64,000 nt of DNA, from NCBI RefSeq assembly GCF_017853185.1, contig NZ_JAFMJZ010000002.1, positions 1-64,000 of the forward strand. The letters run 5' to 3'. Of the stretch, positions 1 through 64,000 are shown piece by piece. Origin of the DNA: Mycolicibacterium sp. Its GTDB lineage: Bacteria; Actinomycetota; Actinomycetes; Mycobacteriales; Mycobacteriaceae. A program made the translations under genes and the position numbers. The number at the start of each line of letters is the position of its first letter. The first letter of the stretch is position 1. The notes below the pieces were generated by a model. That model was not told the origin of the DNA, made no database searches, and saw only the letters and a program-made list of their open reading frames with translations.

Positions 1-256
1 TGATCTCGAGGGCTTCGTCCCGGCGGGTGAGCCGGTGGTCAGCACGTTCTCCGGCTTCGAGTCGATCGAGTACTCTGGCACCTACGTGAACGAGGGCAAG
101 AAGCGCTTCATCGACGAGAAGACCGTCGTGGTGCCGGCCAAGGACGGCAGCTTCTTCGTTCTGCAGCTCAACGGCGATGCGCTCGACACCGAGCAGGCCG
201 TCGTGCAGGACGCCATGAAGGCGATCAACCAAAACACCAAGATCACCGCCCCCTAG
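1..256 (+). CDS. LpqN/LpqT-type lipoprotein, C-terminal part
   Basis: The reading frame is open from the left edge, so only the last ~85 residues are visible; the ORF-track Met at 35 is internal. The visible part (FSGFESIEYSGTYV, then KKRFIDEKTVVVPAKDG and a short helical end) resembles the C-terminus of mycobacterial LpqN-family lipoproteins, surface-anchored proteins of unclear biochemical role. Signal peptide and lipobox would lie outside the window. It ends 27 bp before the next gene on the same strand, so the two may be co-transcribed. The family call rests on general resemblance only. Confidence 0.6.
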   Translation, partial: DLEGFVPAGEPVVSTFSGFESIEYSGTYVNEGKKRFIDEKTVVVPAKDGSFFVLQLNGDALDTEQAVVQDAMKAINQNTKITAP

Positions 257-283
257 CCGCGAACTCACCCGGAGATATCGAGA

Positions 284-613
284 ATGATTCGCTTTCACGC
301 TTCCACGTTGCTCACCGCGGCGATCGCCGGCGTCATCTCCCTGTCGGCTCCCATGCTGCCGGCACCGCTGGCCGGCGCCACCACCACCTGCGCGCCCAAC
401 CAGCAGGTCGACGCCCGCACCGGCCTGTGCTGGGGCAAGCAGGACATGAACAACCTCGGCACCGCCCGCGGCATGGGCGGCACCGCCCCGTGCATGCCGG
501 GCCGCCTCGGCCTGTGCATCGGTTCGGTCGCCAACGGCGTCACCCCGGGTGACACGCTGCGGACCAAGCCGCCGGCCGGTCCCGCGCCGCGCAGCACTTG
601 GCCGTCGCGCTAA
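284..613 (+). CDS. small secreted cysteine-containing protein
   Basis: A 109-residue protein with a clear N-terminal signal peptide (hydrophobic LLTAAIAGVISLSAP, cleavage probably near residue 30). The mature part has four cysteines (TTCAP, LCWG, PCMPG, LCIG), suggesting two disulfides outside the membrane, and a proline-rich tail. A GGAGAT ribosome site precedes the ATG. It follows the lipoprotein closely on the same strand. Its stop overlaps the stop of the convergent PE-PPE gene by a few bases. I do not recognise a function. Confidence 0.7.
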   Translation: MIRFHASTLLTAAIAGVISLSAPMLPAPLAGATTTCAPNQQVDARTGLCWGKQDMNNLGTARGMGGTAPCMPGRLGLCIGSVANGVTPGDTLRTKPPAGPAPRSTWPSR

Positions 614-1989
614 GCCGGGACGCGCCATCCCCTGGTAGCCGACGACGAAGCTGCCCGCAGGCCAACGCGTTTCGAACTTTGATGTGCGGTGGCGAGTCGT
701 CCCGCAGCGCCGACCCGCTTGTCCGTCGTGGCTGCCGCTGCACGACTCGCGCTTGAGGTCCCCGACGTGCCGCGACGGGCCTGGATGCTCGATGCCGAAG
801 GTTGCCGGGCAGCAATGTTGGAGCCCGTCGCCGGCACCCCGGTCTGTACCGGCACCAAGTCGTTCAGTGCGGCCTGGATGCCCTGGCCCACTGCGTTGAC
901 CAGATCGATGGTGAACGTGATCGGGTTGATCAACGGAATCAGGCGGAACGGGGCCGGAGTGCCGTACGGCAGGGTGCGGTCGTAGCCGGTCTCGATCAGC
1001 ACCCGCAACGCCGGCGACACCAGATCGACGAGGGGTGTGATCACCGCGCTGATTCCGAGCGCGTTGCCGAGGCCGATGAGCGGCTGAAGGATCGGCAATG
1101 TCTTATTGGGCACCGTGATGTAGCGGGTATCACCGGTCACCTGGCAATGGGTCGCGGCGGTGCAATCTGCGGTGGCGGCCACCATCATCGCCTCGATCTC
1201 GGCCACCGTGTATCCGTACGGCGTCTCGGACGGCGCGTCGCTGCCCTTGGGAGACAGATACGTGGTGTGGATGTAGGCGAACCCGGCGAGGGCATTGAGG
1301 TCAGCGAGCAGGTTGATCGGGTAGAGCGGGAAGTCCGGGACGCCGTCGTACTGGAAGGCGATGTCCGTCGTTGCGATACCGGTATCGGTCGGGGCCGGTT
1401 GACCGAATGTGGCGTCGAGGATGGGAACGGTGCCCAGTAGCGCCAGTCTCTCGAAAAGGCCGCCGTTGGGCCGGTTCGGGTCACCCGTCAGGACGAATGC
1501 GATGTTGGCTTTCTGCTCTGCCGTCAGATCCCCGAGGATTGCTTTGACCTTGGTGGCGACCGTCGATCCCTGGGAGAAACCGAACACGACCACCGGGTCA
1601 GTGGGGCTGGGGTTGTAACTGCCCACGAGCTTGCTGTTCAGGTTCGTCACACCGCTGGCCACCGATACGTTCCATTTGGCACCGGTGAGGCCTCCCCATC
1701 CCGGCAGCGGGAAGGGCCAGAATTCGGAGATGTACGGGACTGGCGCGTAGGCGCACGTAGGACTGCACAACGCTGTCGTTGTCGACGTGTAGTAATCGAC
1801 GGCGTTCTGCTCGTAGTTCAGTTTGAGACTGGGATCCTTGGTGCCGGTACCGGGCACGATCAGTGCCGTGGTGCCGGTCAGGTGTACCGCTGCATGGATG
1901 ACCGAAGCCATGGTCAACGCGATGGCCGCCGCGAGGGACACGATGGCGATGACGAAGGACCTGCCTAGTGATCGCGCCAGGGTTCCCAT
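610..1989 (-). CDS. PE-PPE domain hydrolase, secreted or membrane-anchored
   Basis: A 459-residue protein with an N-terminal hydrophobic segment (FVIAIVSLAAAIALTMASVIHA, about residues 11-32), then a PE-PPE-type serine hydrolase domain (ALIVPGTGTKDPS, the nucleophile elbow GFSQGS near residue 140, and FVLTGDPNRPNGG). Family members are alpha/beta hydrolases acting as esterases or cutinase-like enzymes on lipids; the substrate here is unknown. The last ~80 residues are Ala/Ser/Arg-rich and probably disordered. It has no N-terminal PE or PPE domain, so this is the stand-alone hydrolase form. It is transcribed away from fadE20. Confidence 0.82.
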   Translation of the reverse strand: MGTLARSLGRSFVIAIVSLAAAIALTMASVIHAAVHLTGTTALIVPGTGTKDPSLKLNYEQNAVDYYTSTTTALCSPTCAYAPVPYISEFWPFPLPGWGGLTGAKWNVSVASGVTNLNSKLVGSYNPSPTDPVVVFGFSQGSTVATKVKAILGDLTAEQKANIAFVLTGDPNRPNGGLFERLALLGTVPILDATFGQPAPTDTGIATTDIAFQYDGVPDFPLYPINLLADLNALAGFAYIHTTYLSPKGSDAPSETPYGYTVAEIEAMMVAATADCTAATHCQVTGDTRYITVPNKTLPILQPLIGLGNALGISAVITPLVDLVSPALRVLIETGYDRTLPYGTPAPFRLIPLINPITFTIDLVNAVGQGIQAALNDLVPVQTGVPATGSNIAARQPSASSIQARRGTSGTSSASRAAAATTDKRVGAAGRLATAHQSSKRVGLRAASSSATRGWRVPA

Positions 1990-2072
1990 GGTGACTCGCT
2001 TTCTGCGGGTTTCCGACGAATCGTCGAACCGTAACAGGGGAATGGCGCGAGTCGGATGAAACCGGCGGGTCT

Positions 2073-2090
2073 ACCAACCGCCCGGTTGGT
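2073..2090. promoter_or_regulatory. palindromic candidate operator upstream of fadE20
   Basis: ACCAACCGCCCGGTTGGT is an 18-bp near-perfect inverted repeat with 8-bp arms around two central bases. It lies 43 bp before the chosen fadE20 start, between two divergent genes. Shape and place suit a TetR-family repressor of fatty-acid or branched-chain catabolism. Which regulator binds is inference. Confidence 0.55.
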
Positions 2091-2133
2091 CTATCCTCGA
2101 GGGGAACGTACCCACTCGCCGGAGGTCACACCC

Positions 2134-3294
2134 ATGGGCAATGCCGTCAAGTACCAGCGCACGCTCTTCGAGCCTGAGCACGACCTGTTCCGGGAGTCCT
2201 ACCGGGCGTTCCTGGACAAGCACGTCAAGCCCTTCCACGATCAGTGGGAGAAGGACAAGATCGTCGACCGCGGAGTGTGGCTGGAGGCCGGCAAGCAGGG
2301 CTACCTCGGGATGGCGGTGCCGGAGGAGTACGGCGGCGGCGGCAACCCGGACTTCCGCTACAACACCATCGTCTGCGAGGAGACCGTGGCCGGCCGCTAC
2401 AGCGGACTCGGCTTCTCCCTGCACAACGACGTCATCGCACCGTACCTGCTGCACCAGACCAACGACGAGCAGAAGGCGCGCTGGCTGCCGAAGTTCTGCA
2501 CGGGCGAGATGATCACCGCGATCGCCATGACCGAACCGGGCACCGGCAGCGATCTGCAGGGCATCAAGACCCGGGCGGTCCGCGAGGGCGACCACTACAT
2601 CCTCAACGGGTCGAAGACCTTCATCACCAACGGCATCAATTCCGACCTGGTGATCGTGGTGGCACAGACCAACCCGGAGAAGGGCGCCCAGGGCTTCTCG
2701 CTGCTCGGCGTGGAGCGAGGTATGCCGGGCTTCGAGCGCGGCCGTCACCTCGACAAGGTCGGCCTCGACGCGCAGGACACCGCGGAACTGTCCTTCACCG
2801 ACGTGCATGTTCCGGTGGAGAACCTGATCGGCGAGGAGGGGATGGGCTTCATCTACCTCATGCAGAACCTCCCGCAGGAACGCCTGTCGATCGCGATCAT
2901 GGCGGCCGCGGCGATGGAGTCGGTGCTCGAGGAGACCCTGCAATACGTCAAAGAGCGCAAGGCGTTCGGTAAGCCGATCGGCTCATTCCAGAACAGCCGT
3001 TTCCTGCTCGCCGAATTGGCGACCGAAGCCACCGCGGTCCGGGTTCTCACCGACGAATTCATCCGGTTGCACCTCGACGAGAAACTGACCGCCGATCAGG
3101 CCGCGATGGCCAAGTGGTGGACCACCGAGGCGCAGGTCAAGCTCATCGACCGGTGCGTGCAGTTGCACGGCGGGTACGGCTATATGCGCGAATACAACGT
3201 GGCACGGGCCTACCTGGACGCCCGCGTCCAGACCATCTACGGCGGCACCACCGAGATCATGAAGGAGATCATCGGTCGCGGACTGGGCGTCTGA
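2134..3294 (+). CDS. fadE20: acyl-CoA dehydrogenase FadE20
   Basis: A flavin-dependent acyl-CoA dehydrogenase catalysing the first alpha,beta-oxidation of an acyl-CoA. I chose the ATG at 2134 because GGAGG lies at 2121 and the protein then begins MGNAVKYQRTLFEPEH; the track's upstream Met adds 26 atypical residues across the palindrome. The resulting 386 residues match the usual family length. Visible family segments are AIAMTEPGTGSDLQGIKT (FAD and substrate), ITNGINSDLVIVVAQT, and the C-terminal LHGGYGYMREYNVARAYLD and YGGTTEIMKEIIGR. The chain length used is not visible in sequence. Confidence 0.85.
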   Translation: MGNAVKYQRTLFEPEHDLFRESYRAFLDKHVKPFHDQWEKDKIVDRGVWLEAGKQGYLGMAVPEEYGGGGNPDFRYNTIVCEETVAGRYSGLGFSLHNDVIAPYLLHQTNDEQKARWLPKFCTGEMITAIAMTEPGTGSDLQGIKTRAVREGDHYILNGSKTFITNGINSDLVIVVAQTNPEKGAQGFSLLGVERGMPGFERGRHLDKVGLDAQDTAELSFTDVHVPVENLIGEEGMGFIYLMQNLPQERLSIAIMAAAAMESVLEETLQYVKERKAFGKPIGSFQNSRFLLAELATEATAVRVLTDEFIRLHLDEKLTADQAAMAKWWTTEAQVKLIDRCVQLHGGYGYMREYNVARAYLDARVQTIYGGTTEIMKEIIGRGLGV

Positions 3295-3470
3295 GCGAGC
3301 GGAATTCATCGTCCGACGAGGCATTTCAGTTCAATTCGGGTTTTATCTCGATTTGGATTCGCGCGTTAATTTGCCGCGCGTGTCGTGGTTAGCTGGCGCG
3401 GAAATTGTGCGACGGTTTGGATCAATTCCAGGGCTAGCCCAAGCATTGGACTGATTGCGGGAGACGGGTA

Positions 3471-5513
3471 ATGACGCGGCTTGTGAACGGATTCATGAGG
3501 TACGGAAGGCGTCTGGCGCTCGGCGTGGCCGTCACCGCCACCGCGGCGGCACTGGTCTCCCCGCACGCGTTCGCCTCGCCCGAGAGCGACGCCTCCGGCG
3601 CGATCAACGCGGCCTGGGATGCCGCCGGCGGTTCGAGTTCGGCGGTGGGAGCCCAGGACGGCGACGTCTACTCGGTCGGCACCGGTTACGGCCAGAAGTT
3701 CACCGACGGGCAGATCTTCTACACCCCCGACACCGGCGCGCACCTGATCTACGGCGAGATCCTGGACAAGTACCAGTCCCTGGGCGGACCGGGCGACAGC
3801 GATCTGGGATTCCCCACCATCGACGAGGTCGCCGGTCTGGTCGGGCCGAACAGCCGGGTCAGCACCTTCAGCGCCAGCGACAAGCCCGCCATCTTCTGGA
3901 CTTCCGACACCGGTGCCTGGGTGGTGCGCGGCGCCCTCAACGCGGCGTGGGACAAGCTCGGCGGTTCGGCCGGCACGCTCGGGGTTCCCACCGAGGATGA
4001 GCGCTACGACGGGGACGTCGTGAGCCAGAAGTTCACCGGCGGCGAGCTGTCCTGGAACACCGCCACCAAGACCTTCAGCAGTGATCCCTCCAGCCTGGCC
4101 GACGAACTGGTCGGACTCGAGGTGCCTGCGGACGCGACGACTCAGATCAACATGGCCTGGCGGGCCAGCGGCGGACTGGGCGGCCCGCTAGGCGCCCGGC
4201 AGGGTACCCAGTCGGCGATCGGTGACCCGGGCCCAGGACAGGGCGCCGAGCAGGGCTACGCCGGCGGCAAGATCTTCTACTCCCCGGACACCGGCGCGCA
4301 TGCGGTGACCGGCGCGATCCTGTCCAAGTACGAGTCGCTCGGCGGCCCGACCGGCGACTTGGGGTACCCGGTCGGCACCGAGGCCGACGGCGGCGTCCCC
4401 AACAGCCGGATCGGTTCCTTCAGCGCACCGGACAAGCCGGTCATCTTCTGGACGCCCGACAACGGCGCGATCGTGGTCCGCGGCTCCATCAACGCGGCCT
4501 GGCAGAAGCTGGGCGGCGCGACTGGAACGCTGGGAGCCCCGACCGGCGAGCAGACCGCCAGCGGCGACACCGTCAGCCAGACCTTCAGCGGCGGTCAGAT
4601 CTCCTGGAACCAGGAGACCAAGGAGTTCACCACCAACCCGGCCGATCTCGCGTCGCAGCTGTCCGGCGTCGAGCTGCCCAGCGTGACCGGTCAGACGCCG
4701 GCGACGACCTCGGGCGGATCGTCCGATAAGTCGGCCAAGCAGTGGTGGTGGCTGGCGATCGCCATCCCGTTGCTGCTGCTGCTCGGACTCGTCGGACTGT
4801 GGGCGATGCGACGTGGAAGCACGGCCGACCGCGGCTCTGACTTCGACGGCGACGCGGGCCGGTGGCCCGGTGAGAACCTGGGTGGCGCCTCGGAGGCGGA
4901 GCGGACGGCTGAATACCGTTGGTCGGCGGGGACTTTCGAAGATGAGGACACGATCGACACCGCGCCCACCCGGATTCCCAGTGAGGCGGAACTCGCGGCA
5001 GCAGCCGAGGGCTTCGATGACGAGGGCGATCGCCCCGACGGTGGACGGCACGCGGCCCAGAGTGGTGACGCCGAGTCGCCCTGGCAGCTTGACCTCGGCG
5101 AGGCGGGACAGTCACGCCGCCGGCATGCGGCCCAGGACTTCTCCCGGTGGACGCAGCCGTTCGAAAGCCGCTTCGACGACGTCGCCGACGAGCCAGCGGC
5201 GGAAGGCGCAGTCGGCGGATTCGACGAGTCCTCGTGGACCGGCTACGCGTTCGAAGACGAGGCCGAGGTAGAGGTCGAGGTCGAGGTCGAGCCCGCCGAG
5301 TCGGTCGATGAGGACGACACCTGGCGCCCGGCGATCCATCTGCCACTGGCCGATCCGTACCAGGCGCCTGAGGGATACGTCATCAAGGCCAACACCCATT
5401 CCGGCCTGTACTACACCCCGGATTCGGCGATGTACGCCAGCACTGTTCCCGAGGTCTGGTTCGCCAGCGAGGATTTGGCGCAGGCCAACGGCTTCATCAA
5501 GGCGCCGAAATAG
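3471..5513 (+). CDS. LGFP-repeat membrane protein with C-terminal sunset-like domain
   Basis: A 680-residue protein with a signal peptide (cut near AFA/SPES, about residue 36), then several LGFP repeats to about residue 400 (DLGFPTIDE, TLGVPTEDE, DLGYPVGTE, TLGAPTGEQ). LGFP repeats are associated with the cell wall in corynebacteria and mycobacteria. One membrane span (WWWLAIAIPLLLLLGLVGLW, about 425-447) leads to a long acidic low-complexity cytoplasmic stretch (EVEVEVEVEP) and a final ~45 residues (GLYYTPDSAMYASTVPEVWF) resembling sunset domains. The layout implies an envelope repeat region tied to a cytoplasmic acidic tail. It matches the Rv2721c family next to lexA. GGGAGACGGG precedes the ATG. 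Confidence 0.82.
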   Translation: MTRLVNGFMRYGRRLALGVAVTATAAALVSPHAFASPESDASGAINAAWDAAGGSSSAVGAQDGDVYSVGTGYGQKFTDGQIFYTPDTGAHLIYGEILDKYQSLGGPGDSDLGFPTIDEVAGLVGPNSRVSTFSASDKPAIFWTSDTGAWVVRGALNAAWDKLGGSAGTLGVPTEDERYDGDVVSQKFTGGELSWNTATKTFSSDPSSLADELVGLEVPADATTQINMAWRASGGLGGPLGARQGTQSAIGDPGPGQGAEQGYAGGKIFYSPDTGAHAVTGAILSKYESLGGPTGDLGYPVGTEADGGVPNSRIGSFSAPDKPVIFWTPDNGAIVVRGSINAAWQKLGGATGTLGAPTGEQTASGDTVSQTFSGGQISWNQETKEFTTNPADLASQLSGVELPSVTGQTPATTSGGSSDKSAKQWWWLAIAIPLLLLLGLVGLWAMRRGSTADRGSDFDGDAGRWPGENLGGASEAERTAEYRWSAGTFEDEDTIDTAPTRIPSEAELAAAAEGFDDEGDRPDGGRHAAQSGDAESPWQLDLGEAGQSRRRHAAQDFSRWTQPFESRFDDVADEPAAEGAVGGFDESSWTGYAFEDEAEVEVEVEVEPAESVDEDDTWRPAIHLPLADPYQAPEGYVIKANTHSGLYYTPDSAMYASTVPEVWFASEDLAQANGFIKAPK

Positions 5514-5515
5514 TT

Positions 5516-5569
5516 CGGAGTCCCTCGATCTTGCGGAGTCCCTCGATCTTGCGGAGTTTCTAGATCTTG
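5516..5569. repeat. 18-bp tandem repeat, three units, at the lexA 3' end
   Basis: Two identical units CGGAGTCCCTCGATCTTG (5516-5533, 5534-5551) and a diverged third (5552-5569) that contains the lexA stop codon and last codons. It appears to be a tandem duplication of the end of lexA into the gap between the convergent LGFP and lexA genes. Confidence 0.9.
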
Positions 5570-6228
5570 CGGATTACGGTGACGACCTTGCCGAGCACGA
5601 CGGCGTCGTTGCCCGGGATCGGGTCGAAGACCGGGTTGTGCGGCATCAGCCAGACCTGACCGCCAGTGCGCTTGAAGGTCTTGACGGTGGCTTCGCCGTC
5701 GATCATCGCGGCGACGATGTCGCCGTTGTCGGCGACGTTCTGCTGACGCACGACGACCCAGTCGCCGTCGCAGATGGCGGCATCGACCATCGACTCGCCG
5801 ACGACCTTCAGTAGGAACAGCGAGCCCTCGCCGACCAGCACGCGGGGCAGTGGGAACACGTCCTCGACGGCTTCCTCGGCCAGGATCGGTCCGCCGGCGG
5901 CGATCCGGCCGAGCACCGGCACGAACGTGGGTTCCGGCAGCGCATCCGAGCCGCTGACATCGGTGACCACCGGTGTCACCACGTCATCGGAACCTCGCAC
6001 GTCCACCGCTCGGGGCCGGTTGGGATCCCTGCGCAGAAAGCCCTTGCGCTCCAGGGTGCGCAACTGATGGGCGACCGATGACGTCGAGGTCAGGCCGACG
6101 GCATCCCCGATCTCCCGGATGCTGGGCGGATAACCGCGGCTGGTGACCGATGCCCGGATGACGTCCAGGATGGTCCGCTGGCGTTCGGTGAGTCCGGATG
6201 CGGCGGAGGCGCCTTTGCTTTCGCTCAT
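5560..6228 (-). CDS. lexA: LexA repressor, SOS response
   Basis: Transcriptional repressor of the SOS regulon that cleaves itself when stimulated by RecA filaments. I use the ATG at 6228 (MSESKGASA), giving 222 residues; the track start adds 12 residues overlapping the promoter. Visible parts: winged helix ([15 protein letters not shown], then [22 protein letters not shown]), the Ala-Gly cleavage site in [11 protein letters not shown], the catalytic serine in GESMVDA and lysine in ATVKTFKR. All key residues are present. An SOS box lies directly upstream, implying autorepression. It is divergent from chiZ, as in other mycobacteria. Confidence 0.97.
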
Positions 6229-6254
6229 AGAGGCGAATGTAACGCGGAAAGCCG

Positions 6255-6276
6255 ACATTATCAAACATGTGTTCGA
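6255..6276 (-). promoter_or_regulatory. lexA promoter: -10 box and SOS box
   Basis: On the minus strand TCGAACACATGTTTGA (6261-6276) matches the mycobacterial SOS box TCGAAC-N4-GTTCGA at 11 of 12 fixed positions. It directly abuts a TAATGT -10 element (6255-6260), so bound LexA would block polymerase. Confidence 0.85.
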
Positions 6277-6357
6277 GCGTGTCGGCCTCGCTTCTGGACG
6301 GCGGCCGCAGCTCGTGCGGGAACTTGTCGGAGGGTCTGGCTATCGTCGGCGACACGC

Positions 6358-6415
6358 TCGTTCAAATGTTCGAAATTCGAACATGCGATCGAGTACAGTT
6401 CGAACACAAGAGCGA
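6358..6415 (+). promoter_or_regulatory. cluster of SOS-like boxes at the chiZ promoter
   Basis: Three matches to TCGAAC-N4-GTTCGA lie in 58 bp: 6358-6373 (10 of 12), 6377-6392 (TCGAACATGCGATCGA, 11 of 12) and 6400-6415 (10 of 12). A TACAGT -10 element (6394-6399) sits between the last two, so LexA binding would cover the promoter and the transcription start. Confidence 0.7.
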
Positions 6416-6439
6416 ACAAGTCCGCGGAAAGGGGCGAAC

Positions 6440-6976
6440 ATGACAGTCCTCGATGATCGGAATCTGATCGACGAGCAGTTGGCCGAGCAGCTGGCACAGT
6501 GGCAGCAGTTATGGCCACGGGAAGCGTCCCGTGCGCCCCAGTCCGTCCAGCGGGCCGCGGTCCGGCAGGGCGTCCGTCCCGCCGCCGGTCGTGCCGGGCG
6601 TCCGACTCCCGGGGGCCCGGCGATCGCACCGATGCGTTACCGGGGAACCGGGATCGGCGTGTCCCGCGCGACACACCTGGCGCGCCGGCAGGTCAGCACC
6701 ACGGTCACCGTCGCACTGGCGGCGCTGGCCGCGTTGATCACGGTGTGGCTGGGATCCATCGCGCATTTCAGCAGCGACGCACCGGCGGCGGCTGCGGCTG
6801 TTTCCGAGCAGTTGGCGGTGGTGCAGGTCCAGGCCGGTGAGACGCTGGCACAGTTGGCGGCGCGGGTGGCCCCGGACGCTCCGGCCGGTCAGGTCGTCGA
6901 TCGCATCCGCGACCTGAACAAGCTCGGGTCGGTGGCTGTCGACGCCGGGCAGACCCTCATCGCCCCGGTCGGCTGA
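6440..6976 (+). CDS. chiZ: LysM-domain SOS-induced cell division regulator ChiZ
   Basis: The ATG at 6440 follows a GGAAAGGGG ribosome site and gives 178 residues, close to the Rv2719c family. The N-terminal ~85 residues are basic and Ala/Pro-rich, probably disordered and cytoplasmic. One membrane span follows (TTVTVALAALAALITVWLGSI, about residues 90-110), then an external LysM domain (VVQVQAGETLAQLAARV ... VDAGQTLIAPVG). The family is described as a DNA-damage-induced protein that slows septation; cell-wall hydrolase activity was proposed. SOS boxes upstream agree with this role. The track ORF starts 99 codons too early. Confidence 0.88.
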   Translation: MTVLDDRNLIDEQLAEQLAQWQQLWPREASRAPQSVQRAAVRQGVRPAAGRAGRPTPGGPAIAPMRYRGTGIGVSRATHLARRQVSTTVTVALAALAALITVWLGSIAHFSSDAPAAAAAVSEQLAVVQVQAGETLAQLAARVAPDAPAGQVVDRIRDLNKLGSVAVDAGQTLIAPVG

Positions 6977-7065
6977 CCTTCGCCGATGTCCGGCGAAACC
7001 GGATGCCGCGCAACGGGGCTCGGTCGGCTCGTCGGTGATGGTCGGGCCAGGCAGGCGAGGGTAGG

Positions 7066-7105
7066 CTCTCTTCCGTTCGGTACCCCGGCCGGATTCGGAA
7101 GAGAG
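7066..7105. repeat. inverted repeat in the nrdR upstream region
   Basis: CTCTCTTCCG (7066-7075) and CGGAAGAGAG (7096-7105) are perfect 10-bp arms around a 20-bp spacer. The right arm overlaps the nrdR ribosome site and the left arm overlaps the end of a TAGGCT -10 element (7062-7067). It could be an operator or an RNA hairpin hiding the ribosome site. Confidence 0.6.
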
Positions 7106-7114
7106 GAAGCGCTC

Positions 7115-7579
7115 ATGCACTGTCCTTTCTGCCGTCATCCGGACTCGCGGGTGGTTGACTCCCGGGAGGCCGACGAGGGTCAGGCGATCCGCCGCCGCCG
7201 GTCCTGCCCGGAGTGCGGCCGCCGGTTCACCACCGTCGAGACTGCCGTGCTCGCGGTCGTCAAGCGCAGTGGTGTCACCGAGCCGTTCAGCCGGGAGAAG
7301 GTGATCAGCGGAGTGCGCCGGGCCTGCCAGGGCCGCGATGTCGACGATGACGCCCTCAACCTGCTGGCCCAGCAGGTCGAAGACGCCGTCCGAGCCGGCG
7401 GGTCGCCGGAGGTGCCCAGCAATGAGGTCGGGCTGGCGATCCTGGGGCCGCTGCGCGAACTCGACGAGGTGGCCTATTTGAGGTTCGCCTCGGTGTACCG
7501 GTCATTCAGTTCGGCCGAGGATTTCGAGCGGGAGATCGAGACGCTGCGTGCCCATCGAACGGTCGGCACGTCCGGCTAG
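7115..7579 (+). CDS. nrdR: transcriptional repressor NrdR
   Basis: A zinc-ribbon and ATP-cone repressor that senses ATP/dATP and controls ribonucleotide reductase genes. The ATG at 7115 begins [17 protein letters not shown] and gives 154 residues, the usual length. Zinc ligands are CPFC (residues 3-6) and CPEC (about 31-34). The ATP-cone starts near residue 46 ([20 protein letters not shown]) and ends with [19 protein letters not shown]-type sequence. It lies between chiZ and the convergent PhzF-like gene. An inverted repeat covers its ribosome site. Confidence 0.95.
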
Positions 7580-7603
7580 TTCAGGTGCCGGCGCCGGTCG
7601 GCC

Positions 7604-8290
7604 TCATCCGAACTGTCGGACTCCGTCGCTGACCACGCGGCCGGAAACCAGGACCCACCCGTCGGGCTTCCATGCGGTGTGGATCTGCGAACCCTTGCCC
7701 TGGGTGATCTCCAGGTCGCGACTGAGATGGTCGGTGATGCGCACCGCTGCCGAACCGGTGGCTTCGTCTTCGGGCACTCCCAGATTGGTGGCGAACATCC
7801 GGGACCGAATCCGTCCGGCGTCACGGTCGAGCCAGGTCCACAGGTAGTGCGGCGCGTCGTCGTCGTAGTCGCCCGGTTCGGCAGCGTCCAACTCGGCCGG
7901 TGAGGCCACGTCGTGGATGACGAACTCCGGCGCCCACTCCGCCCGGGCGAGGATCCCGGTCAGCTGATCCTCGTATCGGATCTGCACGACTCCGGCCGGC
8001 ACCTGCAGGGTGTGGACCGGAGTGCCCCGATCGCGCAGCCACCAGGCGGCCCCGACAGTGGGATGCCCGGCGAAAGGGATCTCGGTCGCCGGTGTGAAGA
8101 TCCGGGCGTGCGCCGTCGTCGACCCCGGGTCGGGAAGATCGATGAAAATCGTTTCGCTGTAACCCAATTCGGTCGCGATGCGCTGCCGGTCGGCCGGGGG
8201 AGCGGTGGCGGCGTCGACGACTCCCAACGGGTTGCCGAAGTTGCCGTCGGCGTCGGTGAAGACCCGCAACACCGTGACGTCGATGCCCAT
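7604..8290 (-). CDS. PhzF-family isomerase/epimerase-like protein
   Basis: A 228-residue protein of the PhzF (diaminopimelate-epimerase-like) fold: [20 protein letters not shown] at the N-terminus, the ETIFIDLPD segment, the conserved [14 protein letters not shown], and [15 protein letters not shown] near the end. PhzF proteins are isomerases; the substrate of this mycobacterial branch (Rv2716-like) is not known. It is shorter than classical PhzF (about 280 residues), matching the mycobacterial form. A TAGTCT -10 six bases before the ATG suggests a leaderless message. Confidence 0.82.
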
Positions 8291-8296
8291 ATGCCG

Positions 8297-8302
8297 AGAC
8301 TA
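8297..8302 (-). promoter_or_regulatory. -10 box of the PhzF-like gene, leaderless type
   Basis: TAGTCT on the minus strand ends six bases before the ATG at 8290. This spacing puts the transcription start at or next to the start codon. Confidence 0.5.
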
Positions 8303-8317
8303 CGCCGAGCCGCCGTG

Positions 8318-9265
8318 TCAGGCCGTTCCGTCCTCGCCGTCCCTGAGATCGTCGGCGTGCTCGGCCAGGAATCGCTCGAATTCCGCGCCGAGCTCCTCGC
8401 CGCTGGGCAGTTCCTCGTCGCGCGCGAGCAGTGACCGGTTCTCCTGGGCCTCGACGAAGGTGTCGCACTGCCGTTCCAGCGCGGAGACCACCTGGCTGAT
8501 CTCGGCGGAGGCGTCCACCTGCTCGTTGATCCTGCGGCGAACCTCGTCCGCGGACTCGGTGAGGGCATCCAGTGGGAACTGCAGCGCAGCGGACTTGGCC
8601 ACCTGTTCCAGCAGCGCTTCAGCGGCCGCCGGGAAGTCGGTCTGGGCCAGGTAGTGCGGCACATGCACGGTGAAGCCCACCGCGTCGTGGCCGTGCTGCG
8701 CCATCCGGTACTCGAGCAGGTTGGAGACGCTGCCGGGGACCTGGACCTCGTTCACCCAGGGCTGGTGGTCGGCGATGAGTTCGCGATTGTTCGAATGCGC
8801 GGTCATCGACACCGGTCGGGTGTGCGGGACCGCCATCGGGATCGCACCCAGACCGATGGTCTGGCGGACACCGAGGCGCTCGGCGAGAAGTCGCACGGCG
8901 GTGATGAAGCGTTCCCACTTCAGATCCGGCTCAAGGCCGGCCAGTAGCAGGAACGGCGTGCCGACGCTGTCGTGAAGCGCATAGAGGTTCAGTCGCGGGT
9001 CTTCGTAGCGGGTGAAGTGGTCGCTCTTGAACGTCATCATCGGCCGTCGCGAGCGGTAATCCAGCAGATCGTCGATGGCGAACGATGCCACCAGTTCGGT
9101 GTCCAGGGTGTCGGTCAGGTGTTCGGCGGCCAACCGGATGGCATGACCGGCATCGGAGAAGCCTTCCAGGGCGTGAACGAGCACCGGCCCTCGGCCGTCC
9201 GGCGACGAGATCTGTGGCGCCGGTACCTCGAGTTCGTAGATCCGCTCCTGCTGGTTGTCATCCAT
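8318..9265 (-). CDS. PAC2-family protein
   Basis: A 315-residue member of the PAC2 family (proteasome assembly chaperone-like fold; Rv2714-like). Family segments include VLVHALEGFSDAGHAIRLAA near residue 30, ELVASFAIDDLLDYRSRRP, LLAGLEPDLKWERF and TIGLGAIPMAVPHTRPVSMTAHS. The C-terminal ~60 residues form a charged helical region (EVRRRINEQVDASAEISQVV). The biochemical role in actinobacteria is not settled. GAGGAGG precedes the ATG. It runs in the same direction as the PhzF-like gene, 27 bp away. Confidence 0.82.
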   Translation of the reverse strand: MDDNQQERIYELEVPAPQISSPDGRGPVLVHALEGFSDAGHAIRLAAEHLTDTLDTELVASFAIDDLLDYRSRRPMMTFKSDHFTRYEDPRLNLYALHDSVGTPFLLLAGLEPDLKWERFITAVRLLAERLGVRQTIGLGAIPMAVPHTRPVSMTAHSNNRELIADHQPWVNEVQVPGSVSNLLEYRMAQHGHDAVGFTVHVPHYLAQTDFPAAAEALLEQVAKSAALQFPLDALTESADEVRRRINEQVDASAEISQVVSALERQCDTFVEAQENRSLLARDEELPSGEELGAEFERFLAEHADDLRDGEDGTA

Positions 9266-9458
9266 CGTCGTGCCTCCTCACTGAAACCTCAGTCTGCATA
9301 ACGCATCGAGGGTGAAGCGCGTTCCCGCCCGCACCGCGGAACGGGTTCATCAGCAGCCTAGGGGCTCTTATCCACAGTTGCGTGTCGGTACACAGGTGCA
9401 CCGGAATCCGTGCCGCGGCGGTGCGGTGCTGACGGTGGGTCTTGGCACCGTCGCAGCC

Positions 9459-10514
9459 ATGACGCATTCACCGGAGTTCCACATCAACCGGCCCGGCGCC
9501 CTGATCGCCGCCCTACCCGCCGTGCTCGGTTTCGTCCCGGAGAAGTCCCTGGTTCTGGTGTCGCTGGAGGACGGCCGGATGGGCGCGGTTCTGCGGGCCG
9601 ACCTCTCGGACGGACTCGCCGACAACATCGGCCACCTCGCGGAGGTCGCCGCCGCCTCCGGCGCGCAGACCGTGGTGGCGATCGTCGTGGATGCAGACGG
9701 GGCCCTGTGCCCGATGTGCGACGACGATCATCGCCGGCTCTGCGCGGCCCTCACCGAAGCGTTGGACGCCCATGACATCGGCGTGTACGCAGCCCATGTG
9801 GTCGATCGGGTGGAGGCCGGCGGGGCCTGGCACTGCGTCGACGGCTGCGGGGCGCGCGGCCTGGTGGAGGATCCCAGCGCCTCCCCGTTGGCCGCGGCCG
9901 CGGTCCTCGACGGCCGACGGCTCTACGCGCGGCGATCCGACCTGCAAGCCGTCGTCGCGGTGACCGACGAGTCGCGCAGCGCCGGGCTGGCGGACCGGAT
10001 CCGCGAGTGCGCCCAGCGTCGGGACGCCGACTGGCGGGTCGATCCCGACGAATGCGGCCGGCGCGATGTGGAGACGGTGATCGACGCCGCTGAACGGATC
10101 TGCTCCGGTGCCGAACTCCACGATGCGGAGCTGGCGGTGCTGGCCTGCGGCCTCACCGATGTCGCGGTGCGCGACACGCTCTACGCGCTGGCGGTCGGTG
10201 CCAGGGCGGGCCAGGCGGAGACTCTCTGGGCGGTGCTGTCGCGGACGCTGCCCGACCCGTGGCGGGTGGAAGCCCTTGTGCTACTGGCCTTCTCGGCGTA
10301 CTCGCGTGGCGACGGGCCGCTGGCGGGTCTCTCGCTGGAGGCCGCGTTGCGCAGCGCACCCGAACACCGGATGGCCGGAATGCTCGATACCGCGTTGCAG
10401 TCGGGAATGCGCCCCGAGCAGATCCGAGAGCTGGCCGGCACCGGCTACCGGCTGGCCAAGCGTCTCGGCGTCAGCCTGCCGCCGCGGCGGGCGTTCGGCC
10501 GCCGGGCCGGTTAG
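9459..10514 (+). CDS. DUF4192 protein
   Basis: A 351-residue DUF4192 protein (Rv2712c-like). I use the ATG at 9459 because the family begins with a sequence like FHINRPGALIAALPAVLGFVPEKSLVLVSL; the track start adds 49 codons across a likely promoter. The middle has CPMCDDDHRRLCAALTEAL and a Cys-containing WHCVDGCGA, typical of the family. No catalytic motif is evident and no function is known to me. It is convergent with ideR, with stops six bases apart. Confidence 0.78.
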   Translation: MTHSPEFHINRPGALIAALPAVLGFVPEKSLVLVSLEDGRMGAVLRADLSDGLADNIGHLAEVAAASGAQTVVAIVVDADGALCPMCDDDHRRLCAALTEALDAHDIGVYAAHVVDRVEAGGAWHCVDGCGARGLVEDPSASPLAAAAVLDGRRLYARRSDLQAVVAVTDESRSAGLADRIRECAQRRDADWRVDPDECGRRDVETVIDAAERICSGAELHDAELAVLACGLTDVAVRDTLYALAVGARAGQAETLWAVLSRTLPDPWRVEALVLLAFSAYSRGDGPLAGLSLEAALRSAPEHRMAGMLDTALQSGMRPEQIRELAGTGYRLAKRLGVSLPPRRAFGRRAG

Positions 10515-10520
10515 CGCCGG

Positions 10521-11216
10521 TCAGACCTTCTCCACCATGACGGCGTGGGCCATCTCATGCGGCAGTTCGACGTTCTCGTGGCCGCCGACGACGATCGTCA
10601 CATCGCCGTCCGGGCTGGTCTGCACCAGCACCCGGGCGTTCGGGACGACGCCCGCCTCCTTGAGCCGCCCGATCAGGTCGACGTCGCCCTGGACGTGCTC
10701 GGTGAGCTGACGTACCACGACCGCGACCGATGAGCCCATCGGAAGTTGGGTGAGCCGCACCAGGTTCCGGCGCAGCGCTTCGGCCCGGGATGGGTCCAGG
10801 CCGAGGTGCATCAGGCCGGGGATCGGATTGCCGAAGGGGGAGATGGTCGGGTCGTCGAGGACCTGCACCAGCCGGCGCTCGACGTCCTCGCTCATCACGT
10901 GTTCCCACCGACAGGCTTCGGCGTGCACCTCTTCCCAGGGCAGCCCGATCACGTCGACCAGGAGCCGTTCGGCGAGGCGGTGTTTACGCATCACCGACAC
11001 CGCGAGCTGGCGACCCTTCTCGGTGAGTTCGAGGTGGCGGTCGCCGGCCACCCGCACCAGGCCGTCGCGTTCCATCCGCGCCACCGTCTGGCTGACCGTC
11101 GGACCGCTCTGCTCCAACCGCTCGGCGATGCGCGCGCGCAATGGCACCACGCCCTCTTCCTCGAGGTCGTAGATCGTGCGCAGGTACATCTCCGTGGTAT
11201 CGACCAGATCGTTCAT
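10521..11216 (-). CDS. ideR: iron-dependent repressor IdeR
   Basis: A DtxR/IdeR-family metalloregulator that, bound to Fe2+, represses siderophore genes and activates iron storage. It has 231 residues with three domains: winged helix (VPLRARIAERLEQSGPTVSQTVARM), dimerisation and metal domain with ligands in RKHRLAE, VHAEACRWEHVM (Cys, Glu and His ligands), and an SH3-like C-terminus (VDLIGRLKEAGVVPNARV). All metal ligands appear intact. It lies downstream of sigB on the same strand, separated by a strong hairpin, so it probably has its own promoter too. A candidate binding site occurs at 52170. Confidence 0.96.
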   Translation of the reverse strand: MNDLVDTTEMYLRTIYDLEEEGVVPLRARIAERLEQSGPTVSQTVARMERDGLVRVAGDRHLELTEKGRQLAVSVMRKHRLAERLLVDVIGLPWEEVHAEACRWEHVMSEDVERRLVQVLDDPTISPFGNPIPGLMHLGLDPSRAEALRRNLVRLTQLPMGSSVAVVVRQLTEHVQGDVDLIGRLKEAGVVPNARVLVQTSPDGDVTIVVGGHENVELPHEMAHAVMVEKV

Positions 11217-11277
11217 TAGGTCACCCTTCGTCGTGGCGAGTCTACTTCCCTAGCTGCGACGACGATCGGCAGAACGC

Positions 11278-11317
11278 GTAGTGGGCCCCACCGGAGTGAT
11301 CCGGCGGGGCCCACTAC
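11278..11317 (-). terminator. strong hairpin between sigB and ideR
   Basis: GTAGTGGGCCCC...GGGGCCCACTAC forms an 18-bp stem with one mismatch and a four-base loop (GTGA). It lies just past the sigB stop and has no T-run on either strand, as is common for mycobacterial terminators. It probably ends or attenuates sigB transcription before ideR. Confidence 0.8.
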
Positions 11318-11335
11318 TGAACTACAGACGTGGAG

Positions 11336-12295
11336 CTAGCTGGCGTAAGCCCGCAGCTTCTCGGCGTTATCGCCCTGGCGGAGCTTGGCCATGACGTCAC
11401 GCTCGATCTGGCGCACGCGCTCCCGGGACAGCCCGAACAGCTTGCCGATCTGATCCAGCGTGCGGGGCTGTCCGTCGTCGAGACCGAACCGCAGCTTGAT
11501 CACCTGCCGCTCGCGCTCGTCGAGGGTGGCCAGCACGTGCCGGATGTCGGTGTGCAGCAGTTCAGCGATCACCGCGTTCTCCGCCGACATCGCCTCGGCG
11601 TCCTCGATGAAGTCGCCCAGCGGGGCCTCCTCGTCGGTGCCGACCGGCATATCCAGGCTGACCGGATCGCGGCTGTGCGCGAGCAGGTCGGTGATCTTCT
11701 CCGCCGGGATGCCCGACTCATCGGCCAGCTCCTCATCGGTGGCCTCGCGGCCGAGGGTCTGGTGCATCTCCCGCTTGATCCGCGCCAGCTTGTTGACCTG
11801 CTCCACCAGATGGACAGGCAGCCGGATGGTGCGGCTCTGGTCGGCCATGCCGCGGGTGATGGCCTGGCGGATCCACCAGGTGGCGTAGGTGGAGAACTTG
11901 AAGCCCTTGGTGTAGTCGAACTTCTCCATCGCGCGGATCAGTCCGAGGTTGCCCTCCTGGATCAGATCCAGCAGCGGCATACCGCGACCGGTGTAGCGCT
12001 TTGCCAGCGACACCACGAGGCGCAGGTTGGCCTCCAGCAGATGCCGGCGTGCCGCCTGGCCGTCGCGCACCACGATCCCGAGATCACGCTTGCGGGCCTC
12101 GCCGAGCCGCTTGCGGGTGTCCAGCAGGTGCTGGGCGTACAGGCCGGCTTCGATGCGCTTGGCCAGTTCGACCTCGTCCTCAGCGCTCAGCAGAGCGGTC
12201 TTACCGATCCCGTTCAGATACACGCGCACGAGGTCGGCGGCTGGGCTCTGGGCGTCCAGATCGCCGTCGAACCTATTGGTGGTGACGTTTGCCAT
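11336..12295 (-). CDS. sigB: RNA polymerase sigma factor SigB
   Basis: The principal-like stress sigma factor of mycobacteria. The ATG at 12295 ([18 protein letters not shown]) has an AGGAGG ribosome site and gives 319 residues; the track start adds 28. It has region 1.2 ([21 protein letters not shown]), regions 2.1-2.4 ([45 protein letters not shown]), region 3 and region 4.2 ([20 protein letters not shown]). It lacks the long SigA N-terminal extension. A SigE/SigH-type promoter precedes it, so it sits in a stress sigma cascade. Confidence 0.96.
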
Positions 12296-12331
12296 GGTGG
12301 CCTCCTGATCGGCTCCGACTGTCAAAAGGTT

Positions 12332-12358
12332 CAACGACGGAGTTCCGTGGAGAGTTCC
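12332..12358 (-). promoter_or_regulatory. SigE/SigH-type promoter of sigB
   Basis: On the minus strand GGAAC (12354-12358) and CGTTG (12332-12336) are separated by 17 bp, the known -35/-10 pattern of SigE and SigH promoters, about 37 bp before the sigB ATG. The sigB gene of M. tuberculosis is known to be driven by these sigma factors. Confidence 0.82.
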
Positions 12359-12417
12359 CAGAGGCCGGCGATCCCACACGTTCTGACGTGCGCAGATGCA
12401 GAAGGTTTTTGAGAATG

Positions 12418-12447
12418 TATTAAGAAACGGGCCGGTTGGTCTTAATA
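12418..12447 (-). terminator. hairpin at the DUF3099 gene end
   Basis: TATTAAGA (12418-12425) and TCTTAATA (12440-12447) are perfect inverted arms with an inner AAC/GTT pairing. The arm contains the DUF3099 stop codon. It lies upstream of the sigB promoter and would separate the two units. Confidence 0.55.
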
Positions 12448-12858
12448 GGGCCGTTCATCGCCGGTGTGTGTGGCCTGAGATTGCGAGGGTTCCGGGCCCC
12501 CGGCTTCCAGCGCGGGCGGCTGGCGGTGCGGAAACAGCGCGGTCTGCCGGGGGGCGTCGGGGTAGCGGCGGGGTTCCTCCGCGCGCCGCGGCGGCCGGTC
12601 GTTGGCGATCAGCACCGCCATCCAGGGCAGCGGGATCGAGGCGGCCAGGATCGCCAGCGACAGCAGGCCGTTGTGCCAGATTCCGTAGGCGACCGCAGCC
12701 GCGAGGAACGCCGGAATTCGCCAGAACATCAGCTTCAGGTACTTCCGGACGCGCTGACGGTGCTGCTCGTCGTAGGAGTAGGCGGCGCGGGTGATGAGGA
12801 CGGGCTTACCGTCGTCGTCGAAACCCAGATCGCGCTCCATCCCCTCACTTTTCCACAT
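12442..12858 (-). CDS. DUF3099 membrane protein
   Basis: A 138-residue protein with a short N-terminal region ([28 protein letters not shown]), two adjacent membrane spans ([38 protein letters not shown], about residues 48-86) and a Pro-rich cytoplasmic tail. This is the DUF3099 layout (Rv2709-like); the function is unknown. The ATG at 12840 (MERDLGF) is an equally possible start. It precedes sigB on the same strand. Confidence 0.78.
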
Positions 12859-12933
12859 CGCGGACCGTTCGAACGAGCCGGATTTCTTACAACTGACTTA
12901 CCGCTGCCGCACTTCTGCGGGCACAATGGCGGA

Positions 12934-13173
12934 ATGGACACTCAGACCATCGAGCGCCCCGACACCGATGAGCGGGTCGATGACGGCAACGACAGCGACC
13001 GGCCCAAGGTCTTCCACTATGTGAAGAAGGACAAGATCGCCGAGAGTGCGGTCATGGGCAATCATGTGGTGGCGCTCTGCGGAGAGGTGTTCCCGGTCAC
13101 CCGCGCTGCCAAGCCCGGCTCGCCGGTCTGCCCGGACTGCAAGCGAATCTACGAGTCCCTCAAGAAGGGCTGA
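12934..13173 (+). CDS. DUF3039 small zinc-ribbon-like protein
   Basis: A 79-residue DUF3039 protein (Rv2708c-like) starting at ATG 12934 (MDTQTIERPD). Conserved features are FHYVKKDKIAESAVMGNHVVALCGEVFPVTR and CPDCKRIYESL, where three cysteines suggest metal binding. The track extends it 166 codons upstream over another gene's strand, which is spurious. Its stop overlaps the convergent YihY-like gene by 14 bp. The function is unknown. Confidence 0.85.
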   Translation: MDTQTIERPDTDERVDDGNDSDRPKVFHYVKKDKIAESAVMGNHVVALCGEVFPVTRAAKPGSPVCPDCKRIYESLKKG

Positions 13174-14131
13174 TACCGGCCGGTTCCCGATCCGGAGCCT
13201 GGTTCGGGTCAGCAGCACCGGTGCGGCGCCCGTTCTGCCAGCGTGCCCGCCAGCGGTGCCAGTGTGGTTCCGGCGCCGGCCATTCCTCCTCGATGGCGGC
13301 GTTCAACTCGGCGCCGATCATGATTGAGAAGCCCAGGAAGAACGCGAACAGCAGGAACGCGATCGGGGTGGCCAGCGCCCCGTAGGTGTAGCCGGTGCGG
13401 GTGATGTAGCTCAGGTAGACCCGCAGGCCGGCGGTGGCCACCACGAAGAACGCCGTCGCCAGGATCGCCCCCCACACCAGACGATGGGTGGGCAACGGTT
13501 TCGGCAGCGATACCCGGTAGAGGATCGTGGCCGCCACCACCAGGCCGAGGACCAGCATCGGGTAGTAACCGAATCGCAGGACGTTGTCCAGGCTGGGGGG
13601 GATATGTGCGGCGATCGTGCGGGGGCCCAACGCGAGCAGGGGAGCGGTGGCGATGACGAAGACCAGCATCACGACGTACAACCCGAGGGCGAAGAACCGC
13701 TGCCGGACCGGATGGCGCAGCGCGGTCTGACCGTGGGCCTCGACCACCGAGTCGACGTAGGACGAGATCGCCGAGGAGCCCGCCCAGAGGCTGATCACGA
13801 ATCCCAGCGAGACGACTTCGCCGCGCGCGCCCTGCACGATGTCGCTGACGGTCGGCTCGATGATCTCGTTGACGATGTTCTTCGAGAAGAAGCTGCCCGA
13901 GGTGCTGATCAGCTGCTGCTGAATGGTGGCCAGCGTGTCCGGCCCGAACAGCGGGGCCACGTAGGCGAGGCTGCCGAGGATCCCGAGCAGAAGCGGTGGC
14001 AGCGACAGCACCGACCAGAATCCGGCCTGGGCCGACTCAGCGAAGATAGAGTCGTCCCAGCTTTTGGACAAGGTGCGTTTCGTAATCCGCCATGCGTGAT
14101 GGCGGGTGGGTTTTGCCGGCTGGTCGGACAT
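13160..14131 (-). CDS. YihY/BrkB-family membrane protein
   Basis: A 323-residue inner-membrane protein starting at ATG 14131 (MSDQPAKPTRHHAWRITKRTL); the track start adds 67 residues that overlap the neighbouring gene. About six membrane spans are visible (GFWSVLSLPPLLLGILGSLAYV, GFVISLWAGSSAISSYV, LGLYVVMLVFVIATAPLL, YYPMLVLGLVVAATILY, WGAILATAFFVVATAGL, TPIAFLLFAFFLGFSIMIGAELNA). The last is a YihY hallmark. Function is uncertain; members were once mis-called RNase BN. Rv2707-like. Confidence 0.84.
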   Translation of the reverse strand: MSDQPAKPTRHHAWRITKRTLSKSWDDSIFAESAQAGFWSVLSLPPLLLGILGSLAYVAPLFGPDTLATIQQQLISTSGSFFSKNIVNEIIEPTVSDIVQGARGEVVSLGFVISLWAGSSAISSYVDSVVEAHGQTALRHPVRQRFFALGLYVVMLVFVIATAPLLALGPRTIAAHIPPSLDNVLRFGYYPMLVLGLVVAATILYRVSLPKPLPTHRLVWGAILATAFFVVATAGLRVYLSYITRTGYTYGALATPIAFLLFAFFLGFSIMIGAELNAAIEEEWPAPEPHWHRWRARWQNGRRTGAADPNQAPDREPAGISPS

Positions 14132-14189
14132 CACCGTCCAGCATTCCTGACGACGGCCGTCGCGCGGGGCAACGTGGCCGTGCGGGCCG

Positions 14190-14390
14190 TCAGGCTTCGG
14201 CGTCCCCGGCTGAGCTGACCTCCAGGACGGCCGCCAACTCGACCAGTCTGGCCTCGTGCTCCTTGGCGTGATGCTGGCAGAACAACAGCTCGGCACCTGA
14301 GGGCAGCTTGGCCCGGACCCGCGCCGCCGCACCGCAGCGGTCGCAGCGATCAGCCCTGGTCAACTCCGGACTGGTGATCGTTGCGTTCAT
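14190..14390 (-). CDS. DUF7455-type small zinc-ribbon protein
   Basis: A 66-residue protein starting at ATG 14390 with CGGAGGAG upstream. It has CDRCGAAARVRAKLP and LLFCQHHAKEHE, i.e. CxxC plus a later Cys-x-His-His, probably binding zinc. Such small proteins are common in actinobacteria (DUF7455) and have no known function. The track start adds seven residues that overlap the ribosome site. Confidence 0.78.
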   Translation of the reverse strand: MNATITSPELTRADRCDRCGAAARVRAKLPSGAELLFCQHHAKEHEARLVELAAVLEVSSAGDAEA

Positions 14391-14564
14391 GGCTCCTCCG
14401 TAGGTGCTCAACGTTTTCTGAGCGCTCTGGGCGCCGGCGCCGAGGTGCCGCTGGCGTGTATCTACTGTGTCAGACGTTTCGGCCCGAGCGGTTGTTCCCG
14501 GGCCGTGCAGATGTGGCGTGTCTCACGCTCCGCGCTGCGTCGGGTTTCGTGCGAGTGTGGCGGG

Positions 14565-14927
14565 GTGCACCGGAATCCGCAACTGCTGGTCCATCTGTGC
14601 GACCGGGCGCAGTGGGAGATCGCCTGCCGCCGGACTGAGATCCGTCCGGCTCCGGACGTTGGGTTCGTTCATCTCTCCACCCAGGCCCAGGTCCATCTGC
14701 CGGCCAATCGCCTGTTCGCCGGGCGCACCGATCTGGTGCTGCTCTATCTCGATCCGGACCTGCTGGGCTCGCCGCTGCGGTGGGAACCCGGCGTGCCGGG
14801 CGACCCGGAGTCCATGGTGTTCCCGCACCTGTACGGGCCGCTGCCGGCCGCCGCCGTCGTGGACGTCGGGGAGTATCGGCCCGGCCCGGACGGGACCTTT
14901 CCGCAGTTGTCCACAGGCGGCTGCTGA
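14565..14927 (+). CDS. DUF952 protein
   Basis: A 120-residue DUF952 protein with a GTG start at 14565 (MHRNPQLLVHLCDRAQWEIA). Family signatures are GFVHLSTQAQVHLPANRLFAG, LLYLDPDLLGSPLRWEP and the Pro-rich VFPHLYGPLPAAAVVDVGEY. DUF952 proteins have an ADP-ribosyltransferase-like fold by structural comparison, but their activity is unknown to me. It is followed by a nested inverted repeat that may act as its terminator. Confidence 0.8.
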   Translation: MHRNPQLLVHLCDRAQWEIACRRTEIRPAPDVGFVHLSTQAQVHLPANRLFAGRTDLVLLYLDPDLLGSPLRWEPGVPGDPESMVFPHLYGPLPAAAVVDVGEYRPGPDGTFPQLSTGGC

Positions 14928-15020
14928 GCCGAATACCTGTTCCGCGGGCGATCGCTACTTTTCGCAGTGGAACCCGCGCCCGTTGTCCCTCCCCCGAGAA
15001 CCGGCGGGGTTTCCGCTGAT

Positions 15021-15083
15021 GGTGGCCGGGCGAGGCTGCCACGCGGGGTACCCCCCATCCCGCGATCGCCGCGCCCGGCCACC
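15021..15083. repeat. nested inverted repeat, 12-bp arms
   Basis: GGTGGCCGGGCG (15021-15032) and CGCCCGGCCACC (15072-15083) are perfect arms around 39 bp. The spacer holds a 10-bp palindrome GGGGTACCCC (15045-15054) and CCCGCG/CCGCG segments. It lies between two genes on the same strand and may be a terminator or a mobile palindromic unit. Confidence 0.7.
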
Positions 15084-15093
15084 TGGTGGCACT

Positions 15094-15099
15094 TACAGT
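15094..15099 (+). promoter_or_regulatory. -10 box, leaderless type, for the beta-propeller-like gene
   Basis: TACAGT ends six bases before the GTG at 15106, which fits a leaderless transcript starting at the GTG. Confidence 0.5.
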
Positions 15100-15105
15100 G
15101 CTCGG

Positions 15106-15945
15106 GTGGCCAAACCGCCGAAACTCAACGTTCGCGACACCGCCGATGTGCCATTGCGGGAGGTCTCCGGACTGGCCCTGAACGGCTCGCAATTGCTGGC
15201 CGTCGGTGACCACGATCCGGTCGTGTTCACCGCGACGGTGGGCCAGTGGCCGTTGCGCTGGCAGGGGATCGACCTGGACGGCATCGCACTGCCTGACGGC
15301 GGCACGCAGTTCGAGGCGGTGGTGTCCACCGGCGATGGCACGGTGCTGGTGCTCCAGGAGCAGCCGGCCCGGGTGCTGCAACTCGACCTCGCCACACCCG
15401 CACTGCTCGGAGAACTGCACCTCGAGGTCCCGGAGGGGCACCCGTTGCGACAGGCCTGGCTCGGTGACCGCTCGTCGCGGGGGGAGGCACTGGTACTGAC
15501 CGGCCGGGGCCATCTGATCGTGGTGAAGGAAAAGGACCCGGCCACGATGCTGGAGTTCGGTCCGCCGGGTGAGGCACCGGTCGGCTGGCGCCGGGGTGCT
15601 GCCACGGAAGCTCCGGCCATCGGCGACGCGGCGCTGACCGTGCTGGCGACATGGTCGCTGGGCGAGCAGTTGGCCGAGTGGATGCCCGACATCAGCGACG
15701 CCACCATCGGACCCGACGGACGGATGTACCTGGTGTCCGACCAGGGTTCCACCATCGCGCGACTGCCCGACTCCCTGGATCCCGCCGGCGGCACGGTCGA
15801 GGCGGCTGCGATCTGGCGCATCGCGGGCAGCCCGGAGAACGCCGAGGGTTTGGTGATTCTGGACGACGGCACCCCGTTGGTGGCACTGGACACCAAGTCG
15901 CCGAAGAAGAACCTGCTGCGACTGGAACCGCTACCGCTGGACTGA
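15106..15945 (+). CDS. beta-propeller-like protein of the SdiA-regulated/phytase-like type
   Basis: A 279-residue protein with a GTG start at 15106 (MAKPPKLNVRDTADVPLREVSGLAL); the track's 492-residue version runs through another gene in another frame. The pattern of short beta blades (VSGLALNGSQLLAVGDHDPVVF, FEAVVSTGDGTVLVLQEQPARVLQLD, ISDATIGPDGRMYLVSDQGSTIARL, NAEGLVILDDGTPLVALD) suggests a propeller, like SdiA-regulated or esterase-like phytase domains. There is no signal peptide, so it is probably cytoplasmic. Function is unknown. It is convergent with sigA. Confidence 0.68.
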   Translation: MAKPPKLNVRDTADVPLREVSGLALNGSQLLAVGDHDPVVFTATVGQWPLRWQGIDLDGIALPDGGTQFEAVVSTGDGTVLVLQEQPARVLQLDLATPALLGELHLEVPEGHPLRQAWLGDRSSRGEALVLTGRGHLIVVKEKDPATMLEFGPPGEAPVGWRRGAATEAPAIGDAALTVLATWSLGEQLAEWMPDISDATIGPDGRMYLVSDQGSTIARLPDSLDPAGGTVEAAAIWRIAGSPENAEGLVILDDGTPLVALDTKSPKKNLLRLEPLPLD

Positions 15946-15982
15946 TAACGCTCAGACTGAAAAGTCTTGTGCAAGAAGGCTT

Positions 15983-17665
15983 TTAGTCGAGATAGTCGCG
16001 CAGCACCTGGGAGCGGCTCGGGTGGCGCAGCTTCGACATGGTCTTGGACTCGATCTGCCGGATCCGCTCACGGGTGACCCCGTAGACCTGGCCGATCTCG
16101 TCGAGGGTGCGCGGCTGACCGTCGGTCAGGCCGAACCGCAGCCGCACCACGCCGGCCTCGCGCTCGGACAGCGTCTCGAGCACCGACTGCAACTGATCCT
16201 GCAGCAGTGTGAAGGACACCGCGTCGACGGCCACGACCGCCTCGGAGTCCTCGATGAAGTCGCCGAGCTGGCTGTCGCCCTCGTCGCCGATGGTCTGGTC
16301 CAGCGAGATCGGCTCCCGGGCGTACTGCTGGATCTCCAGCACCTTCTCCGGGGTGATGTCCATCTCCTTGGCGAGCTCCTCCGGAGTGGCCTCGCGGCCG
16401 AGATCCTGGAGCAGCTCACGCTGGATGCGGCCGAGTTTGTTGATGACCTCGACCATGTGCACCGGGATACGGATGGTGCGGGCCTGGTCGGCCATCGCGC
16501 GGGTGATGGCCTGGCGGATCCACCAGGTGGCGTAGGTGGAGAACTTGTAGCCCTTGGTGTAGTCGAACTTCTCCACCGCGCGGATCAGGCCGAGGTTGCC
16601 TTCCTGAATGAGGTCCAGGAAGGCCATACCGCGACCGGTGTAGCGCTTGGCCAACGACACCACCAGACGCAGGTTGGCCTCAAGCAGATGGTTCTTGGCG
16701 CGGTCGCCGTCACGGCAGATCCACTGCATGTCGCGGCGCTGCTGCACCGGCAGCTTGGTGCCGCCCTCGGCCAGTTCGCCCATCTTCTGGGTCGCGTAGA
16801 GCCCGGCCTCGATGCGCTTGGCCAGCTCCACCTCCTCCTCGGCATTGAGCAGCGCGACCTTGCCGATCTGCTTGAGGTAGGCCCGCACCGAGTCGGCAGA
16901 GGCCGTCAGTTCGGCGTCCTTGCGGGCCTGCCGCAGTGCCTCGGATTCCTCCTCGTCCCAGACGAAGTCGCCGGAAGCCTTGTCCTTGTCGGACGGCTCC
17001 GGCAGTTCCTCGTCCTCGGCGGCCTCACCGGCGGGCGCGGCCTCGGCGGCGGCCTCCCCGGCCACCTCCTCGAGGTCCTCGAGGTCGATCACCTCGGCGT
17101 CGATCTCGGGCTCGAGTTCGTCGAGGACGACCTCTTCGTCCTTGCCGGCCGGAGCCTCAGCGGCCGCGGTGGCCTTCTTGGCCCGGCCGCGCGGCGCCTT
17201 CACCGGCTCGGACGTGGCGGGGGCGGCCTTGGCGGCTTTGGCCGGTGCGGCCTTGGCGACCTTTGCCGGTGCCTTGGCGGGGGCAGCTTTGGCGGCTTTC
17301 GCCGGTGCGGCTTTCGCTGCCGCCTTGGCCGGTGCTGCCTTGGCAGCCTTGGCCGGTGCCGCCTTGGCGGGGGCCTTGGCGGCCTTGGCCGGTGCGGCTT
17401 TGGCCGCTGCCTTGGCCGGTGCTGCCTTGGCAGCCTTGGCGGGTGCGGCCTTGGCCGGTGCTTTGGTGGTCTTGGCGGGTGTGGCTTTGGCCGCTGCCTT
17501 GGCGGGTGCCGCCTTGGCGGGCGCCTTCGCGGCCTTCGCCGGTGCCGCCTTCGCAGACGCCTTGGCCGCCTTCGCGGGTTCGGCCGCAGCCTTCTTGGCG
17601 GGGGTCTTGGTGGCGGTGCGCTTCACCGGCTTGTCGGTTGCCGGGCTGGCTTTGGTCGCTGCCAC
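15983..17665 (-). CDS. sigA: primary sigma factor SigA with Lys-Ala-Pro N-terminal tract
   Basis: The housekeeping sigma factor. I use the GTG at 17665 because SigA orthologues begin AATKAS...TATD and an AAAGGG ribosome site precedes it, giving 560 residues; the ATG at 17683 would add six. Residues ~40-150 are near-continuous KAAPAKA-type repeats, then an acidic stretch ([24 protein letters not shown]), then canonical regions: 1.2 ([21 protein letters not shown]), 2 ([27 protein letters not shown]), 3 and 4 ([21 protein letters not shown]). From region 1.2 onward it is essentially the mycobacterial consensus; the length excess over M. tuberculosis SigA (528) comes from the repeat tract. Confidence 0.97.
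17220..17560. repeat. coding tandem repeat in the sigA 5' part (KAAPAKA tract)
   Basis: On the minus strand about a dozen and a half degenerate 15-24 bp units encode [14 protein letters not shown]-type sequence; the plus strand reads as repeats like GCGGCCTTGGCCGGTGC. The reading frame is kept throughout. The boundaries given are approximate. Confidence 0.85.
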
Positions 17666-17815
17666 GTACACCCTTTCGGTCATGCAGGCTCTGCGAGTTG
17701 GCGCGGGCCTGCCTCGCCGAGAGCGTTAGCTATGTGGAATGTCGGCGCGATCTGCAGGGATACTCACCGCTGTCTTCGGCGGCCGCCGCTGCCCATTGTA
17801 ACGACTCGCAGGGGG

Positions 17816-18586
17816 TCAGCGCGCCGCCTGCGCCTCGGCCGCCGCCATCGCGGCCCCCACGATGCCCGCGGTGTTGAGCAATTCCGCCGCCACGACCGGG
17901 GTCCGGTTCGTCAGCAACGGGATCCATTTCTCGGCTTTTCTGCTGATTCCGCCGCCGGCGATGAACAGATCGGGCCAGATCGCGTTCTCCACCGCGACGA
18001 GGACCTTGCTCACCTGTTTGGCCCACCGCCGGAAGTTCCAGCCCTTGGTTTCCTTGACCGAGGACGCCGCCCGGTGCTCGGCTTCCTTGCCGCCGACCTC
18101 GATGTGCCCGAACTCGGTGTTGGGCAGCAGCATTCCGTTGTGGATCACCGCTGAGCCGATCCCGGTGCCGAAGGTGAGCAGAACGACGACGCCCTTGTGG
18201 TTGCGGCCGGCGCCGTAGCGCTGTTCGGCCAGACCTGCGGCGTCGGCGTCGTTGAGGACGGTGACCGGACGTCCGCCCAGTGCCCGGCTGTACTCGTCGG
18301 CGGCGTTGGTGCCGATCCAGGCGCGGTCGACGTTGGCCGCGGTGTACACCACGCCGTCGACCACCACGCCGGGATAGGTGACCCCCAGCGGCCCGGAGAA
18401 GTCGAAATGCCGGACCACCTCGGCGACCGCCTCGGTCACCGCTTCCGGCGTCGCAGGCTGAGGGGTTTCCACCCGGAACCGCTCACCCACGAGTTGCCCG
18501 GTGGCCAGGTCGACGATGCCGCCCTTGATCCCGCTGCCTCCGACGTCGACGCCGAGGGACTGGCCGGCGTGGCTGGTTTCGGTCAT
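17816..18586 (-). CDS. ppgK: polyphosphate glucokinase
   Basis: A ROK-family kinase phosphorylating glucose with polyphosphate or ATP. Its 256 residues hold the phosphate-binding loop ([16 protein letters not shown]), catalytic Asp region ([15 protein letters not shown]), [23 protein letters not shown], and the polyphosphate-enzyme-type tail ([32 protein letters not shown]). It is cytoplasmic. It is divergent from suhB, with a short region of tandem repeats between. Rv2702-like. Confidence 0.95.
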
Positions 18587-18621
18587 GGCCGAACACTATC
18601 GGGTGGCCGGTTCGGCCCGGT

Positions 18622-18681
18622 GACGATTTTGCCGGGGACGATTTTGAGGGTGGCGATTTTGCCGGCGACGACTGTGCTGCG
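18622..18681. repeat. 15-bp tandem repeat, four units, between ppgK and suhB
   Basis: Units GACGATTTTGCCGGG, GACGATTTTGAGGGT, GGCGATTTTGCCGGC and a decayed GACGACTGTGCTGCG lie head to tail and end just before the suhB GTG. They fill most of the divergent promoter region. Confidence 0.88.
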
Positions 18682-18689
18682 ATAGCGGG

Positions 18690-19574
18690 GTGACCGACCA
18701 CCATCCCGCCGAACTCCGCGACGTGGCCGAGCAGGTGGCAGCCGAGGCGGCCGACTTCGTCCGCCGGCGGCGCGGTGACCTGTTCGGAGCCGGTGCGGCC
18801 GACCCGGCCGGGGACGGGGCCGCCGTGCGCACCAAGAGTGGCCCGACCGACCCCGTCACGATCGCCGACACCGAGACCGAGCAACTCGTGCGGGACCGGC
18901 TGGCGGCCCTGCGCCCCGGCGAACCGATCCTCGGCGAGGAGAGCGGCGGAGGGGCGGCCGGCGCGGGTGCGGTGCGCTGGGTGGTCGATCCCATCGACGG
19001 CACGGTGAACTTCGTCTACGGCATCCCGGCCTACGGGGTCTCGATCGCAGCTCAGGTGGACGGGGTCTCGGTGGCCGGAGCAGTCGCCGATGTGTGCAGC
19101 GGCGAGGTGTATTCGGCGGCGATCGGCGGGGGAGCGCACGTCAGGTCCGCGCCCTTCAGTTCCGCGCCCTTCAGTTCCGGCGGCGAGCGCCGGGCGCTGC
19201 GGTGCAGCGGCGTGACCGATTTGTCAATGACGTTGTTGGGCACCGGATTCGGCTATGACCCGCGGCGGCGCGCCGCGCAGGCCGCCCTCGCGGCGCGGAT
19301 GATCCCGGTGGTGCGGGACGTCCGCCGGATGGGTTCGGCGGCCCTGGATCTGTGCGCGGTCGCAGCCGGACGACTCGACGCCCATTACGAACACGGTCTC
19401 AGCGTGTGGGACTGGGCGGCCGGTGCGCTGATCGCCGCCGAGGCCGGCGCTGTGGTCGTGTTACCCGACCCGGCCGCCGCCGGTGCGCAGTTGCTGGTGG
19501 CCGCGGCTCCCGGCGTCGCCGCCGAACTGCTTGCTGCGCTTGAAGATTTCTCCGGGCTGGATCCGCTGCCGTGA
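18690..19574 (+). CDS. suhB: inositol monophosphatase SuhB
   Basis: A Mg2+-dependent, Li+-sensitive phosphatase releasing myo-inositol from inositol phosphate, feeding phosphatidylinositol and mycothiol synthesis. GTG start, 294 residues. Motifs: PVTIADTETEQ, LGEESGG (metal Glu), VVDPIDGTVNFVYGIPAYGVSIA (metal Asp residues), and SVWDWAAGALIAAEAGA (motif 2). A duplicated 15-bp unit inserts SAPFSSAPFSS at about residue 155. Rv2701c-like. It is functionally connected with pgsA1 and pimA further right, which use inositol. Confidence 0.94.
   Translation: MTDHHPAELRDVAEQVAAEAADFVRRRRGDLFGAGAADPAGDGAAVRTKSGPTDPVTIADTETEQLVRDRLAALRPGEPILGEESGGGAAGAGAVRWVVDPIDGTVNFVYGIPAYGVSIAAQVDGVSVAGAVADVCSGEVYSAAIGGGAHVRSAPFSSAPFSSGGERRALRCSGVTDLSMTLLGTGFGYDPRRRAAQAALAARMIPVVRDVRRMGSAALDLCAVAAGRLDAHYEHGLSVWDWAAGALIAAEAGAVVVLPDPAAAGAQLLVAAAPGVAAELLAALEDFSGLDPLP
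19146..19175 (+). repeat. in-frame 15-bp tandem duplication inside suhB
   Basis: TCCGCGCCCTTCAGT occurs twice head to tail (19146-19160, 19161-19175), giving a doubled SAPFS in a surface-loop position between conserved motifs. The frame is kept. Confidence 0.9.
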
Positions 19575-19584
19575 CAGGTCTCGG

Positions 19585-20235
19585 TCAGCAGGTTCCGTTG
19601 TGGATCTTGGCCAGCAGGGCCGAATCGGCCGGCTCGTTGGCCCCCGGGCGCAGGCCGGACAACACCGCGGAGATGTCGTCGCTGTTGGCCAGGGAGTTGA
19701 AGTCGCTGCCGATCACCAGATCGACCGAATCGTCCTTGCGGTCGTCCTGGTAGAGCTCGACGCAGGGGGCGACCAGCCAGGCGGCCGCCGCGCCGTGCTT
19801 GCCGCCCTCGCCGAACCTGATCTGGCCCTGGCAGGACAGCCGGGCGCCGGCGTAGACCGGGTCGTTGGCGGCAGTCGGAGCGGCGAAGCCCAGATCGCGC
19901 AGCGCCCCGGCGACCTCGCCGGCCTGCCCGCCCTGGCCGCTGGCGTTGAGAACCCGGATCTTGGTTTCGGCCAGCTTGGCCGGGGACACATCGACCAGTG
20001 CCGAACCCGACACCCGCTCACCCAATCGGGGAGCGCCGGAATCGGCCGGCGCCGGCGGCGCCGGGCATGCCGCCGCCTCGCGGACGTCGACCGGCCGGGT
20101 CAGCACCAGCGCCCACACCAGAGCAGTGAGCGCGAAAAGGACGGTCACCGCGATGATTCCGGGCCGATAGTTGCGACGCCGGAACGGATTCCCGTCTTTG
20201 TCGTAGGCTGTGCCTTCGGTGATGTGAGCGACCAC
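19585..20235 (-). CDS. cei: cell envelope integrity protein Cei, LytR C-terminal domain
   Basis: A 216-residue envelope protein (Rv2700-like) with a GTG start at 20235 (VVAHITEGTAYDKDGNPFRRRN), preferred because it restores the family start and length; the track adds seven residues. There is one membrane span (GIIAVTVLFALTALVWALVL, about residues 26-46) and an external LytR_C domain (KIRVLNASGQGGQAGEVAGALRDLGFAAP). Four external cysteines (AAACPAP, LSCQGQ, APCVEL, NGTC) probably form disulfides. The family is described as needed for cell-envelope integrity and virulence. Divergent from the DUF4193 gene. Confidence 0.88.
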   Translation of the reverse strand: MVAHITEGTAYDKDGNPFRRRNYRPGIIAVTVLFALTALVWALVLTRPVDVREAAACPAPPAPADSGAPRLGERVSGSALVDVSPAKLAETKIRVLNASGQGGQAGEVAGALRDLGFAAPTAANDPVYAGARLSCQGQIRFGEGGKHGAAAAWLVAPCVELYQDDRKDDSVDLVIGSDFNSLANSDDISAVLSGLRPGANEPADSALLAKIHNGTC

Positions 20236-20290
20236 GAGTGCACTGTAGTGGGCCACACCACACCGCGGTTCAACACCGCGAACGGCCAGA

Positions 20291-20330
20291 ATCGGCGACT
20301 GTGATACAAATCACAGTCCGATTCGCCGAT
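20291..20330. promoter_or_regulatory. nested palindrome holding a perfect CRP-type site
   Basis: TGTGATACAAATCACA (20300-20315) matches TGTGA-N6-TCACA exactly, the motif of mycobacterial CRP (Rv3676-type). It is enclosed by a second inverted repeat, ATCGGCGA (20291-20298) and TCGCCGAT (20323-20330). It lies between divergent cei and DUF4193 genes, about 110 bp before the latter. Confidence 0.75.
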
Positions 20331-20425
20331 TCCCGGGCAGGAATGGTTTTGCTCATGCGTTCGACGCTGATACAAAGCATCGCGCATGTTTGACGGCGCG
20401 ACGACTACGACGAAGGGGAGTGGCA

Positions 20426-20728
20426 ATGGCTACTGATTACGACGCTCCACGTCGTACCGAGACCGATGAGGTTGCCGAGGATTCGCTCGAGGAACTCACC
20501 GCGCGCCGTAACGAGGCGCAGTCCGCCGTCGTCGACGTCGACGAAACCGAGTCAGCCGAATCGTTCGAGCTGCCCGGTGCGGACCTCTCCGGCGAGGAAC
20601 TCTCGGTCCGGGTGGTCCCGAAGCAGGCCGACGAATTCACCTGTTCGAGCTGTTTCCTGGTGCATCACCGCAGCCGGCTCGCCAGTGAGAAGAACGGCCA
20701 GATGATCTGCACCGACTGCGCCGCGTGA
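20426..20728 (+). CDS. DUF4193 small acidic zinc-ribbon protein
   Basis: A 100-residue DUF4193 protein (Rv2699c-like) starting at ATG 20426 with AAGGGGAG upstream. It has an acidic, probably disordered first part (DEVAEDSLEELTARR), then VVPKQADEFTCSSCFLVHHRSRLAS and ICTDCAA, a four-cysteine zinc ribbon (CSSC...CTDC). Related proteins resemble RbpA-size transcription-associated factors in layout only; the function is unknown. A CRP-type site and a second TGATACAAA copy lie upstream. Confidence 0.85.
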   Translation: MATDYDAPRRTETDEVAEDSLEELTARRNEAQSAVVDVDETESAESFELPGADLSGEELSVRVVPKQADEFTCSSCFLVHHRSRLASEKNGQMICTDCAA

Positions 20729-20748
20729 CGATGCAGGCCCAGTAGGAA

Positions 20749-20799
20749 CGCAGGGCCGTTCAGAGCGCAGGGCCGCTCAGAACGCAGGGCCGCTCAGGC
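20749..20799. repeat. 17-bp tandem repeat, three units, between convergent genes
   Basis: CGCAGGGCCGTTCAGAG, CGCAGGGCCGCTCAGAA and CGCAGGGCCGCTCAGGC follow head to tail; the third contains the stop codon of the DUF3093 gene. It fills most of the gap between the DUF4193 and DUF3093 stops. Confidence 0.9.
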
Positions 20800-21255
20800 G
20801 CGGAGAGCGGCCAGCACCAGATCGGGGTGCCTGGAGCTCACCAGCCAGTAGGGCGTCGGGTCATCCGGGTCGTCGAGTACGACCAGGACCATCGGGCCCA
20901 CCCATGACCGGTGCACGACGTAGGCGGCGGGGTCCAACTGGCGTCCCAGCGCAGCGGATTTGGCCGATTTCGGCACGGCCGCGCAGCGCAGCACCACCGA
21001 GGCGGGCAGATGCGCCTGACCGGCCCACAATTCGGCCTCGGGTCCTTCGCCGACCACCCGCACCTCGAAGCGGCTGAGCCACAGCAACACGCCCGCTGCG
21101 GCCACTCCGAGCACCGCGTAGGCCGTCCAGAGCGGCAGCTTGAGGACGCTCATGTTGACTTCGGCGGCGAACAGGGCCGCCAGGCCCAGGCCGATGGGCC
21201 ACCACCACCACGGCACCCACAGCCTCTCCCGGTACTTGCACGTTTGCTGGGTCAC
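20794..21255 (-). CDS. DUF3093 membrane protein
   Basis: A DUF3093 protein (Rv2698-like). I prefer the GTG at 21255 ([19 protein letters not shown]), 153 residues, because the track start at 21303 would overlap the divergent dut start and its promoter. Two membrane spans ([19 protein letters not shown] and [18 protein letters not shown]) follow the Trp-rich entry, then a cytoplasmic domain ending [18 protein letters not shown]-like in general shape, function unknown. The start is uncertain. Confidence 0.78.
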
Positions 21256-21281
21256 ACGCGAGCCGGACACTCGGCCAAGGG

Positions 21282-21287
21282 TAGTCT
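21282..21287 (+). promoter_or_regulatory. -10 box of dut, leaderless type
   Basis: TAGTCT ends eight bases before the dut GTG at 21296, and no ribosome site is visible between them. Confidence 0.5.
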
Positions 21288-21295
21288 TGCCGATC

Positions 21296-21760
21296 GTGCC
21301 CACCAGTCTTGCGGTGGTTCGTCTGGACCGCGATCTCCCGCTACCGAGCCGTGCTCATGACGGCGACGCCGGCGTTGACCTGTACAGCGCCGAGGACGTC
21401 GACCTGGCGCCCGGACAGCGCAGCCTGGTTCCGACCGGGATCGCGGTGGCGATCCCGCACGGCATGGTGGGTCTGATCCATCCGCGTTCCGGTCTGGCTG
21501 CGCGCGTGGGGCTTTCGATCGTGAACAGTCCCGGCACCGTCGACGCCGGATACCGGGGCGAGATCAAGGTGTCGTTGGTGAACCTCGATCCGACCGAGCC
21601 GATCTCGATCCGGCGCGGCGACCGGATCGCCCAACTCCTGGTTCAGCAGGTCGAGTTACCCGAGCTGGTCGAGGTGGACTCCTTCGAGGAGGCCGGCCTG
21701 GCCGACACCACCCGTGGCGATGGCGGCCATGGTTCCTCCGGCGGACATGCGAGTTTGTGA
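21296..21760 (+). CDS. dut: dUTP diphosphatase
   Basis: Trimeric dUTPase that hydrolyses dUTP to dUMP, keeping uracil out of DNA and feeding thymidylate synthesis. The GTG at 21296 gives 154 residues, the usual mycobacterial length; the track adds 52. The five motifs are visible: [53 protein letters not shown] and the C-terminal [12 protein letters not shown] that closes over the nucleotide. The stop overlaps the next start by one base. Confidence 0.96.
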
Positions 21761-22644
21761 TGGCATTCGGCAGACGTAAGCGCGACAAGGACACCGGCGG
21801 AGCCTCGGACTCCGTCGCGGAGTCCCAGGAGGCCGTCGAAGAGACGGTCACCGAGGTGGTCGAGGAGATCGAGACCGTCTCGGTCGTGCAGTTCGACGAT
21901 GACGACGATCGCGGCCCGTTCGACCTCGAAGACTTCGACAACCCGGACGACGCCGCGCTGGCGCGTCTGGACCTCGGATCGGTGCTCATCCCGATGCCTC
22001 CGGGCGGCCAGGTCCAGGTCGAGATGCAGCCGACCGGCCTGCCCAACGCGATCTGGGTGGTGACCCCCAACGGGCGGTTCACCATCGCGGCCTATGCCGC
22101 CCCCAAATCGCCCGGCCTGTGGCGGGAGATCGCAGGAGAGTTGGCCGAGGCGCTGCGTAACGACAACGCCGCGGTCAGCATTCAGGACGGCCCCTGGGGC
22201 CGGGAGGTCATCGGGACCGGTGCCGGCGTGGTGCGGTTCATCGGCGTCGACGGGTACCGGTGGATGATCCGCTGTGTTGCCAACGGCACCGCCGAATCCA
22301 TCGACGCGGTGGCGGCCGAGGCTCGGGAAGCCCTGGCGGACACCGTGGTTCGTCGTGGCGAGACACCGCTGCCGGTGCGCACTCCGCTGCCCGTGCAACT
22401 GCCCGAGGAGATGGCCGCGCAACTGCGCGCGGCAGCGGCCCAGCAGGCGCAACAGGCGATGTTCGCCGCCCAGCAGGCGATGCTGCAGCAGCAGCAGATC
22501 GCGGCGGAGCAGGAGGTCCAGCGCCAGCAGCAGGAGGCCCAGCGCCAGCAGGAGTTGGAGGCTGCGCGGCTGGAATCCGAGCGCCAGGAGGCGGCGCGCC
22601 GCGCGGCCGAGGGGGCGGCCCTGCCCCAGTCCAGCGAGGGCTGA
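21760..22644 (+). CDS. DUF3710 protein
   Basis: A 294-residue DUF3710 protein (Rv2696c-like). ATG at 21760 overlaps the dut stop (TGATG), so the pair is translationally coupled. A basic start ([11 protein letters not shown]) and acidic linker precede the conserved domain (LARLDLGSVLIPMPPGGQVQVE, IWVVTPNGRFTIAAYAAPKSPGLWREI, FIGVDGYRWMIRCVANGTAE). The last ~75 residues are a Gln/Ala/Glu-rich helix (QQAQQAMFAAQQAMLQQQ). Function unknown. Confidence 0.85.
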   Translation: MAFGRRKRDKDTGGASDSVAESQEAVEETVTEVVEEIETVSVVQFDDDDDRGPFDLEDFDNPDDAALARLDLGSVLIPMPPGGQVQVEMQPTGLPNAIWVVTPNGRFTIAAYAAPKSPGLWREIAGELAEALRNDNAAVSIQDGPWGREVIGTGAGVVRFIGVDGYRWMIRCVANGTAESIDAVAAEAREALADTVVRRGETPLPVRTPLPVQLPEEMAAQLRAAAAQQAQQAMFAAQQAMLQQQQIAAEQEVQRQQQEAQRQQELEAARLESERQEAARRAAEGAALPQSSEG

Positions 22645-22660
22645 GTCCAGCGAGGGCTAA
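22629..22660. repeat. 16-bp tandem duplication across two convergent stop codons
   Basis: GTCCAGCGAGGGCTGA (22629-22644) and GTCCAGCGAGGGCTAA (22645-22660) differ by one base. The first holds the DUF3710 stop, the second the stop of the opposite hydrolase gene. Confidence 0.9.
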
Positions 22661-23355
22661 CAGTCCTGCAGCGCGGCCAGGCAGGCCGCGCCGAGGGCCT
22701 CCGGATGCGGCCCGAATTCCTCGAAGGTGACGGTGCGCAGCGCCGCCCGCGGGGCCGACTTCGCCCAGTGCTCGGCGACCTCCAGCGGATGCACCGCATC
22801 GTCGGGGGAGCCCACGACACCCATCGGCGCGGACAGCCGCCGCAATGCCGCGGTGTCGGGTGCCGGGTAGCCGGCTGCCGCCTCCATCGCGTCGGGCAAC
22901 CCCGGCCACTGGCGTCGCCAGGATCGTTCGAGTTCGTCGGCCAGCCAGCCCGGACTGGACGCCCGCATCGCGGCGGTCACCGCGTCCAGGCCGTCCCGTC
23001 GCAATGCGGTGGCGGTGTGCCGGGCCGAGAGCGCGGCCGGCGCGTCCTGGGGCGGCCCCGTCCAGGGCGGCAGGGCGGCCAGCACGGCGACCGTGCGGGC
23101 GGGATTCGCCAACGCCCAGGTGGCTCCGAACGCCGCTCCGAGCGACACGCCGCCGACCGCGATCGGCCCCTCGGCCGCCGCGGCCTCCACAGCGTCGGCA
23201 TATCCGGCCAGCAGGTCGTCGGGAACCGGGCGGACCGCGACCAGGATCGCCCCGGCCCGGCGCAGCGGCCCGGCGAAGGCTCTGCGCAGGTAGTCGTCGT
23301 CGGAGCCGGTCCCGGGCAGCAGGACCGTCACCACGCCCCGCAGATCGACCGCCAT
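22657..23355 (-). CDS. small alpha/beta hydrolase
   Basis: A 232-residue hydrolase-fold protein (Rv2695-like) starting at ATG 23355 (MAVDLRGVVTVLLPGTGSDD). It has an oxyanion loop (LLPGTGSDDDYL), the nucleophile elbow GGVSLGAAFG (Ser near residue 90), an acid candidate in GSPDDAVHP and a His in FGPHPEAL. All three triad positions can be filled. Cytoplasmic; the substrate is unknown. It is divergent from the OB-fold gene. Confidence 0.78.
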   Translation of the reverse strand: MAVDLRGVVTVLLPGTGSDDDYLRRAFAGPLRRAGAILVAVRPVPDDLLAGYADAVEAAAAEGPIAVGGVSLGAAFGATWALANPARTVAVLAALPPWTGPPQDAPAALSARHTATALRRDGLDAVTAAMRASSPGWLADELERSWRRQWPGLPDAMEAAAGYPAPDTAALRRLSAPMGVVGSPDDAVHPLEVAEHWAKSAPRAALRTVTFEEFGPHPEALGAACLAALQDC

Positions 23356-23488
23356 CCCATGATCGTGCCCGGCGTCCCCTGCCGGTCGGTGCAGGGGGCT
23401 GTTCCGCGCACGGGTAGGCCTCGTGGCGCCGGAGGGCGGCAAGGTCTACGGTGGCGGTGGCAGTGAGAACGAACATGCAGGAGAGACC

Positions 23489-23860
23489 ATGGCCGCGGCC
23501 GAAGGTTTTGTACGCCGCATGACCCGTCGTCTGACGGAGCATCCGGAGCGGCGCGACGCCGAGGAACTGAGCGGCGAGGCGGTCAACACCGGTGCGCAGC
23601 GCGCCATTGATTGCCAGCGCGGCCAGGAAGTCACCATGGTGGGCGAACTGCGCAGTGTGGAGACCAACGGCAAGGGCTGCGCCGGCGGTGTGCGCGCGGA
23701 ACTGTTCGACGGCACCGACAGCGTGATGCTGGTCTGGTTGGGGCAGCGCCGGATTCCCGGCATCGACTGTGGCCGCACGCTGCGGGTGCACGGCCGGATC
23801 GGCATGCTGGACAACGGCAGCAAGGCGATCTACAACCCGCACTACGAAATTCAGCGGTGA
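23489..23860 (+). CDS. OB-fold nucleic-acid-binding protein
   Basis: A 123-residue protein (Rv2694c-like) from ATG 23489 with GGAGAG upstream. After a helical start (GFVRRMTRRLTEHPERRDAEEL) it has an OB-fold: VTMVGELRSVETNGKGCAGGVRAELFDGTDSVMLVWLGQRRIPGIDCGRTLRVHGRIG, as in RecG-like or tRNA-anticodon OB domains. It may bind nucleic acid. Its stop overlaps the next gene's GTG by three bases (GTGA), so the two are coupled. Confidence 0.82.
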   Translation: MAAAEGFVRRMTRRLTEHPERRDAEELSGEAVNTGAQRAIDCQRGQEVTMVGELRSVETNGKGCAGGVRAELFDGTDSVMLVWLGQRRIPGIDCGRTLRVHGRIGMLDNGSKAIYNPHYEIQR

Positions 23861-24591
23861 CCGCCCCTCTCGACGAAGCCCCCGACGCGGCCGCTGACAG
23901 AGCACCCGACGCGGCCCCTGACGAAGCCCCCGACGGCAAGCCGGACCGCAGTCCCGGACAGGCGCTGCTCGATCAGATGGGCGGCGTCTCCGGCCTGATC
24001 TACTCCGGTCTTCCGGTGGCCGTGCTGGTCCCGGTGAACACCGCCTTCGGTCTGGTCCCGGCGATCTGCGCGGCCCTCGGCGTGGCGGTGCTGATCCTGG
24101 CCTGGCGGCTGTACCGGCACGACTCCCTGCAGCCGGCGTTGTCGGGCTTCTTCGGGGTCGGAATCAGCGCGTTGATCGCCTGGCTGGTCGGCGCGTCCAA
24201 GGGCTACTTCCTGCTCGGGATCTGGACGTCTCTGGTCTGGGCCGCGGTGTTCGCGGTCTCGGTGCTGATCCGCCGTCCCGTGGTGGGTTACGTGTGGAGT
24301 TGGGTCAACGGCCACGACCGGGCCTGGCGTAAAACTCGGCGCGCGGTGCTGGCGTTCGACCTGGCGACCCTGACCTGGGTGGCGGTGTTCGGTGCCCGGT
24401 TCCTGGTACAGCACCACCTCTACGACGCCGACAAGACCGGCTGGCTCGGGGTGGCCCGGATCGCGATGGGCTGGCCGTTGACCGCGGTCGCCGCGCTGGC
24501 CACCTACCTGGCCATCCGGGCGGCGCAACGGGCCATCCACGCCGGGCACGCCGCCGGCGGTTCAGCCGGCGCCTCGGGTTCGGTCGCTTAG
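23857..24591 (+). CDS. DUF3159 membrane protein
   Basis: A 244-residue DUF3159 protein (Rv2693c-like), GTG start in a GTGA overlap. The first ~35 residues are an Asp/Pro/Ala repeat (DEAPDAAADRAPDAAPDEAPDG) encoded by imperfect 21-24 bp tandem units. Six membrane spans follow (GLPVAVLVPVNTAFGLVPAICAALGVAVLILAW, ALSGFFGVGISALIAWLVG, YFLLGIWTSLVWAAVFAVSVLI, TLTWVAVFGARFLV, GWPLTAVAALATYLAI). No transporter motif is evident. Function unknown. Confidence 0.82.
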   Translation: MTAPLDEAPDAAADRAPDAAPDEAPDGKPDRSPGQALLDQMGGVSGLIYSGLPVAVLVPVNTAFGLVPAICAALGVAVLILAWRLYRHDSLQPALSGFFGVGISALIAWLVGASKGYFLLGIWTSLVWAAVFAVSVLIRRPVVGYVWSWVNGHDRAWRKTRRAVLAFDLATLTWVAVFGARFLVQHHLYDADKTGWLGVARIAMGWPLTAVAALATYLAIRAAQRAIHAGHAAGGSAGASGSVA

Positions 24592-25253
24592 GACCCGGCG
24601 CCGCCGAGCAGGCTGCGCAGTTCGGCCTCGACGTCGGGCGAGGTGACGAACAACAGTTCGTCCCCACCCTCGAGCGGCTCGTCGGGCTCGGGCACGATGA
24701 CCCGCTGCCCGCGCAGGATGGTGACCAGTGCGGCGTCCCGCGGCAGGGTCAGCTTGCGCACCGGACGGCCGCCCCACGGGGTGTCCTCGGGCAGGGTGAT
24801 CTCGACCAGATTCGCGTTGCCCTTGCGAAACTCCATGAGCCGCACCACATCCCCGACGGTGAACGCCTCCTCCACCAGTGAGGCGAGCATCCGCGGTGTG
24901 GAGACGGCATGATCCACGCCCCAGGCGCTGTCGAAGAGCCACTCGTTGCGGGGATCGTTGACCCGGGCGACCACACGCGGGGCGGCGAACTCGGTCTTGG
25001 CCAGCAGCGAGAGCACGACGTTGGCCTTGTCGTCGCCGGTTGCGGCGATCACCACGTCGAACTCCTCGAGGTGTACCGACTCCAGCAGGCTCAGCTCGCA
25101 GGCGTCGCCGAGCAGCCAGTGCGCCGCCGGGATGACGTCGGGCTCGACATGGTCGGCGTTGCGGTCGATGAGCGTCACGGCATGCCCGTTCTCGACCAGT
25201 TCACGGGCGATCGAGCGGCCCACGGCGCCGGCTCCGGCGATGGCGACCTTCAT
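24588..25253 (-). CDS. ceoC: TrkA-family potassium uptake regulator CeoC
   Basis: A 221-residue RCK protein: Rossmann RCK-N domain (MKVAIAGAGAVGRSIARELVENGHAVTLIDRN, GxGxxG intact) and RCK-C domain (NLVEITLPEDTPWGGRPVRKLTLP ... IVPEPDEPLEGGDELLFV). It binds NAD(H) or nucleotides and gates potassium uptake with CeoB. Its start overlaps the ceoB stop by four bases. Rv2692-like. Confidence 0.92.
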   Translation of the reverse strand: MKVAIAGAGAVGRSIARELVENGHAVTLIDRNADHVEPDVIPAAHWLLGDACELSLLESVHLEEFDVVIAATGDDKANVVLSLLAKTEFAAPRVVARVNDPRNEWLFDSAWGVDHAVSTPRMLASLVEEAFTVGDVVRLMEFRKGNANLVEITLPEDTPWGGRPVRKLTLPRDAALVTILRGQRVIVPEPDEPLEGGDELLFVTSPDVEAELRSLLGGAGS

Positions 25254-25921
25254 TCCCCGACCCCTTCCGCGGGCGGCTGAGCGGCGATGGCCAGGGCCTC
25301 GGCGGCGTGGCCGGACACTGCAGCGAGGTAGACCTGATCGCCGGCCTGGATGACCGTCCGGGGTTCGGGCAGCACCCCGGTGCCGAACCGGATCACGAAG
25401 GCCACCCTGGCACCGGTGGTCTCCTCCAACGTGGTCACCCGGTGACCGACCCAGCTCTCGTTCAGTTCGGCTTCGCAGACCGCGACGGTGCCGGTGGGGT
25501 CACGCCACTTTGTGGTTTCCGTCTCATGAGTCAAGGTGTTGAGCAAACGGTCGGTGGTCCAGGGGACGGTGGCCACGGTGGGGATGCCCAGACGCTCGTA
25601 GACCGCTGCGCGCTTGGCGTCGTAGATGCGGGCCACCACCCGCCGTACCCCGAACATCTCCCGGGCCACCCGGGCGGCGATGATGTTGGAGTTGTCGCCC
25701 GAGGACACCGCGGCGAGGGCGTCGGCACGCTCAATTCCGGCTCGCAGCAACACTTCCCGGTCGAAGCCCATCCCGAGCACCCGCTCGCCGGTGAACTCCG
25801 GGGAGAGCCGGTTGAACGCGGTTGCGTCGCGGTCGATGATCGCCACTTCATGCCCGATCCGGGACAGCGCGTCGGCCAGCGAGGCGCCGACACGGCCGCA
25901 CCCCATCACCACAACCCGCAC
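25250..25921 (-). CDS. ceoB: TrkA-family potassium uptake regulator CeoB
   Basis: A 223-residue RCK protein: MRVVVMGCGRVGASLADALSRIGHEVAIIDRD is the nucleotide-binding fold, then RVARRMFG-type linker and the RCK-C part (AVCEAELNESWVGHRVTTLEETTGARVAFVIRFGTGVLPEPRTVIQAGDQVYLAA). CeoB and CeoC are taken to assemble as the cytoplasmic regulator of a Trk-type channel; no membrane subunit gene lies in this window. The divergent permease could be a partner, by inference. Confidence 0.92.
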   Translation of the reverse strand: MRVVVMGCGRVGASLADALSRIGHEVAIIDRDATAFNRLSPEFTGERVLGMGFDREVLLRAGIERADALAAVSSGDNSNIIAARVAREMFGVRRVVARIYDAKRAAVYERLGIPTVATVPWTTDRLLNTLTHETETTKWRDPTGTVAVCEAELNESWVGHRVTTLEETTGARVAFVIRFGTGVLPEPRTVIQAGDQVYLAAVSGHAAEALAIAAQPPAEGVGE

Positions 25922-26005
25922 CTGAGGTCCTTTCGGCTACGCGGTGGGCGGCCCGGCGAGGGCCGCCACAGTACGGGGAACGCTACCGCCATCGCGGCGA
26001 AGGCC

Positions 26006-26011
26006 TACCCT
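26006..26011 (+). promoter_or_regulatory. -10 box of the APC permease gene, leaderless type
   Basis: TACCCT ends eight bases before the GTG at 26020. The track's TTG start overlaps this box and is unlikely. Confidence 0.5.
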
Positions 26012-26019
26012 TGGCTCTC

Positions 26020-28014
26020 GTGTCGAAGCTTTCCAGCGGCCTGCGCCGGGTGTTGATCGGACAGCCGTTCCGTAGCGACAAGCTGGCCCACACCCTGTTG
26101 CCCAAGCGGATCGCCCTGCCGGTGTTCGCCTCCGACGCCATGTCCTCGGTGGCCTACGCCCCCGAGGAGATCTTCCTGGTGCTGTCGGTGGCCGGTCTGT
26201 CGGCTTACGCGATGTCGCCCTGGATCGGCGTGGCCGTCGCCTTCGTGATGCTGGTCGTGGTCGCCTCCTACCGGCAGAACGTGCACGCCTATCCCTCCGG
26301 CGGCGGCGACTACGAGGTGGTGACCACCAACCTGGGCCCGACCGCCGGGCTGACGGTGGCCAGCGCGCTGATGGTGGACTACGTCCTCACCGTTGCGGTC
26401 TCGACCGCGTCGGCGATGGCCAACATCGGCTCGGCGGTGCCGTTCATCGCCCAGCACAAGGTGGTCTTCGGCGTCGTGGCGATCGTGTTGCTGACGGCGG
26501 TCAATCTGCGCGGGATCCGGGAGTCCGGCACTGCATTCGCGATCCCCACCTACGCGTTCATCATCGGTATGTTCCTGATGATCGTCTGGGGGTTCTTCCA
26601 GATCCACGTGCTGGGCCACCACCTGCAGGCTGAATCGGCCGGTTTCGAACTGCACTCCGAGCACGGCGACATTCTGGGTTTCGCCATGGTGTTCCTGGTC
26701 GCCCGGGCGTTCTCGTCGGGCTGTGCGGCATTGACCGGTGTGGAGGCCATCAGCAACGGCGTGCCGGCCTTCCGCAAGCCCAAGTCCAAGAACGCCGCCA
26801 CCACCCTGGCGATGCTCGGCGGTCTCGCGGTGGCCATGTTCATGGGCATGATCGTCCTGGCCAACGAGACCGGCGTGAAGATGGCCGAGCGGCCCGCGGA
26901 GCAGTTGGTCGGGGCCCCGGCCAACTACCACCAGAAGACCCTGGTCGCCCAGTTGGCTGAGAGTGTCTTCCATGACTTCCCGCTCGGGCTCTACCTGATC
27001 ACCGGCGTCACCGCGCTGATCCTGGTGCTGGCCGCCAACACCGCGTTCAACGGTTTCCCGGTGCTCGGTTCGATCCTCGCCCAGGATCGCTACCTGCCCC
27101 GCCAGTTGCACACCCGCGGGGACCGGCTGGCCTTCTCCAACGGAATCGTGTTCCTGGCGCTGGCCGCCATCGTGCTGTTCGTCGCATTCGGTGGCGAGGT
27201 CACCCACCTGATCCAGCTCTACATCGTCGGGGTGTTCGTCTCGTTCACGCTCAGCCAGATCGGCATGGTCCGGCACTGGACCCGGCTGCTGCGCACCGAG
27301 GACGATCCGCAGGAACGCCGACGGATGATCCGCTCCCGCGTCGTCAACACCGTCGGGTTGATCTGCACCGGAACCGTGCTGATCATCGTCCTGGTCACCA
27401 AGTTCATGGCCGGGGCCTGGATCGCGATCGTCGCGATGACGGCGCTGTTCGTCCTCATGAAGGGGATCAACCGGCACTACGCCGCGGTGTCGCGCGAGCT
27501 CACCCCCGACGAGGACGAAGCCGGTTCGATCGTTCTGCCCAGCCGCAACCACGCCGTGGTGCTGGTGTCCAACATGCACCTGCCGACCTTGCGGGCGCTG
27601 GCCTATGCCCGGGCAACCCGTCCGGACGCGCTGGAGGCGATCACCGTCAACGTCGAGGACGGCGACACCAAGAAGCTGGTGCACGAATGGGAGGACAGCG
27701 ACATCACGGTGCCGCTGAAGGTTCTCGCCTCGCCGTATCGGGAAGTCACCGGGCCGGTGGTCGACTACGTCAAGCGGATCAGCAATGAGTCGGCCCGCAC
27801 CGTGGTCACGGTGTTCATTCCCGAATACGTGGTGGGGCACTGGTGGGAGCACTTCCTGCACAACCAGAGCGCGCTGCGGCTCAAGGCCCGGCTGCTGTTC
27901 CTGCCCAACGTGATGATGACGTCGGTGCCCTGGCAGCTGACGTCGTCGGAACGGGTCCGCCAACTCGAGGGACAGAGCGCCGCGGGTGACGTGCGCCGGG
28001 GCTTCGTGGAGTGA
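26020..28014 (+). CDS. APC-superfamily permease
   Basis: A 664-residue membrane protein (Rv2690c-like) starting at GTG 26020 (MSKLSSGLRRVLIGQPFRSDKLAHTLLPKRIALPVFASDAMSSVAYAPEEIF). About twelve spans follow, then a ~190-residue cytoplasmic C-terminus with a USP-like fold (HAVVLVSNMHLPTLRALAYARATRPDALEAITVNVED). The DAMSSVAYA segment is typical of KimA/YdaO-type potassium and amino-acid transporters. Divergence from ceoB/ceoC makes potassium a reasonable guess, but the substrate is not proven. Confidence 0.85.
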   Translation: MSKLSSGLRRVLIGQPFRSDKLAHTLLPKRIALPVFASDAMSSVAYAPEEIFLVLSVAGLSAYAMSPWIGVAVAFVMLVVVASYRQNVHAYPSGGGDYEVVTTNLGPTAGLTVASALMVDYVLTVAVSTASAMANIGSAVPFIAQHKVVFGVVAIVLLTAVNLRGIRESGTAFAIPTYAFIIGMFLMIVWGFFQIHVLGHHLQAESAGFELHSEHGDILGFAMVFLVARAFSSGCAALTGVEAISNGVPAFRKPKSKNAATTLAMLGGLAVAMFMGMIVLANETGVKMAERPAEQLVGAPANYHQKTLVAQLAESVFHDFPLGLYLITGVTALILVLAANTAFNGFPVLGSILAQDRYLPRQLHTRGDRLAFSNGIVFLALAAIVLFVAFGGEVTHLIQLYIVGVFVSFTLSQIGMVRHWTRLLRTEDDPQERRRMIRSRVVNTVGLICTGTVLIIVLVTKFMAGAWIAIVAMTALFVLMKGINRHYAAVSRELTPDEDEAGSIVLPSRNHAVVLVSNMHLPTLRALAYARATRPDALEAITVNVEDGDTKKLVHEWEDSDITVPLKVLASPYREVTGPVVDYVKRISNESARTVVTVFIPEYVVGHWWEHFLHNQSALRLKARLLFLPNVMMTSVPWQLTSSERVRQLEGQSAAGDVRRGFVE

Positions 28015-29237
28015 CGGACTCGACCCAGAAGAATTCGGCACCGAACGAACTGGTGCTGACCACCGGTCCCGCTGCCAACGGCGGCAGCTGCGTGGCCCGC
28101 CACGACGGCCGGGTGGTGTTCGTCCGTTACGCGCTGCCGGGGGAGCGGGTGCGGGTCCGGATCACCTCCGAGCGCGGCTCGTACTGGCATGCCGACGCGG
28201 TCGAGGTGCTTGACGCATCGCCGGACCGGGTTGAGCCGCTGTGTCCGATCGCCGGCCCGGATGGTGCGGGCTGTTGCGATCTGGCCTTCGCCGATCCGGC
28301 GGCGGCGCAGGTGCTCAAGGGTCAGGTCGTCGCGAATCAGCTTGCGCGACTGGGGAATTACCAGTGGGACGGCCCCGCCGAGCCGATCGGCGACGGCGGC
28401 GCGCAGGGCTGGCGGACCCGGGTCCGGCTGGCAGTCGGTCCGGACGGGCGGGCCGGTTTCCACCGCTACCACAGCGATGAGGTCGTCACCGACCTGCGCT
28501 GCGGACAGCTGCCGGACGGGATGCTGGCCGGGCTGGACGGGCCGCGCTGGCGGCCCGGTGACGAGGTGCACGTGGTGCTCGACGACGACGGTCACCGGCA
28601 CGTCGCCACGACGCGCAAAACGAAAGAGCGCCGAAGCCTCACCGTGGTCGAGGGCGATCCGGAGTGTGTGCAACGGGTCGGCGACGTGCAGTGGCGGGTG
28701 CCGATCACCGGGTTCTGGCAGTCCCACCGCGACGCGTCCCGGGTGTACAGCGATCTGGTGACGCAGTGGGTATCCGGGCAGGGGGCGAGCGGGACGGCGC
28801 CCGGCGCGCAGGCCTGGGATCTCTACGGCGGAGCCGGCCTGTTCGCCGCGGTCCTGGCCGAGGCGGTCGGCGAGCGCGGTCTGGTGCTGAGCGTGGACAC
28901 CTCGCGCCCGGCGGCGGAGGCGGCGCGGACCGCGCTGGCGGACCGCGGCCAGGTGCACGTCGTCTCGGAGTCGGTGCGACGGTTCCTGGCTGCCCGCAAT
29001 GACGGCGCCGATCTCGCTGTGCTCGACCCGCCGCGGGCCGGTGCGGGCAAGGAGATCATCGAACTGCTGGCCGGCGTCGGTGTTCCGAAGGTGATCCACA
29101 TCGGTTGTGAGGCAGCGTCGTTCGCCCGCGACATCGGGCTGTATCAACGTAATGGCTACCACGTGGAGACCATCCGGGTGTTCGATGCGTTTCCGCTGAC
29201 ACATCACGTCGAGTGTTTCGCCCTGCTGAGCCGATAG
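28011..29237 (+). CDS. TrmA/RumA-type RNA (uracil-5-)methyltransferase
   Basis: A 408-residue SAM-dependent enzyme (Rv2689c-like) with GTG start in a GTGA overlap with the permease. N-terminal TRAM domain (GGSCVARHDGRVVFVRYALPGERVRVRI), SAM site (WDLYGGAGLFAAVLAEAVG), LDPPRAGAGKEI, and the catalytic Cys in IGCEAASFARD. It should methylate uridine in rRNA or tRNA; target unknown. The usual Fe-S motif appears only partly (LCPIAGPDGAGCCD), so cluster binding is uncertain. Confidence 0.87.
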   Translation: MTDSTQKNSAPNELVLTTGPAANGGSCVARHDGRVVFVRYALPGERVRVRITSERGSYWHADAVEVLDASPDRVEPLCPIAGPDGAGCCDLAFADPAAAQVLKGQVVANQLARLGNYQWDGPAEPIGDGGAQGWRTRVRLAVGPDGRAGFHRYHSDEVVTDLRCGQLPDGMLAGLDGPRWRPGDEVHVVLDDDGHRHVATTRKTKERRSLTVVEGDPECVQRVGDVQWRVPITGFWQSHRDASRVYSDLVTQWVSGQGASGTAPGAQAWDLYGGAGLFAAVLAEAVGERGLVLSVDTSRPAAEAARTALADRGQVHVVSESVRRFLAARNDGADLAVLDPPRAGAGKEIIELLAGVGVPKVIHIGCEAASFARDIGLYQRNGYHVETIRVFDAFPLTHHVECFALLSR

Positions 29238-29240
29238 GGT
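29235..29240 (+). promoter_or_regulatory. -10 box of nhaA, leaderless type
   Basis: TAGGGT ends six bases before the nhaA GTG; its TAG is also the stop codon of the methyltransferase. Confidence 0.5.
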
Positions 29241-29246
29241 CCTTCA

Positions 29247-30566
29247 GTGCCGTTGCGGTTGTTCAGTCGAGGCTCCTGGTCGGAGACCCGTCGCGTCATC
29301 GGAATCCTGCACAAGGAGACCGTCGGCGGCGCGATCCTGCTGGCCGCCGCCACCATCGCACTGGTGTGGGCCAACTCGCCGTGGTCGGAGTCCTATCACG
29401 CACTCACGCATTTCAGGGTCGGCACCGACGACCTGGGCCTGCATCTGAAACTGTCGCTGGGCGGCTGGGCCGCCGACGGCCTGCTGGCGATCTTCTTCTT
29501 CGTGGTGGGTCTGGAACTCAAGCGTGAGTTCGTCGCCGGCGATCTGCGTCAACCGGCCCGGGCCGCGTTGCCGATCGCCGCGGCGATCGGCGGCATGATC
29601 GCGCCGGCGCTGGTCTTCATGGCCTTCGCCCGCAACGGCGGTGACGGGGCGCTGGACGGGTCGGCGATCCCGACGGCCACCGACATCGCGTTCGCGGTCG
29701 CCGTACTGGCCGTCATCTCCACCCATCTGCCGGCGGCGCTGCGTACCTTCCTGCTGACCCTGGCGGTGGTCGACGACCTGCTGGCGATCACGGTGATCGC
29801 GGTTTTCTACACCGCCAAGATCAACGTCGGCGCGCTGCTGCTGGCCCTGATCCCGCTGACCCTGTTCGCGGTCCTGGTGCAACGACGGGTCCGAACCTGG
29901 TGGCTGCTGATCCCGCTGGCGGTGCTCACCTGGGCGTTCGTCCACGAGTCCGGGATTCACGCCACCGTCGCCGGGGTGCTGCTCGGATTCACCGTGCCGG
30001 TGCTGCGCAGCGAGGCCAACGGCGGCCCGGACGCCGGACCCGGTCTGGCCGAACATTTCGAGCACCGGATGCGCCCGATCTCGGCCGGGTTCGCCATCCC
30101 GGTGTTCGCCTTCTTCGCCGCCGGGGTGACCTTCGGGGGCTATGACGGATTGGTGACGGCGCTGCGCGATCCGATCGCGATGGGCGTCGTCGCCGGGTTG
30201 GTGATCGGCAAGACCCTGGGGGTGTTCGGCACCACCCGGGCACTTGCCGCGTTCACCCACGCCGGCCTGGACCCGTCGCTGCGGTGGGTCGACGTCTTCG
30301 GTGTCTCGCTGCTGGCCGGCATCGGATTCACGGTGTCGCTGCTGATAGGGGAGTTGGCCTACGCCGGCGATCCGGCCCGCCAGGACATCGTGAAAGTGGC
30401 CGTGCTCACCGGTTCGCTGCTGGCCGCCGTGCTGGCGGCCACCCTGCTGCGCATCCGCAACCGGCACTACCGGCTGGTCCACGAACTGGAGACCGCCGAT
30501 CGGGACCACGACGGTGTGCCGGACGTCTATCTCGCGCCGCAGGACGCCACCGGTCCGAATGCGTAG
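29247..30566 (+). CDS. nhaA: Na+/H+ antiporter NhaA
   Basis: A 439-residue NhaA antiporter of the cytoplasmic membrane, exporting Na+ against H+. Key residues are present: the paired Asp of the ion site ([15 protein letters not shown]), [15 protein letters not shown], and the Lys in [12 protein letters not shown]. About twelve spans are predicted. The tail ([18 protein letters not shown]) is short and hydrophilic. M. tuberculosis is not expected to have nhaA here. It lies tightly between the methyltransferase and dxs1 on the same strand. Confidence 0.94.
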
Positions 30567-30569
30567 ACT
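30564..30569 (+). promoter_or_regulatory. -10 box of dxs1, leaderless type
   Basis: TAGACT ends six bases before the ATG at 30576 and overlaps the nhaA stop. This supports ATG 30576 over the GTG at 30573. Confidence 0.5.
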
Positions 30570-30575
30570 GACGTG

Positions 30576-32480
30576 ATGCTCGAACAGGTCCGCGGCCCCG
30601 CTGATCTGCAACACCTGTCGCAGGCTGAGCTGACCGAACTGGCCGAGGAGATCCGGCAGTTCCTCATTCACAAGGTCGCCGCCACCGGTGGTCACCTGGG
30701 GCCCAATCTCGGTGTGGTGGAACTCACCCTCGCGCTGCACCGGGTCTTCGACTCCCCGCACGACCCGATCATCTTCGACACCGGGCATCAGGCCTACGTG
30801 CACAAGATGCTGACCGGGCGCGCCGCCGACTTCGACACCCTGCGGATGAAGGGCGGCCTGTCGGGCTACCCGTCGCGGGCCGAGAGCGACCACGACTGGG
30901 TCGAATCAAGCCACGCCTCGGCCGCGCTGTCCTACGCCGACGGCCTGTCCAAGGCCTTCGAACTCTCGGGTCAACGCAACCGGCATGTGGTGGCCGTCGT
31001 CGGCGACGGTGCGCTCACCGGCGGCATGTGCTGGGAGGCGCTCAACAACATCGCCGCGGGCAAGCGCCCGGTGGTGATCGTGGTCAACGACAACGGCCGC
31101 AGCTACGCCCCGACCATCGGCGGCCTGGCCGAGCATCTGGCCGGGTTGCGCCTGCAACCCGGCTACGAGAAGTTCCTGGAACGCGGACGCAGTGCCGTGC
31201 GGGCCATCCCGGTGATCGGTGAGGCCTGCTTCCAGGCCATGCACAGCATCAAGGCGGGCATCAAGGACGCGGTGTCGCCGCAGGCCATGTTCACCGATCT
31301 GGGCCTGAAGTACGTCGGCCCGATCGACGGCCATGACGAACACGCGGTCGAGGCCGCACTGCGGGCCGCCCGCGGCTACAACCGGCCGGTGATCGTGCAC
31401 GTGGCCACCCGCAAGGGGATGGGTTACCCGCCGGCCGAGAACGACGATGCCGAGCAGATGCACGCCTGCGGCGTGATCGACCCCAAGACCGGTCTGGCCA
31501 CCAAGGTGGCCGCTCCCGGTTGGACCTCGGTGTTCTCCGACGCGCTGATCGCCTATGCCGGCGCCCGTCGCGACATCGTGGCCATCACCGCGGCCATGCC
31601 CGGTCCGACCGGGCTCGCCGAATTCGGTGAGAAGTTCCCCGACCGGCTCTTCGACGTCGGCATCGCCGAACAGCACGCGGTGACCTCTGCGGCCGGGCTG
31701 GCGATGGGCGGCATGCACCCGGTGGTGGCGATCTATTCGACCTTCCTCAACCGGGCCTTCGATCAGGTCATGATGGACGTGGCGCTGCACAAGCTGCCGG
31801 TCACCCTGGTGCTGGACCGGGCCGGGGTCACCGGAAACGACGGCGCCAGCCACAACGGCATGTGGGACATGTCGATCCTCAACGTCATTCCGGGGATTCG
31901 GGTGGCCGCGCCGCGCGACGGTGCCCGGCTGCGTGAAGAACTCGGCGAGGCGCTCGACGTCAACGACGGACCGACCGCCATCCGCTTCCCGAAAGGCGAA
32001 GTGGGGCAGGACATTCCGGCGCTCGAGCGGCTTTCCGGCATCGACGTTCTGGCCCGCCCGCCTGACGGTCTCGGCGACGACGTGCTGCTGGTCGCGGTCG
32101 GTGCGTTCGCGCCGATGGCGCTGAACGTGGCCCAACGGCTGCGCACACAGGGCATCGGAGTGACCGTGGTGGATCCGCGTTGGGTGCTGCCGGTCCCCGC
32201 CGCGCTGGTTCCACTGGCCCGTTCACACAAGCTCGTGGTCACCTGCGAGGACAGCGGCGTCGCCGGCGGTGTCGGCTCCTCGGTCTCGGCAGCGCTGCGC
32301 GCGGCCGACGTCGACGTCCCGTGCCGCGATCTCGGTGTGCCGCAACGGTTCCTGGACCACGCATCCCGGGCCGAGGTGCTCGCCGAGGTGGGGCTCACCG
32401 AGCAGAACATCGCCCGTCGGGTCACCGGCTGGGTCGCCGCACTGGGTGCCGACGACTCGGTCACCGAGCGGGTCGATTAG
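30576..32480 (+). CDS. dxs1: 1-deoxy-D-xylulose-5-phosphate synthase
   Basis: Thiamine-diphosphate enzyme joining pyruvate and glyceraldehyde 3-phosphate, the first step of the MEP isoprenoid pathway that supplies polyprenyl carriers and menaquinone. 634 residues from ATG 30576. Motifs: [16 protein letters not shown], the TPP motif GDGALTGGM with [23 protein letters not shown], and [18 protein letters not shown]. All catalytic regions look intact. Its stop overlaps the stop of the convergent nuclease gene by a few bases. Confidence 0.97.
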
Positions 32481-33727
32481 CCCTTACCGGTGACCAGCGC
32501 GCGGGCCAGTGCCGGCACCACCAGTTCGCGCTGCCAGTTGCGGGCCCCACAGGTGAGTAGGTAACTCTCCACCGCGGCCGTGTCCGGGCCGGCGGATTCC
32601 TGCCAGTCCCAGCACAGCCGGCGCACCGTGTCCGGCGCCAACAGGTTCTCCGTCGGCACGCCCACCTGCCCGGACAACTCGGACAGCGTCGCTCTGGCCA
32701 CCTCGAGGCGCGCGGCGGCCTCGGGCTTGCGCTTGGCCCACCGCACCGGCGGTGGCGGCCCGGTGGTGGGCTCCTCGGCGTCCAACGGTTCGGTGCTGGC
32801 GCGCGCCGATTCCAGGGCGTCGAGCCACACCTTCGCCGACTTGCGCTGGTTCTGGCCACCGAACACCGGCAGGGCGATCAATTCCTCGGCGGTCTTCGGG
32901 TCGGCCATCGCGGCGGCGACGATGGCCGCGTCGGGCAGGATGCGCCCCGGCGCGATGTCGCGCCGGCGGGCGATCTGATCACGCGCGGTCCACAGTTCAC
33001 GCACGGCCGCAAGGCCCTTGCCGGTCCGCACCTTGTGAATGCCGGAGGTCCGCCGCCAGCGGTCACGCCGGGTGGGCGAACTCTCGGCCTGGCGCAGGAA
33101 CTCGAATTCCTCTGCGGCCCAGGTGTTCTTGCCCTGCTCGACCAAGATGCCCTCGATCGCGGCACGTAATTCGATGAGCACTTCCACGTCCAGTGCCGCG
33201 TAGTTGAGCCAGGCGTCGGGCAGTGGACGCTTGGACCAGTCGGCGGCGCCGTGCCCCTTGGCCAGTCCCAGACCTAGCAGCCGTTGCACCATCGCGGCCA
33301 GGTTGACCCGGTCGAATCCGGCCAGCCGGCCGGCCAGTTCGGTGTCGTAGAGCGCCGGGGGCCGCAGCCCGACCTCGGCCAGGCAGGGCAGATCCTGGTC
33401 GGCGGCGTGCAGGATCCACTCGTCTTGCGCCAAGACCTCAGCCAGCGACGCCAGCGTGTCGATCGGGCTGCCGCCGTGGTTGACCGGGTCGATCAGCACG
33501 GTCCCGGCGCCGCTGCGCCGGATCTGGATCAGGTAGGCCCGGTTGGAGTAGCGGAAGCCCGAGGCACGTTCGGCGTCGACGGCGAACGGCCCGGTCCCCG
33601 AAGCGAGCTGCCGGGCGGCGTCGGCGATCTCGGTGGCGCTGATCGCCACCGGCGGCACGCCATCGGCGGGGGACAGCAGCGGGACCGCCTCGGGACCCTC
33701 GGCCTCTTCCGGTGTGTCGGTCGACAT
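32477..33727 (-). CDS. RNase D-like 3'-5' exonuclease with HRDC domain
   Basis: A 416-residue DEDD exonuclease (Rv2681-like). Exonuclease residues are in [22 protein letters not shown] and [12 protein letters not shown] (YxxxD). The HRDC nucleic-acid-binding domain follows ([34 protein letters not shown]). It is expected to trim tRNA or other RNA 3' ends. It follows the DUF3000 gene with a one-base junction, so the two are co-transcribed. Confidence 0.9.
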
Positions 33728-34308
33728 CAGGCCCGCGAGCGCGAGCTCAGGTCGGTGACGCCCGCCGGCGGGAGGCCGGCCGCGTGCTCGAGCACCTCGC
33801 AGAACGCCTGCACGTGGGTGCCGAGCTCCAGGGTGGTGGCGGTCCAGGAGGCCCGCATCTCGAGCTGGTGGGCGCGCGGCGGTCCGGAGATGTCGCCGTA
33901 GCGGACCGAGGTGGTGGCGGTGACCGTCCCGCCCAGCGCGGTGACCTGATCGCCGCGGGACTCCAGGGCGTCGACCAGCCAGCTCCAGGCCACCTCGGGC
34001 AGCAGCGGGTCGACGGCCTCGCTGGGATCCAGGTCGGCCTGGATGAAGGCGACCAGCCGCATGGTTCCGTCCCAGGCGTCGGCGCCGTCGGGATCGTGCA
34101 GCAGGATCAGCCGGCCGAAGGCGTCGCCCTCGGAGTTCTCCGGAAGCGGCACACCCTCCTCGCGCTTGACCTCGGCGCCCAGCGCATAGCTGTACGGCGC
34201 GAGACGCTGCGGCGGGCGGATCGGCCCGAGTTCGATCTCCGGTCGCACCACGGCGGCGTTCATTGCGGCCACGGCCTCACGAAACTGCGCCGGTTCCGCA
34301 CTAGTCAC
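33727..34308 (-). CDS. DUF3000 protein
   Basis: A DUF3000 protein (Rv2680-like). I use GTG 34308 (VTSAEPAQFREAVAAMNAA), 193 residues, because a TAGCGT -10 ends eight bases upstream; the track's ATG at 34329 adds seven residues and would lie inside that promoter. Family segments: PQRLAPYSYALGAEV, GDAFGRLILLHDPDG, MRLVAFIQADLDP, AWSWLVDALE, and GDISGPPRAHQLEMRASWT. Function unknown; probably cytoplasmic. Confidence 0.8.
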   Translation of the reverse strand: MTSAEPAQFREAVAAMNAAVVRPEIELGPIRPPQRLAPYSYALGAEVKREEGVPLPENSEGDAFGRLILLHDPDGADAWDGTMRLVAFIQADLDPSEAVDPLLPEVAWSWLVDALESRGDQVTALGGTVTATTSVRYGDISGPPRAHQLEMRASWTATTLELGTHVQAFCEVLEHAAGLPPAGVTDLSSRSRA

Positions 34309-34316
34309 GTCGATTG

Positions 34317-34322
34317 ACGCTA
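34317..34322 (-). promoter_or_regulatory. -10 box of the DUF3000 gene, leaderless type
   Basis: TAGCGT on the minus strand ends eight bases before GTG 34308. It lies within the track's longer ORF. Confidence 0.45.
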
Positions 34323-34387
34323 GCCCCATCGGTCAGACGGCGCAGGCAGGCGCGCCGTGCCCGGGCACGCCGTGACAGCATGTGTCG

Positions 34388-35437
34388 GTGAGTTCCCGTC
34401 GTCAGCTTCCCGCGTCGCCGTACCTGGCGGCCGCCACCGGCCGCACGCCCGCCCGGACCCCGGTGTGGTTCATGCGGCAGGCCGGCCGGTCGCTGCCCGA
34501 GTACCGCGAACTGCGGGCCAAGAACACCATGATGGAAGCCTGTTTCGACCCGGAGCTGATCTGCGAGATCACTCTGCAGCCGGTCCGCCGGCACGGTGTC
34601 GACGCGGCGATCCTGTTCTCCGACATCGTCGTCCCGTTGCGTGGCGCCGGGATCGACCTCGACATCGTCCCCGACGTCGGGCCGGTGATCGCCCATCCGA
34701 TCCGCACCGAGGCCGATGTCCGGGGTCTGCGGGGCCTGGAACTGCAGCGGGTCGGCGCGGTGGCCGAGGCCGTCGGACTGCTGACCGCTGCGCTCGGGGA
34801 GGTGCCGCTGATCGGCTTCGCCGGAGCGCCGTTCACGCTGGCCTCGTACCTGGTGGAGGGCGGCCCGAGCAAGCTGCACGAGCGCACCAAGGCGATGATG
34901 CTGGCCGAGCCGTCGACCTGGCATGCGCTGATGGAGGCGCTCACCGAGGTCACCATCGACTTCCTGCGGCTGCAGCTCGATGCCGGCGTGGACGCCGTCC
35001 AGTTGTTCGACTCCTGGGCCGGCACCCTGTCACAGGCCGACTACCGGACCTATGTGTTGCCGCACAGCAGCCGGGTGTTCGCCGCGGTGGCCGGCTACGG
35101 CGTGCCGATGACGCATTTCGGGGTCGGCACGGCCGAACTGCTGACGGCGATGGGGGAGGCCGGCGCCACCGTTGTGGGCGTGGACTGGCGGACCTCGCTG
35201 GCCGACGCGGCGGTGCGGGTCGGGCCCGGAAAGGCGTTGCAGGGCAATCTCGATCCGGTGGTGCTGCTGGCCGGCTGGCCGGTGGTCGAGAAGGCGGCCA
35301 CCGCTGTTGTCGCCGACGGCCGGCGGGCGATCGCCGCCGGGGCGGCCGGGCACATCTTCAACCTGGGCCACGGTGTGTTGCCGCCCACCGATCCGCAGTT
35401 GCTGACAGACCTGGTGGCACTGGTGCATTCGTTGTGA
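34388..35437 (+). CDS. hemE: uroporphyrinogen decarboxylase
   Basis: Decarboxylates uroporphyrinogen III to coproporphyrinogen III. GTG 34388 gives 349 residues, starting [19 protein letters not shown]. Conserved [64 protein letters not shown] and [12 protein letters not shown] are all present. Its stop overlaps the hemY start (GTGA), the first link of a heme operon hemE-hemY-hemQ. Confidence 0.96.
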
Positions 35438-36783
35438 GTCGCACGTATTGCGTTGTCGGCGGCGGCATTTCGGGTCTGGTCGCCGCCTACCGCATTCGTG
35501 TGCTGGCCGGGCCGCAGGCCGTTATCCGGGTTTTCGACCCGGCCGACCGGCTCGGCGGCGTGCTGCGCACCGAGAGGCTAGCCGGCCAGATCATGGACAT
35601 CGGCGCCGAGGCCTTCATCGTCCGCCGCCCCGAGGTGCCTGCGCTGCTGGCCGAGCTGGGCCTGGCCGACCGGATCATCAGTCCGACCGGGGTGCGGACC
35701 ACGATCTACAGCCAGGGACGCCTGCACCCGCTGCCAGCCGGCAGCGTCAACGGCATTCCCGGATCGGCGGCCGCGCTGGCCGGACTGGTCGACGCGGCCA
35801 CGATCGCCCGGATCGCTGCCGAGCCCGATCAGCCTTTGCACTGGCGACCCGGCTCGGACCCGGCAGTCGGGGACCTGGTCGCCGACCGCTTCGGCGAACA
35901 GGTCGTCACCCGCTCACTGGACCCGATGCTGTCCGGGGTCTACGCCGGCTCGGCGAGGACCATCGGAATCCGCGCCGCAGTGCCGACCATCGCGGCGGCG
36001 CTGGATGCCGGGGCCACCAGCCTTACCGAGGCGGTTCGCGGTGCCCTCCCGACGGCGACGGCGGGCCCGGTGTTCGGCGCGATCGAGGGCGGCTATCAGG
36101 TGCTGCTCGATGAATTGATCGCCCGATCGGGGCTGGAGTGGGTGCAGGCCGCGGTAACCCGGATCGCTTCGGAGGACGGCGGCTGGGCGCTGACTGACGG
36201 GACTTCGCGGTGGCATGCCGATGCGGTGGTGGTGGCGGTGGCGGCCCCGCAAGTGCCCGCCCTGCTCGCCGACATCGCGCCCCGTTCTGCGGCCGCCGCC
36301 GGCCGGGTGCCGATCGCCTCGGCCGCGGTGCTGGCCCTGGCGCTGCCGCCCGGAACTCCGTTCCCGCCGCAGTCCGGGGTGCTGGTGGCCACCGGGGAAG
36401 ACCTGCACTGCAAGGCCATCACATTGTCGACCCGCAAATGGGGCGGTCAGTCGGGCGGGAGCGGCGAGGCGGAACTGCTGCGACTGTCGTTCGGCCGGTT
36501 CGGCGACACCCTGGCCCGCGACGTCAGCGACACCGATCTGCTGGCCTGGGCGCTCGAGGATCTGGACACGGTGTTCGGCATCCGCGCCGAACCCGTCGGC
36601 ATGCTGGTGCACCGGTGGATCGACGCGCTGCCGCAGTACGGCCCGGGTCACGGCGAACTCGCCGCCGAACTGCGCGCCGGGTTGCCGGACACCCTGGCGA
36701 TCGCCGGCAACTACCTCGACGGCGTCGGGGTTCCGGCCTGCGTGACCGCTGCGGGGGCTGCGGCCACCCGCGTGGCACGATAG
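35434..36783 (+). CDS. hemY: coproporphyrinogen III oxidase HemY/CgoX
   Basis: FAD-dependent oxidase; in actinobacteria this enzyme converts coproporphyrinogen III to coproporphyrin III in the coproporphyrin-dependent pathway. 449 residues from GTG 35434; the track's 808-residue version reads through hemE out of frame. FAD site: [19 protein letters not shown] and [15 protein letters not shown]. Further family parts: [23 protein letters not shown] and the C-terminal [20 protein letters not shown]. Membrane-associated. It is followed by hemQ after four bases. Confidence 0.94.
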
Positions 36784-36787
36784 AACC

Positions 36788-37492
36788 ATGGCGAAACTGA
36801 ACTACGACGAGATCAACGCCGCCGTCCGCTATGTGATGTTCTCGGTGTTCACCGCCCGTCCCGGGGTGCTCGGCTACGACCAGGAATCCCGCGCCGCGGT
36901 GATCGACGAGACCGCCGCCTTCCTCAAGCAGCAGGAGGAGAACGGCGTCGTCGTCCGCGGCATCTACGACATCGCCGGGACACGCGCCGACTCGGACTTC
37001 ATGATCTGGACGCACGCCGAACGGCTGGAGTCGTTGCAGCAGACCTACAGCGACTTCCGCCGCACCACCGCGCTGGGGCGGGCCACCACCCCGTTCTGGA
37101 GCAGCGTGGGCCTGCACCGTCCCGCCGAGTTCAACAAGAGTCACGTGCCGGCGTTCATGGCCGACGAGGAACCCGGTGACTACATCTGCGTGTACCCGTT
37201 CGTGCGGTCGCTGGACTGGTACCTGCTGCCCGAGGAGGAGCGGCGCAAGATGCTCGCCGACCACGGGATGGCCGCCCGCGGTTACAAGGACGTGCGGGCC
37301 AACACGGTGCCGGCCTTCGCACTGGGCGACTACGAGTGGATCCTGGCGTTCGAGGCGCCGGAGTTGTACCGGATCGTCGACCTGATGCGTGATCTGCGCG
37401 CCACCGAGGCCCGCCGTCACGTCCGCGAGGAGATCCCGTTCTTCACCGGCCCGCGTGTCGGTGTCGAGGAGCTGGTCAGCAGACTGCCGTGA
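36788..37492 (+). CDS. hemQ: coproheme decarboxylase HemQ
   Basis: Chlorite-dismutase-fold enzyme that decarboxylates coproheme to heme b, the last step of the coproporphyrin pathway. 234 residues. Visible: [34 protein letters not shown], the conserved catalytic-Tyr region around [20 protein letters not shown], and ML(A)DHGMAARGY with the proximal His. Its stop is overlapped by the next gene's ATG (TGATGG), placing the c-di-GMP gene in the same transcript. Confidence 0.96.
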
Positions 37493-39777
37493 TGGCCCGA
37501 ACCCGGATGCTCTCGGCGGCCGCTGCGGCGGCCGCGGTGTTCTTCGGGTTCACGTTCTGGTTACTCGGCGGGTTCGCGCACGGTCAGACGCTCAAAGTCA
37601 TCGATGATGTCGTGCTGGTCGCGGTGTCGGTGGTGGCGTTTGTCTCGGCAGTCTTCGCGGCCCGTGTGTCGCGTGGCCGGTTGCGCAACGCCTGGACGGC
37701 CCTGGCGCTCGGCCTGCTGGCCTGGACGGTGGGAGAGATCCTCTGGGCCTACCAGGAGATCATCCTGGGCCAGATCGCCTTCCCCTCGATCGCCGACGCG
37801 TTCTTCCTGATCTTCCCGGTCGGTGCGGGTGTCGCGCTGCTGCTGTTCAGAAGTCGTCGCAGCGACTGGTCCGACATCCGGGTGGTGCTCGACGGTCTGA
37901 TCGTGGCGGGATCTCTGTTCGTCGTGTCCTGGCTGCTTGTGATGTCGCGGGTCTACGAAGCCGGTGCGGCGACGAACTTCGAATTCGTTCTGCTGCTTGC
38001 CTATCCGGTGTCGGACCTGGTGCTGCTCACCATCGCGACGATGGTGCTGGTGGGTTCGCGGTCCGAACAGCGGGTTCCGATCACCCTCATCACGCTCGGC
38101 CTGGCCGCAATGGCATTGGCCGACAGTGGATATGCCTATCTGGCGACACAGGAGGAGTACTCCAGCGGCGACGTGGTGGACATCGGCTGGGTGGCGGGGC
38201 TCCTGCTCCTGGCCCTCGCCGCGACGGGGGGCCAGCGCACGCTGGCCGACGAACAGATCATCGACGACAGGCCGGGGCTGGCCTCGGTGTGGCTGCCGTA
38301 CCTGCCGCTGCTGCTCGCCGGACTCACGGTGCTCACCGCACCGCCGGTGTCCCGAACCTCCGGTCCGGTGATCGTCGTCGCCGTACTGCTCGCGGTGACG
38401 GTACTGGCTCGACAGTTCTTCGCCGTCCAGGAGAACCGGACGCTGATCGCCGCGGTCGCCGATCAGGCACTGCGGGACCCGTTGACCCGGCTGCCCAATC
38501 GTGCGCTGTTCCAAGATCGCCTTACCCATGCCATGCAGCTGCGCCGGCGCTACGGCACGTCGGTCGGTGTGATGGTGTTGGACCTCAACGACTTCAAGCT
38601 CGTCAATGACACCCTCGGCCATCCGGCCGGGGACGAACTGCTCAACAGGGTGGGTGAGCGGATCGCCGGCAGCGTCTGGAACGGAGAGACCGTCGCGCGG
38701 CTCGGCGGTGACGAATTCGCGGTGATGGTGGAGGGCGACGCCGACCAGTCGGGGGTGGTTGCCCGGCAGATCATGTCAGCTTTCGACCAGCCGATGATCA
38801 TCGACGGCCGGCAGATGATGGTGCGGCCCAGTGCGGGCCTGGCGGTCGCCGGCGCGGGCGACGACGTCTCGGCGGAGGATCTGCTCAAGCGCGCCGACCT
38901 GGCGATGTACACGGCCAAGCGGTCGCAGACCGGTGAGGTGCTGGTTTTCAGCCCGGATCTTCAATTCGCCGGCCTTCTCGGCGGTGGGCCGGCCGAAGAC
39001 CATCTGCTCAGCGAATTACGCAGTGCCATAGAGGATTCCACACTCGCGCTGGTCTATCAGCCGAAGGTCGACCTGCGCACCGGGGACATCGTCGGTGTCG
39101 AGGCACTGCTGCGCTGGACCCATCCGCAGCGCGGCCCGATCGGCCCGGACGAGTTCCTGCCGCTGGTTCGCCGGAATGGTCTGATCGGCCCGGTCAGCGA
39201 GTTTGTGGTCAATCGCGCGCTCGACGATGCTCAGTGCTGGCGCGCGGCCGGTATCTCGGTGCCCGTCGCGGTCAATCTCTTCGCCCCGACGCTGGCCGAA
39301 CTGAGCTTGCCGGACCGGATCGAGCGGGCGCTGAGTGCGCGCGGACTGGACGGTTCGGCGCTGACCGTCGAGATCACCGAAGACCTCTTTCCGAACAACA
39401 TCGAGCGTATGGGTTCGGTGGTCCGCGAGTTGCGGGCCCGTGGGATACAGGTCGCCATCGACGACTTCGGCAGCGGGTACTCGGCCCTGTGGTGCCTACG
39501 GGAACTGCCGGTCGGCGAGGTCAAACTGGACCGCAGTCTCGTCGCCCCGATCACCAGTGACCCGCGGGCCGCCGCGGTGGTGCGAACCGTGACCGAGTTG
39601 GCTCGCGTGCTCGGCCTCACGACGGTCGCCGAAGGGGTCGAGGACGCCGCCACCGTCGAGCGGCTGCGCGAGTTCGGTTGCGACGTGGGCCAGGGCTATT
39701 ACTTCAGCGTGCCGGTCACCGCCGATCAGGTGCTCGAATTGGTCAGGCTGAACGCGTCGCCCATGCCAGCAGGATAA
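37492..39777 (+). CDS. membrane GGDEF-EAL cyclic-di-GMP enzyme
   Basis: A 761-residue membrane protein: about nine spans (residues 1-310), then GGDEF (about 330-490) and EAL (about 505-755). The GGDEF domain has intact RLGGDEFAVMVEGD, so diguanylate cyclase activity is possible; no RxxD inhibitory site is seen at the usual place before it. The EAL domain keeps VEALLRW, the metal residues around VAVNLFAPT, EITEDLF, AIDDFGSGYS, the Lys in VKLDRS, TVAEGVED and QGYYFS, so phosphodiesterase activity is likely. No known sensor domain besides the membrane part. It overlaps the hemQ stop by one base. Confidence 0.93.
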   Translation: MARTRMLSAAAAAAAVFFGFTFWLLGGFAHGQTLKVIDDVVLVAVSVVAFVSAVFAARVSRGRLRNAWTALALGLLAWTVGEILWAYQEIILGQIAFPSIADAFFLIFPVGAGVALLLFRSRRSDWSDIRVVLDGLIVAGSLFVVSWLLVMSRVYEAGAATNFEFVLLLAYPVSDLVLLTIATMVLVGSRSEQRVPITLITLGLAAMALADSGYAYLATQEEYSSGDVVDIGWVAGLLLLALAATGGQRTLADEQIIDDRPGLASVWLPYLPLLLAGLTVLTAPPVSRTSGPVIVVAVLLAVTVLARQFFAVQENRTLIAAVADQALRDPLTRLPNRALFQDRLTHAMQLRRRYGTSVGVMVLDLNDFKLVNDTLGHPAGDELLNRVGERIAGSVWNGETVARLGGDEFAVMVEGDADQSGVVARQIMSAFDQPMIIDGRQMMVRPSAGLAVAGAGDDVSAEDLLKRADLAMYTAKRSQTGEVLVFSPDLQFAGLLGGGPAEDHLLSELRSAIEDSTLALVYQPKVDLRTGDIVGVEALLRWTHPQRGPIGPDEFLPLVRRNGLIGPVSEFVVNRALDDAQCWRAAGISVPVAVNLFAPTLAELSLPDRIERALSARGLDGSALTVEITEDLFPNNIERMGSVVRELRARGIQVAIDDFGSGYSALWCLRELPVGEVKLDRSLVAPITSDPRAAAVVRTVTELARVLGLTTVAEGVEDAATVERLREFGCDVGQGYYFSVPVTADQVLELVRLNASPMPAG

Positions 39778-39919
39778 GAATGGCCGATGCCGAGCCCGGG
39801 TGCCTATGCCGCCTTCCTGCTGGGTGGGTCGGCAGATGGTCAGACGGTCGAGTGGTGGCGGTTGCGGCTGAGGCGGGCCGATATGGCGATGTGCGTCAGC
39901 AAACGATCCGCTGAACGGC

Positions 39920-40339
39920 TCAGTGGTTCGCCGGAACCAACGTCAACGAGATCGAATTGATGCAGTAGCGCTGATCGGTCGGCGTCGGATAGCCCTCGCC
40001 TTCGAACACGTGCCCCAGGTGGCTGTGGCAGTTGGCGCACACCACCTCCACCCGGCGCATGCCCAGTGAGTCATCGGCGCGCAGGATCACCGCTTGCGCG
40101 TCGGCCGGGTCGAAGAACGACGGCCAACCGCAGTGCGATTCGAATTTCTCTGTGCTGCGGAACAATTCGGTGCCGCAGGCCCGGCACTGGTACACGCCTT
40201 CGGTCTTGGTGTCGGTGTATTCGCCGGTGAACGGGCGCTCGGTGCCGGCCTCTCGCAGCACGTGGTACTCCTCAGGCCGCAACCGCTGCCGCCACTCGGA
40301 GTCGGTCAGCTTCAGCTTGGGGGCGGGATCAGAACTCAT
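39920..40339 (-). CDS. msrB: peptide methionine-R-sulfoxide reductase MsrB
   Basis: Reduces methionine-R-sulfoxide in proteins with thioredoxin. 139 residues. Zinc cysteines: YQCRACGTELF and CANCHSHLGHVF. Catalytic Cys in RYCINSISL. Substrate pocket: ESHCGWPSFFDP. Rv2674-like. Its ATG overlaps the stop of aftC (ATGA), so translation is probably coupled; a functional connection is not obvious. Confidence 0.95.
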   Translation of the reverse strand: MSSDPAPKLKLTDSEWRQRLRPEEYHVLREAGTERPFTGEYTDTKTEGVYQCRACGTELFRSTEKFESHCGWPSFFDPADAQAVILRADDSLGMRRVEVVCANCHSHLGHVFEGEGYPTPTDQRYCINSISLTLVPANH

Positions 40340-41637
40340 GCAGCAACGCTAGCGCGTTCGCGCGCGGCCTCGGCCATCCACGGCGGATCGATTCCGGCCC
40401 CGTCGTCGCCGTCCAGCCGGCCCGCGGCCTTGGCGTCGAGGTACCGGTAGTAGAGCACGCAGAACACCACGACGAGCATCAGCGACCAGCCGTAGGTGAT
40501 CTTCATGTACTCCAGGAACCGCCCGGTGGTGGGCCAGCGCCACATCAGCCAGCGATCCAAGGTGAGGAACCCGTAGGTCGCCAGCCACGCCGGCCAGTTG
40601 CGCAGCACCGAGTTGGGCAGCACCACCGTCATCAGGAACGGGAACAGCATCATCGAGTAGTACCCCTGGGCCAGGGAGAGCACCAGCCAGGACGCGATCA
40701 GCAGCACACCCGATGAGGTCAGCATCCAGAACAGCGTGTCGCGTTCGCGGTAGTAGCGGTACAGCAGCCACAGGCTGGCGGCGGCCAAGACGATGAAGCC
40801 CAGCCGCAGCACGGTGATCAACCAGGTCGGAAGGCCGTAGTACACCCCGTTGCCCAGCACCGAGGAGTTGAAGTAGTCGCGGGTGGAGAAGATGTAGGGC
40901 AGCGTGCGCTCGACGAAGTTGCGCCGGTCTACCACCAGCGGCCAGGCGGCCGCGTTGAAGAGGATCGGGACCGCGATCCCGGCGGCCACGGTCCGCCACT
41001 GCCGGTTGAGCAGGGGGATCAGCAGTAGGACGCCGAGGACCGGTTTCACCACCAGGGACAGTCCGATGACGATGCCGGCCAGCCATTGCCGGTTGGCCCC
41101 GGCCTGCCCTCCGGCAGGAAGCAGCCACCAGAAGAACAGCACCTCGGCCAGCAGGATGCAGCCGTTGATATTGGTGAACACCAGGGTGTTGGTCACCGAC
41201 TCGGTGACGAAGATTGCCGTCAGCAGGGCCGGCAGCGCCACCGAGGTCAGCGGGAACTTGAACATCCGTACCAGCAGGCAGGCCGCGCCGATGATCGCCA
41301 GGGTGTTGACGACGATGAACCAGTTGCGCGCGGCGAACTCGCTGTCGATGTAGCCGAACGGCGCCATCAACAGCGTGCCGCCGGGCGGATACAGATAGTG
41401 CGGGTCCACCTGATCGAAGTGCTCGTTGTAGATGTCGACGCCGGCCCGGAAGTTGCGCACCGCCCGGTACACCGGGGCCCAGTCATCGGTGATGTAGCCG
41501 TTGGAGGTCAGCACGTAGCTGCGGTGGATGATCGACATGATCGCGATCGGCCAGAGCGCCGTGCGCACGACCGCCGCGGTGCTCGGTGGGCTGGTACGCG
41601 GACGAAATGCGTTGCGAATCAGGTCGGAAAAGGCCAC
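40336..41637 (-). CDS. aftC: arabinofuranosyltransferase AftC
   Basis: GT-C/DUF2029 membrane glycosyltransferase using decaprenyl-phospho-arabinose to make alpha-1,3 branches in arabinogalactan and lipoarabinomannan. 433 residues, the same as the M. tuberculosis protein by memory. The N-terminal outer loop has YITDDWAPVYRAVRNF with the acidic pair typical of GT-C enzymes, then PHYLYPPGGTLLMAPFGY. Around ten spans follow. The C-terminal ~30 residues are cytoplasmic (DGDDGAGIDPPWMAEA). Confidence 0.92.
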   Translation of the reverse strand: MAFSDLIRNAFRPRTSPPSTAAVVRTALWPIAIMSIIHRSYVLTSNGYITDDWAPVYRAVRNFRAGVDIYNEHFDQVDPHYLYPPGGTLLMAPFGYIDSEFAARNWFIVVNTLAIIGAACLLVRMFKFPLTSVALPALLTAIFVTESVTNTLVFTNINGCILLAEVLFFWWLLPAGGQAGANRQWLAGIVIGLSLVVKPVLGVLLLIPLLNRQWRTVAAGIAVPILFNAAAWPLVVDRRNFVERTLPYIFSTRDYFNSSVLGNGVYYGLPTWLITVLRLGFIVLAAASLWLLYRYYRERDTLFWMLTSSGVLLIASWLVLSLAQGYYSMMLFPFLMTVVLPNSVLRNWPAWLATYGFLTLDRWLMWRWPTTGRFLEYMKITYGWSLMLVVVFCVLYYRYLDAKAAGRLDGDDGAGIDPPWMAEAARERASVAA

Positions 41638-41700
41638 GTCAGCACCGTACTACCTGCCGCGGTGCGAGCCCGTCAGGCAGGGCCCGCTGGCTTGACCCGG

Positions 41701-43278
41701 TCAGGCAGGGCAGAAGATGTCGGTCGACGGCAGGTTGGCGGTGTTGAGGTAGTCCAGCAGTGGCGGTAGCGCGCAGGACGTGTAGATGCTCGCGCCGTGC
41801 CCGATGCCCTGCCACATCACCCGCTTACTGGTGGCCCCGGCGTTGATCATGATGGCCGCGGTGGCCGGCACGCCCTGCGAGCCGACGATCGGATCGTTCT
41901 GCACGCCCAGCAGCAGGGTGTTGAGCTTGAAGTTCTTCGGATCCTTGGGGGCGGCACCGCTGGGCCAGCTGAGGCACTTCGCCAGGTTCAGCGCCGCGAC
42001 GGCGCCGAACTGCGGGTATTGCTTGCCCCAGGCGACGACGAGTTCGCGAACCCGGTCCGGGGTCGGCCGGCTCAGCGCGTCGCCGCACCGGTTGACGAAC
42101 TGCCCGTCGGTCTCGCGCAGGGCTTCGGAGGCATTGATCAGGTTGTTCAACTGGTTGACGTCGCCACCGCGGGCGGCCGCCAGGGTGTTGGCCAGCCTGA
42201 CGGTGCTGGCGACACGGTCACCGTTGGGATAACCCAGCGCGGTGGTGATCGCCGTGGCCAGTGCGGCGACCGATGCCCCGCCGGGACCCTTGCCGGCTCG
42301 GGCGGCGGACAGCAGGGCGTCGACGGCGCCCTTCGGATCGGGTCCCAGCGCACAGTTGGCGGCCACGCACTGCGCGGCGAAGGCATCCAAGGCCGCCTGC
42401 TGGGCCTTGGCCTGGTCCTCGGCGGCGGACTCGGCAGCCACGCCCGGCGGGATGGGGGAGTCCAGCACCAGCCGGGCCACCTTCTCCGGGTGCGAGCCGG
42501 CGTAGGCCACCGCGATCTGCGCGCCGTTGCCGATCCCCATGATCGCCAGGCCCGGCACGTCCCAGGTGCTGCGCAGCCGTTCGAGATCCTCTGCGGCACG
42601 GGCATTGTCGTAGGAGGAGTCGCCGGGCGAGAGTGCGTCGGTGCATCCGGTGGTCGCGGTGGTGGTGATCGCGCCGAGATTGGCCACCACGTCGTCGCCG
42701 GACTGGAATTGCGCCTGCTCACGCATCTGCTGTCGGTCGAATGCGTCGCGGCAGTCGATCGGGCTGGACATCCCCATCCCGCGCCGGTCCACCGCGACGA
42801 TGGGGCGGCTCTTGAGGACGTCGCCGCCGGAGCGCGACAACCAGACCGGAAGCTGCAGTGAGGACGGCAGGTCCGAACCGGTGGTGAACACCATCGGTCC
42901 GGCGTCGGGCGGGGTCTGCACCGATCGGGCCCGCATGGCGCCGATGTTCAGGGTGCCGGTCGCCCCGCCGACCGGGTCGAGGTCGGCGTCGTAGTCGGCG
43001 CATTCGAACACCACTCCGGGCATCGGGGGCACTCCGGCGTCCCCGATCGCCTTGGCCGTGCAGTCACGCCAGGCCAGGTCGTTCTTCGGGACGGCGATAT
43101 CGGCAGGTCCGGCCGCCGAGGTGCTGGTCACCGGGCCGCCGGCGGCGGGGTTGCGGGCTCCGTCGGTGGCGAACTGCGGATTGGCGGCCAGCCACGGGGC
43201 ACAACCGGTGACGGTGATACTCAGGGCGGCTACGGCGCTCAGGCACACCGCAGCCCGGACCCGACCCAGCCGACGCAT
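41701..43278 (-). CDS. lipoprotein of the TAP-like/SlpA hydrolase family, nucleophile Ser missing
   Basis: A 525-residue lipoprotein (Rv2672-like) from ATG 43278, chosen for a TAGGGT -10 seven bases upstream. Signal peptide with lipobox ITVTGC. The hydrolase fold is complete: IVAVDRRGMGMSSPIDC, the helical cap with many Cys, and the TAP-like C-terminus (LLLGVQNDPIVGSQGVPA, then WQGIGHGASIYTSC with the His). At the nucleophile elbow the sequence is IMGIGNGAQIA: GIGNG instead of GxSxG. Asp and His positions remain. A peptidase or esterase role is therefore doubtful. Confidence 0.84.
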   Translation of the reverse strand: MRRLGRVRAAVCLSAVAALSITVTGCAPWLAANPQFATDGARNPAAGGPVTSTSAAGPADIAVPKNDLAWRDCTAKAIGDAGVPPMPGVVFECADYDADLDPVGGATGTLNIGAMRARSVQTPPDAGPMVFTTGSDLPSSLQLPVWLSRSGGDVLKSRPIVAVDRRGMGMSSPIDCRDAFDRQQMREQAQFQSGDDVVANLGAITTTATTGCTDALSPGDSSYDNARAAEDLERLRSTWDVPGLAIMGIGNGAQIAVAYAGSHPEKVARLVLDSPIPPGVAAESAAEDQAKAQQAALDAFAAQCVAANCALGPDPKGAVDALLSAARAGKGPGGASVAALATAITTALGYPNGDRVASTVRLANTLAAARGGDVNQLNNLINASEALRETDGQFVNRCGDALSRPTPDRVRELVVAWGKQYPQFGAVAALNLAKCLSWPSGAAPKDPKNFKLNTLLLGVQNDPIVGSQGVPATAAIMINAGATSKRVMWQGIGHGASIYTSCALPPLLDYLNTANLPSTDIFCPA

Positions 43279-43285
43279 GGACACC

Positions 43286-43291
43286 ACCCTA
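43286..43291 (-). promoter_or_regulatory. -10 box of the lipoprotein gene, leaderless type
   Basis: TAGGGT on the minus strand ends seven bases before ATG 43278, favouring this start over two upstream GTG codons. Confidence 0.45.
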
Positions 43292-43317
43292 GCGATCCGG
43301 TTTTGGCGCGCCCTGGT

Positions 43318-44094
43318 TCAGGCCGTTCGGGTGTAGCGCAGGTAGAGGTAGCCGTCGGTGTCGGTGATGACGTGCGCGCGCCGCAGCCGGGTCAGGACCG
43401 CCCCCGCGCCGGTGGCGATGCGCACGGCCGGTCCGCCGACCAGTACCGGAGCCGCGGTCAGGCACAGTTCGTCGAGCAGATCCGCTTCGATCAGCGCGCC
43501 CAACAGGCTGGGTCCGCCCTCGGCGAGCACCCGCGGCATTCCGCGGCCGGCCAGTGCGGTCAGCGCGACGCCGAGGTCCACCGTGCTCGCGTCGGTGCCG
43601 GAGCAGTCGATCACCTCGGCCGTCGATCCGAGCCGGGCGCGTGCTGCGGCGGTCGCCTCCGAACAGGTCAGCACCAGCGGCGGCACCTCGGTGTCGGCCA
43701 GCACCGGCAGCGCCGGGTCGAGCACACCGGTGCGGGTGACCAGGGCGATCGGCGGAACCTCAGGCTGGCCGCGGTCCCGGCGCCGATGTCGCTGCGCGAC
43801 GGTCATCCGGGCACCGGAGTACCCCTCGGCCCGGGCGGTGCCGGCGCCCACCAGGATCACATCGGCCAACTCGCGCAACAGCGCGAACAGCGCCCGGTCG
43901 CCGGGACCGCCGAGGCCGCCGGAGGTGCCGTCGGTGGTGGCCCCGCCGTCGAGGCTGCTGACGGCGTTGCCGCGGACGGTCAGGCCGGCCGGATAGGAGT
44001 AGGCGGCTGCGAGCCGCTCGTCGGCCATCGGCTCGCCGCTCCCGAGTGCCGAGAACCGCACCGACCCATCGCCCTCCGGGAAAGAGTCCGCCAT
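43318..44094 (-). CDS. RibD C-terminal-type reductase
   Basis: A 258-residue protein from ATG 44094 (MADSFPEGDGSVRFSALG); the track adds 18. It is the reductase domain of RibD/DHFR fold (PAGLTVRGNAVSSLDGGATTDG, LLRELADVILVGAGTARAEGY, MPRVLAEGGPSLLGALIEADLLDELCLTAAPVLVGG). It lacks the deaminase domain. The M. tuberculosis homologue Rv2671 is annotated as RibD and reported able to act as a dihydrofolate reductase-like enzyme. NADPH-dependent. Start codons of this gene and zapE are only 14 bp apart. Confidence 0.86.
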   Translation of the reverse strand: MADSFPEGDGSVRFSALGSGEPMADERLAAAYSYPAGLTVRGNAVSSLDGGATTDGTSGGLGGPGDRALFALLRELADVILVGAGTARAEGYSGARMTVAQRHRRRDRGQPEVPPIALVTRTGVLDPALPVLADTEVPPLVLTCSEATAAARARLGSTAEVIDCSGTDASTVDLGVALTALAGRGMPRVLAEGGPSLLGALIEADLLDELCLTAAPVLVGGPAVRIATGAGAVLTRLRRAHVITDTDGYLYLRYTRTA

Positions 44095-44108
44095 GCCACG
44101 ATTGCAGC

Positions 44109-45119
44109 ATGCCCGGGCGCCTGGTTGACCGTCACCCCACGGCGACACCGGAGCGACTGATCGCCCAACTCGTCCCGCCGCCCACCTTCGCCGGGGTCAG
44201 CTTCGACAGCTACCGCCCCGATCCGGCCGAGCCGAGCCAGACCGCGGCGGTGACGGCCTGCCGGCAGTTCGCCGAGGAAGCGGTGCGCCGGCGCGGCGGC
44301 CGCAAGAAAATGTTCGGCCGCCGTGAGTCGCTTCCCGGGGTCGGCATCTACCTCGACGGCGGCTTCGGAGTCGGCAAGACCCACCTGCTGGCATCGGCCT
44401 ACCACCAGATGCCCGTCTCCCAACAGAATCCGAAGGCGTTCGCCGCGTTCGGTGAACTCACCCAACTGGCCGGGGTGTTCGGATTCACCGAATGCGTGGA
44501 TCTACTCGGCGACTACACCGTGGTGTGCATTGACGAGTTCGAACTCGACGACCCGGGCAACACCACGTTGATCTCCCGGCTGCTGTCCCAGCTGGTCGAA
44601 CGCGGCGTCTCGATCGCCGCGACGTCGAACACCCTTCCCGAGCAACTCGGCGAGGGACGATTCGCCGCGCAGGATTTCCTGCGCGAAATCAACACGCTGG
44701 CAGGTATTTTCACCACGGTCCGCATCGAAGGGCCGGACTACCGCCATCGAGGTCTGCCCGAGGCGCCCCAGCCGCCGTCCGACGATGACGTGATCGCCCA
44801 CGCCGAGGCGACCCCGGGCGCCACCCTGGACGACTTCGACGCGCTGTGCGCGCACCTGGCCACCATGCATCCGTCCCGCTACCTCACCCTGATCGAGGGG
44901 GTGACGGCGGTGCACATCACCGGAGTCCATCCCCTCGACGATCAGGCCGTCGCGCTGCGCCTGGTGTCGCTGACCGACCGGCTCTATGACGCCGGCATCC
45001 CGGTGATCGCCTCGGGATCGAAGCTGGACACTCTCTTCTCCGAGGAGATGCTCGCCGGCGGCTATCGCAAGAAGTATCTGCGCGCCACCTCGCGACTGCT
45101 GGCGCTGAGCCAGTCGTAG
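44109..45119 (+). CDS. zapE: cell division ATPase ZapE/AFG1-like
   Basis: A 336-residue AFG1/ZapE-type P-loop ATPase (Rv2670c-like) from ATG 44109; the track adds 21. Walker A GGFGVGKTHLLASAYH, Walker B TVVCIDEFELDDPG, sensor 1 SIAATSNTLPEQLGEGRF and a C-terminal sensor-2-like region (GSKLDTLFSEEMLAGGYRKKYLRATSRL). In E. coli ZapE associates with the Z-ring; whether that holds in mycobacteria is unknown. Confidence 0.9.
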   Translation: MPGRLVDRHPTATPERLIAQLVPPPTFAGVSFDSYRPDPAEPSQTAAVTACRQFAEEAVRRRGGRKKMFGRRESLPGVGIYLDGGFGVGKTHLLASAYHQMPVSQQNPKAFAAFGELTQLAGVFGFTECVDLLGDYTVVCIDEFELDDPGNTTLISRLLSQLVERGVSIAATSNTLPEQLGEGRFAAQDFLREINTLAGIFTTVRIEGPDYRHRGLPEAPQPPSDDDVIAHAEATPGATLDDFDALCAHLATMHPSRYLTLIEGVTAVHITGVHPLDDQAVALRLVSLTDRLYDAGIPVIASGSKLDTLFSEEMLAGGYRKKYLRATSRLLALSQS

Positions 45120-45123
45120 AGAC

Positions 45124-45621
45124 CTACAACGGTCTGGTCATCACGAAGTCGCGCTGCGTGCTGGAGCCGACCTCGAACGTGCGGATGCCGGTCACCGCGA
45201 ATCCCTGCTTGCGGTAAAACGCTTGCGCGCGTTGGTTATCGCTGTTCACGCCGAGCCAGATCCGCTGCGCCCCGGCGTCGATCGCCCAGTCGACCGCGGT
45301 CTGCATCAGCGCCGCGGCAACCTCGCTGCCGTGGTGAGAGGCCAGCACATAGAACTTCGACAGTTCGACATCCGGTCCGTCGTCCGGGCGGATCAGCATG
45401 GCGTACCCGATGATCCGACGGCCGTCGCGGACCGCCAGCATCTGCCGGGCCGGATCCGCCAGATATTCCGCGAACCGCTGCTCGGAAAGGTTGGCGTCGA
45501 TGAAGGCGATGACGTCACCGGGCAGAATCGAGGGTGGGCAGGCCAACGGGAACGTCAGGCCCGCCACCTCGGCCAATTCCGCGGCGTCGGCCGGGGTCGC
45601 GGTGCCGATCTGCAGTCCCAC
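45124..45621 (-). CDS. GNAT-family N-acetyltransferase
   Basis: A 165-residue GNAT acetyltransferase (Rv2669-like). Acetyl-CoA site: LSKFYVLASHHGSEVAAALMQTAVDWAI (the usual Q/RxxGxG/A loop is changed to SHHGSEVAAAL), then RIWLGVNSDNQRAQAFYRKQGFAVTG. Substrate unknown. It is convergent with zapE, stops five bases apart, and divergent from fadD15. Confidence 0.87.
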   Translation of the reverse strand: MGLQIGTATPADAAELAEVAGLTFPLACPPSILPGDVIAFIDANLSEQRFAEYLADPARQMLAVRDGRRIIGYAMLIRPDDGPDVELSKFYVLASHHGSEVAAALMQTAVDWAIDAGAQRIWLGVNSDNQRAQAFYRKQGFAVTGIRTFEVGSSTQRDFVMTRPL

Positions 45622-45676
45622 ACGTCAGATCATGCCGGTTTGGCCAATCCGCTGACTCGACCCGGCCCGGGTTCCC

Positions 45677-45682
45677 TAGACT
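45677..45682 (+). promoter_or_regulatory. -10 box of fadD15, leaderless type
   Basis: TAGACT ends seven bases before the ATG at 45690; no ribosome site lies between. Confidence 0.5.
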
Positions 45683-45689
45683 CCAGCCC

Positions 45690-47528
45690 ATGGCAGGCCC
45701 GAATAAGAGTCAAGAACGCGTCGACCTCAGCAAGATCGAGAATCGACCCGCGTCCGTACCCAAGATGTTCTTCAACCGCGTCGCGGCCTCTCCGGCCAGC
45801 GAGGCGTTCCGGTATCCGGAGAACGGCGGGTGGACGAGCGTCACCTGGAAGCAGGTCGGCGAGCAGGTCGAGCTGATGGCCGCGGGTCTGATCGCGCTGG
45901 GCATCCAGCCCGAGGAGCGGGTCGCGCTGGCCTCGGGGACGCGCTACGAGTGGATCGTCGCCGACTTCGCCATCCTGGCGGCCGGCGGTGCCACCACCAC
46001 GGTCTACCCGACCACCAACGCCGAGGATGTGGCCTTCATCGTGGCCAACTCGGGCAGCAAGATCGTCATCGCCGAGGACCAGAAGCAGGTCGACAAGCTG
46101 GTGGCCAACAAGGCCCAGCTGGGCGCGGTGGAGAAGGTCGTGCTCATCGACGGCTCCGGCGACGGCGACTGGGTGATCAGCCTCGACGAGCTCAAGGCGC
46201 TCGGCAAGCAGAAGCTGGCCGATACGCCCAACGTGGTGACTGAGCGCGTCGACGCGATCCGGCCCGAGCAGCTGGCCACCCTGATCTACACGTCCGGCAC
46301 CACCGGCAAGCCCAAGGGCGTGCGGCTGACCCAGGATTCGTGGACCTACACCGCCGCCGCGATGGACGGCATGGGCGTGTTGTCGGACAAGGACCTCAAC
46401 TACCTGTGGCTGCCGCTGGCGCACGCGTTCGGCAAGGTGATGCTGGCCCTGCCGCTGGCGATCGGCTTCCCGACGGTCGTCGACGGCCGGGTGGACAAGA
46501 TCGTGGAGAACCTCGCGATCATCAAGCCGACCATCATGGGCGCCGTCCCGCGCATCTTCGAGAAGGTGCACGCCCGGATCAACGAGATGATGACCAAGGA
46601 GGGCGGCGCCAAGAAGGCGCTGTTCGACTGGGCCATCGGCGTCGGTCTGCAGGTGTCGCGCGCCAAGCAGGCCGGCGAGCGGGTCTCGCCGCTGCTGGCC
46701 GTTCAGCATCGGTTGGCCGACAAGCTGGTGCTCAACACCATCCGCGATCGTTTCGGCGGTCGGCTGCGGTTCTTCATCAGCGGTTCGGCTGCACTGGACC
46801 GTGAGATCGCGCAGTGGTTCGACGCCGTCGGTATCGCCGTGCTGGAGGGCTACGGCCTCACCGAGACCTCGGCGGCCTCCTCGCTGAACCGTCCGCACGC
46901 CTACCGCTTCGGCACCGTGGGGTGGACGCTGCCGCAGACCGAGGTCAAGATCGCCGAGGACGGCGAGATCCTGCTGCGGGGTCCCGGCATCATGAACGGC
47001 TACCACGACCTGCCCGAGGCCACCGCGGAGGCACTCGAGGCGGACGGCTGGTTCCACACCGGTGACATCGGCGAGCTCGACGCCGAGGGCTTCCTGCGGA
47101 TCACCGACCGTAAGAAGGACATGTTCAAGACGTCGCAGGGCAAATACGTTGCGCCCTCGGCGATCTCGGCACAGTTCAAGGGCATCTGCCCGTTCGCCAG
47201 CGAGATCATCGTCTACGGCGAGAACCAGCCCTACTGCGTCGCGCTGGTGAGCCTGGACGCCGAAGGTCTCAAGGAGTTCGCCAAGGCCAACGGCATGGCC
47301 GACAAGTCGTTCACCGAGGTCGCCCGCGATCCCAAGACGCTCGCGGCGGTCGAGGGCTACGTTGAGGAACTCAACAAGCACCTCAACCGCTGGGAGACGG
47401 TCAAGAAGGTCGCGATCATCGACCGCGAACTCACCGTGGAGAACGGCGACCTGACACCCAGCCTCAAGCTCAAGCGCAAGGTCGTGGTGGACAACTTCCA
47501 CGACAAGATCGACGCGCTGTACGGCTGA
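45690..47528 (+). CDS. fadD15: long-chain fatty-acid CoA ligase FadD15
   Basis: Activates long-chain fatty acids with ATP and CoA. 612 residues from ATG 45690 (MAGPNKSQERVDLSKIENRP); the track adds 52. AMP-binding motif LIYTSGTTGKPKGVRLTQ, adenylate motif EGYGLTETSAASSLNRP, WFHTGDIGELDAEGFLRITDRKKDMFKTSQGKYVAP with the hinge and C-terminal Lys region. Membrane-associated or cytosolic. Downstream lies an acyltransferase on the same strand, which could use its acyl-CoA. Confidence 0.94.
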   Translation: MAGPNKSQERVDLSKIENRPASVPKMFFNRVAASPASEAFRYPENGGWTSVTWKQVGEQVELMAAGLIALGIQPEERVALASGTRYEWIVADFAILAAGGATTTVYPTTNAEDVAFIVANSGSKIVIAEDQKQVDKLVANKAQLGAVEKVVLIDGSGDGDWVISLDELKALGKQKLADTPNVVTERVDAIRPEQLATLIYTSGTTGKPKGVRLTQDSWTYTAAAMDGMGVLSDKDLNYLWLPLAHAFGKVMLALPLAIGFPTVVDGRVDKIVENLAIIKPTIMGAVPRIFEKVHARINEMMTKEGGAKKALFDWAIGVGLQVSRAKQAGERVSPLLAVQHRLADKLVLNTIRDRFGGRLRFFISGSAALDREIAQWFDAVGIAVLEGYGLTETSAASSLNRPHAYRFGTVGWTLPQTEVKIAEDGEILLRGPGIMNGYHDLPEATAEALEADGWFHTGDIGELDAEGFLRITDRKKDMFKTSQGKYVAPSAISAQFKGICPFASEIIVYGENQPYCVALVSLDAEGLKEFAKANGMADKSFTEVARDPKTLAAVEGYVEELNKHLNRWETVKKVAIIDRELTVENGDLTPSLKLKRKVVVDNFHDKIDALYG

Positions 47529-47553
47529 GCCGGGAGCACACGGTCGTGGGGTA

Positions 47554-48351
47554 GTGGCCGACATCGGGCGCTGGGACCCCGCGCTGACCAAGCGTGTGGT
47601 CGATGCGCTGCGGCCATTGGTCAAGCTCTATCACCGCTCGGAAGTCCGCGGCCTGGAACACATTCCGGCCGGACGCTGTCTTCTGGTCGGCAACCACTCC
47701 GGTGGGCTGACCACGCCGGACTTCGTGATCTTCGCCGTCGACTACTACGCGAAGTTCGGCTACGACCGGCCTCTCTACGCGCTGGCCCACGACACCGTGG
47801 CCAACGGTCCGGCCCGCGCGGTGCTGCCGCGACTGGGAGTCGTGCGGGCGTGCGAGGAGAACGCCGCCGCCGCACTGGCCGAGGATGCGCCGGTGATGGT
47901 GTTTCCGGGCGGAGACTATCAGGTCTACCGGTCGACCCTGCACGAGAACGTGATCGACTTCGGCGGGCACACCGGCTACGTCGACGCCGCCGTCGCCGCC
48001 CGGGCGCCTATCGTGCCGGTGGTGTCGATCGGGGGACAGGAGACCCAGTTCTTCCTGGCCCGCGGCCGGCGGCTGTCGCGGGCACTCGGCCTGAGCAAGT
48101 GGGAACGCCGGAAGTTCCACACCGACATCCTGCCGGTGTCCATCGGATTCCCGTTCGGGCTCAGCGTGCTGTTACCGGTCAACATGCCGCTGCCGTCGAA
48201 GATCGTCAACGAGGTGCTCGAGCCCATCGACGTGATCGGGCAGTGGGGCGAGCATCCGGATGCGGCCAAGGTGGACGGCCGGGTGCGCCGGGTCATGCAG
48301 GCTGCGCTGGACCGGTTGGCCCGTGCCCGCCGTTTCCCCATCATCGGGTGA
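47554..48351 (+). CDS. PlsC-type acyltransferase
   Basis: A 265-residue acyltransferase (Rv2182c-like), GTG start. Motif I is the variant VGNHSGGLTTPDF (NHxxG...PD), motif III VMVFPGGDYQVYR, and motif IV APIVPVVSIGGQE. This pattern is closer to diacylglycerol/lysophospholipid acyltransferases than to classical PlsC (NHxxxxD). Likely acts on membrane phospholipids or triacylglycerol precursors; substrate uncertain. 25 bp after fadD15 and probably co-transcribed. Confidence 0.85.
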   Translation: MADIGRWDPALTKRVVDALRPLVKLYHRSEVRGLEHIPAGRCLLVGNHSGGLTTPDFVIFAVDYYAKFGYDRPLYALAHDTVANGPARAVLPRLGVVRACEENAAAALAEDAPVMVFPGGDYQVYRSTLHENVIDFGGHTGYVDAAVAARAPIVPVVSIGGQETQFFLARGRRLSRALGLSKWERRKFHTDILPVSIGFPFGLSVLLPVNMPLPSKIVNEVLEPIDVIGQWGEHPDAAKVDGRVRRVMQAALDRLARARRFPIIG

Positions 48352-48384
48352 AACACACCGCTGTCAGGCGACGATAATCGGGTT

Positions 48385-48873
48385 GTGAGTCGATACCGGA
48401 CCATCGCCGCAGTCGTCGCGGCCCTGGCTGCGCTGTCCTGCGGGGCGGCCCGTGCCGACACCCAGGCACCCCGGGCGGGCGCGGTCTGCCCGGCTGACCT
48501 GGCGGATGTGATGACCCTGCTGCCCGACGGTCAGACCTACGCCATCTGTCAGCAGTCAGGCCCGGATAGCTTTGGGTGGGCTCCGGTGCAGACCCCGTTC
48601 GAACCCAACGACACCTGGCTGAGCTACGGGCCGGTGATCACCCTGCACGGCCAGGGCATGCGCAACCCCAACCTGACGTCGGGCAACTGGACGGCCACCC
48701 CGAGGGAGCCCGAGGCCGCCTGCCGGGCCGAGGAGCAGACCGTGGTGGAGGCCGGGGTGTTGTCGGCGCCGGAGGTGTTCCAGGGCGAGGCGGGCAAGCC
48801 GATGACGCTGCCGATGCTGCCGAAACTGTTCTACCTGCAGCTCAGCGGGCACTGCCTGTGGGGCAAGAACTGA
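48385..48873 (+). CDS. secreted protein of unknown function
   Basis: A 162-residue protein with a GTG start and a signal peptide (TIAAVVAALAALSCGAARADTQ, cut near residue 25). The mature part has paired cysteines (AVCPADL, AICQQS, AACRAEE, HCLWGKN) and many Pro and Trp residues, suggesting a small disulfide-bonded exported protein. A GATAAT element lies six bases upstream of the GTG. I do not recognise the family. It is convergent with the lytic transglycosylase gene. Confidence 0.7.
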   Translation: MSRYRTIAAVVAALAALSCGAARADTQAPRAGAVCPADLADVMTLLPDGQTYAICQQSGPDSFGWAPVQTPFEPNDTWLSYGPVITLHGQGMRNPNLTSGNWTATPREPEAACRAEEQTVVEAGVLSAPEVFQGEAGKPMTLPMLPKLFYLQLSGHCLWGKN

Positions 48874-48877
48874 CCCG

Positions 48878-49783
48878 CTACTGCGGGTGGTCGGCCAGGT
48901 AGGACTCGACCGGGATCCGCGTCGACGCGTCATAGCCGATGGGCAGAAGCACGTCGCCGGCAGTCGTGAAGTAGTAGACGTCCCATCGGTAGAAGTCGCC
49001 GAAAGAGGCGGGGTCGGAGCCCAGCACCGCGGCGTAGTCGCTGACCGCGCGCACGTACTCATCGGCGTGGTTGTAGGCGAAGATCGCCCGATCCGGGCTG
49101 GAGGCGAAGCCGCTGGCCGCCAGCAACCGCCCCGCCGCCATGATCGAGTCGTGCGGGGAGTGCACGTCGCCGCCGCGGCCGTAGCCCGCGAAGGTCGAGG
49201 GCAGGAACTGCATCGGGCCCTGCGCCCCGGCCGTGCTGTCGCCCACGATGCTGCCCAGGCGGGTCTCGACGAGATTGATCGCGGCCAGGTAGTTCCAGCC
49301 GACGCCGGTGGCAGCCTCAGCCTCGCGGTAGTAGCCCAGGAGTTCGCCGGCAGGGGCGGGCGGGGCAATTCGCCACGCGGGCAACGTGTTTCGCACTGTC
49401 GCCATCGCATTCAGCTGGCGGCGGGCGTCGATGTTGCGGTCGTAGAAGGCCAGCATCGTCTGCGGGATTTTCGGCCGGATGATGCCGTCCCATTCGGGAT
49501 GGCGGCCGATGGCGCGATAGGCCGCCTGCTGGCGCCGTGCCGCCGCGGCGAGCACCGCCTCCGGGGTGGACGGGTCACGCAGGGCCAGTTGATCGGCGAC
49601 GAGGTCGTCGGCGATCTGGGCCGGGTCCGACGCCAGCCGCGGCTGTGCGCCGCCGGGGGTTGCGGCGACGGCCTGCGTGGTCGGCGAGGGCTGGTCGGCA
49701 GGAGCGGCGGCTGCCTGGTTGCAGCCCGTCAGCCCGATCGTCATCATCGCGCAGACCAGCGGGGCGAGGTACTTGGTGCTCAT
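48878..49783 (-). CDS. lytic transglycosylase-like lipoprotein
   Basis: A 301-residue lipoprotein from ATG 49783 (MSTKYLAPLVCAMMTIGLTGCNQ) with lipobox LTGC; the track adds 35 residues overlapping thioredoxin. The C-terminal domain is of the SLT/MltB-lysozyme type: GVGWNYLAAINLVETRLGSIVGDSTAGAQGPMQFLPSTFAGYGRGGDVHSPHDSIMAAGRLLAASGF, with the catalytic Glu in NLVETRLG. It should cut peptidoglycan glycan strands outside the membrane. It follows the thioredoxin gene by 16 bp on the same strand. Confidence 0.88.
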   Translation of the reverse strand: MSTKYLAPLVCAMMTIGLTGCNQAAAAPADQPSPTTQAVAATPGGAQPRLASDPAQIADDLVADQLALRDPSTPEAVLAAAARRQQAAYRAIGRHPEWDGIIRPKIPQTMLAFYDRNIDARRQLNAMATVRNTLPAWRIAPPAPAGELLGYYREAEAATGVGWNYLAAINLVETRLGSIVGDSTAGAQGPMQFLPSTFAGYGRGGDVHSPHDSIMAAGRLLAASGFASSPDRAIFAYNHADEYVRAVSDYAAVLGSDPASFGDFYRWDVYYFTTAGDVLLPIGYDASTRIPVESYLADHPQ

Positions 49784-49799
49784 GGTCTCCAGCCAGTCG

Positions 49800-50231
49800 T
49801 CAGGATCCGGAGGCCAGGCTCTCGTCGAGCCAGGCCCGCAGGGCGGACACCGGTGCGGCACCGGCACGCCGGGCAAGGATTTTGCCACCTCTGCTGATCA
49901 GCAGGGTCGGAACGGCCTGGACAGCAAGGCGCTGTGAGGTCTGGGGGGCGTTGTCCACGTTGACTTTCACCAGTTTCAGCCGCCCCGCGTATTCGCCGGC
50001 CAACTGCTCCAGAGCAGGTGAGACCGTGCGGCACGGCCCACACCACGGGGCCCACAGGTCGACCAGGACGGGTACTGACGCCTGGTCTACGACGGCCGTG
50101 TAATCGCCGTCACTGGCGTCGACGATCCACGGCAGCCAGGTCTGGCATTGCCCGCAGCGCGGCTTGCCGGTGGAGGCCGCCGGAACCCGGTTGCGTCGGC
50201 CGCACTGCGGACAGGCCAGGACATCGCTCAT
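49800..50231 (-). CDS. thioredoxin with N-terminal zinc ribbon (Trx2 type)
   Basis: A 143-residue thioredoxin. N-terminal ribbon: CPQCGRRNRVP and CGQCQTW (two CxxC pairs, zinc). Then the thioredoxin fold with active site LWAPWCGPCRTVSPAL and the cis-Pro in QAVPTLLISRGG. This layout is that of E. coli TrxC. It lacks a signal peptide, so it works in the cytoplasm. It is just upstream of an exported transglycosylase; shared transcription is likely, a joint function is not shown. Confidence 0.93.
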   Translation of the reverse strand: MSDVLACPQCGRRNRVPAASTGKPRCGQCQTWLPWIVDASDGDYTAVVDQASVPVLVDLWAPWCGPCRTVSPALEQLAGEYAGRLKLVKVNVDNAPQTSQRLAVQAVPTLLISRGGKILARRAGAAPVSALRAWLDESLASGS

Positions 50232-50255
50232 GTCGGTGGCGGTGAATCGGGCGGA

Positions 50256-50672
50256 TCAGCCGGGCGCGCCCGGAACCGTCGTGGCGGGTGCGCCCGGTGC
50301 ACCGTCGGCGCCGTTGGCGCCATCTGCTCCATTGGCGCCGTCGGCACCGTCGGCGCCGTCCTGTCCGGCGATACCGCCCTTGCCGCCCTGGCCACCCTTA
50401 CCGCCCTGGCCGCCGGCGCCGGGCTGGCCGCCCGCGCCGCCTTGTCCGCCTTGTCCGCCGATACCGCCGGCGCCGCCCTTGCCGCCCTGGCCGCCCTGTC
50501 CGCCGTTACTTCCGGTCACTGGTTGCTCCTGTTGGATCGACGGTGTGGTGGTCACTTCGGCCGGGGTTCCGGTCTTGGTGTTCGTGCAGGCCGACGTGGC
50601 CGTCGCCATACCGACGACCGCCGCGGCTCCGAACAGGGCCGCAGCCCAGCGGGGTGCGTGGCCAAAATTCAT
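50256..50672 (-). CDS. glycine-rich collagen-like exported protein
   Basis: A 138-residue protein from ATG 50672 with GGAGGGA upstream. An N-terminal signal region (WAAALFGAAAVVGMATATSAC) may be a lipoprotein signal, though the box TSAC is not classical. After a short Thr-rich stretch the protein is GGQGGQGGKGGAGG repeats (about residues 58-100) and then strict Gly-X-Y triplets (GADGANGADGANGADGAPG). The latter are collagen-like. The first half recalls PGRS-type sequence. No enzyme domain. Function unknown; probably surface-exposed. Confidence 0.8.
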   Translation of the reverse strand: MNFGHAPRWAAALFGAAAVVGMATATSACTNTKTGTPAEVTTTPSIQQEQPVTGSNGGQGGQGGKGGAGGIGGQGGQGGAGGQPGAGGQGGKGGQGGKGGIAGQDGADGADGANGADGANGADGAPGAPATTVPGAPG

Positions 50673-50791
50673 GGGATTTCCCTCCATATCGGGCCGCAAG
50701 GCGGCCGCAGCCCAGCATAGGCTCAGTCGCCGAGGGGACCGGCTACGCCGGCTCTCAGGCCTGCTCAGGGCAGGTTTGGAGGGAAGGCGGC

Positions 50792-51145
50792 TTACTGACC
50801 TGTGTAAGCGAGCATGACCGGAGCCAACTGAGTCGTCAGCAGCCACTGTTGGCCGGCCTGGTACTGCAGCGCCCCCACGGTCTGGGCCGACCACAGATCG
50901 ACCTTGCCGAGATTGCTCGGGACGACGTTGGCGACTTTGGTGACGTTGGCGACGATGCGGGACGTGCGTGCGCCGGCCGTGGTGGTCTTGCCCGCGGTAG
51001 CGGAGGTCTTCACAGCAGCCGCGCTGTGCGGGGTCGCCGGCGCCGGCGCCGCCTGGCCAGGTTGAGCTGTGCACACCGGGCTGAGGGCGATGGCGGCCGC
51101 TACCGCGATGCCAGGTAGCAGCAATGCACGAATCGACGCGTTCAT
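50792..51145 (-). CDS. small secreted Ala/Thr-rich protein
   Basis: A 117-residue protein with signal peptide (LLLPGIAVAAAIALSPVCTAQPGQA, cut near residue 33), an Ala/Thr/Pro-rich linker (KTSATAGKTTTAGARTS) and a C-terminal ~55 residues (VANVVPSNLGKVDLWSAQTVGALQYQAGQQWLLTTQLAPVMLAYTG) that look folded. No known family recognised. It is upstream of the collagen-like gene on the same strand, 119 bp away. Confidence 0.7.
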   Translation of the reverse strand: MNASIRALLLPGIAVAAAIALSPVCTAQPGQAAPAPATPHSAAAVKTSATAGKTTTAGARTSRIVANVTKVANVVPSNLGKVDLWSAQTVGALQYQAGQQWLLTTQLAPVMLAYTGQ

Positions 51146-51261
51146 CGGATTTCCTCTTCTGTTGCCGTCTTGCCTGAACCCAGCCTACGTCCAAAACGGC
51201 CGGTGAGGTCGAGGTTTGTTTCGCTGGCAACCAGTTGCGGTGCTTCGGAGAAGGTAGGACG

Positions 51262-51336
51262 TGGTGCGCGATACTGGGATTGAACCAGTGACCTCTTCCG
51301 TGTCAGGGAAGCGCTCTCCCGCTGAGCTAATCGCGC
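51262..51336 (-). tRNA. tRNA-Val (GAC)
   Basis: Acceptor arms GCGCGAT and ATCGCGC pair perfectly. The anticodon stem CTTCC/GGAAG encloses CTGACAC, anticodon GAC. The T-arm has GGTTCAATCCC. The 3' CCA is encoded (51262-51264). Confidence 0.96.
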
Positions 51337-51353
51337 CGGGAAGTTCGTTTCTG

Positions 51354-51424
51354 AGGTGGAGACGGGAATCGAACCCGTGTGCACGGCTTTGCAGGCCGTT
51401 GCCTCACCACTCGGCCACTCCACC
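51354..51424 (-). tRNA. tRNA-Cys (GCA)
   Basis: Acceptor arms GGTGGAG and CTCCACC pair. The anticodon stem ACGGC/GCCGT encloses CTGCAAA, anticodon GCA. Discriminator T, as expected for cysteine. CCA is not encoded. Confidence 0.96.
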
Positions 51425-51446
51425 GTTGGGTCTTACGACGCCCCCG

Positions 51447-51519
51447 AGCGGATGACGGGATTCGAACCCGCGACCCTCACCTTGGCAAGGTGATGCGCTA
51501 CCAACTGCGCTACATCCGC
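51447..51519 (-). tRNA. tRNA-Gly (GCC)
   Basis: Acceptor arms GCGGATG and CATCCGC pair. The anticodon stem CACCT/AGGTG encloses TGCCA with anticodon GCC. T-arm GGGTTCGAATCCC. First gene of the minus-strand tRNA cluster Gly-Cys-Val. CCA not encoded. Confidence 0.96.
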
Positions 51520-51691
51520 AAAGCTTCGGGCTGGTTGCCCGCTGCGATGCACGACATTAGTGCACCGGTGCGAGAGGGCACAAATCGCCCTGGCTGTCGG
51601 CCCGCGGTCCAAGGGCGTTCCTGGGGCCGGACCTGCCCGTGTTAATCTTTCGGCCTCGGAAAGGACGCCGTTCGAGGCGGTCCGACACTCC

Positions 51692-51766
51692 GGTCCCGTG
51701 GCTCAGTGGGAGAGCGTCCGCTTCACACGCGGAAGGTCGCTGGTTCGATCCCAGCCGGGACCACCA
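51692..51766 (+). tRNA. tRNA-Val (CAC)
   Basis: Acceptor arms GGTCCCG and CGGGACC pair. The anticodon stem TCCGC/GCGGA encloses TTCACAC, anticodon CAC. T-arm TGGTTCGATCCCA. CCA is encoded. It is divergent from the Gly-Cys-Val cluster across ~170 bp that must hold both promoters; I see no protein gene there. Confidence 0.96.
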
Positions 51767-51944
51767 GGTCGAAACAAGTTTGCCGCGGCTTGTGCCGCCG
51801 GCCCGTAATCGCCGGGACCGAGGATCTAGTCCTCACATCGCTCCCAGGATTCATTCCGCTTCGTCCGCAACCCCGCAACGATTGACTGACGGGTGAGTCA
51901 TTACCCGTTCAGGCCCCGCGCTGAGGGGTCAGGGAGGACGCACG

Positions 51945-52148
51945 ATGATTGGTTTCACATAGCTGAGTGTTCTTGTGGCACCGGCGCTTTGGATCTTTCT
52001 TGTCGACCGTCAGCCGCATCGCACCCGGCATTTGGAGCCGATCGTGACCCCGAGTCCGTTCACGGCGGCGGAACCGGTCGCCACCGTCCGCCCGATTCCG
52101 GTGGTCCCGGTGCAGGCCCGGCGGGAGTCGCCTCCCATCGCGGCCTGA
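51945..52148 (+). pseudogene. small membrane-protein frame broken by an in-frame TAG
   Basis: GGGAGGA lies eight bases before ATG 51945, which reads MIGFT and then TAG (51960). The same frame stays open to 52148 as LSVLVAPALWIFLVDRQPH..., which continues a hydrophobic span into a basic, Pro-rich tail with G/C-biased third positions. Together this looks like a ~67-residue single-span protein with a nonsense mutation at codon 6. Alternatively translation restarts at GTG 51975 (57 residues), or a short leader peptide is made. No homologue is recognised. Confidence 0.45.
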
Positions 52149-52169
52149 ATCGGCTCCCCGACGGGTTCG

Positions 52170-52188
52170 CCAAGTTAGGCTAACCTGA
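52170..52188. promoter_or_regulatory. candidate IdeR iron box
   Basis: CCAAGTTAGGCTAACCTGA matches the mycobacterial iron box TTAGGTTAGGCTAACCTAA at 15 of 19 positions, with the core TTAGGCTAACCT exact. It lies 132 bp before the STAS gene start and just after the broken small frame. Confidence 0.55.
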
Positions 52189-52319
52189 TTAGGTCGCGCA
52201 GTAGTTACGCGCAGTTGCGTCGCAAGAAGGTCGACGTTGCATCAGCAAAATTCCTTGCCGGTTTCAGACGGAAGCCTTGCAGGAAATACGGCGCCCCCTG
52301 GGGGCGTGAAACCAATGAG

Positions 52320-52718
52320 GTGTGGATCTTGGAACCACGAATTCCCGCGACGCACAGCGTCGCTACAGCGCCCAATGTCGGCTGTGTCATCAGCGAGGAG
52401 TGGGTCGACCGCGCGGTGGTCATCCGCGTCGCCGGAGTACTGGACATGCTGACCTCACCGCAACTCGAGGTCGCTGTCGCCGCATCGCTGCTGAAGATGC
52501 CGTCGGCGATCATCGTCGATCTCACCGATGTGGACTTCTTGGCCTCGGCCGGGATGGGGGTCCTGGTGGCCGCTCGCGACCAGGCGGCCTCGACTGCGAA
52601 GTTCGGGGTCGTCGCCGACGGCCCGGCCACCAGCCGGCCTCTGACGATGGTGGGTTTGGCCGACCTGCTCGGTTTGCACCGGACCCTGGACGAGGCCCGC
52701 GCCGCATTGGGCGAGTAA
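52320..52718 (+). CDS. STAS-domain anti-anti-sigma factor
   Basis: A ~132-residue STAS protein. The start is uncertain: GTG 52320 (MWILEPRIPATHS) is my choice, while the track begins at a less likely TTG. The fold is complete: VDRAVVIRVAGVLDMLTSPQLEVAVAASL, AIIVDLTDVDFLASAGMGVLVAARDQ (with the phospho-acceptor Ser in FLASAGM), KFGVVADGP. Such proteins bind a kinase anti-sigma factor when unphosphorylated. The next gene encodes just such a kinase. Confidence 0.88.
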   Translation: MWILEPRIPATHSVATAPNVGCVISEEWVDRAVVIRVAGVLDMLTSPQLEVAVAASLLKMPSAIIVDLTDVDFLASAGMGVLVAARDQAASTAKFGVVADGPATSRPLTMVGLADLLGLHRTLDEARAALGE

Positions 52719-52750
52719 CGAGCCGACGGTGCGGGTATACGCATCAGGCG

Positions 52751-53206
52751 ATGACCTCACCACTTGATCGGGATCCGGGTACCCGGTTCGTCCGCCGCGA
52801 TCTGCCTGCGGATGCGCCGAACGTTGCGGTGGCACGCGCCGATTTCACGCGCTGGCTCCGTAGTGTCAGCGTGGGGGAGGCCCGGCTGTGCGATGTGGTG
52901 CTCGCGGTCAATGAGGCGATGGCCAACATTGCTGAATTCGCCTATCTCGGCACGACGGGCGGCACCTGTGACGTGGAAGCCGCCTATGACAGGGCCGCCC
53001 GGGTGCTGACGGTGACGGTCAGTGATCAGGGTCAGTGGCGCGAACCCGACCCGACCTGTCCGCAGCGTCATCGCGGCAGGGGAATTCCGCTGATGCGGAC
53101 CCTGTCCGACGCATTCATCATCGACACGTCGGCGCTGGGCACCAGCGTCTGCATGCGATTCGATCACGTGGAGGCCAGCATGCGCATTGGGGCCGGGGCC
53201 TGCTGA
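52751..53206 (+). CDS. RsbW-type anti-sigma factor/serine kinase
   Basis: A 151-residue HATPase_c protein from ATG 52751; the track's longer version is out of the STAS frame. N box VNEAMANIAEFAYLG, G1 box VSDQGQWREP (DQGQW where DxGxG is common), G2 box HRGRGIPLMRTLSD. It should bind ATP, hold a sigma factor and phosphorylate the STAS partner encoded 32 bp upstream. No sigma-factor gene is adjacent, so its target is unknown. Confidence 0.88.
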   Translation: MTSPLDRDPGTRFVRRDLPADAPNVAVARADFTRWLRSVSVGEARLCDVVLAVNEAMANIAEFAYLGTTGGTCDVEAAYDRAARVLTVTVSDQGQWREPDPTCPQRHRGRGIPLMRTLSDAFIIDTSALGTSVCMRFDHVEASMRIGAGAC

Positions 53207-53617
53207 TCAGGCCGGCTGATACTGCAGCAGGGTCACGCCGTCCTCGGGGCAGTCGAGGAACACCGGGCGCACGCGCATGCCTACCGAAAGCTGTGCCGGC
53301 TCGACATTGACGATCTCAGTCGCGAACCGCGGCCCCTCATCCCACTGCACGACCGCCAGCAGCTGCGGGACGTGTTCGGCGAAATGGGCGGCCACCGGCC
53401 GGTAGGCCACCGTGAAGGTGTAGATCGAACCTGCTCCGGAGATCTCCCGCCACTCCAGATCATCGGCGAGCGTTCCCGGTGCCAGCACCCGCGGGTAGAA
53501 CACGTAACGTCCCGACGAAGGGGAGTACTGGATGCGAATCCTGTGCTCTGCCAACGCATCCCAGAACGGCTGCGTGGTCGGAGTGGGAATCGGCATCGGC
53601 CTGCTCAGGGCGCCCAT
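53207..53617 (-). CDS. DUF35 OB-fold protein without zinc cysteines
   Basis: A 136-residue DUF35 (ChsH2-like) protein. The N-terminal rubredoxin-like ribbon is present in outline (HRIRIQYSPSSGRYVFYPRVLAPG) but all four cysteines are replaced. The OB-fold follows (WREISGAGSIYTFTVAYRPVAAHFAEHVPQLLAVVQWDEGPRFATEIVNVEPAQLSVGMRVRPVF). DUF35 proteins pair with thiolase-like proteins in CoA chemistry. It is translated right after the thiolase-like gene (stop and start three bases apart). Confidence 0.86.
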   Translation of the reverse strand: MGALSRPMPIPTPTTQPFWDALAEHRIRIQYSPSSGRYVFYPRVLAPGTLADDLEWREISGAGSIYTFTVAYRPVAAHFAEHVPQLLAVVQWDEGPRFATEIVNVEPAQLSVGMRVRPVFLDCPEDGVTLLQYQPA

Positions 53618-53618
53618 A

Positions 53619-54830
53619 TCAGTCGCCCTCCAGGACGAGGGTGGTCTGCTCGGACAGGATTCCGCCGTTGCCGGAGACGAACGCCCGGTTGCAGTCCGCC
53701 ACCTGGGTCGCCCCGGCGCGCCCCATGATCTGGCGAGTGGCGTCGCACACGTGGTGCATGCCGCCGGCCAGGCCGGCCTGGCCGTACCCCAACTGCCCGC
53801 CGGCGGTGTTCATCGGGAAGTCGCCGCGGAAGGTCAGGTCGTGGCCGGCGACGAATTCCATCCCCTTGCCCTTCTCGCAGAACCCGGCGTCCTCAAGGCT
53901 GAGCAGAGCGGTGATCGTGTAGCAGTCATAGATCGAGGCCATGTCCATATCGGCCGGTGTCAGACCGGCCATCGAGAACGCCGAGTGCGCCGCTTTGATC
54001 ATCGGGGTCGCCAGCAGGTCCTCGGCGTAGGTGGACATCTTGTAAGGCACCCGCTCGCCGAATCCCTTGACCCACACCGGCCGTCGTTGTGACTTGCGGG
54101 CCAACTCGGCGCTGGTCACCAGCACACCGGCCCCGCCCATCACCGGCATCACGATCTCCAGCATGTGCAACGGGGAGGCGATCACCGGGCTGCTGAGGAC
54201 GTCGTCGACGGTGATCGGGGTGTCCTGGAACACCGCTCCCGGGGTGTGGTTGGCATTGACCCGCTGATCGACGGCGATCTTGGCCATCGCCCGCTCGTCG
54301 TAACCGTAGGTCGCGCCGTAGAGGGTGGCCACCTGGCCGTAGGGGCCGTTCTGGCCGAGGTTGCCGTAGGGGATCTCGAATTCGGCCTGCGGCGAGCCGT
54401 ACCGGTTGCTCGAGGCGCCGAAGTGCAGCATGTCGCCGAAGTCCGGTGGTCTCTTCTCGGTCATCGGGGTCAGCGGTGTGCCCGGGATCACGCACAGCAC
54501 GGCGTTGCACAGGCCCAGTTCGATCGCGGCGGCCGCCCGCCACACCATGGCCGCCGCGCTGGCTCCGCCGAGGTCGACCATCTCCGCGAAGTTGGCCCGC
54601 ACGCCGAGGTACTCGATGATCGTCGAGGGGACGAAGATCTGGGATTCCTGCAGGTAACTGGTGCAGATACCGTCGACCTCGGTGGCCGGCAGCCCGGCGT
54701 CCTCGCAGACCGCGGCCGCCAGCCGGGCCCACTGCTCGAGGGTGAACTCAGGTGGCCCGGTGGGACGGCGGGTGGCGGGCAGTTCGACGAACCCGACGAT
54801 TGCCGCTTCGCCCCTAAGGCCCATGGTCAA
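53619..54830 (-). CDS. thiolase-like lipid-transfer protein, catalytic residues replaced
   Basis: A 403-residue thiolase-fold protein of the SCP-x/Ltp branch (EAAIVGFVELP, EVDGICTSYLQES, MGGAGVLVTSAELA, IYDCYTITALLSLEDAGFCEKGKG). The nucleophilic Cys position reads VDLGGASAA, the usual GHP His motif reads GYGQAGLAGG, and the second Cys region reads VSGNGGILS. So it is not a classical thiolase. With the adjacent DUF35 protein it resembles Ltp2-ChsH2-type retro-aldolases of steroid side-chain breakdown. The substrate is not known. Confidence 0.86.
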   Translation of the reverse strand: MTMGLRGEAAIVGFVELPATRRPTGPPEFTLEQWARLAAAVCEDAGLPATEVDGICTSYLQESQIFVPSTIIEYLGVRANFAEMVDLGGASAAAMVWRAAAAIELGLCNAVLCVIPGTPLTPMTEKRPPDFGDMLHFGASSNRYGSPQAEFEIPYGNLGQNGPYGQVATLYGATYGYDERAMAKIAVDQRVNANHTPGAVFQDTPITVDDVLSSPVIASPLHMLEIVMPVMGGAGVLVTSAELARKSQRRPVWVKGFGERVPYKMSTYAEDLLATPMIKAAHSAFSMAGLTPADMDMASIYDCYTITALLSLEDAGFCEKGKGMEFVAGHDLTFRGDFPMNTAGGQLGYGQAGLAGGMHHVCDATRQIMGRAGATQVADCNRAFVSGNGGILSEQTTLVLEGD

Positions 54831-54992
54831 TTCCCATAGCGCACATTGTGCAGGCCGACGCCGCGCAGCCCCGGCAGTTCAACATTCACGCCTGGTGATT
54901 CACGAATTGTTTTTATGTCTTCTCTATGAAGTTCTCGAAGTCACCCGGGTTCGCTCCTAGCCTCGGAAGTACCAACCGAAAGGAGCGACACC

Positions 54993-55253
54993 ATGACGAT
55001 CTCCCTGCTCACCCCGGCCGTTCTCGCCGGAGCCCTGGCGGCGGCAGCCATCGCCCTCGCACCCGCCGCCGCCGCGGACAACCCCTCGCGTGGTTGCGCC
55101 AAGGGGGCGAGTTGCTCGCAACCGGTGGCCCCGCAGAAGTCGGCCAAACAAACCGACGTGCCGAAGGGCTGGAGCAACGAGGCGCAGTTCTCGCGACCGG
55201 GCGTCAACCCGTTCGGCGCGGGCCCGAAGCCGCCCCTGCTGGCGCTGGAATAG
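54993..55253 (+). CDS. small secreted protein
   Basis: An 86-residue protein from ATG 54993 with AAAGGAG upstream and a TAGCCT -10 at 54958. Signal peptide PAVLAGALAAAAIALAPAAAADN (cut near residue 28). The ~58-residue mature part has two cysteines (GCAKGASC) and is Pro/Lys-rich. No known family recognised. The upstream region is unusually AT-rich for this genome (TTGTTTTTATGTC). Confidence 0.75.
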   Translation: MTISLLTPAVLAGALAAAAIALAPAAAADNPSRGCAKGASCSQPVAPQKSAKQTDVPKGWSNEAQFSRPGVNPFGAGPKPPLLALE

Positions 55254-55277
55254 CGCCGGCAGGCGCGGCGCAACCGG

Positions 55278-55775
55278 TCACACCGCGTTGAGGTAGCGGC
55301 GCGTCACCGCCTGCTGCGCCAGTCGCAGCACCGGCGCTCCGAGCCGGCTCCACCACACCGCCGGCACTGAGAACGCGGCGACCTCTGCGTAGACGCCGTC
55401 ATCGGCGGGGTCGTAGCGCACCGCGAACAACTCCTCACCGCGGACCGCGTGCCCGGGCAGGCTGCCGTAGGCGAAGCCCCGATGGTTCGGCTGGTCGATG
55501 ACGTAGACCACCCGGCACGGCGCCGGGAACGGCCCGAGCCGGCCCAGCACGTCGACACCTTCCCCGGCCACCTCGCTGGTCGCCGCCACCCGTACCCCTG
55601 CGCCGCGCAGCATCCCGTAGCGCATGACGGACTCGGCGGCCCGCTCGAAGCGCGCACGTCCACTGCCGATCCGCTTGGTCGCCGTCAACTGCCGGTATCC
55701 GGCGGGCATCGCCCCGGCGGTCGCGCCGACTTCGGGATAGGTCAGCGCCGATCCGGCCAAGTCGGAGAGTCTCAC
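55278..55775 (-). CDS. DUF1990 protein
   Basis: A 165-residue DUF1990 protein (Rv2616-like) from GTG 55775 (VRLSDLAGSALTYPEVGAT); the track adds 136 spurious residues. Family parts: LTYPEVGATAGAMPAGYRQL, RFERAAESVMRYGMLRGAGVRV, VYVIDQPNHRGFAYGSLPGHAVRGEELFAVRYD. Similar in outline to START/polyketide-cyclase-like proteins; the function is unknown. Divergent from the PGPGW membrane gene, 30 bp between starts. Confidence 0.84.
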   Translation of the reverse strand: MRLSDLAGSALTYPEVGATAGAMPAGYRQLTATKRIGSGRARFERAAESVMRYGMLRGAGVRVAATSEVAGEGVDVLGRLGPFPAPCRVVYVIDQPNHRGFAYGSLPGHAVRGEELFAVRYDPADDGVYAEVAAFSVPAVWWSRLGAPVLRLAQQAVTRRYLNAV

Positions 55776-55805
55776 GTGCCCACCCTGCCACGTAATGTCG
55801 GCCTC

Positions 55806-56219
55806 ATGGCCCGCCTCACGCAGCACCTTGCACACCGCAGGGAGCGGTTGCGCGGCCGCCCGGTGGCCGACTTCATCTACCGGGTGGCCGTCGGCATCGT
55901 CGGCTTCGGGGTGCTGGCCACCGGTATCGCCGCCATCCCGTACCCGGGCCCGGGGTGGGCCATCGTGTTCGTCGGGCTGGCCATCCTGGCTTCGGAGTTC
56001 TACTGGGCGCACCGCACGCTGGCCTTCACCCGGCGCCGCTACGACAGCGCCATGAGCTGGTATCGCCGTCAGGCGTGGTGGGTCCAAGCGCTCGGCGCGC
56101 TGTTCACCGCTGCGGTCATGGTGGCCACGTTGTGGATGTTCGGTGCACTGGCTTGGGTTGCGAAGCTGGTCGGTCTGTATCACCCGGCTCTGGACAGCCC
56201 GATCGGCCTCGGGGCCTGA
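55806..56219 (+). CDS. PGPGW/TIGR02611 membrane protein
   Basis: A 137-residue membrane protein (Rv2617c-like) from ATG 55806. It has the family hallmark IPYPGPGWAIVFVGLAILASEFYWA, with spans at about residues 27-47 and 48-66 and a third near residues 98-120 (ALGALFTAAVMVATLWMFGALAW). The track start adds 119 residues. Function unknown. It precedes thrS by 54 bp. Confidence 0.85.
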   Translation: MARLTQHLAHRRERLRGRPVADFIYRVAVGIVGFGVLATGIAAIPYPGPGWAIVFVGLAILASEFYWAHRTLAFTRRRYDSAMSWYRRQAWWVQALGALFTAAVMVATLWMFGALAWVAKLVGLYHPALDSPIGLGA

Positions 56220-56273
56220 TCTGCCGCCCCGATAGCATTAGCCCGACCGTTCACCTACCGAAAGAGACCGCTG

Positions 56274-58325
56274 ATGAGCGCCGCCGTCGAACCCGTCTCA
56301 GTGGCCCCGGTGCGGGTCCCGGCCGGGACCACCGCGGGTGCCGCTGTGCGCGAGGCCGGTCTGCCCAATCGCGGGGAGCCGGACGCGATCGTCGTGGTCC
56401 GCGACGCCGAGGGCAAACTGCGTGACCTGAGCTGGGTTCCGGACTCCGACGCCGAGGTGGTCCCGGTTGCCGCCGACACCGAGGACGGCCGCAGCGTCAT
56501 CCGGCACTCGGCCGCCCACGTGCTCGCCCAGGCCGTCCAGGAACTGTTCCCGGCCGCCAAGCTCGGCATCGGACCGCCCATCACCGACGGTTTCTACTAC
56601 GACTTCGACGTGCCGGCGGCCTTCACCCCCGAGGACCTCGAAAAGCTCGAGAAGCGGATGAAGGCCATCGTCAAGGACGGTCAGCTGTTCTCGCGCCGGG
56701 TCTACGAGTCCAAGGATCAGGCCCGCGCCGAACTCGCGAGTGAGCCCTACAAGCTCGAACTGATCGACGACAAGTCCGGCGACGCCGACGTGATGGAGGT
56801 CGGCGGCGACGAACTGACCGCCTACGACAACCTCAATCCGCGCACCCGCGAACGGGTTTGGGGCGATCTGTGCCGCGGCCCGCACTGCCCGACCACCAAA
56901 TACATCCCGGCCTTCAAGCTGACCCGCAGTTCGGCCGCGTACTGGCGCGGCAACCAGGCCAACGCCAGCCTGCAGCGCATCTACGGCACCGCCTGGGAAT
57001 CCCAGGAGGCCCTGGACCGTCATCTCGAACTCATCGAGGAGGCGCAGCGCCGCGACCACCGCAAGCTCGGTGTCGAACTGGATCTGTTCAGCTTCCCCGA
57101 CGAATTGGGTTCGGGCCTACCGGTTTTCCACCCCAAGGGCGGAATCGTGCGCCGGGAGTTGGAGGAGTACTCGCGGCAGAAGCACATCCAGGCCGGCTAC
57201 GAGTTCGTCAACACCCCCCACATCACCAAGGAACAGCTCTACATCACCTCGGGCCACCTGGAGTGGTACGCCGACGGCATGTTCCCGCCGATGCACATCG
57301 ACGCCGAATTCGACGAGAACGGCGCGCTGCGCAAACCCGGCCAGGACTACTACCTCAAGCCGATGAACTGCCCGATGCACCACCTGATCTTCCGGTCCCG
57401 GGGCCGTTCCTACCGTGAACTTCCGTTGCGGCTCTTCGAATTCGGCACCGTCTACCGCTACGAGAAGTCCGGCGTGATCCACGGCCTGACCCGGGTGCGA
57501 GGTATGACCCAGGACGACTCGCACATCTACTGCACCCGTGAGCAGATGCGCGACGAGTTGGCCTCGCTGCTGCAATTCGTGCTCGACCTGCTGGGGGACT
57601 ACGGGCTCAACGACTTCTATCTGGAACTGTCCACCAAGGACCCGCAGAAGTACGTCGGCTCCGACGACCTGTGGGAGGAGGCCACCGAGACTTTGCGCGA
57701 GGTTGCCGAGTCCAGCGGCCTGACCCTGGTTCCGGATCCGGGCGGTGCGGCGTTCTACGGCCCGAAGATCTCGGTGCAGGTGCGCGACGCGCTGGGCCGA
57801 AGCTGGCAGATGTCGACCATCCAGCTGGACTTCAACATGCCGGAGCGGTTCGAACTGGAGTACACCGCCTCGGATGGGTCGCGCCAACAGCCCGTTTTGA
57901 TCCACCGTGCCTTGTTCGGATCGATCGAGCGGTTCTTCGGCATCCTCACCGAGCATTACGCCGGGGCGTTCCCGGCCTGGCTGGCCCCCGTCCAGGTGGT
58001 CGGCATCCCGGTCGCCGAAGGTCACGTCGCCTACCTGGAAGGCCTTGTCGCCGAACTGAAGTCGCACGGCGTGCGCGCCGAGGTCGACGCCAGTGACGAT
58101 CGGATGGCCAAGAAGATCGTCAACGCGACCAACCAGAAGGTGCCGTTCATGCTGCTGGCGGGGGACAAGGACGTCGAGGCCGGCGCGGTCAGCTTCCGGT
58201 TCGGCGACCGCACCCAGATCAACGGCGTGCCCCGGGAGAAGGCCGTCGCCGCGATCCGGGCCTGGATCGCCGACCGCGAGAACGACACTCCCACAGCCGA
58301 ATCGGTGAAGGTCAGCGGTGACTGA
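56274..58325 (+). CDS. thrS: threonyl-tRNA synthetase
   Basis: Class II aminoacyl-tRNA synthetase. 683 residues: TGS domain ([20 protein letters not shown]), editing domain ([17 protein letters not shown] with the His pair), motif 1-3 core ([51 protein letters not shown] with zinc Cys, [13 protein letters not shown]), and anticodon-binding C-terminus ([20 protein letters not shown]). No T-box leader fits in the short upstream gap. First gene of the PIM operon. Confidence 0.97.
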
Positions 58326-58863
58326 CGAGATTCGGGACACGGGAGTGGGGGTCCCGGATCGGCTGGCGCGGCTGTGGACGCCGTACCGGATGAACTACAT
58401 CGTCGAGTCGCCCAAGTTTGGCGGCACGAAAGGATCGTCACAGCCGTTCACCGACATCCCCACCATGTCCGACGAAGAGGGGCTGGTGGTGGCCCGCGGC
58501 GAACTGGTCTACGCGGTGCTCAACCTCTACCCGTACAACCCCGGCCACCTGATGGTGGTGCCCTACCGGCAGGTCGCCGAACTCGAGGACCTCACGCCCG
58601 AGGAGAGCGCGGAGTTGATGGCGTTCACCCAGAAGGCGATCCGGGTGATCAAGTCGGTGTCGCGGCCCGACGCGTTCAACGTCGGCCTCAACCTCGGAAA
58701 GTCCGCCGGCGGTTCGCTGGCCGATCATCTGCACATGCACGTGGTTCCGCGCTGGTCCGGCGACGCCAATTTCATCACCGTGGTGGGCCAGACCAAGATG
58801 ATCCCGCAATTGCTGCGCGACACCAGGACCCTGCTCGCCGACGAGTGGGCCAACCAGCCGTGA
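58318..58863 (+). CDS. HIT-family Ap4A phosphorylase-like protein
   Basis: A 181-residue HIT protein (Rv2613c-like), GTG start overlapping the thrS stop by 8 bp. The HIT triad is in [11 protein letters not shown]. Other parts: [49 protein letters not shown]. The M. tuberculosis homologue is described as an Ap4A phosphorylase, using phosphate to split Ap4A to ADP and ATP. Ap4A is a side product of aminoacyl-tRNA synthetases, which fits the link to thrS. Confidence 0.92.
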
Positions 58864-59504
58864 GCGACTTCTACCTGATGACCCGGGCGGCTTACGCCAA
58901 GATCAGCGGGCCGATCGCCAAGGCCGCACTGCGGGCCGGGCTGACCCCGGACACCGTGACGATCATCGGGACCGCCGGTTCGGTGCTGGCCTCTCTGACC
59001 CTCTTCCCGATCGGTCAGCTGTGGTGGGGCGCGGTCGCGGTGACATTCTTCGTGCTGGCCGACATGCTCGACGGTGCGATGGCCCGGGAACGTGGCGGCG
59101 GAACGCGATTCGGCGCCGTCCTCGACGCCACCTGTGACCGGATCAGCGACGGTGCGGTGTTCTGTGGCCTGCTGTGGTGGGCCGCCTTCGGACTGGACAG
59201 CCCGTCGCTGATGGTCGCGACCCTCATCTGTCTGGTCACCTCCCAGGTGATCTCCTACATCAAGGCCCGCGCCGAGGCCACCGGGCTGGACGGCGGCGGC
59301 GGGCTGATCGAGCGCCCTGAGCGTCTCGTCATCGTGCTCGCCGGCGCGGGTTTCTCGGGGCTCTTCGGGGTTCCGATGCTGTTCCACGGGGGGATGTGGC
59401 TGCTGGCGGTCGCCAGCCTGGTGACCGTCGGTCAGCGCCTGCACTCGGTGCGCAGTTCGCCGGGCGCGATCGACAAGATCACCCCGCCCGGAGGCGCCGG
59501 GTGA
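58860..59504 (+). CDS. pgsA1: phosphatidylinositol phosphate synthase PgsA1
   Basis: CDP-alcohol phosphatidyltransferase joining CDP-diacylglycerol and inositol 1-phosphate. 214 residues, GTG start in a TGA overlap. The catalytic motif DMLDGAMARERGGGTRFGAVLDATCD keeps all Asp/Gly residues. Five to six spans. It gives the lipid anchor for PIM, LM and LAM. It is followed by patA with a three-base overlap. Confidence 0.95.
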   Translation: MSDFYLMTRAAYAKISGPIAKAALRAGLTPDTVTIIGTAGSVLASLTLFPIGQLWWGAVAVTFFVLADMLDGAMARERGGGTRFGAVLDATCDRISDGAVFCGLLWWAAFGLDSPSLMVATLICLVTSQVISYIKARAEATGLDGGGGLIERPERLVIVLAGAGFSGLFGVPMLFHGGMWLLAVASLVTVGQRLHSVRSSPGAIDKITPPGGAG

Positions 59505-60427
59505 GCGAGCTCTCCGAGAACCTCAGCGACTGGGGCTACGCCGCGGGCTGGCGGTTGGTGCGGACGATGCCGGAACCGATGGCGCGCAGCGTATTTCGGA
59601 CCGGCGCTCGCTACGCCGCCCTCGGTGGGGGGCCGGATCAACTGCGCAAGAACCTGGCCCGGGTGATCGGCACCACGCCCGGTCGGGTGCCCCGTTCGCT
59701 GATGCGGGCGTCGCTGGCGTCCTATGCCCGGTACTGGCGTGAGGCCTTCCGGCTGCCGTCGATGGACCTCGCCCGATTGGCCGATCGGCTCGATCAGGTG
59801 TTCATCGGCGCCGAACACTTTGCGGCGGCGCATCAGGCCGGCCGTGGCGCGGTGATGGCGCTGCCGCACAGTGGCAACTGGGACATGGCCGGCGTGTGGC
59901 TGGCGCAGAACTACGGCACCTTCACCACGGTGGCCGAACGGCTCAAGCCGGAGTCGCTCTACGACCGCTTCATCGAATTCCGGGAGAGCCTCGGCTTCGA
60001 GGTGCTGCCGACCACCGGTGGGGACCGCCCGCCGATGGAGGTGCTCTCAGAGCGGTTGCGCGCCAACGGGTTCGTCTGCCTGATGGCCGATCGCGATCTT
60101 TCCCGGTCCGGGGTGCCGGTGCAGTTCTTCGGCGAGCCGACCCGGTTGCCCGCCGGCCCGGCGAAGCTGGCCATCGAGACCGGTGCGCCGCTGCATCCGG
60201 CGCACGTCTACTACGACGGCCCGGACTGCGTGGTACAGATCGACGAGGCCATCGACACCAGTTCCGGCGACGTCGGCCTGATCACCCAGGCGCTGGCTGA
60301 CCGGTTCGCGGTGAACATCGCCGCCCATCCCCAGGACTGGCACATGCTGCAGCCGCTGTGGCTGGCCGACCTGTCCGAGGAGCGTCGCGCCCGGCTGGCC
60401 GAAACGCCCCAGGAAGACCAGGCCTGA
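59501..60427 (+). CDS. patA: phosphatidylinositol mannoside acyltransferase PatA
   Basis: Peripheral membrane acyltransferase that adds palmitate to the mannose of PIM2. 308 residues from GTG 59501 (MSELSENLSDWGYAAGW); the track adds 35. The active-site motif is MALPHSGNWDMAG (HxxxxD). Further: VCLMADRDLSRSGVPVQFFGEP and HPAHVYYD. Overlaps pimA by one base, consistent with a single operon pgsA1-patA-pimA. Confidence 0.94.
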   Translation: MSELSENLSDWGYAAGWRLVRTMPEPMARSVFRTGARYAALGGGPDQLRKNLARVIGTTPGRVPRSLMRASLASYARYWREAFRLPSMDLARLADRLDQVFIGAEHFAAAHQAGRGAVMALPHSGNWDMAGVWLAQNYGTFTTVAERLKPESLYDRFIEFRESLGFEVLPTTGGDRPPMEVLSERLRANGFVCLMADRDLSRSGVPVQFFGEPTRLPAGPAKLAIETGAPLHPAHVYYDGPDCVVQIDEAIDTSSGDVGLITQALADRFAVNIAAHPQDWHMLQPLWLADLSEERRARLAETPQEDQA

Positions 60428-61551
60428 TGCGGATCGGCATGGTGTGCCCGTACTCGTTCGACGTCCACGGCGGAGTTCAGGCGCACGTTCTCCAACTCGC
60501 CGAGGTGATGCGCGAACGCGGTCACTACGTCAGCGTGCTGGCACCGTCCTCCCCGCATGTCGAACTGCCCGACTATGTGGTCTCCGGCGGCAAGGCGGTG
60601 CCGATTCCCTACAACGGCTCGGTGGCGCGGCTGCGGTTCGGGCCAGCCACCCACCGGCTGGTGAAGAAGTGGATCGCCGCCGGCGAGTTCGACGTCCTGC
60701 ATCTGCATGAGCCCAATGCCCCGAGTTTGTCCCTGCTGGCGCTGATGATCGCCGAGGGGCCCATCGTCGCGACCTTCCATACCTCCACCACGAAGTCGTT
60801 GGCGCTGGGCGTCTTTCAGAGTCTGCTGCGGCCGTACAACGAGAAGATCGTCGGTCGGATCGCGGTCTCCGACCTCGCCCGGCGCTGGCAGATGGAGGCG
60901 CTGGGATCCGACGCCGTCCAGATCCCCAACGGAGTCGACGTCGACTCGTTCGCCTCGGCGACCCCGCTGCCCGGCTATCCGCGCTCCGGCCGCACCGTGC
61001 TGTTCCTCGGCCGCTTCGATGAGCCACGCAAGGGGATGGATGTCCTGATGGGGGCGCTGCCGGCGTTGGTGGCGCACCATCCCGACATCGAGATCCTCAT
61101 CGTCGGCCGGGGCGACGAGGACGAACTGCGCGAGGCCGCGGGGGAGCACGCGGGGAATCTGCGTTTCCTCGGCCAGGTCTCCGATGCCGAGAAGGCCTCC
61201 GCGCTGCGCAGCGCCGACGTCTACTGCGCACCCAACACCGGCGGCGAGAGCTTCGGCATCGTGCTGGTCGAGGCGATGGCCGCCGGCACCGCGGTGGTGG
61301 CCAGTGACCTCGACGCCTTCCGGCGGGTGCTCGAGGACGGTGAGGCCGGCCGACTGGTGCCGGTGGAGGATCCGGCCGCACTGGCCGAGGCGCTGATCGC
61401 GGTGCTGGGGGACGCGACCCTGCGGGCGGACTATGTGCGGGCCGGCACCGAGGCGGTCCAGCGCTACGACTGGTCGGTGGTGGCCGACGACATCCTGCGG
61501 GTCTACGAGACCGTCGCCGGTGCCGGAGTGAAGGTGGCGGTGGCGGGATGA
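60427..61551 (+). CDS. pimA: phosphatidyl-myo-inositol mannosyltransferase PimA
   Basis: GT4 enzyme moving mannose from GDP-mannose to phosphatidylinositol, the first PIM step on the inner membrane face. 374 residues from ATG 60427 (TGATG overlap). MRIGMVCPYSFDVHGGVQAHVLQL, TFHTSTTKS, VLFLGRFDEPRKGMDVLM, and the GDP-mannose site (PNTGGESFGIVLVEAMAAGTAVVASD) are all present. Confidence 0.97.
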   Translation: MRIGMVCPYSFDVHGGVQAHVLQLAEVMRERGHYVSVLAPSSPHVELPDYVVSGGKAVPIPYNGSVARLRFGPATHRLVKKWIAAGEFDVLHLHEPNAPSLSLLALMIAEGPIVATFHTSTTKSLALGVFQSLLRPYNEKIVGRIAVSDLARRWQMEALGSDAVQIPNGVDVDSFASATPLPGYPRSGRTVLFLGRFDEPRKGMDVLMGALPALVAHHPDIEILIVGRGDEDELREAAGEHAGNLRFLGQVSDAEKASALRSADVYCAPNTGGESFGIVLVEAMAAGTAVVASDLDAFRRVLEDGEAGRLVPVEDPAALAEALIAVLGDATLRADYVRAGTEAVQRYDWSVVADDILRVYETVAGAGVKVAVAG

Positions 61552-61567
61552 GGGCGGGCTGGGGGCA

Positions 61568-61586
61568 CCTCCCGCTTGCGGGGGAG
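61568..61586. repeat. GC hairpin after pimA
   Basis: CTCCCGC (61569-61575) and GCGGGGGAG (61578-61586) pair across a two-base loop with one extra G. It lies between pimA and the next gene and may be a terminator or an element of a common mycobacterial extragenic palindrome. Confidence 0.5.
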
Positions 61587-61612
61587 AGCGCAGCGACTCG
61601 GGGATCTGTCTA

Positions 61613-62119
61613 GTGGCTCCCGGCTTGTACTGGTCGCTGACCGCACTGCTGGTCGTGATGCTGCTTGCGACCGCGGTCTGGGCACTGCAGACCGCCAATC
61701 GGCTCAACCGGCTGCACATCCGCTATGACCTGTCCTGGCAGGCGCTGGACGCCGCGCTGGGCCGCCGCGCCGTGGTGGCGCGGGCCGTGGCCGTTGACGC
61801 CTACGGCGAACGCCCCGAGGGCAGGCGGCTGGTGGGGCTGGCCGACGCGGCCGAACATTCGCCGCGTTCCACCCGGGAAGCCTGCGAGAACGAACTGTCC
61901 ACGGCGCTGGCGACCGTCGACCCCGCCCGGGTGCCACTGGGTCTGGCCGACGAACTCGCCGACGCCGAGGTCCGGGTGCTGCTGGCCCGGCGCTTCCACA
62001 ACGACGCCGTCCGCGACACCCTCGCGCTGCGGGAGCGACGCCCGGTGCGGTGGCTGAAACTCGGCGGAAGAGCCCCGCTGCCAACGTATTTCGAGATCGC
62101 CGAACCCGCGCAGCGATGA
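61613..62119 (+). CDS. membrane protein, like the N-terminal half of Rv2609c
   Basis: A 168-residue protein, GTG start. One N-terminal span (GLYWSLTALLVVMLLATAVWALQ, about residues 4-26) leads to a helical cytoplasmic region (HIRYDLSWQALDAALGRRAVVARAVAVDAYG, EVRVLLARRFHNDAVRDTLALRERRPVRWLKLGGRAPLPTYFEI). In M. tuberculosis, as I recall, Rv2609c is ~350 residues with a NUDIX domain; here the NUDIX part is a separate downstream gene. Role unknown; it follows the PIM operon. Confidence 0.75.
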   Translation: MAPGLYWSLTALLVVMLLATAVWALQTANRLNRLHIRYDLSWQALDAALGRRAVVARAVAVDAYGERPEGRRLVGLADAAEHSPRSTREACENELSTALATVDPARVPLGLADELADAEVRVLLARRFHNDAVRDTLALRERRPVRWLKLGGRAPLPTYFEIAEPAQR

Positions 62120-62141
62120 ATAATTGCCTACCGGCTCAGCG

Positions 62142-62678
62142 ATGAATGAACTGCGCACCTCCGCCCGCGTCGTCCTCCTCGACGACGACGGCGCGGTGTT
62201 GCTGTTCTGCGGGTCCGACCCGGCGAAGACCGACGGCGAGGCGCCCCGCTGGTGGTTCACCGTCGGCGGGCGGATCCTCACGGGCGAACCGTTGGCCGAA
62301 GCGGCCGCCCGGGAACTCGCCGAGGAGACCGGACTGCGGGTCGGCGCCGATGAATTGGTGGGCCCGGTGTGGCGACGGGAGTCGCTGATCGACTTCAACG
62401 GCGCGGTGATGACCAGCGAGGAGTTCTACTTCGTCCACCGCACCCGGCGCTTCGATCCGTCGCCGGCCGGGCGCACCGAACTCGAACTTCGCTACATCCA
62501 CGACCACCGCTGGTGCGACGCCGAGACGATCGGCGGGTTCGAGGCCGCCGGCCAGCGGGTGTACCCGCGCGAACTCCGGCAGCTGCTCGCCGAGGCCAAC
62601 AGGCTGGCGGACCGGCCGGCTGATTTGCCGGGGCCGGCCCCCGGTGAGCCCCCGGCAGGTCCGCGCGCCATCCGCTGA
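62142..62678 (+). CDS. NUDIX hydrolase
   Basis: A 178-residue NUDIX protein from ATG 62142 (MNELRTSARVVLLDDDG). The Nudix box is GGRILTGEPLAEAAARELAEETGLRVG (GX5EX7REX2EEXGX, intact). Substrate unknown, some nucleoside diphosphate linked compound. It starts 22 bp after the preceding membrane gene stops; an 11-bp CAGCGATGAAT is repeated at both ends of this junction (62111, 62137). Confidence 0.88.
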   Translation: MNELRTSARVVLLDDDGAVLLFCGSDPAKTDGEAPRWWFTVGGRILTGEPLAEAAARELAEETGLRVGADELVGPVWRRESLIDFNGAVMTSEEFYFVHRTRRFDPSPAGRTELELRYIHDHRWCDAETIGGFEAAGQRVYPRELRQLLAEANRLADRPADLPGPAPGEPPAGPRAIR

Positions 62679-62746
62679 CCAGGCGGAATCCGCGGGTCCG
62701 AAGACCCCTTAGACTGGTGCCGCAGAAAACTTGGAGGAGCACTTAA

Positions 62747-63667
62747 GTGGACAACGCAGCTGGAGCCAACGGCTCCGCCAACCACGCACAGACCGGGACC
62801 GCGCGGGTCAAGCGCGGCATGGCCGAGATGCTCAAGGGCGGCGTCATCATGGACGTCGTCACCCCCGAACAGGCGCGCATCGCCGAGGCGGCCGGCGCGG
62901 TCGCAGTGATGGCACTGGAGCGGGTGCCCGCCGACATTCGCGCCCAGGGCGGCGTCGCCCGGATGAGTGACCCCGACCTGATCGAGGGCATCATCGAGGC
63001 GGTGTCCATCCCGGTGATGGCCAAGGCCCGCATCGGTCACTTCGTCGAGGCGCAGATCCTGCAGAGCCTCGGAGTGGACTACGTCGACGAGTCCGAGGTG
63101 CTCACCCCGGCCGACTACACCAACCACATCGACAAGTGGCGCTTCACCGTGCCGTTCGTCTGCGGCGCCACCAACCTCGGCGAGGCGCTGCGCCGCATCA
63201 CCGAGGGCGCGGCGATGATCCGGTCCAAGGGCGAGGCCGGCACCGGCGACGTCTCCAACGCCACCCACCACATGCGCACCATCGGTGGGGAGATCCGTCG
63301 GCTGACGTCGCTGACGGAGGACGAACTGTTCGTCGCCGCCAAGGAACTGCAGGCGCCGTATGACCTCGTGGTCGAGGTGGCCAAGGCCGGCAAGCTGCCG
63401 GTCACCATGTTCACCGCCGGTGGCATCGCCACTCCGGCCGACGCGGCGATGATGATGCAACTCGGCGCCGAGGGCGTGTTCGTCGGCTCCGGAATCTTCA
63501 AGTCCGGCAACCCCGCCGAGCGGGCCGCGGCGATCGTCAAGGCCACCACCTTCTACGACGACCCGGATGTGCTGGCGAAGGTGTCGCGCGGGCTCGGGGA
63601 GGCCATGGTGGGCATCAACGTCGACGACATCCCGCAGCCGCACCGGTTGGCCCAGCGCGGCTGGTAG
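62747..63667 (+). CDS. pdxS: pyridoxal 5'-phosphate synthase subunit PdxS
   Basis: Synthase subunit making PLP from ribose 5-phosphate, glyceraldehyde 3-phosphate and ammonia (from PdxT). 306 residues, GTG start with GGAGGAG; a TAGACT -10 lies at 62710. Conserved [53 protein letters not shown], the active Lys in [28 protein letters not shown] and the second Lys region. pdxT is expected nearby, beyond tesB. Confidence 0.97.
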
Positions 63668-63709
63668 ACCGGCGGATGAGCCGGTTGCGCGAAGACCAGA
63701 AGTAGAACC

Positions 63710-64000
63710 ATGGCGATCGAACAGATCCTCGGGCTCGAGCAGCTCGAGGTCAACATCTATCGAGGTGCCGTTTTCAACCCCGAAGAGGGTTACCTGTCAA
63801 GGACTTTCGGCGGACACATCGCCGGGCAGGCCCTGGTGTCGGCGGTCCGGACGGTAGATCCGAAGTACTACGTGCATTCCCTGCACGGCTACTTCCTGCG
63901 GCCCGGTGACGCCACCAAGCCCGCGGTCTATCTGGTGGAGCGACTGCGCGACGGTGGTTCGTTCGCGACGCGACGGGTCAACGCCGTCCAGAACGGCGAG
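63710..64000 (+). CDS. tesB2: acyl-CoA thioesterase II TesB, N-terminal part
   Basis: Cut by the right edge; 97 residues visible from ATG 63710. MAIEQILGLEQLEVNIYRGAVF, FGGHIAGQALVSAVRTVDP, HSLHGYFLRPGD and RDGGSFATRRVNAVQNGE are the first hotdog domain of TesB thioesterases, which hydrolyse medium- and long-chain acyl-CoA. The order pdxS-tesB matches Rv2606c-Rv2605c. It is 42 bp after pdxS, probably co-transcribed. Confidence 0.93.
   Translation, partial: MAIEQILGLEQLEVNIYRGAVFNPEEGYLSRTFGGHIAGQALVSAVRTVDPKYYVHSLHGYFLRPGDATKPAVYLVERLRDGGSFATRRVNAVQNGE

Follow-up and report, generated by a model that had tools for sequence, protein, structure and literature searches.

A CRP operator conserved across mycobacteria lies at distances consistent with class I activation of the predicted divergent promoters of cei and a DUF4193 gene

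The locus considered here lies within a window of 64,000 nucleotides (positions 1 to 64,000 of contig NZ_JAFMJZ010000002.1; assembly GCF_017853185.1) from a Mycolicibacterium species, and unless a contig is named, all coordinates are those of this window. The genes form a series already known from mycobacteria: sigA, a ROK-family kinase gene (ppgK-like), an inositol-monophosphatase gene (suhB-like), cei, a DUF4193 gene, and a DUF3093 gene; cei and the DUF4193 gene are divergent, and a CRP site is found between them. The product of cei (19585 to 20235, minus strand) is a 216-aa orthologue of Mycobacterium tuberculosis Rv2700 with a LytR_C domain (Pfam PF13399; E = 5.6e-15), a protein on which the envelope integrity, antibiotic tolerance, and virulence of M. 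tuberculosis depend (review, PMC7831098). The DUF4193 gene (20426 to 20728, plus strand) encodes a 100-aa orthologue of Rv2699c with a CxxC...CxxC arrangement (Pfam PF13834; E = 3.6e-46). A second DUF4193 gene, 53 to 72% identical, was observed in many mycobacteria (nine of the genomes compared), and the genome of the window shows only one. At its N terminus, the nearby SigA (15983 to 17683, minus strand) is extended by a long series of KAAPAK-type repeats, and the long open reading frames antisense to the gene are a shadow of it.

The CRP operator, TGTGATACAAATCACA (20300 to 20315; centre, 20307.5), matches the TGTGA-N6-TCACA palindrome exactly, as a first-pass annotation of this DNA had stated, and is the only exact match in the window, where 0.05 would be expected from dinucleotide shuffling. 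The symmetry extends 3 bp past TGTGA/TCACA, such that the full inner dyad, GACTGTGATACAAATCACAGTC (20297 to 20318; GACTGTGA...TCACAGTC), is perfect. The inner six bases of the site differ between species.

The genome encodes a full-length, near-identical orthologue of M. tuberculosis CRP (on contig C1), which aligns without gaps over all 224 residues with the latter protein (Rv3676; 3h3u; E = 7e-139) and has an intact HTH. A second CRP-family protein of 233 aa is encoded on contig C197 (10641 to 11353), and a one-mismatch CRP-like site overlaps the end of its gene. The orthologous CRP site of M. tuberculosis, located between Rv2699c and Rv2700, is already published: it is the second strongest of 191 CRP ChIP-seq peaks, with 0 mismatches (PMC4117774, Table 1), and its centre is at −62.5 relative to the start of Rv2699c and at −130.5 relative to that of Rv2700 (PMC4117774). 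Because that site is strongly bound in vivo, CRP would be expected to bind at 20300 to 20315 in the present organism as well.

Actinobacterial promoters recognized by ECF sigma factors (SigE/SigH, sigma-R type) have a consensus consisting of a GGGAAC-like −35 element, a spacer of about 17 bp, and a CGTT −10 element. Between the operator and the DUF4193 gene, we found a comparable pair on the plus strand, namely, a −35-like element that reads GGGCAG here and GGGCAC in nearly all relatives (20335 to 20340) and, 17 bp past it, a −10-like CGTT (20358 to 20361). The predicted DUF4193 transcription start site (TSS) at 20370 (plus strand) was transferred via the conserved spacing from M. tuberculosis (Rv2699c TSS 3015010; CBS 3015072.5), and relative to it, the GGGCAC and CGTT elements stand at −35 and −12. 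Both are part of a conserved 44-bp promoter/start block, GGGCACGAATCrTTTGG..ATGCGTTCGACGCTGGTACAAAGC (20335 to 20378, plus strand), with 36 of 44 identities in the window and 32 to 44 of 44 in mycobacteria. The core GGG[AC]AC-N17-CGTT occurs exactly upstream of 122 of 140 DUF4193 orthologues from several actinobacterial families, versus 0.03% of shuffles, and this promoter has a wider distribution than the CRP site. The spacer, the CGTT element, and the position of the TSS fit the SigE/SigH-type form; the −35 element is GGGCAC in mycobacteria and GGGCAG in the window, against the GGGAAC of Nocardiaceae. The DUF4193 promoter looks ECF-sigma dependent, with the sigma dependence being putative. 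A vegetative −10 element (TACAAA) is not favored, since in M. tuberculosis the mapped TSS is the base immediately preceding TACAAA. Region-4_2 matches number 12 in the genome, of which 10 are above the curated cutoff. Elsewhere in the genome, GGGMAC-N17-CGTT has 22 matches, versus 8 for the reversed control; hence, the core promoter is meaningful only in context and was rejected as a unique genomic signature. The GGGCAG of the window, set against the near-invariant GGGCAC, raises the possibility that DUF4193 expression in this species is weaker or more activator dependent.

In class I CRP promoters of Escherichia coli (lac type), operator and RNA polymerase occupy the same face of the helix, with the operator centre near −61.5 or an additional turn upstream. 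On the DUF4193 side, the transferred TSS places the operator centre at −62.5, close to the first of these positions. This distance almost never shifts (62.5 bp, rarely 61.5 bp). Among the named genomes, which were fetched by protein similarity, the CRP site is present in all mycobacterial loci with 0 or 1 mismatch, and its centre is 27.5 bp from the 44-bp block in every one of them, the window included; in a second set of loci, the distance from the centre to the core is 27.5 bp in 35 of 38 and 26.5 bp in the other 3. Both sets were chosen without regard to spacing. A wider search for the CRP site followed by the 19-nt spacing to the −35 element recovered 366 of 397 Mycobacterium genomes (at most 3 mismatches), versus a handful with a reversed control pattern. 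The 19-nt spacer is conserved in length but not in sequence.

On the other side of the operator, the cei promoter has a −10 element, TACAGT (20242 to 20247, minus strand), six bases from the GTG start codon (20233 to 20235, minus strand), and TAnnnT-N5-8-GTG is found in all 143 of the mycobacterial loci compared. The layout, with a TAnnnT element and the start codon at the TSS, is that of a SigA-type leaderless promoter, and the cei promoter is by its layout predicted to be leaderless, with the TSS at the G of GTG (20235) and the CRP centre at −72.5. Across the 143 loci, the spacing between the CRP centre and the cei TSS falls into two states, 61.5 to 63.5 bp in 71 and 71.5 to 74.5 bp in 62, with none at 64.5 to 70.5 bp. 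Under class I activation, one would expect such a one-turn jump without intermediates, and in 133 of 143 loci the operator position fits −61.5 or the next turn upstream. The remaining 10 have other distances, from 80.5 to 299.5 bp, and M. tuberculosis, with cei at −130.5, is an exception to class I spacing on this side. When the two states were placed on a tree built from coding sequences only, at least 14 switches between them were required, and at least 11 once branches with support below 80 were collapsed. As a control, the leader from the DUF4193 TSS to the ATG varies freely and smoothly from 36 to 75 nt.

Outside the mycobacteria, the CRP site, the spacing, and the DUF4193 promoter are all retained in four genomes from a second genus of the family, and approximately so in one genome of yet another genus. 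By eye, a cei promoter of the mycobacterial type was not seen in the upstream stretches of the four genomes from the first of these genera. In Nocardia and relatives, the ECF element has its canonical form, GGGAACAA-N15-CGTT, and is found further upstream than in mycobacteria, 150 to 170 bp from the DUF4193 gene, with a conserved CGCTATTGTCTGGCGGCC nearby. In eight Pseudonocardiales loci, a different conserved motif, TGAGACC-N3-GTCAC, is situated just upstream of the same ECF-type DUF4193 promoter; another regulator possibly stands in the place of CRP upstream of DUF4193 in these relatives.

The reading that we favor, and to which we assign a good though not overwhelming probability, is that one CRP operator is common to two divergent promoters, is in a class I position for both, and likely activates them. 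A CRP dimer on the operator would be centred 62.5 bp upstream of the start of DUF4193, at an ECF-like promoter of the form GGGCAC-N17-CGTT, and the same dimer would be centred 72.5 bp upstream of the cei start, which is predicted to be leaderless and of the SigA type (in roughly half of the relatives, this distance is 61.5 bp). At both promoters, CRP and RNA polymerase would share one face of the DNA, with CRP at a canonical class I position, and CRP most likely would recruit polymerase to either promoter via the C-terminal domain of the alpha subunit. The cAMP status of the cell would thereby be coupled to cei, and hence to envelope integrity, and to DUF4193. The predicted operator distance and helix face are those of E. 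coli class I promoters; the difference is that a single operator would here serve two divergent promoters, one of the ECF type and one leaderless and of the SigA type, with putative CRP dependence. Mycobacterial CRP is also less cAMP dependent (PMC4117774). In the form proposed earlier, CRP was to control cei and/or DUF4193. The orthologous CRP, the bound site in M. tuberculosis, the conservation, and the spacing all speak for this proposal, which can be sharpened to control of probably both genes. What carries it is the sequence and its conservation, the fixed or phased spacing, and the CRP orthologue, along with the in vivo binding at the M. tuberculosis orthologue known from the literature. 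More tentatively, at somewhat below an even chance, one dimer on one operator would act in class I fashion on two back-to-back promoters with different sigma factors, with a phasing on both sides selected through mycobacterial history, and would constitute a cAMP-gated link of envelope integrity to stress expression. Against a two-promoter class I arrangement, the start positions are comparative inferences and are predicted for this organism, and the −35 element GGGCAG of the window is off consensus.

The main counterevidence comes from M. tuberculosis, namely, from gene expression and from the atypical distance of the CRP site to cei. The 29 CRP-bound genes with altered expression in the crp mutant under both conditions include neither Rv2699c nor Rv2700 (PMC4117774, Table 2), and in that species regulation is confined to a subset of the sites that CRP binds (PMC4117774). 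During starvation, cAMP and CRP binding both fall (PMC4117774) while Rv2699c rises 10.4-fold (PMC3898074), which does not fit CRP as the main activator of Rv2699c. As for spacing, −130.5 to Rv2700 is outside the usual class I positions, from which 10 of 143 loci deviate.

These expression data would suit a CRP that binds strongly but has little effect, as an architectural or buffering element or a weak modulator (possibly a repressor), with a SigE/SigH-type ECF sigma factor driving DUF4193. Such a driver would also be consistent with the tabulation of Rv2699c beside sigB, Rv2744c, and clgR, which are SigE targets. Pure architecture, however, leaves unexplained both the near-invariant spacing to DUF4193 and the one-turn quantization of the spacing to cei, and we regard this explanation as unlikely. 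We also consider it rather improbable that CRP acts on the DUF4193 promoter alone and that the distribution of cei distances around 61.5 and 72.5 bp reflects shared ancestry. This version draws on the stricter spacing on the DUF4193 side, on the other genus that retains the CRP site and its spacing without an evident cei promoter of the mycobacterial type, and on the position of cei in M. tuberculosis; it is countered by the repeated change from one cei spacing to the other, with no species at intermediate distances. Class I action at both promoters remains our preferred interpretation.

Among characterized systems, the closest is the Rv2699c/Rv2700 site itself, which shares the genes, the divergent layout, the perfect consensus, and the 62.5 bp to the DUF4193 start; it differs in the cei distance (−130.5 there versus −72.5 here), and no consistent effect is reported for it (PMC4117774). 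The promoter types and helical phasing of that site are absent from the main-text discussion (PMC4117774), and we found no description of a two-sided class I geometry, an ECF-type promoter, or helical phasing at this locus in the open literature searched. At the Mycobacterium smegmatis cydAB promoter, the activating CRP sites lie upstream of −50 (e.g., CBS2 at −58 to −73; PMC7739888), but there two CRP sites serve one promoter (PMC7739888), whereas here one site would serve two promoters. The spacing comparison gives a specific prediction, that class I activation at both promoters would be lost with half-turn insertions and kept with full-turn insertions. If true, cAMP signaling would be tied to Cei and to DUF4193, a conserved actinobacterial protein of unknown function. 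The comparison also offers a general way to tell working CRP sites from silent ones, by asking whether evolution shifts the spacing by whole helical turns.

The operator is also surrounded by a larger palindrome, for which a second regulator or a cruciform had been suggested in the first-pass annotation. The outer inverted arms, GAATCGGCGA (20289 to 20298) and TCGCCGATTC (20323 to 20332), are indeed present, though they are 10 bp long and not 8 bp as first described; they form a perfect pair placed asymmetrically around the CRP site. The predicted single-strand hairpin is strong (−19.3 kcal/mol; z, −5.75), and arms of at least 10 bp arise in shuffled flanks with a chance of about 8 in 10,000. 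Nevertheless, the arms are found in this genome only: none of about 100 other mycobacterial loci that share the CRP site has them, and the longest flank arm there is typically 3 to 5 bp (9 bp in one locus). One such pair among about 100 loci would not be very surprising by chance, and the 19-nt spacer is, as noted, conserved in length and not in sequence. Since the predicted DUF4193 start is downstream of the palindrome, the latter would not be part of the DUF4193 mRNA. We therefore rejected the outer palindrome, well though it folds, as an ancestral operator or cruciform; a conserved role is unlikely, a regulatory function of either kind has a very low probability, and the arms are probably incidental. 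The short sequence TGATACAAA occurs at 20302 and again at 20368 (to 20376), as had been noted, but the latter occurrence is not a partial second CRP site: it represents, within the 44-bp block, the form that the conserved GCTGGTACAAAGC of the DUF4193 start takes in the window, and it resembles the CRP core by coincidence, through the variable inner bases of the site in this genome.

That the TGTGA-N6-TCACA at 20300 to 20315 is a mere chance match, for which the low per-window expectation and the seven exact sites of the whole 3.58-Mb assembly are the relevant figures, deserves almost no credence and is already refuted in practice by the fixed-spacing conservation across hundreds of genomes and the ChIP-seq binding of the orthologous M. 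tuberculosis site. The other exact sites of the assembly, which have no bearing on the one discussed here, are beside rpf-like, mobA-like, dxr-like, and ferritin-like genes, among others. Two of them are 23 bp apart on contig C235 (6049 to 6087), upstream of a mobA-like gene and near two rpf-like genes, and a one-mismatch CRP site is found at the start of an rpf gene.
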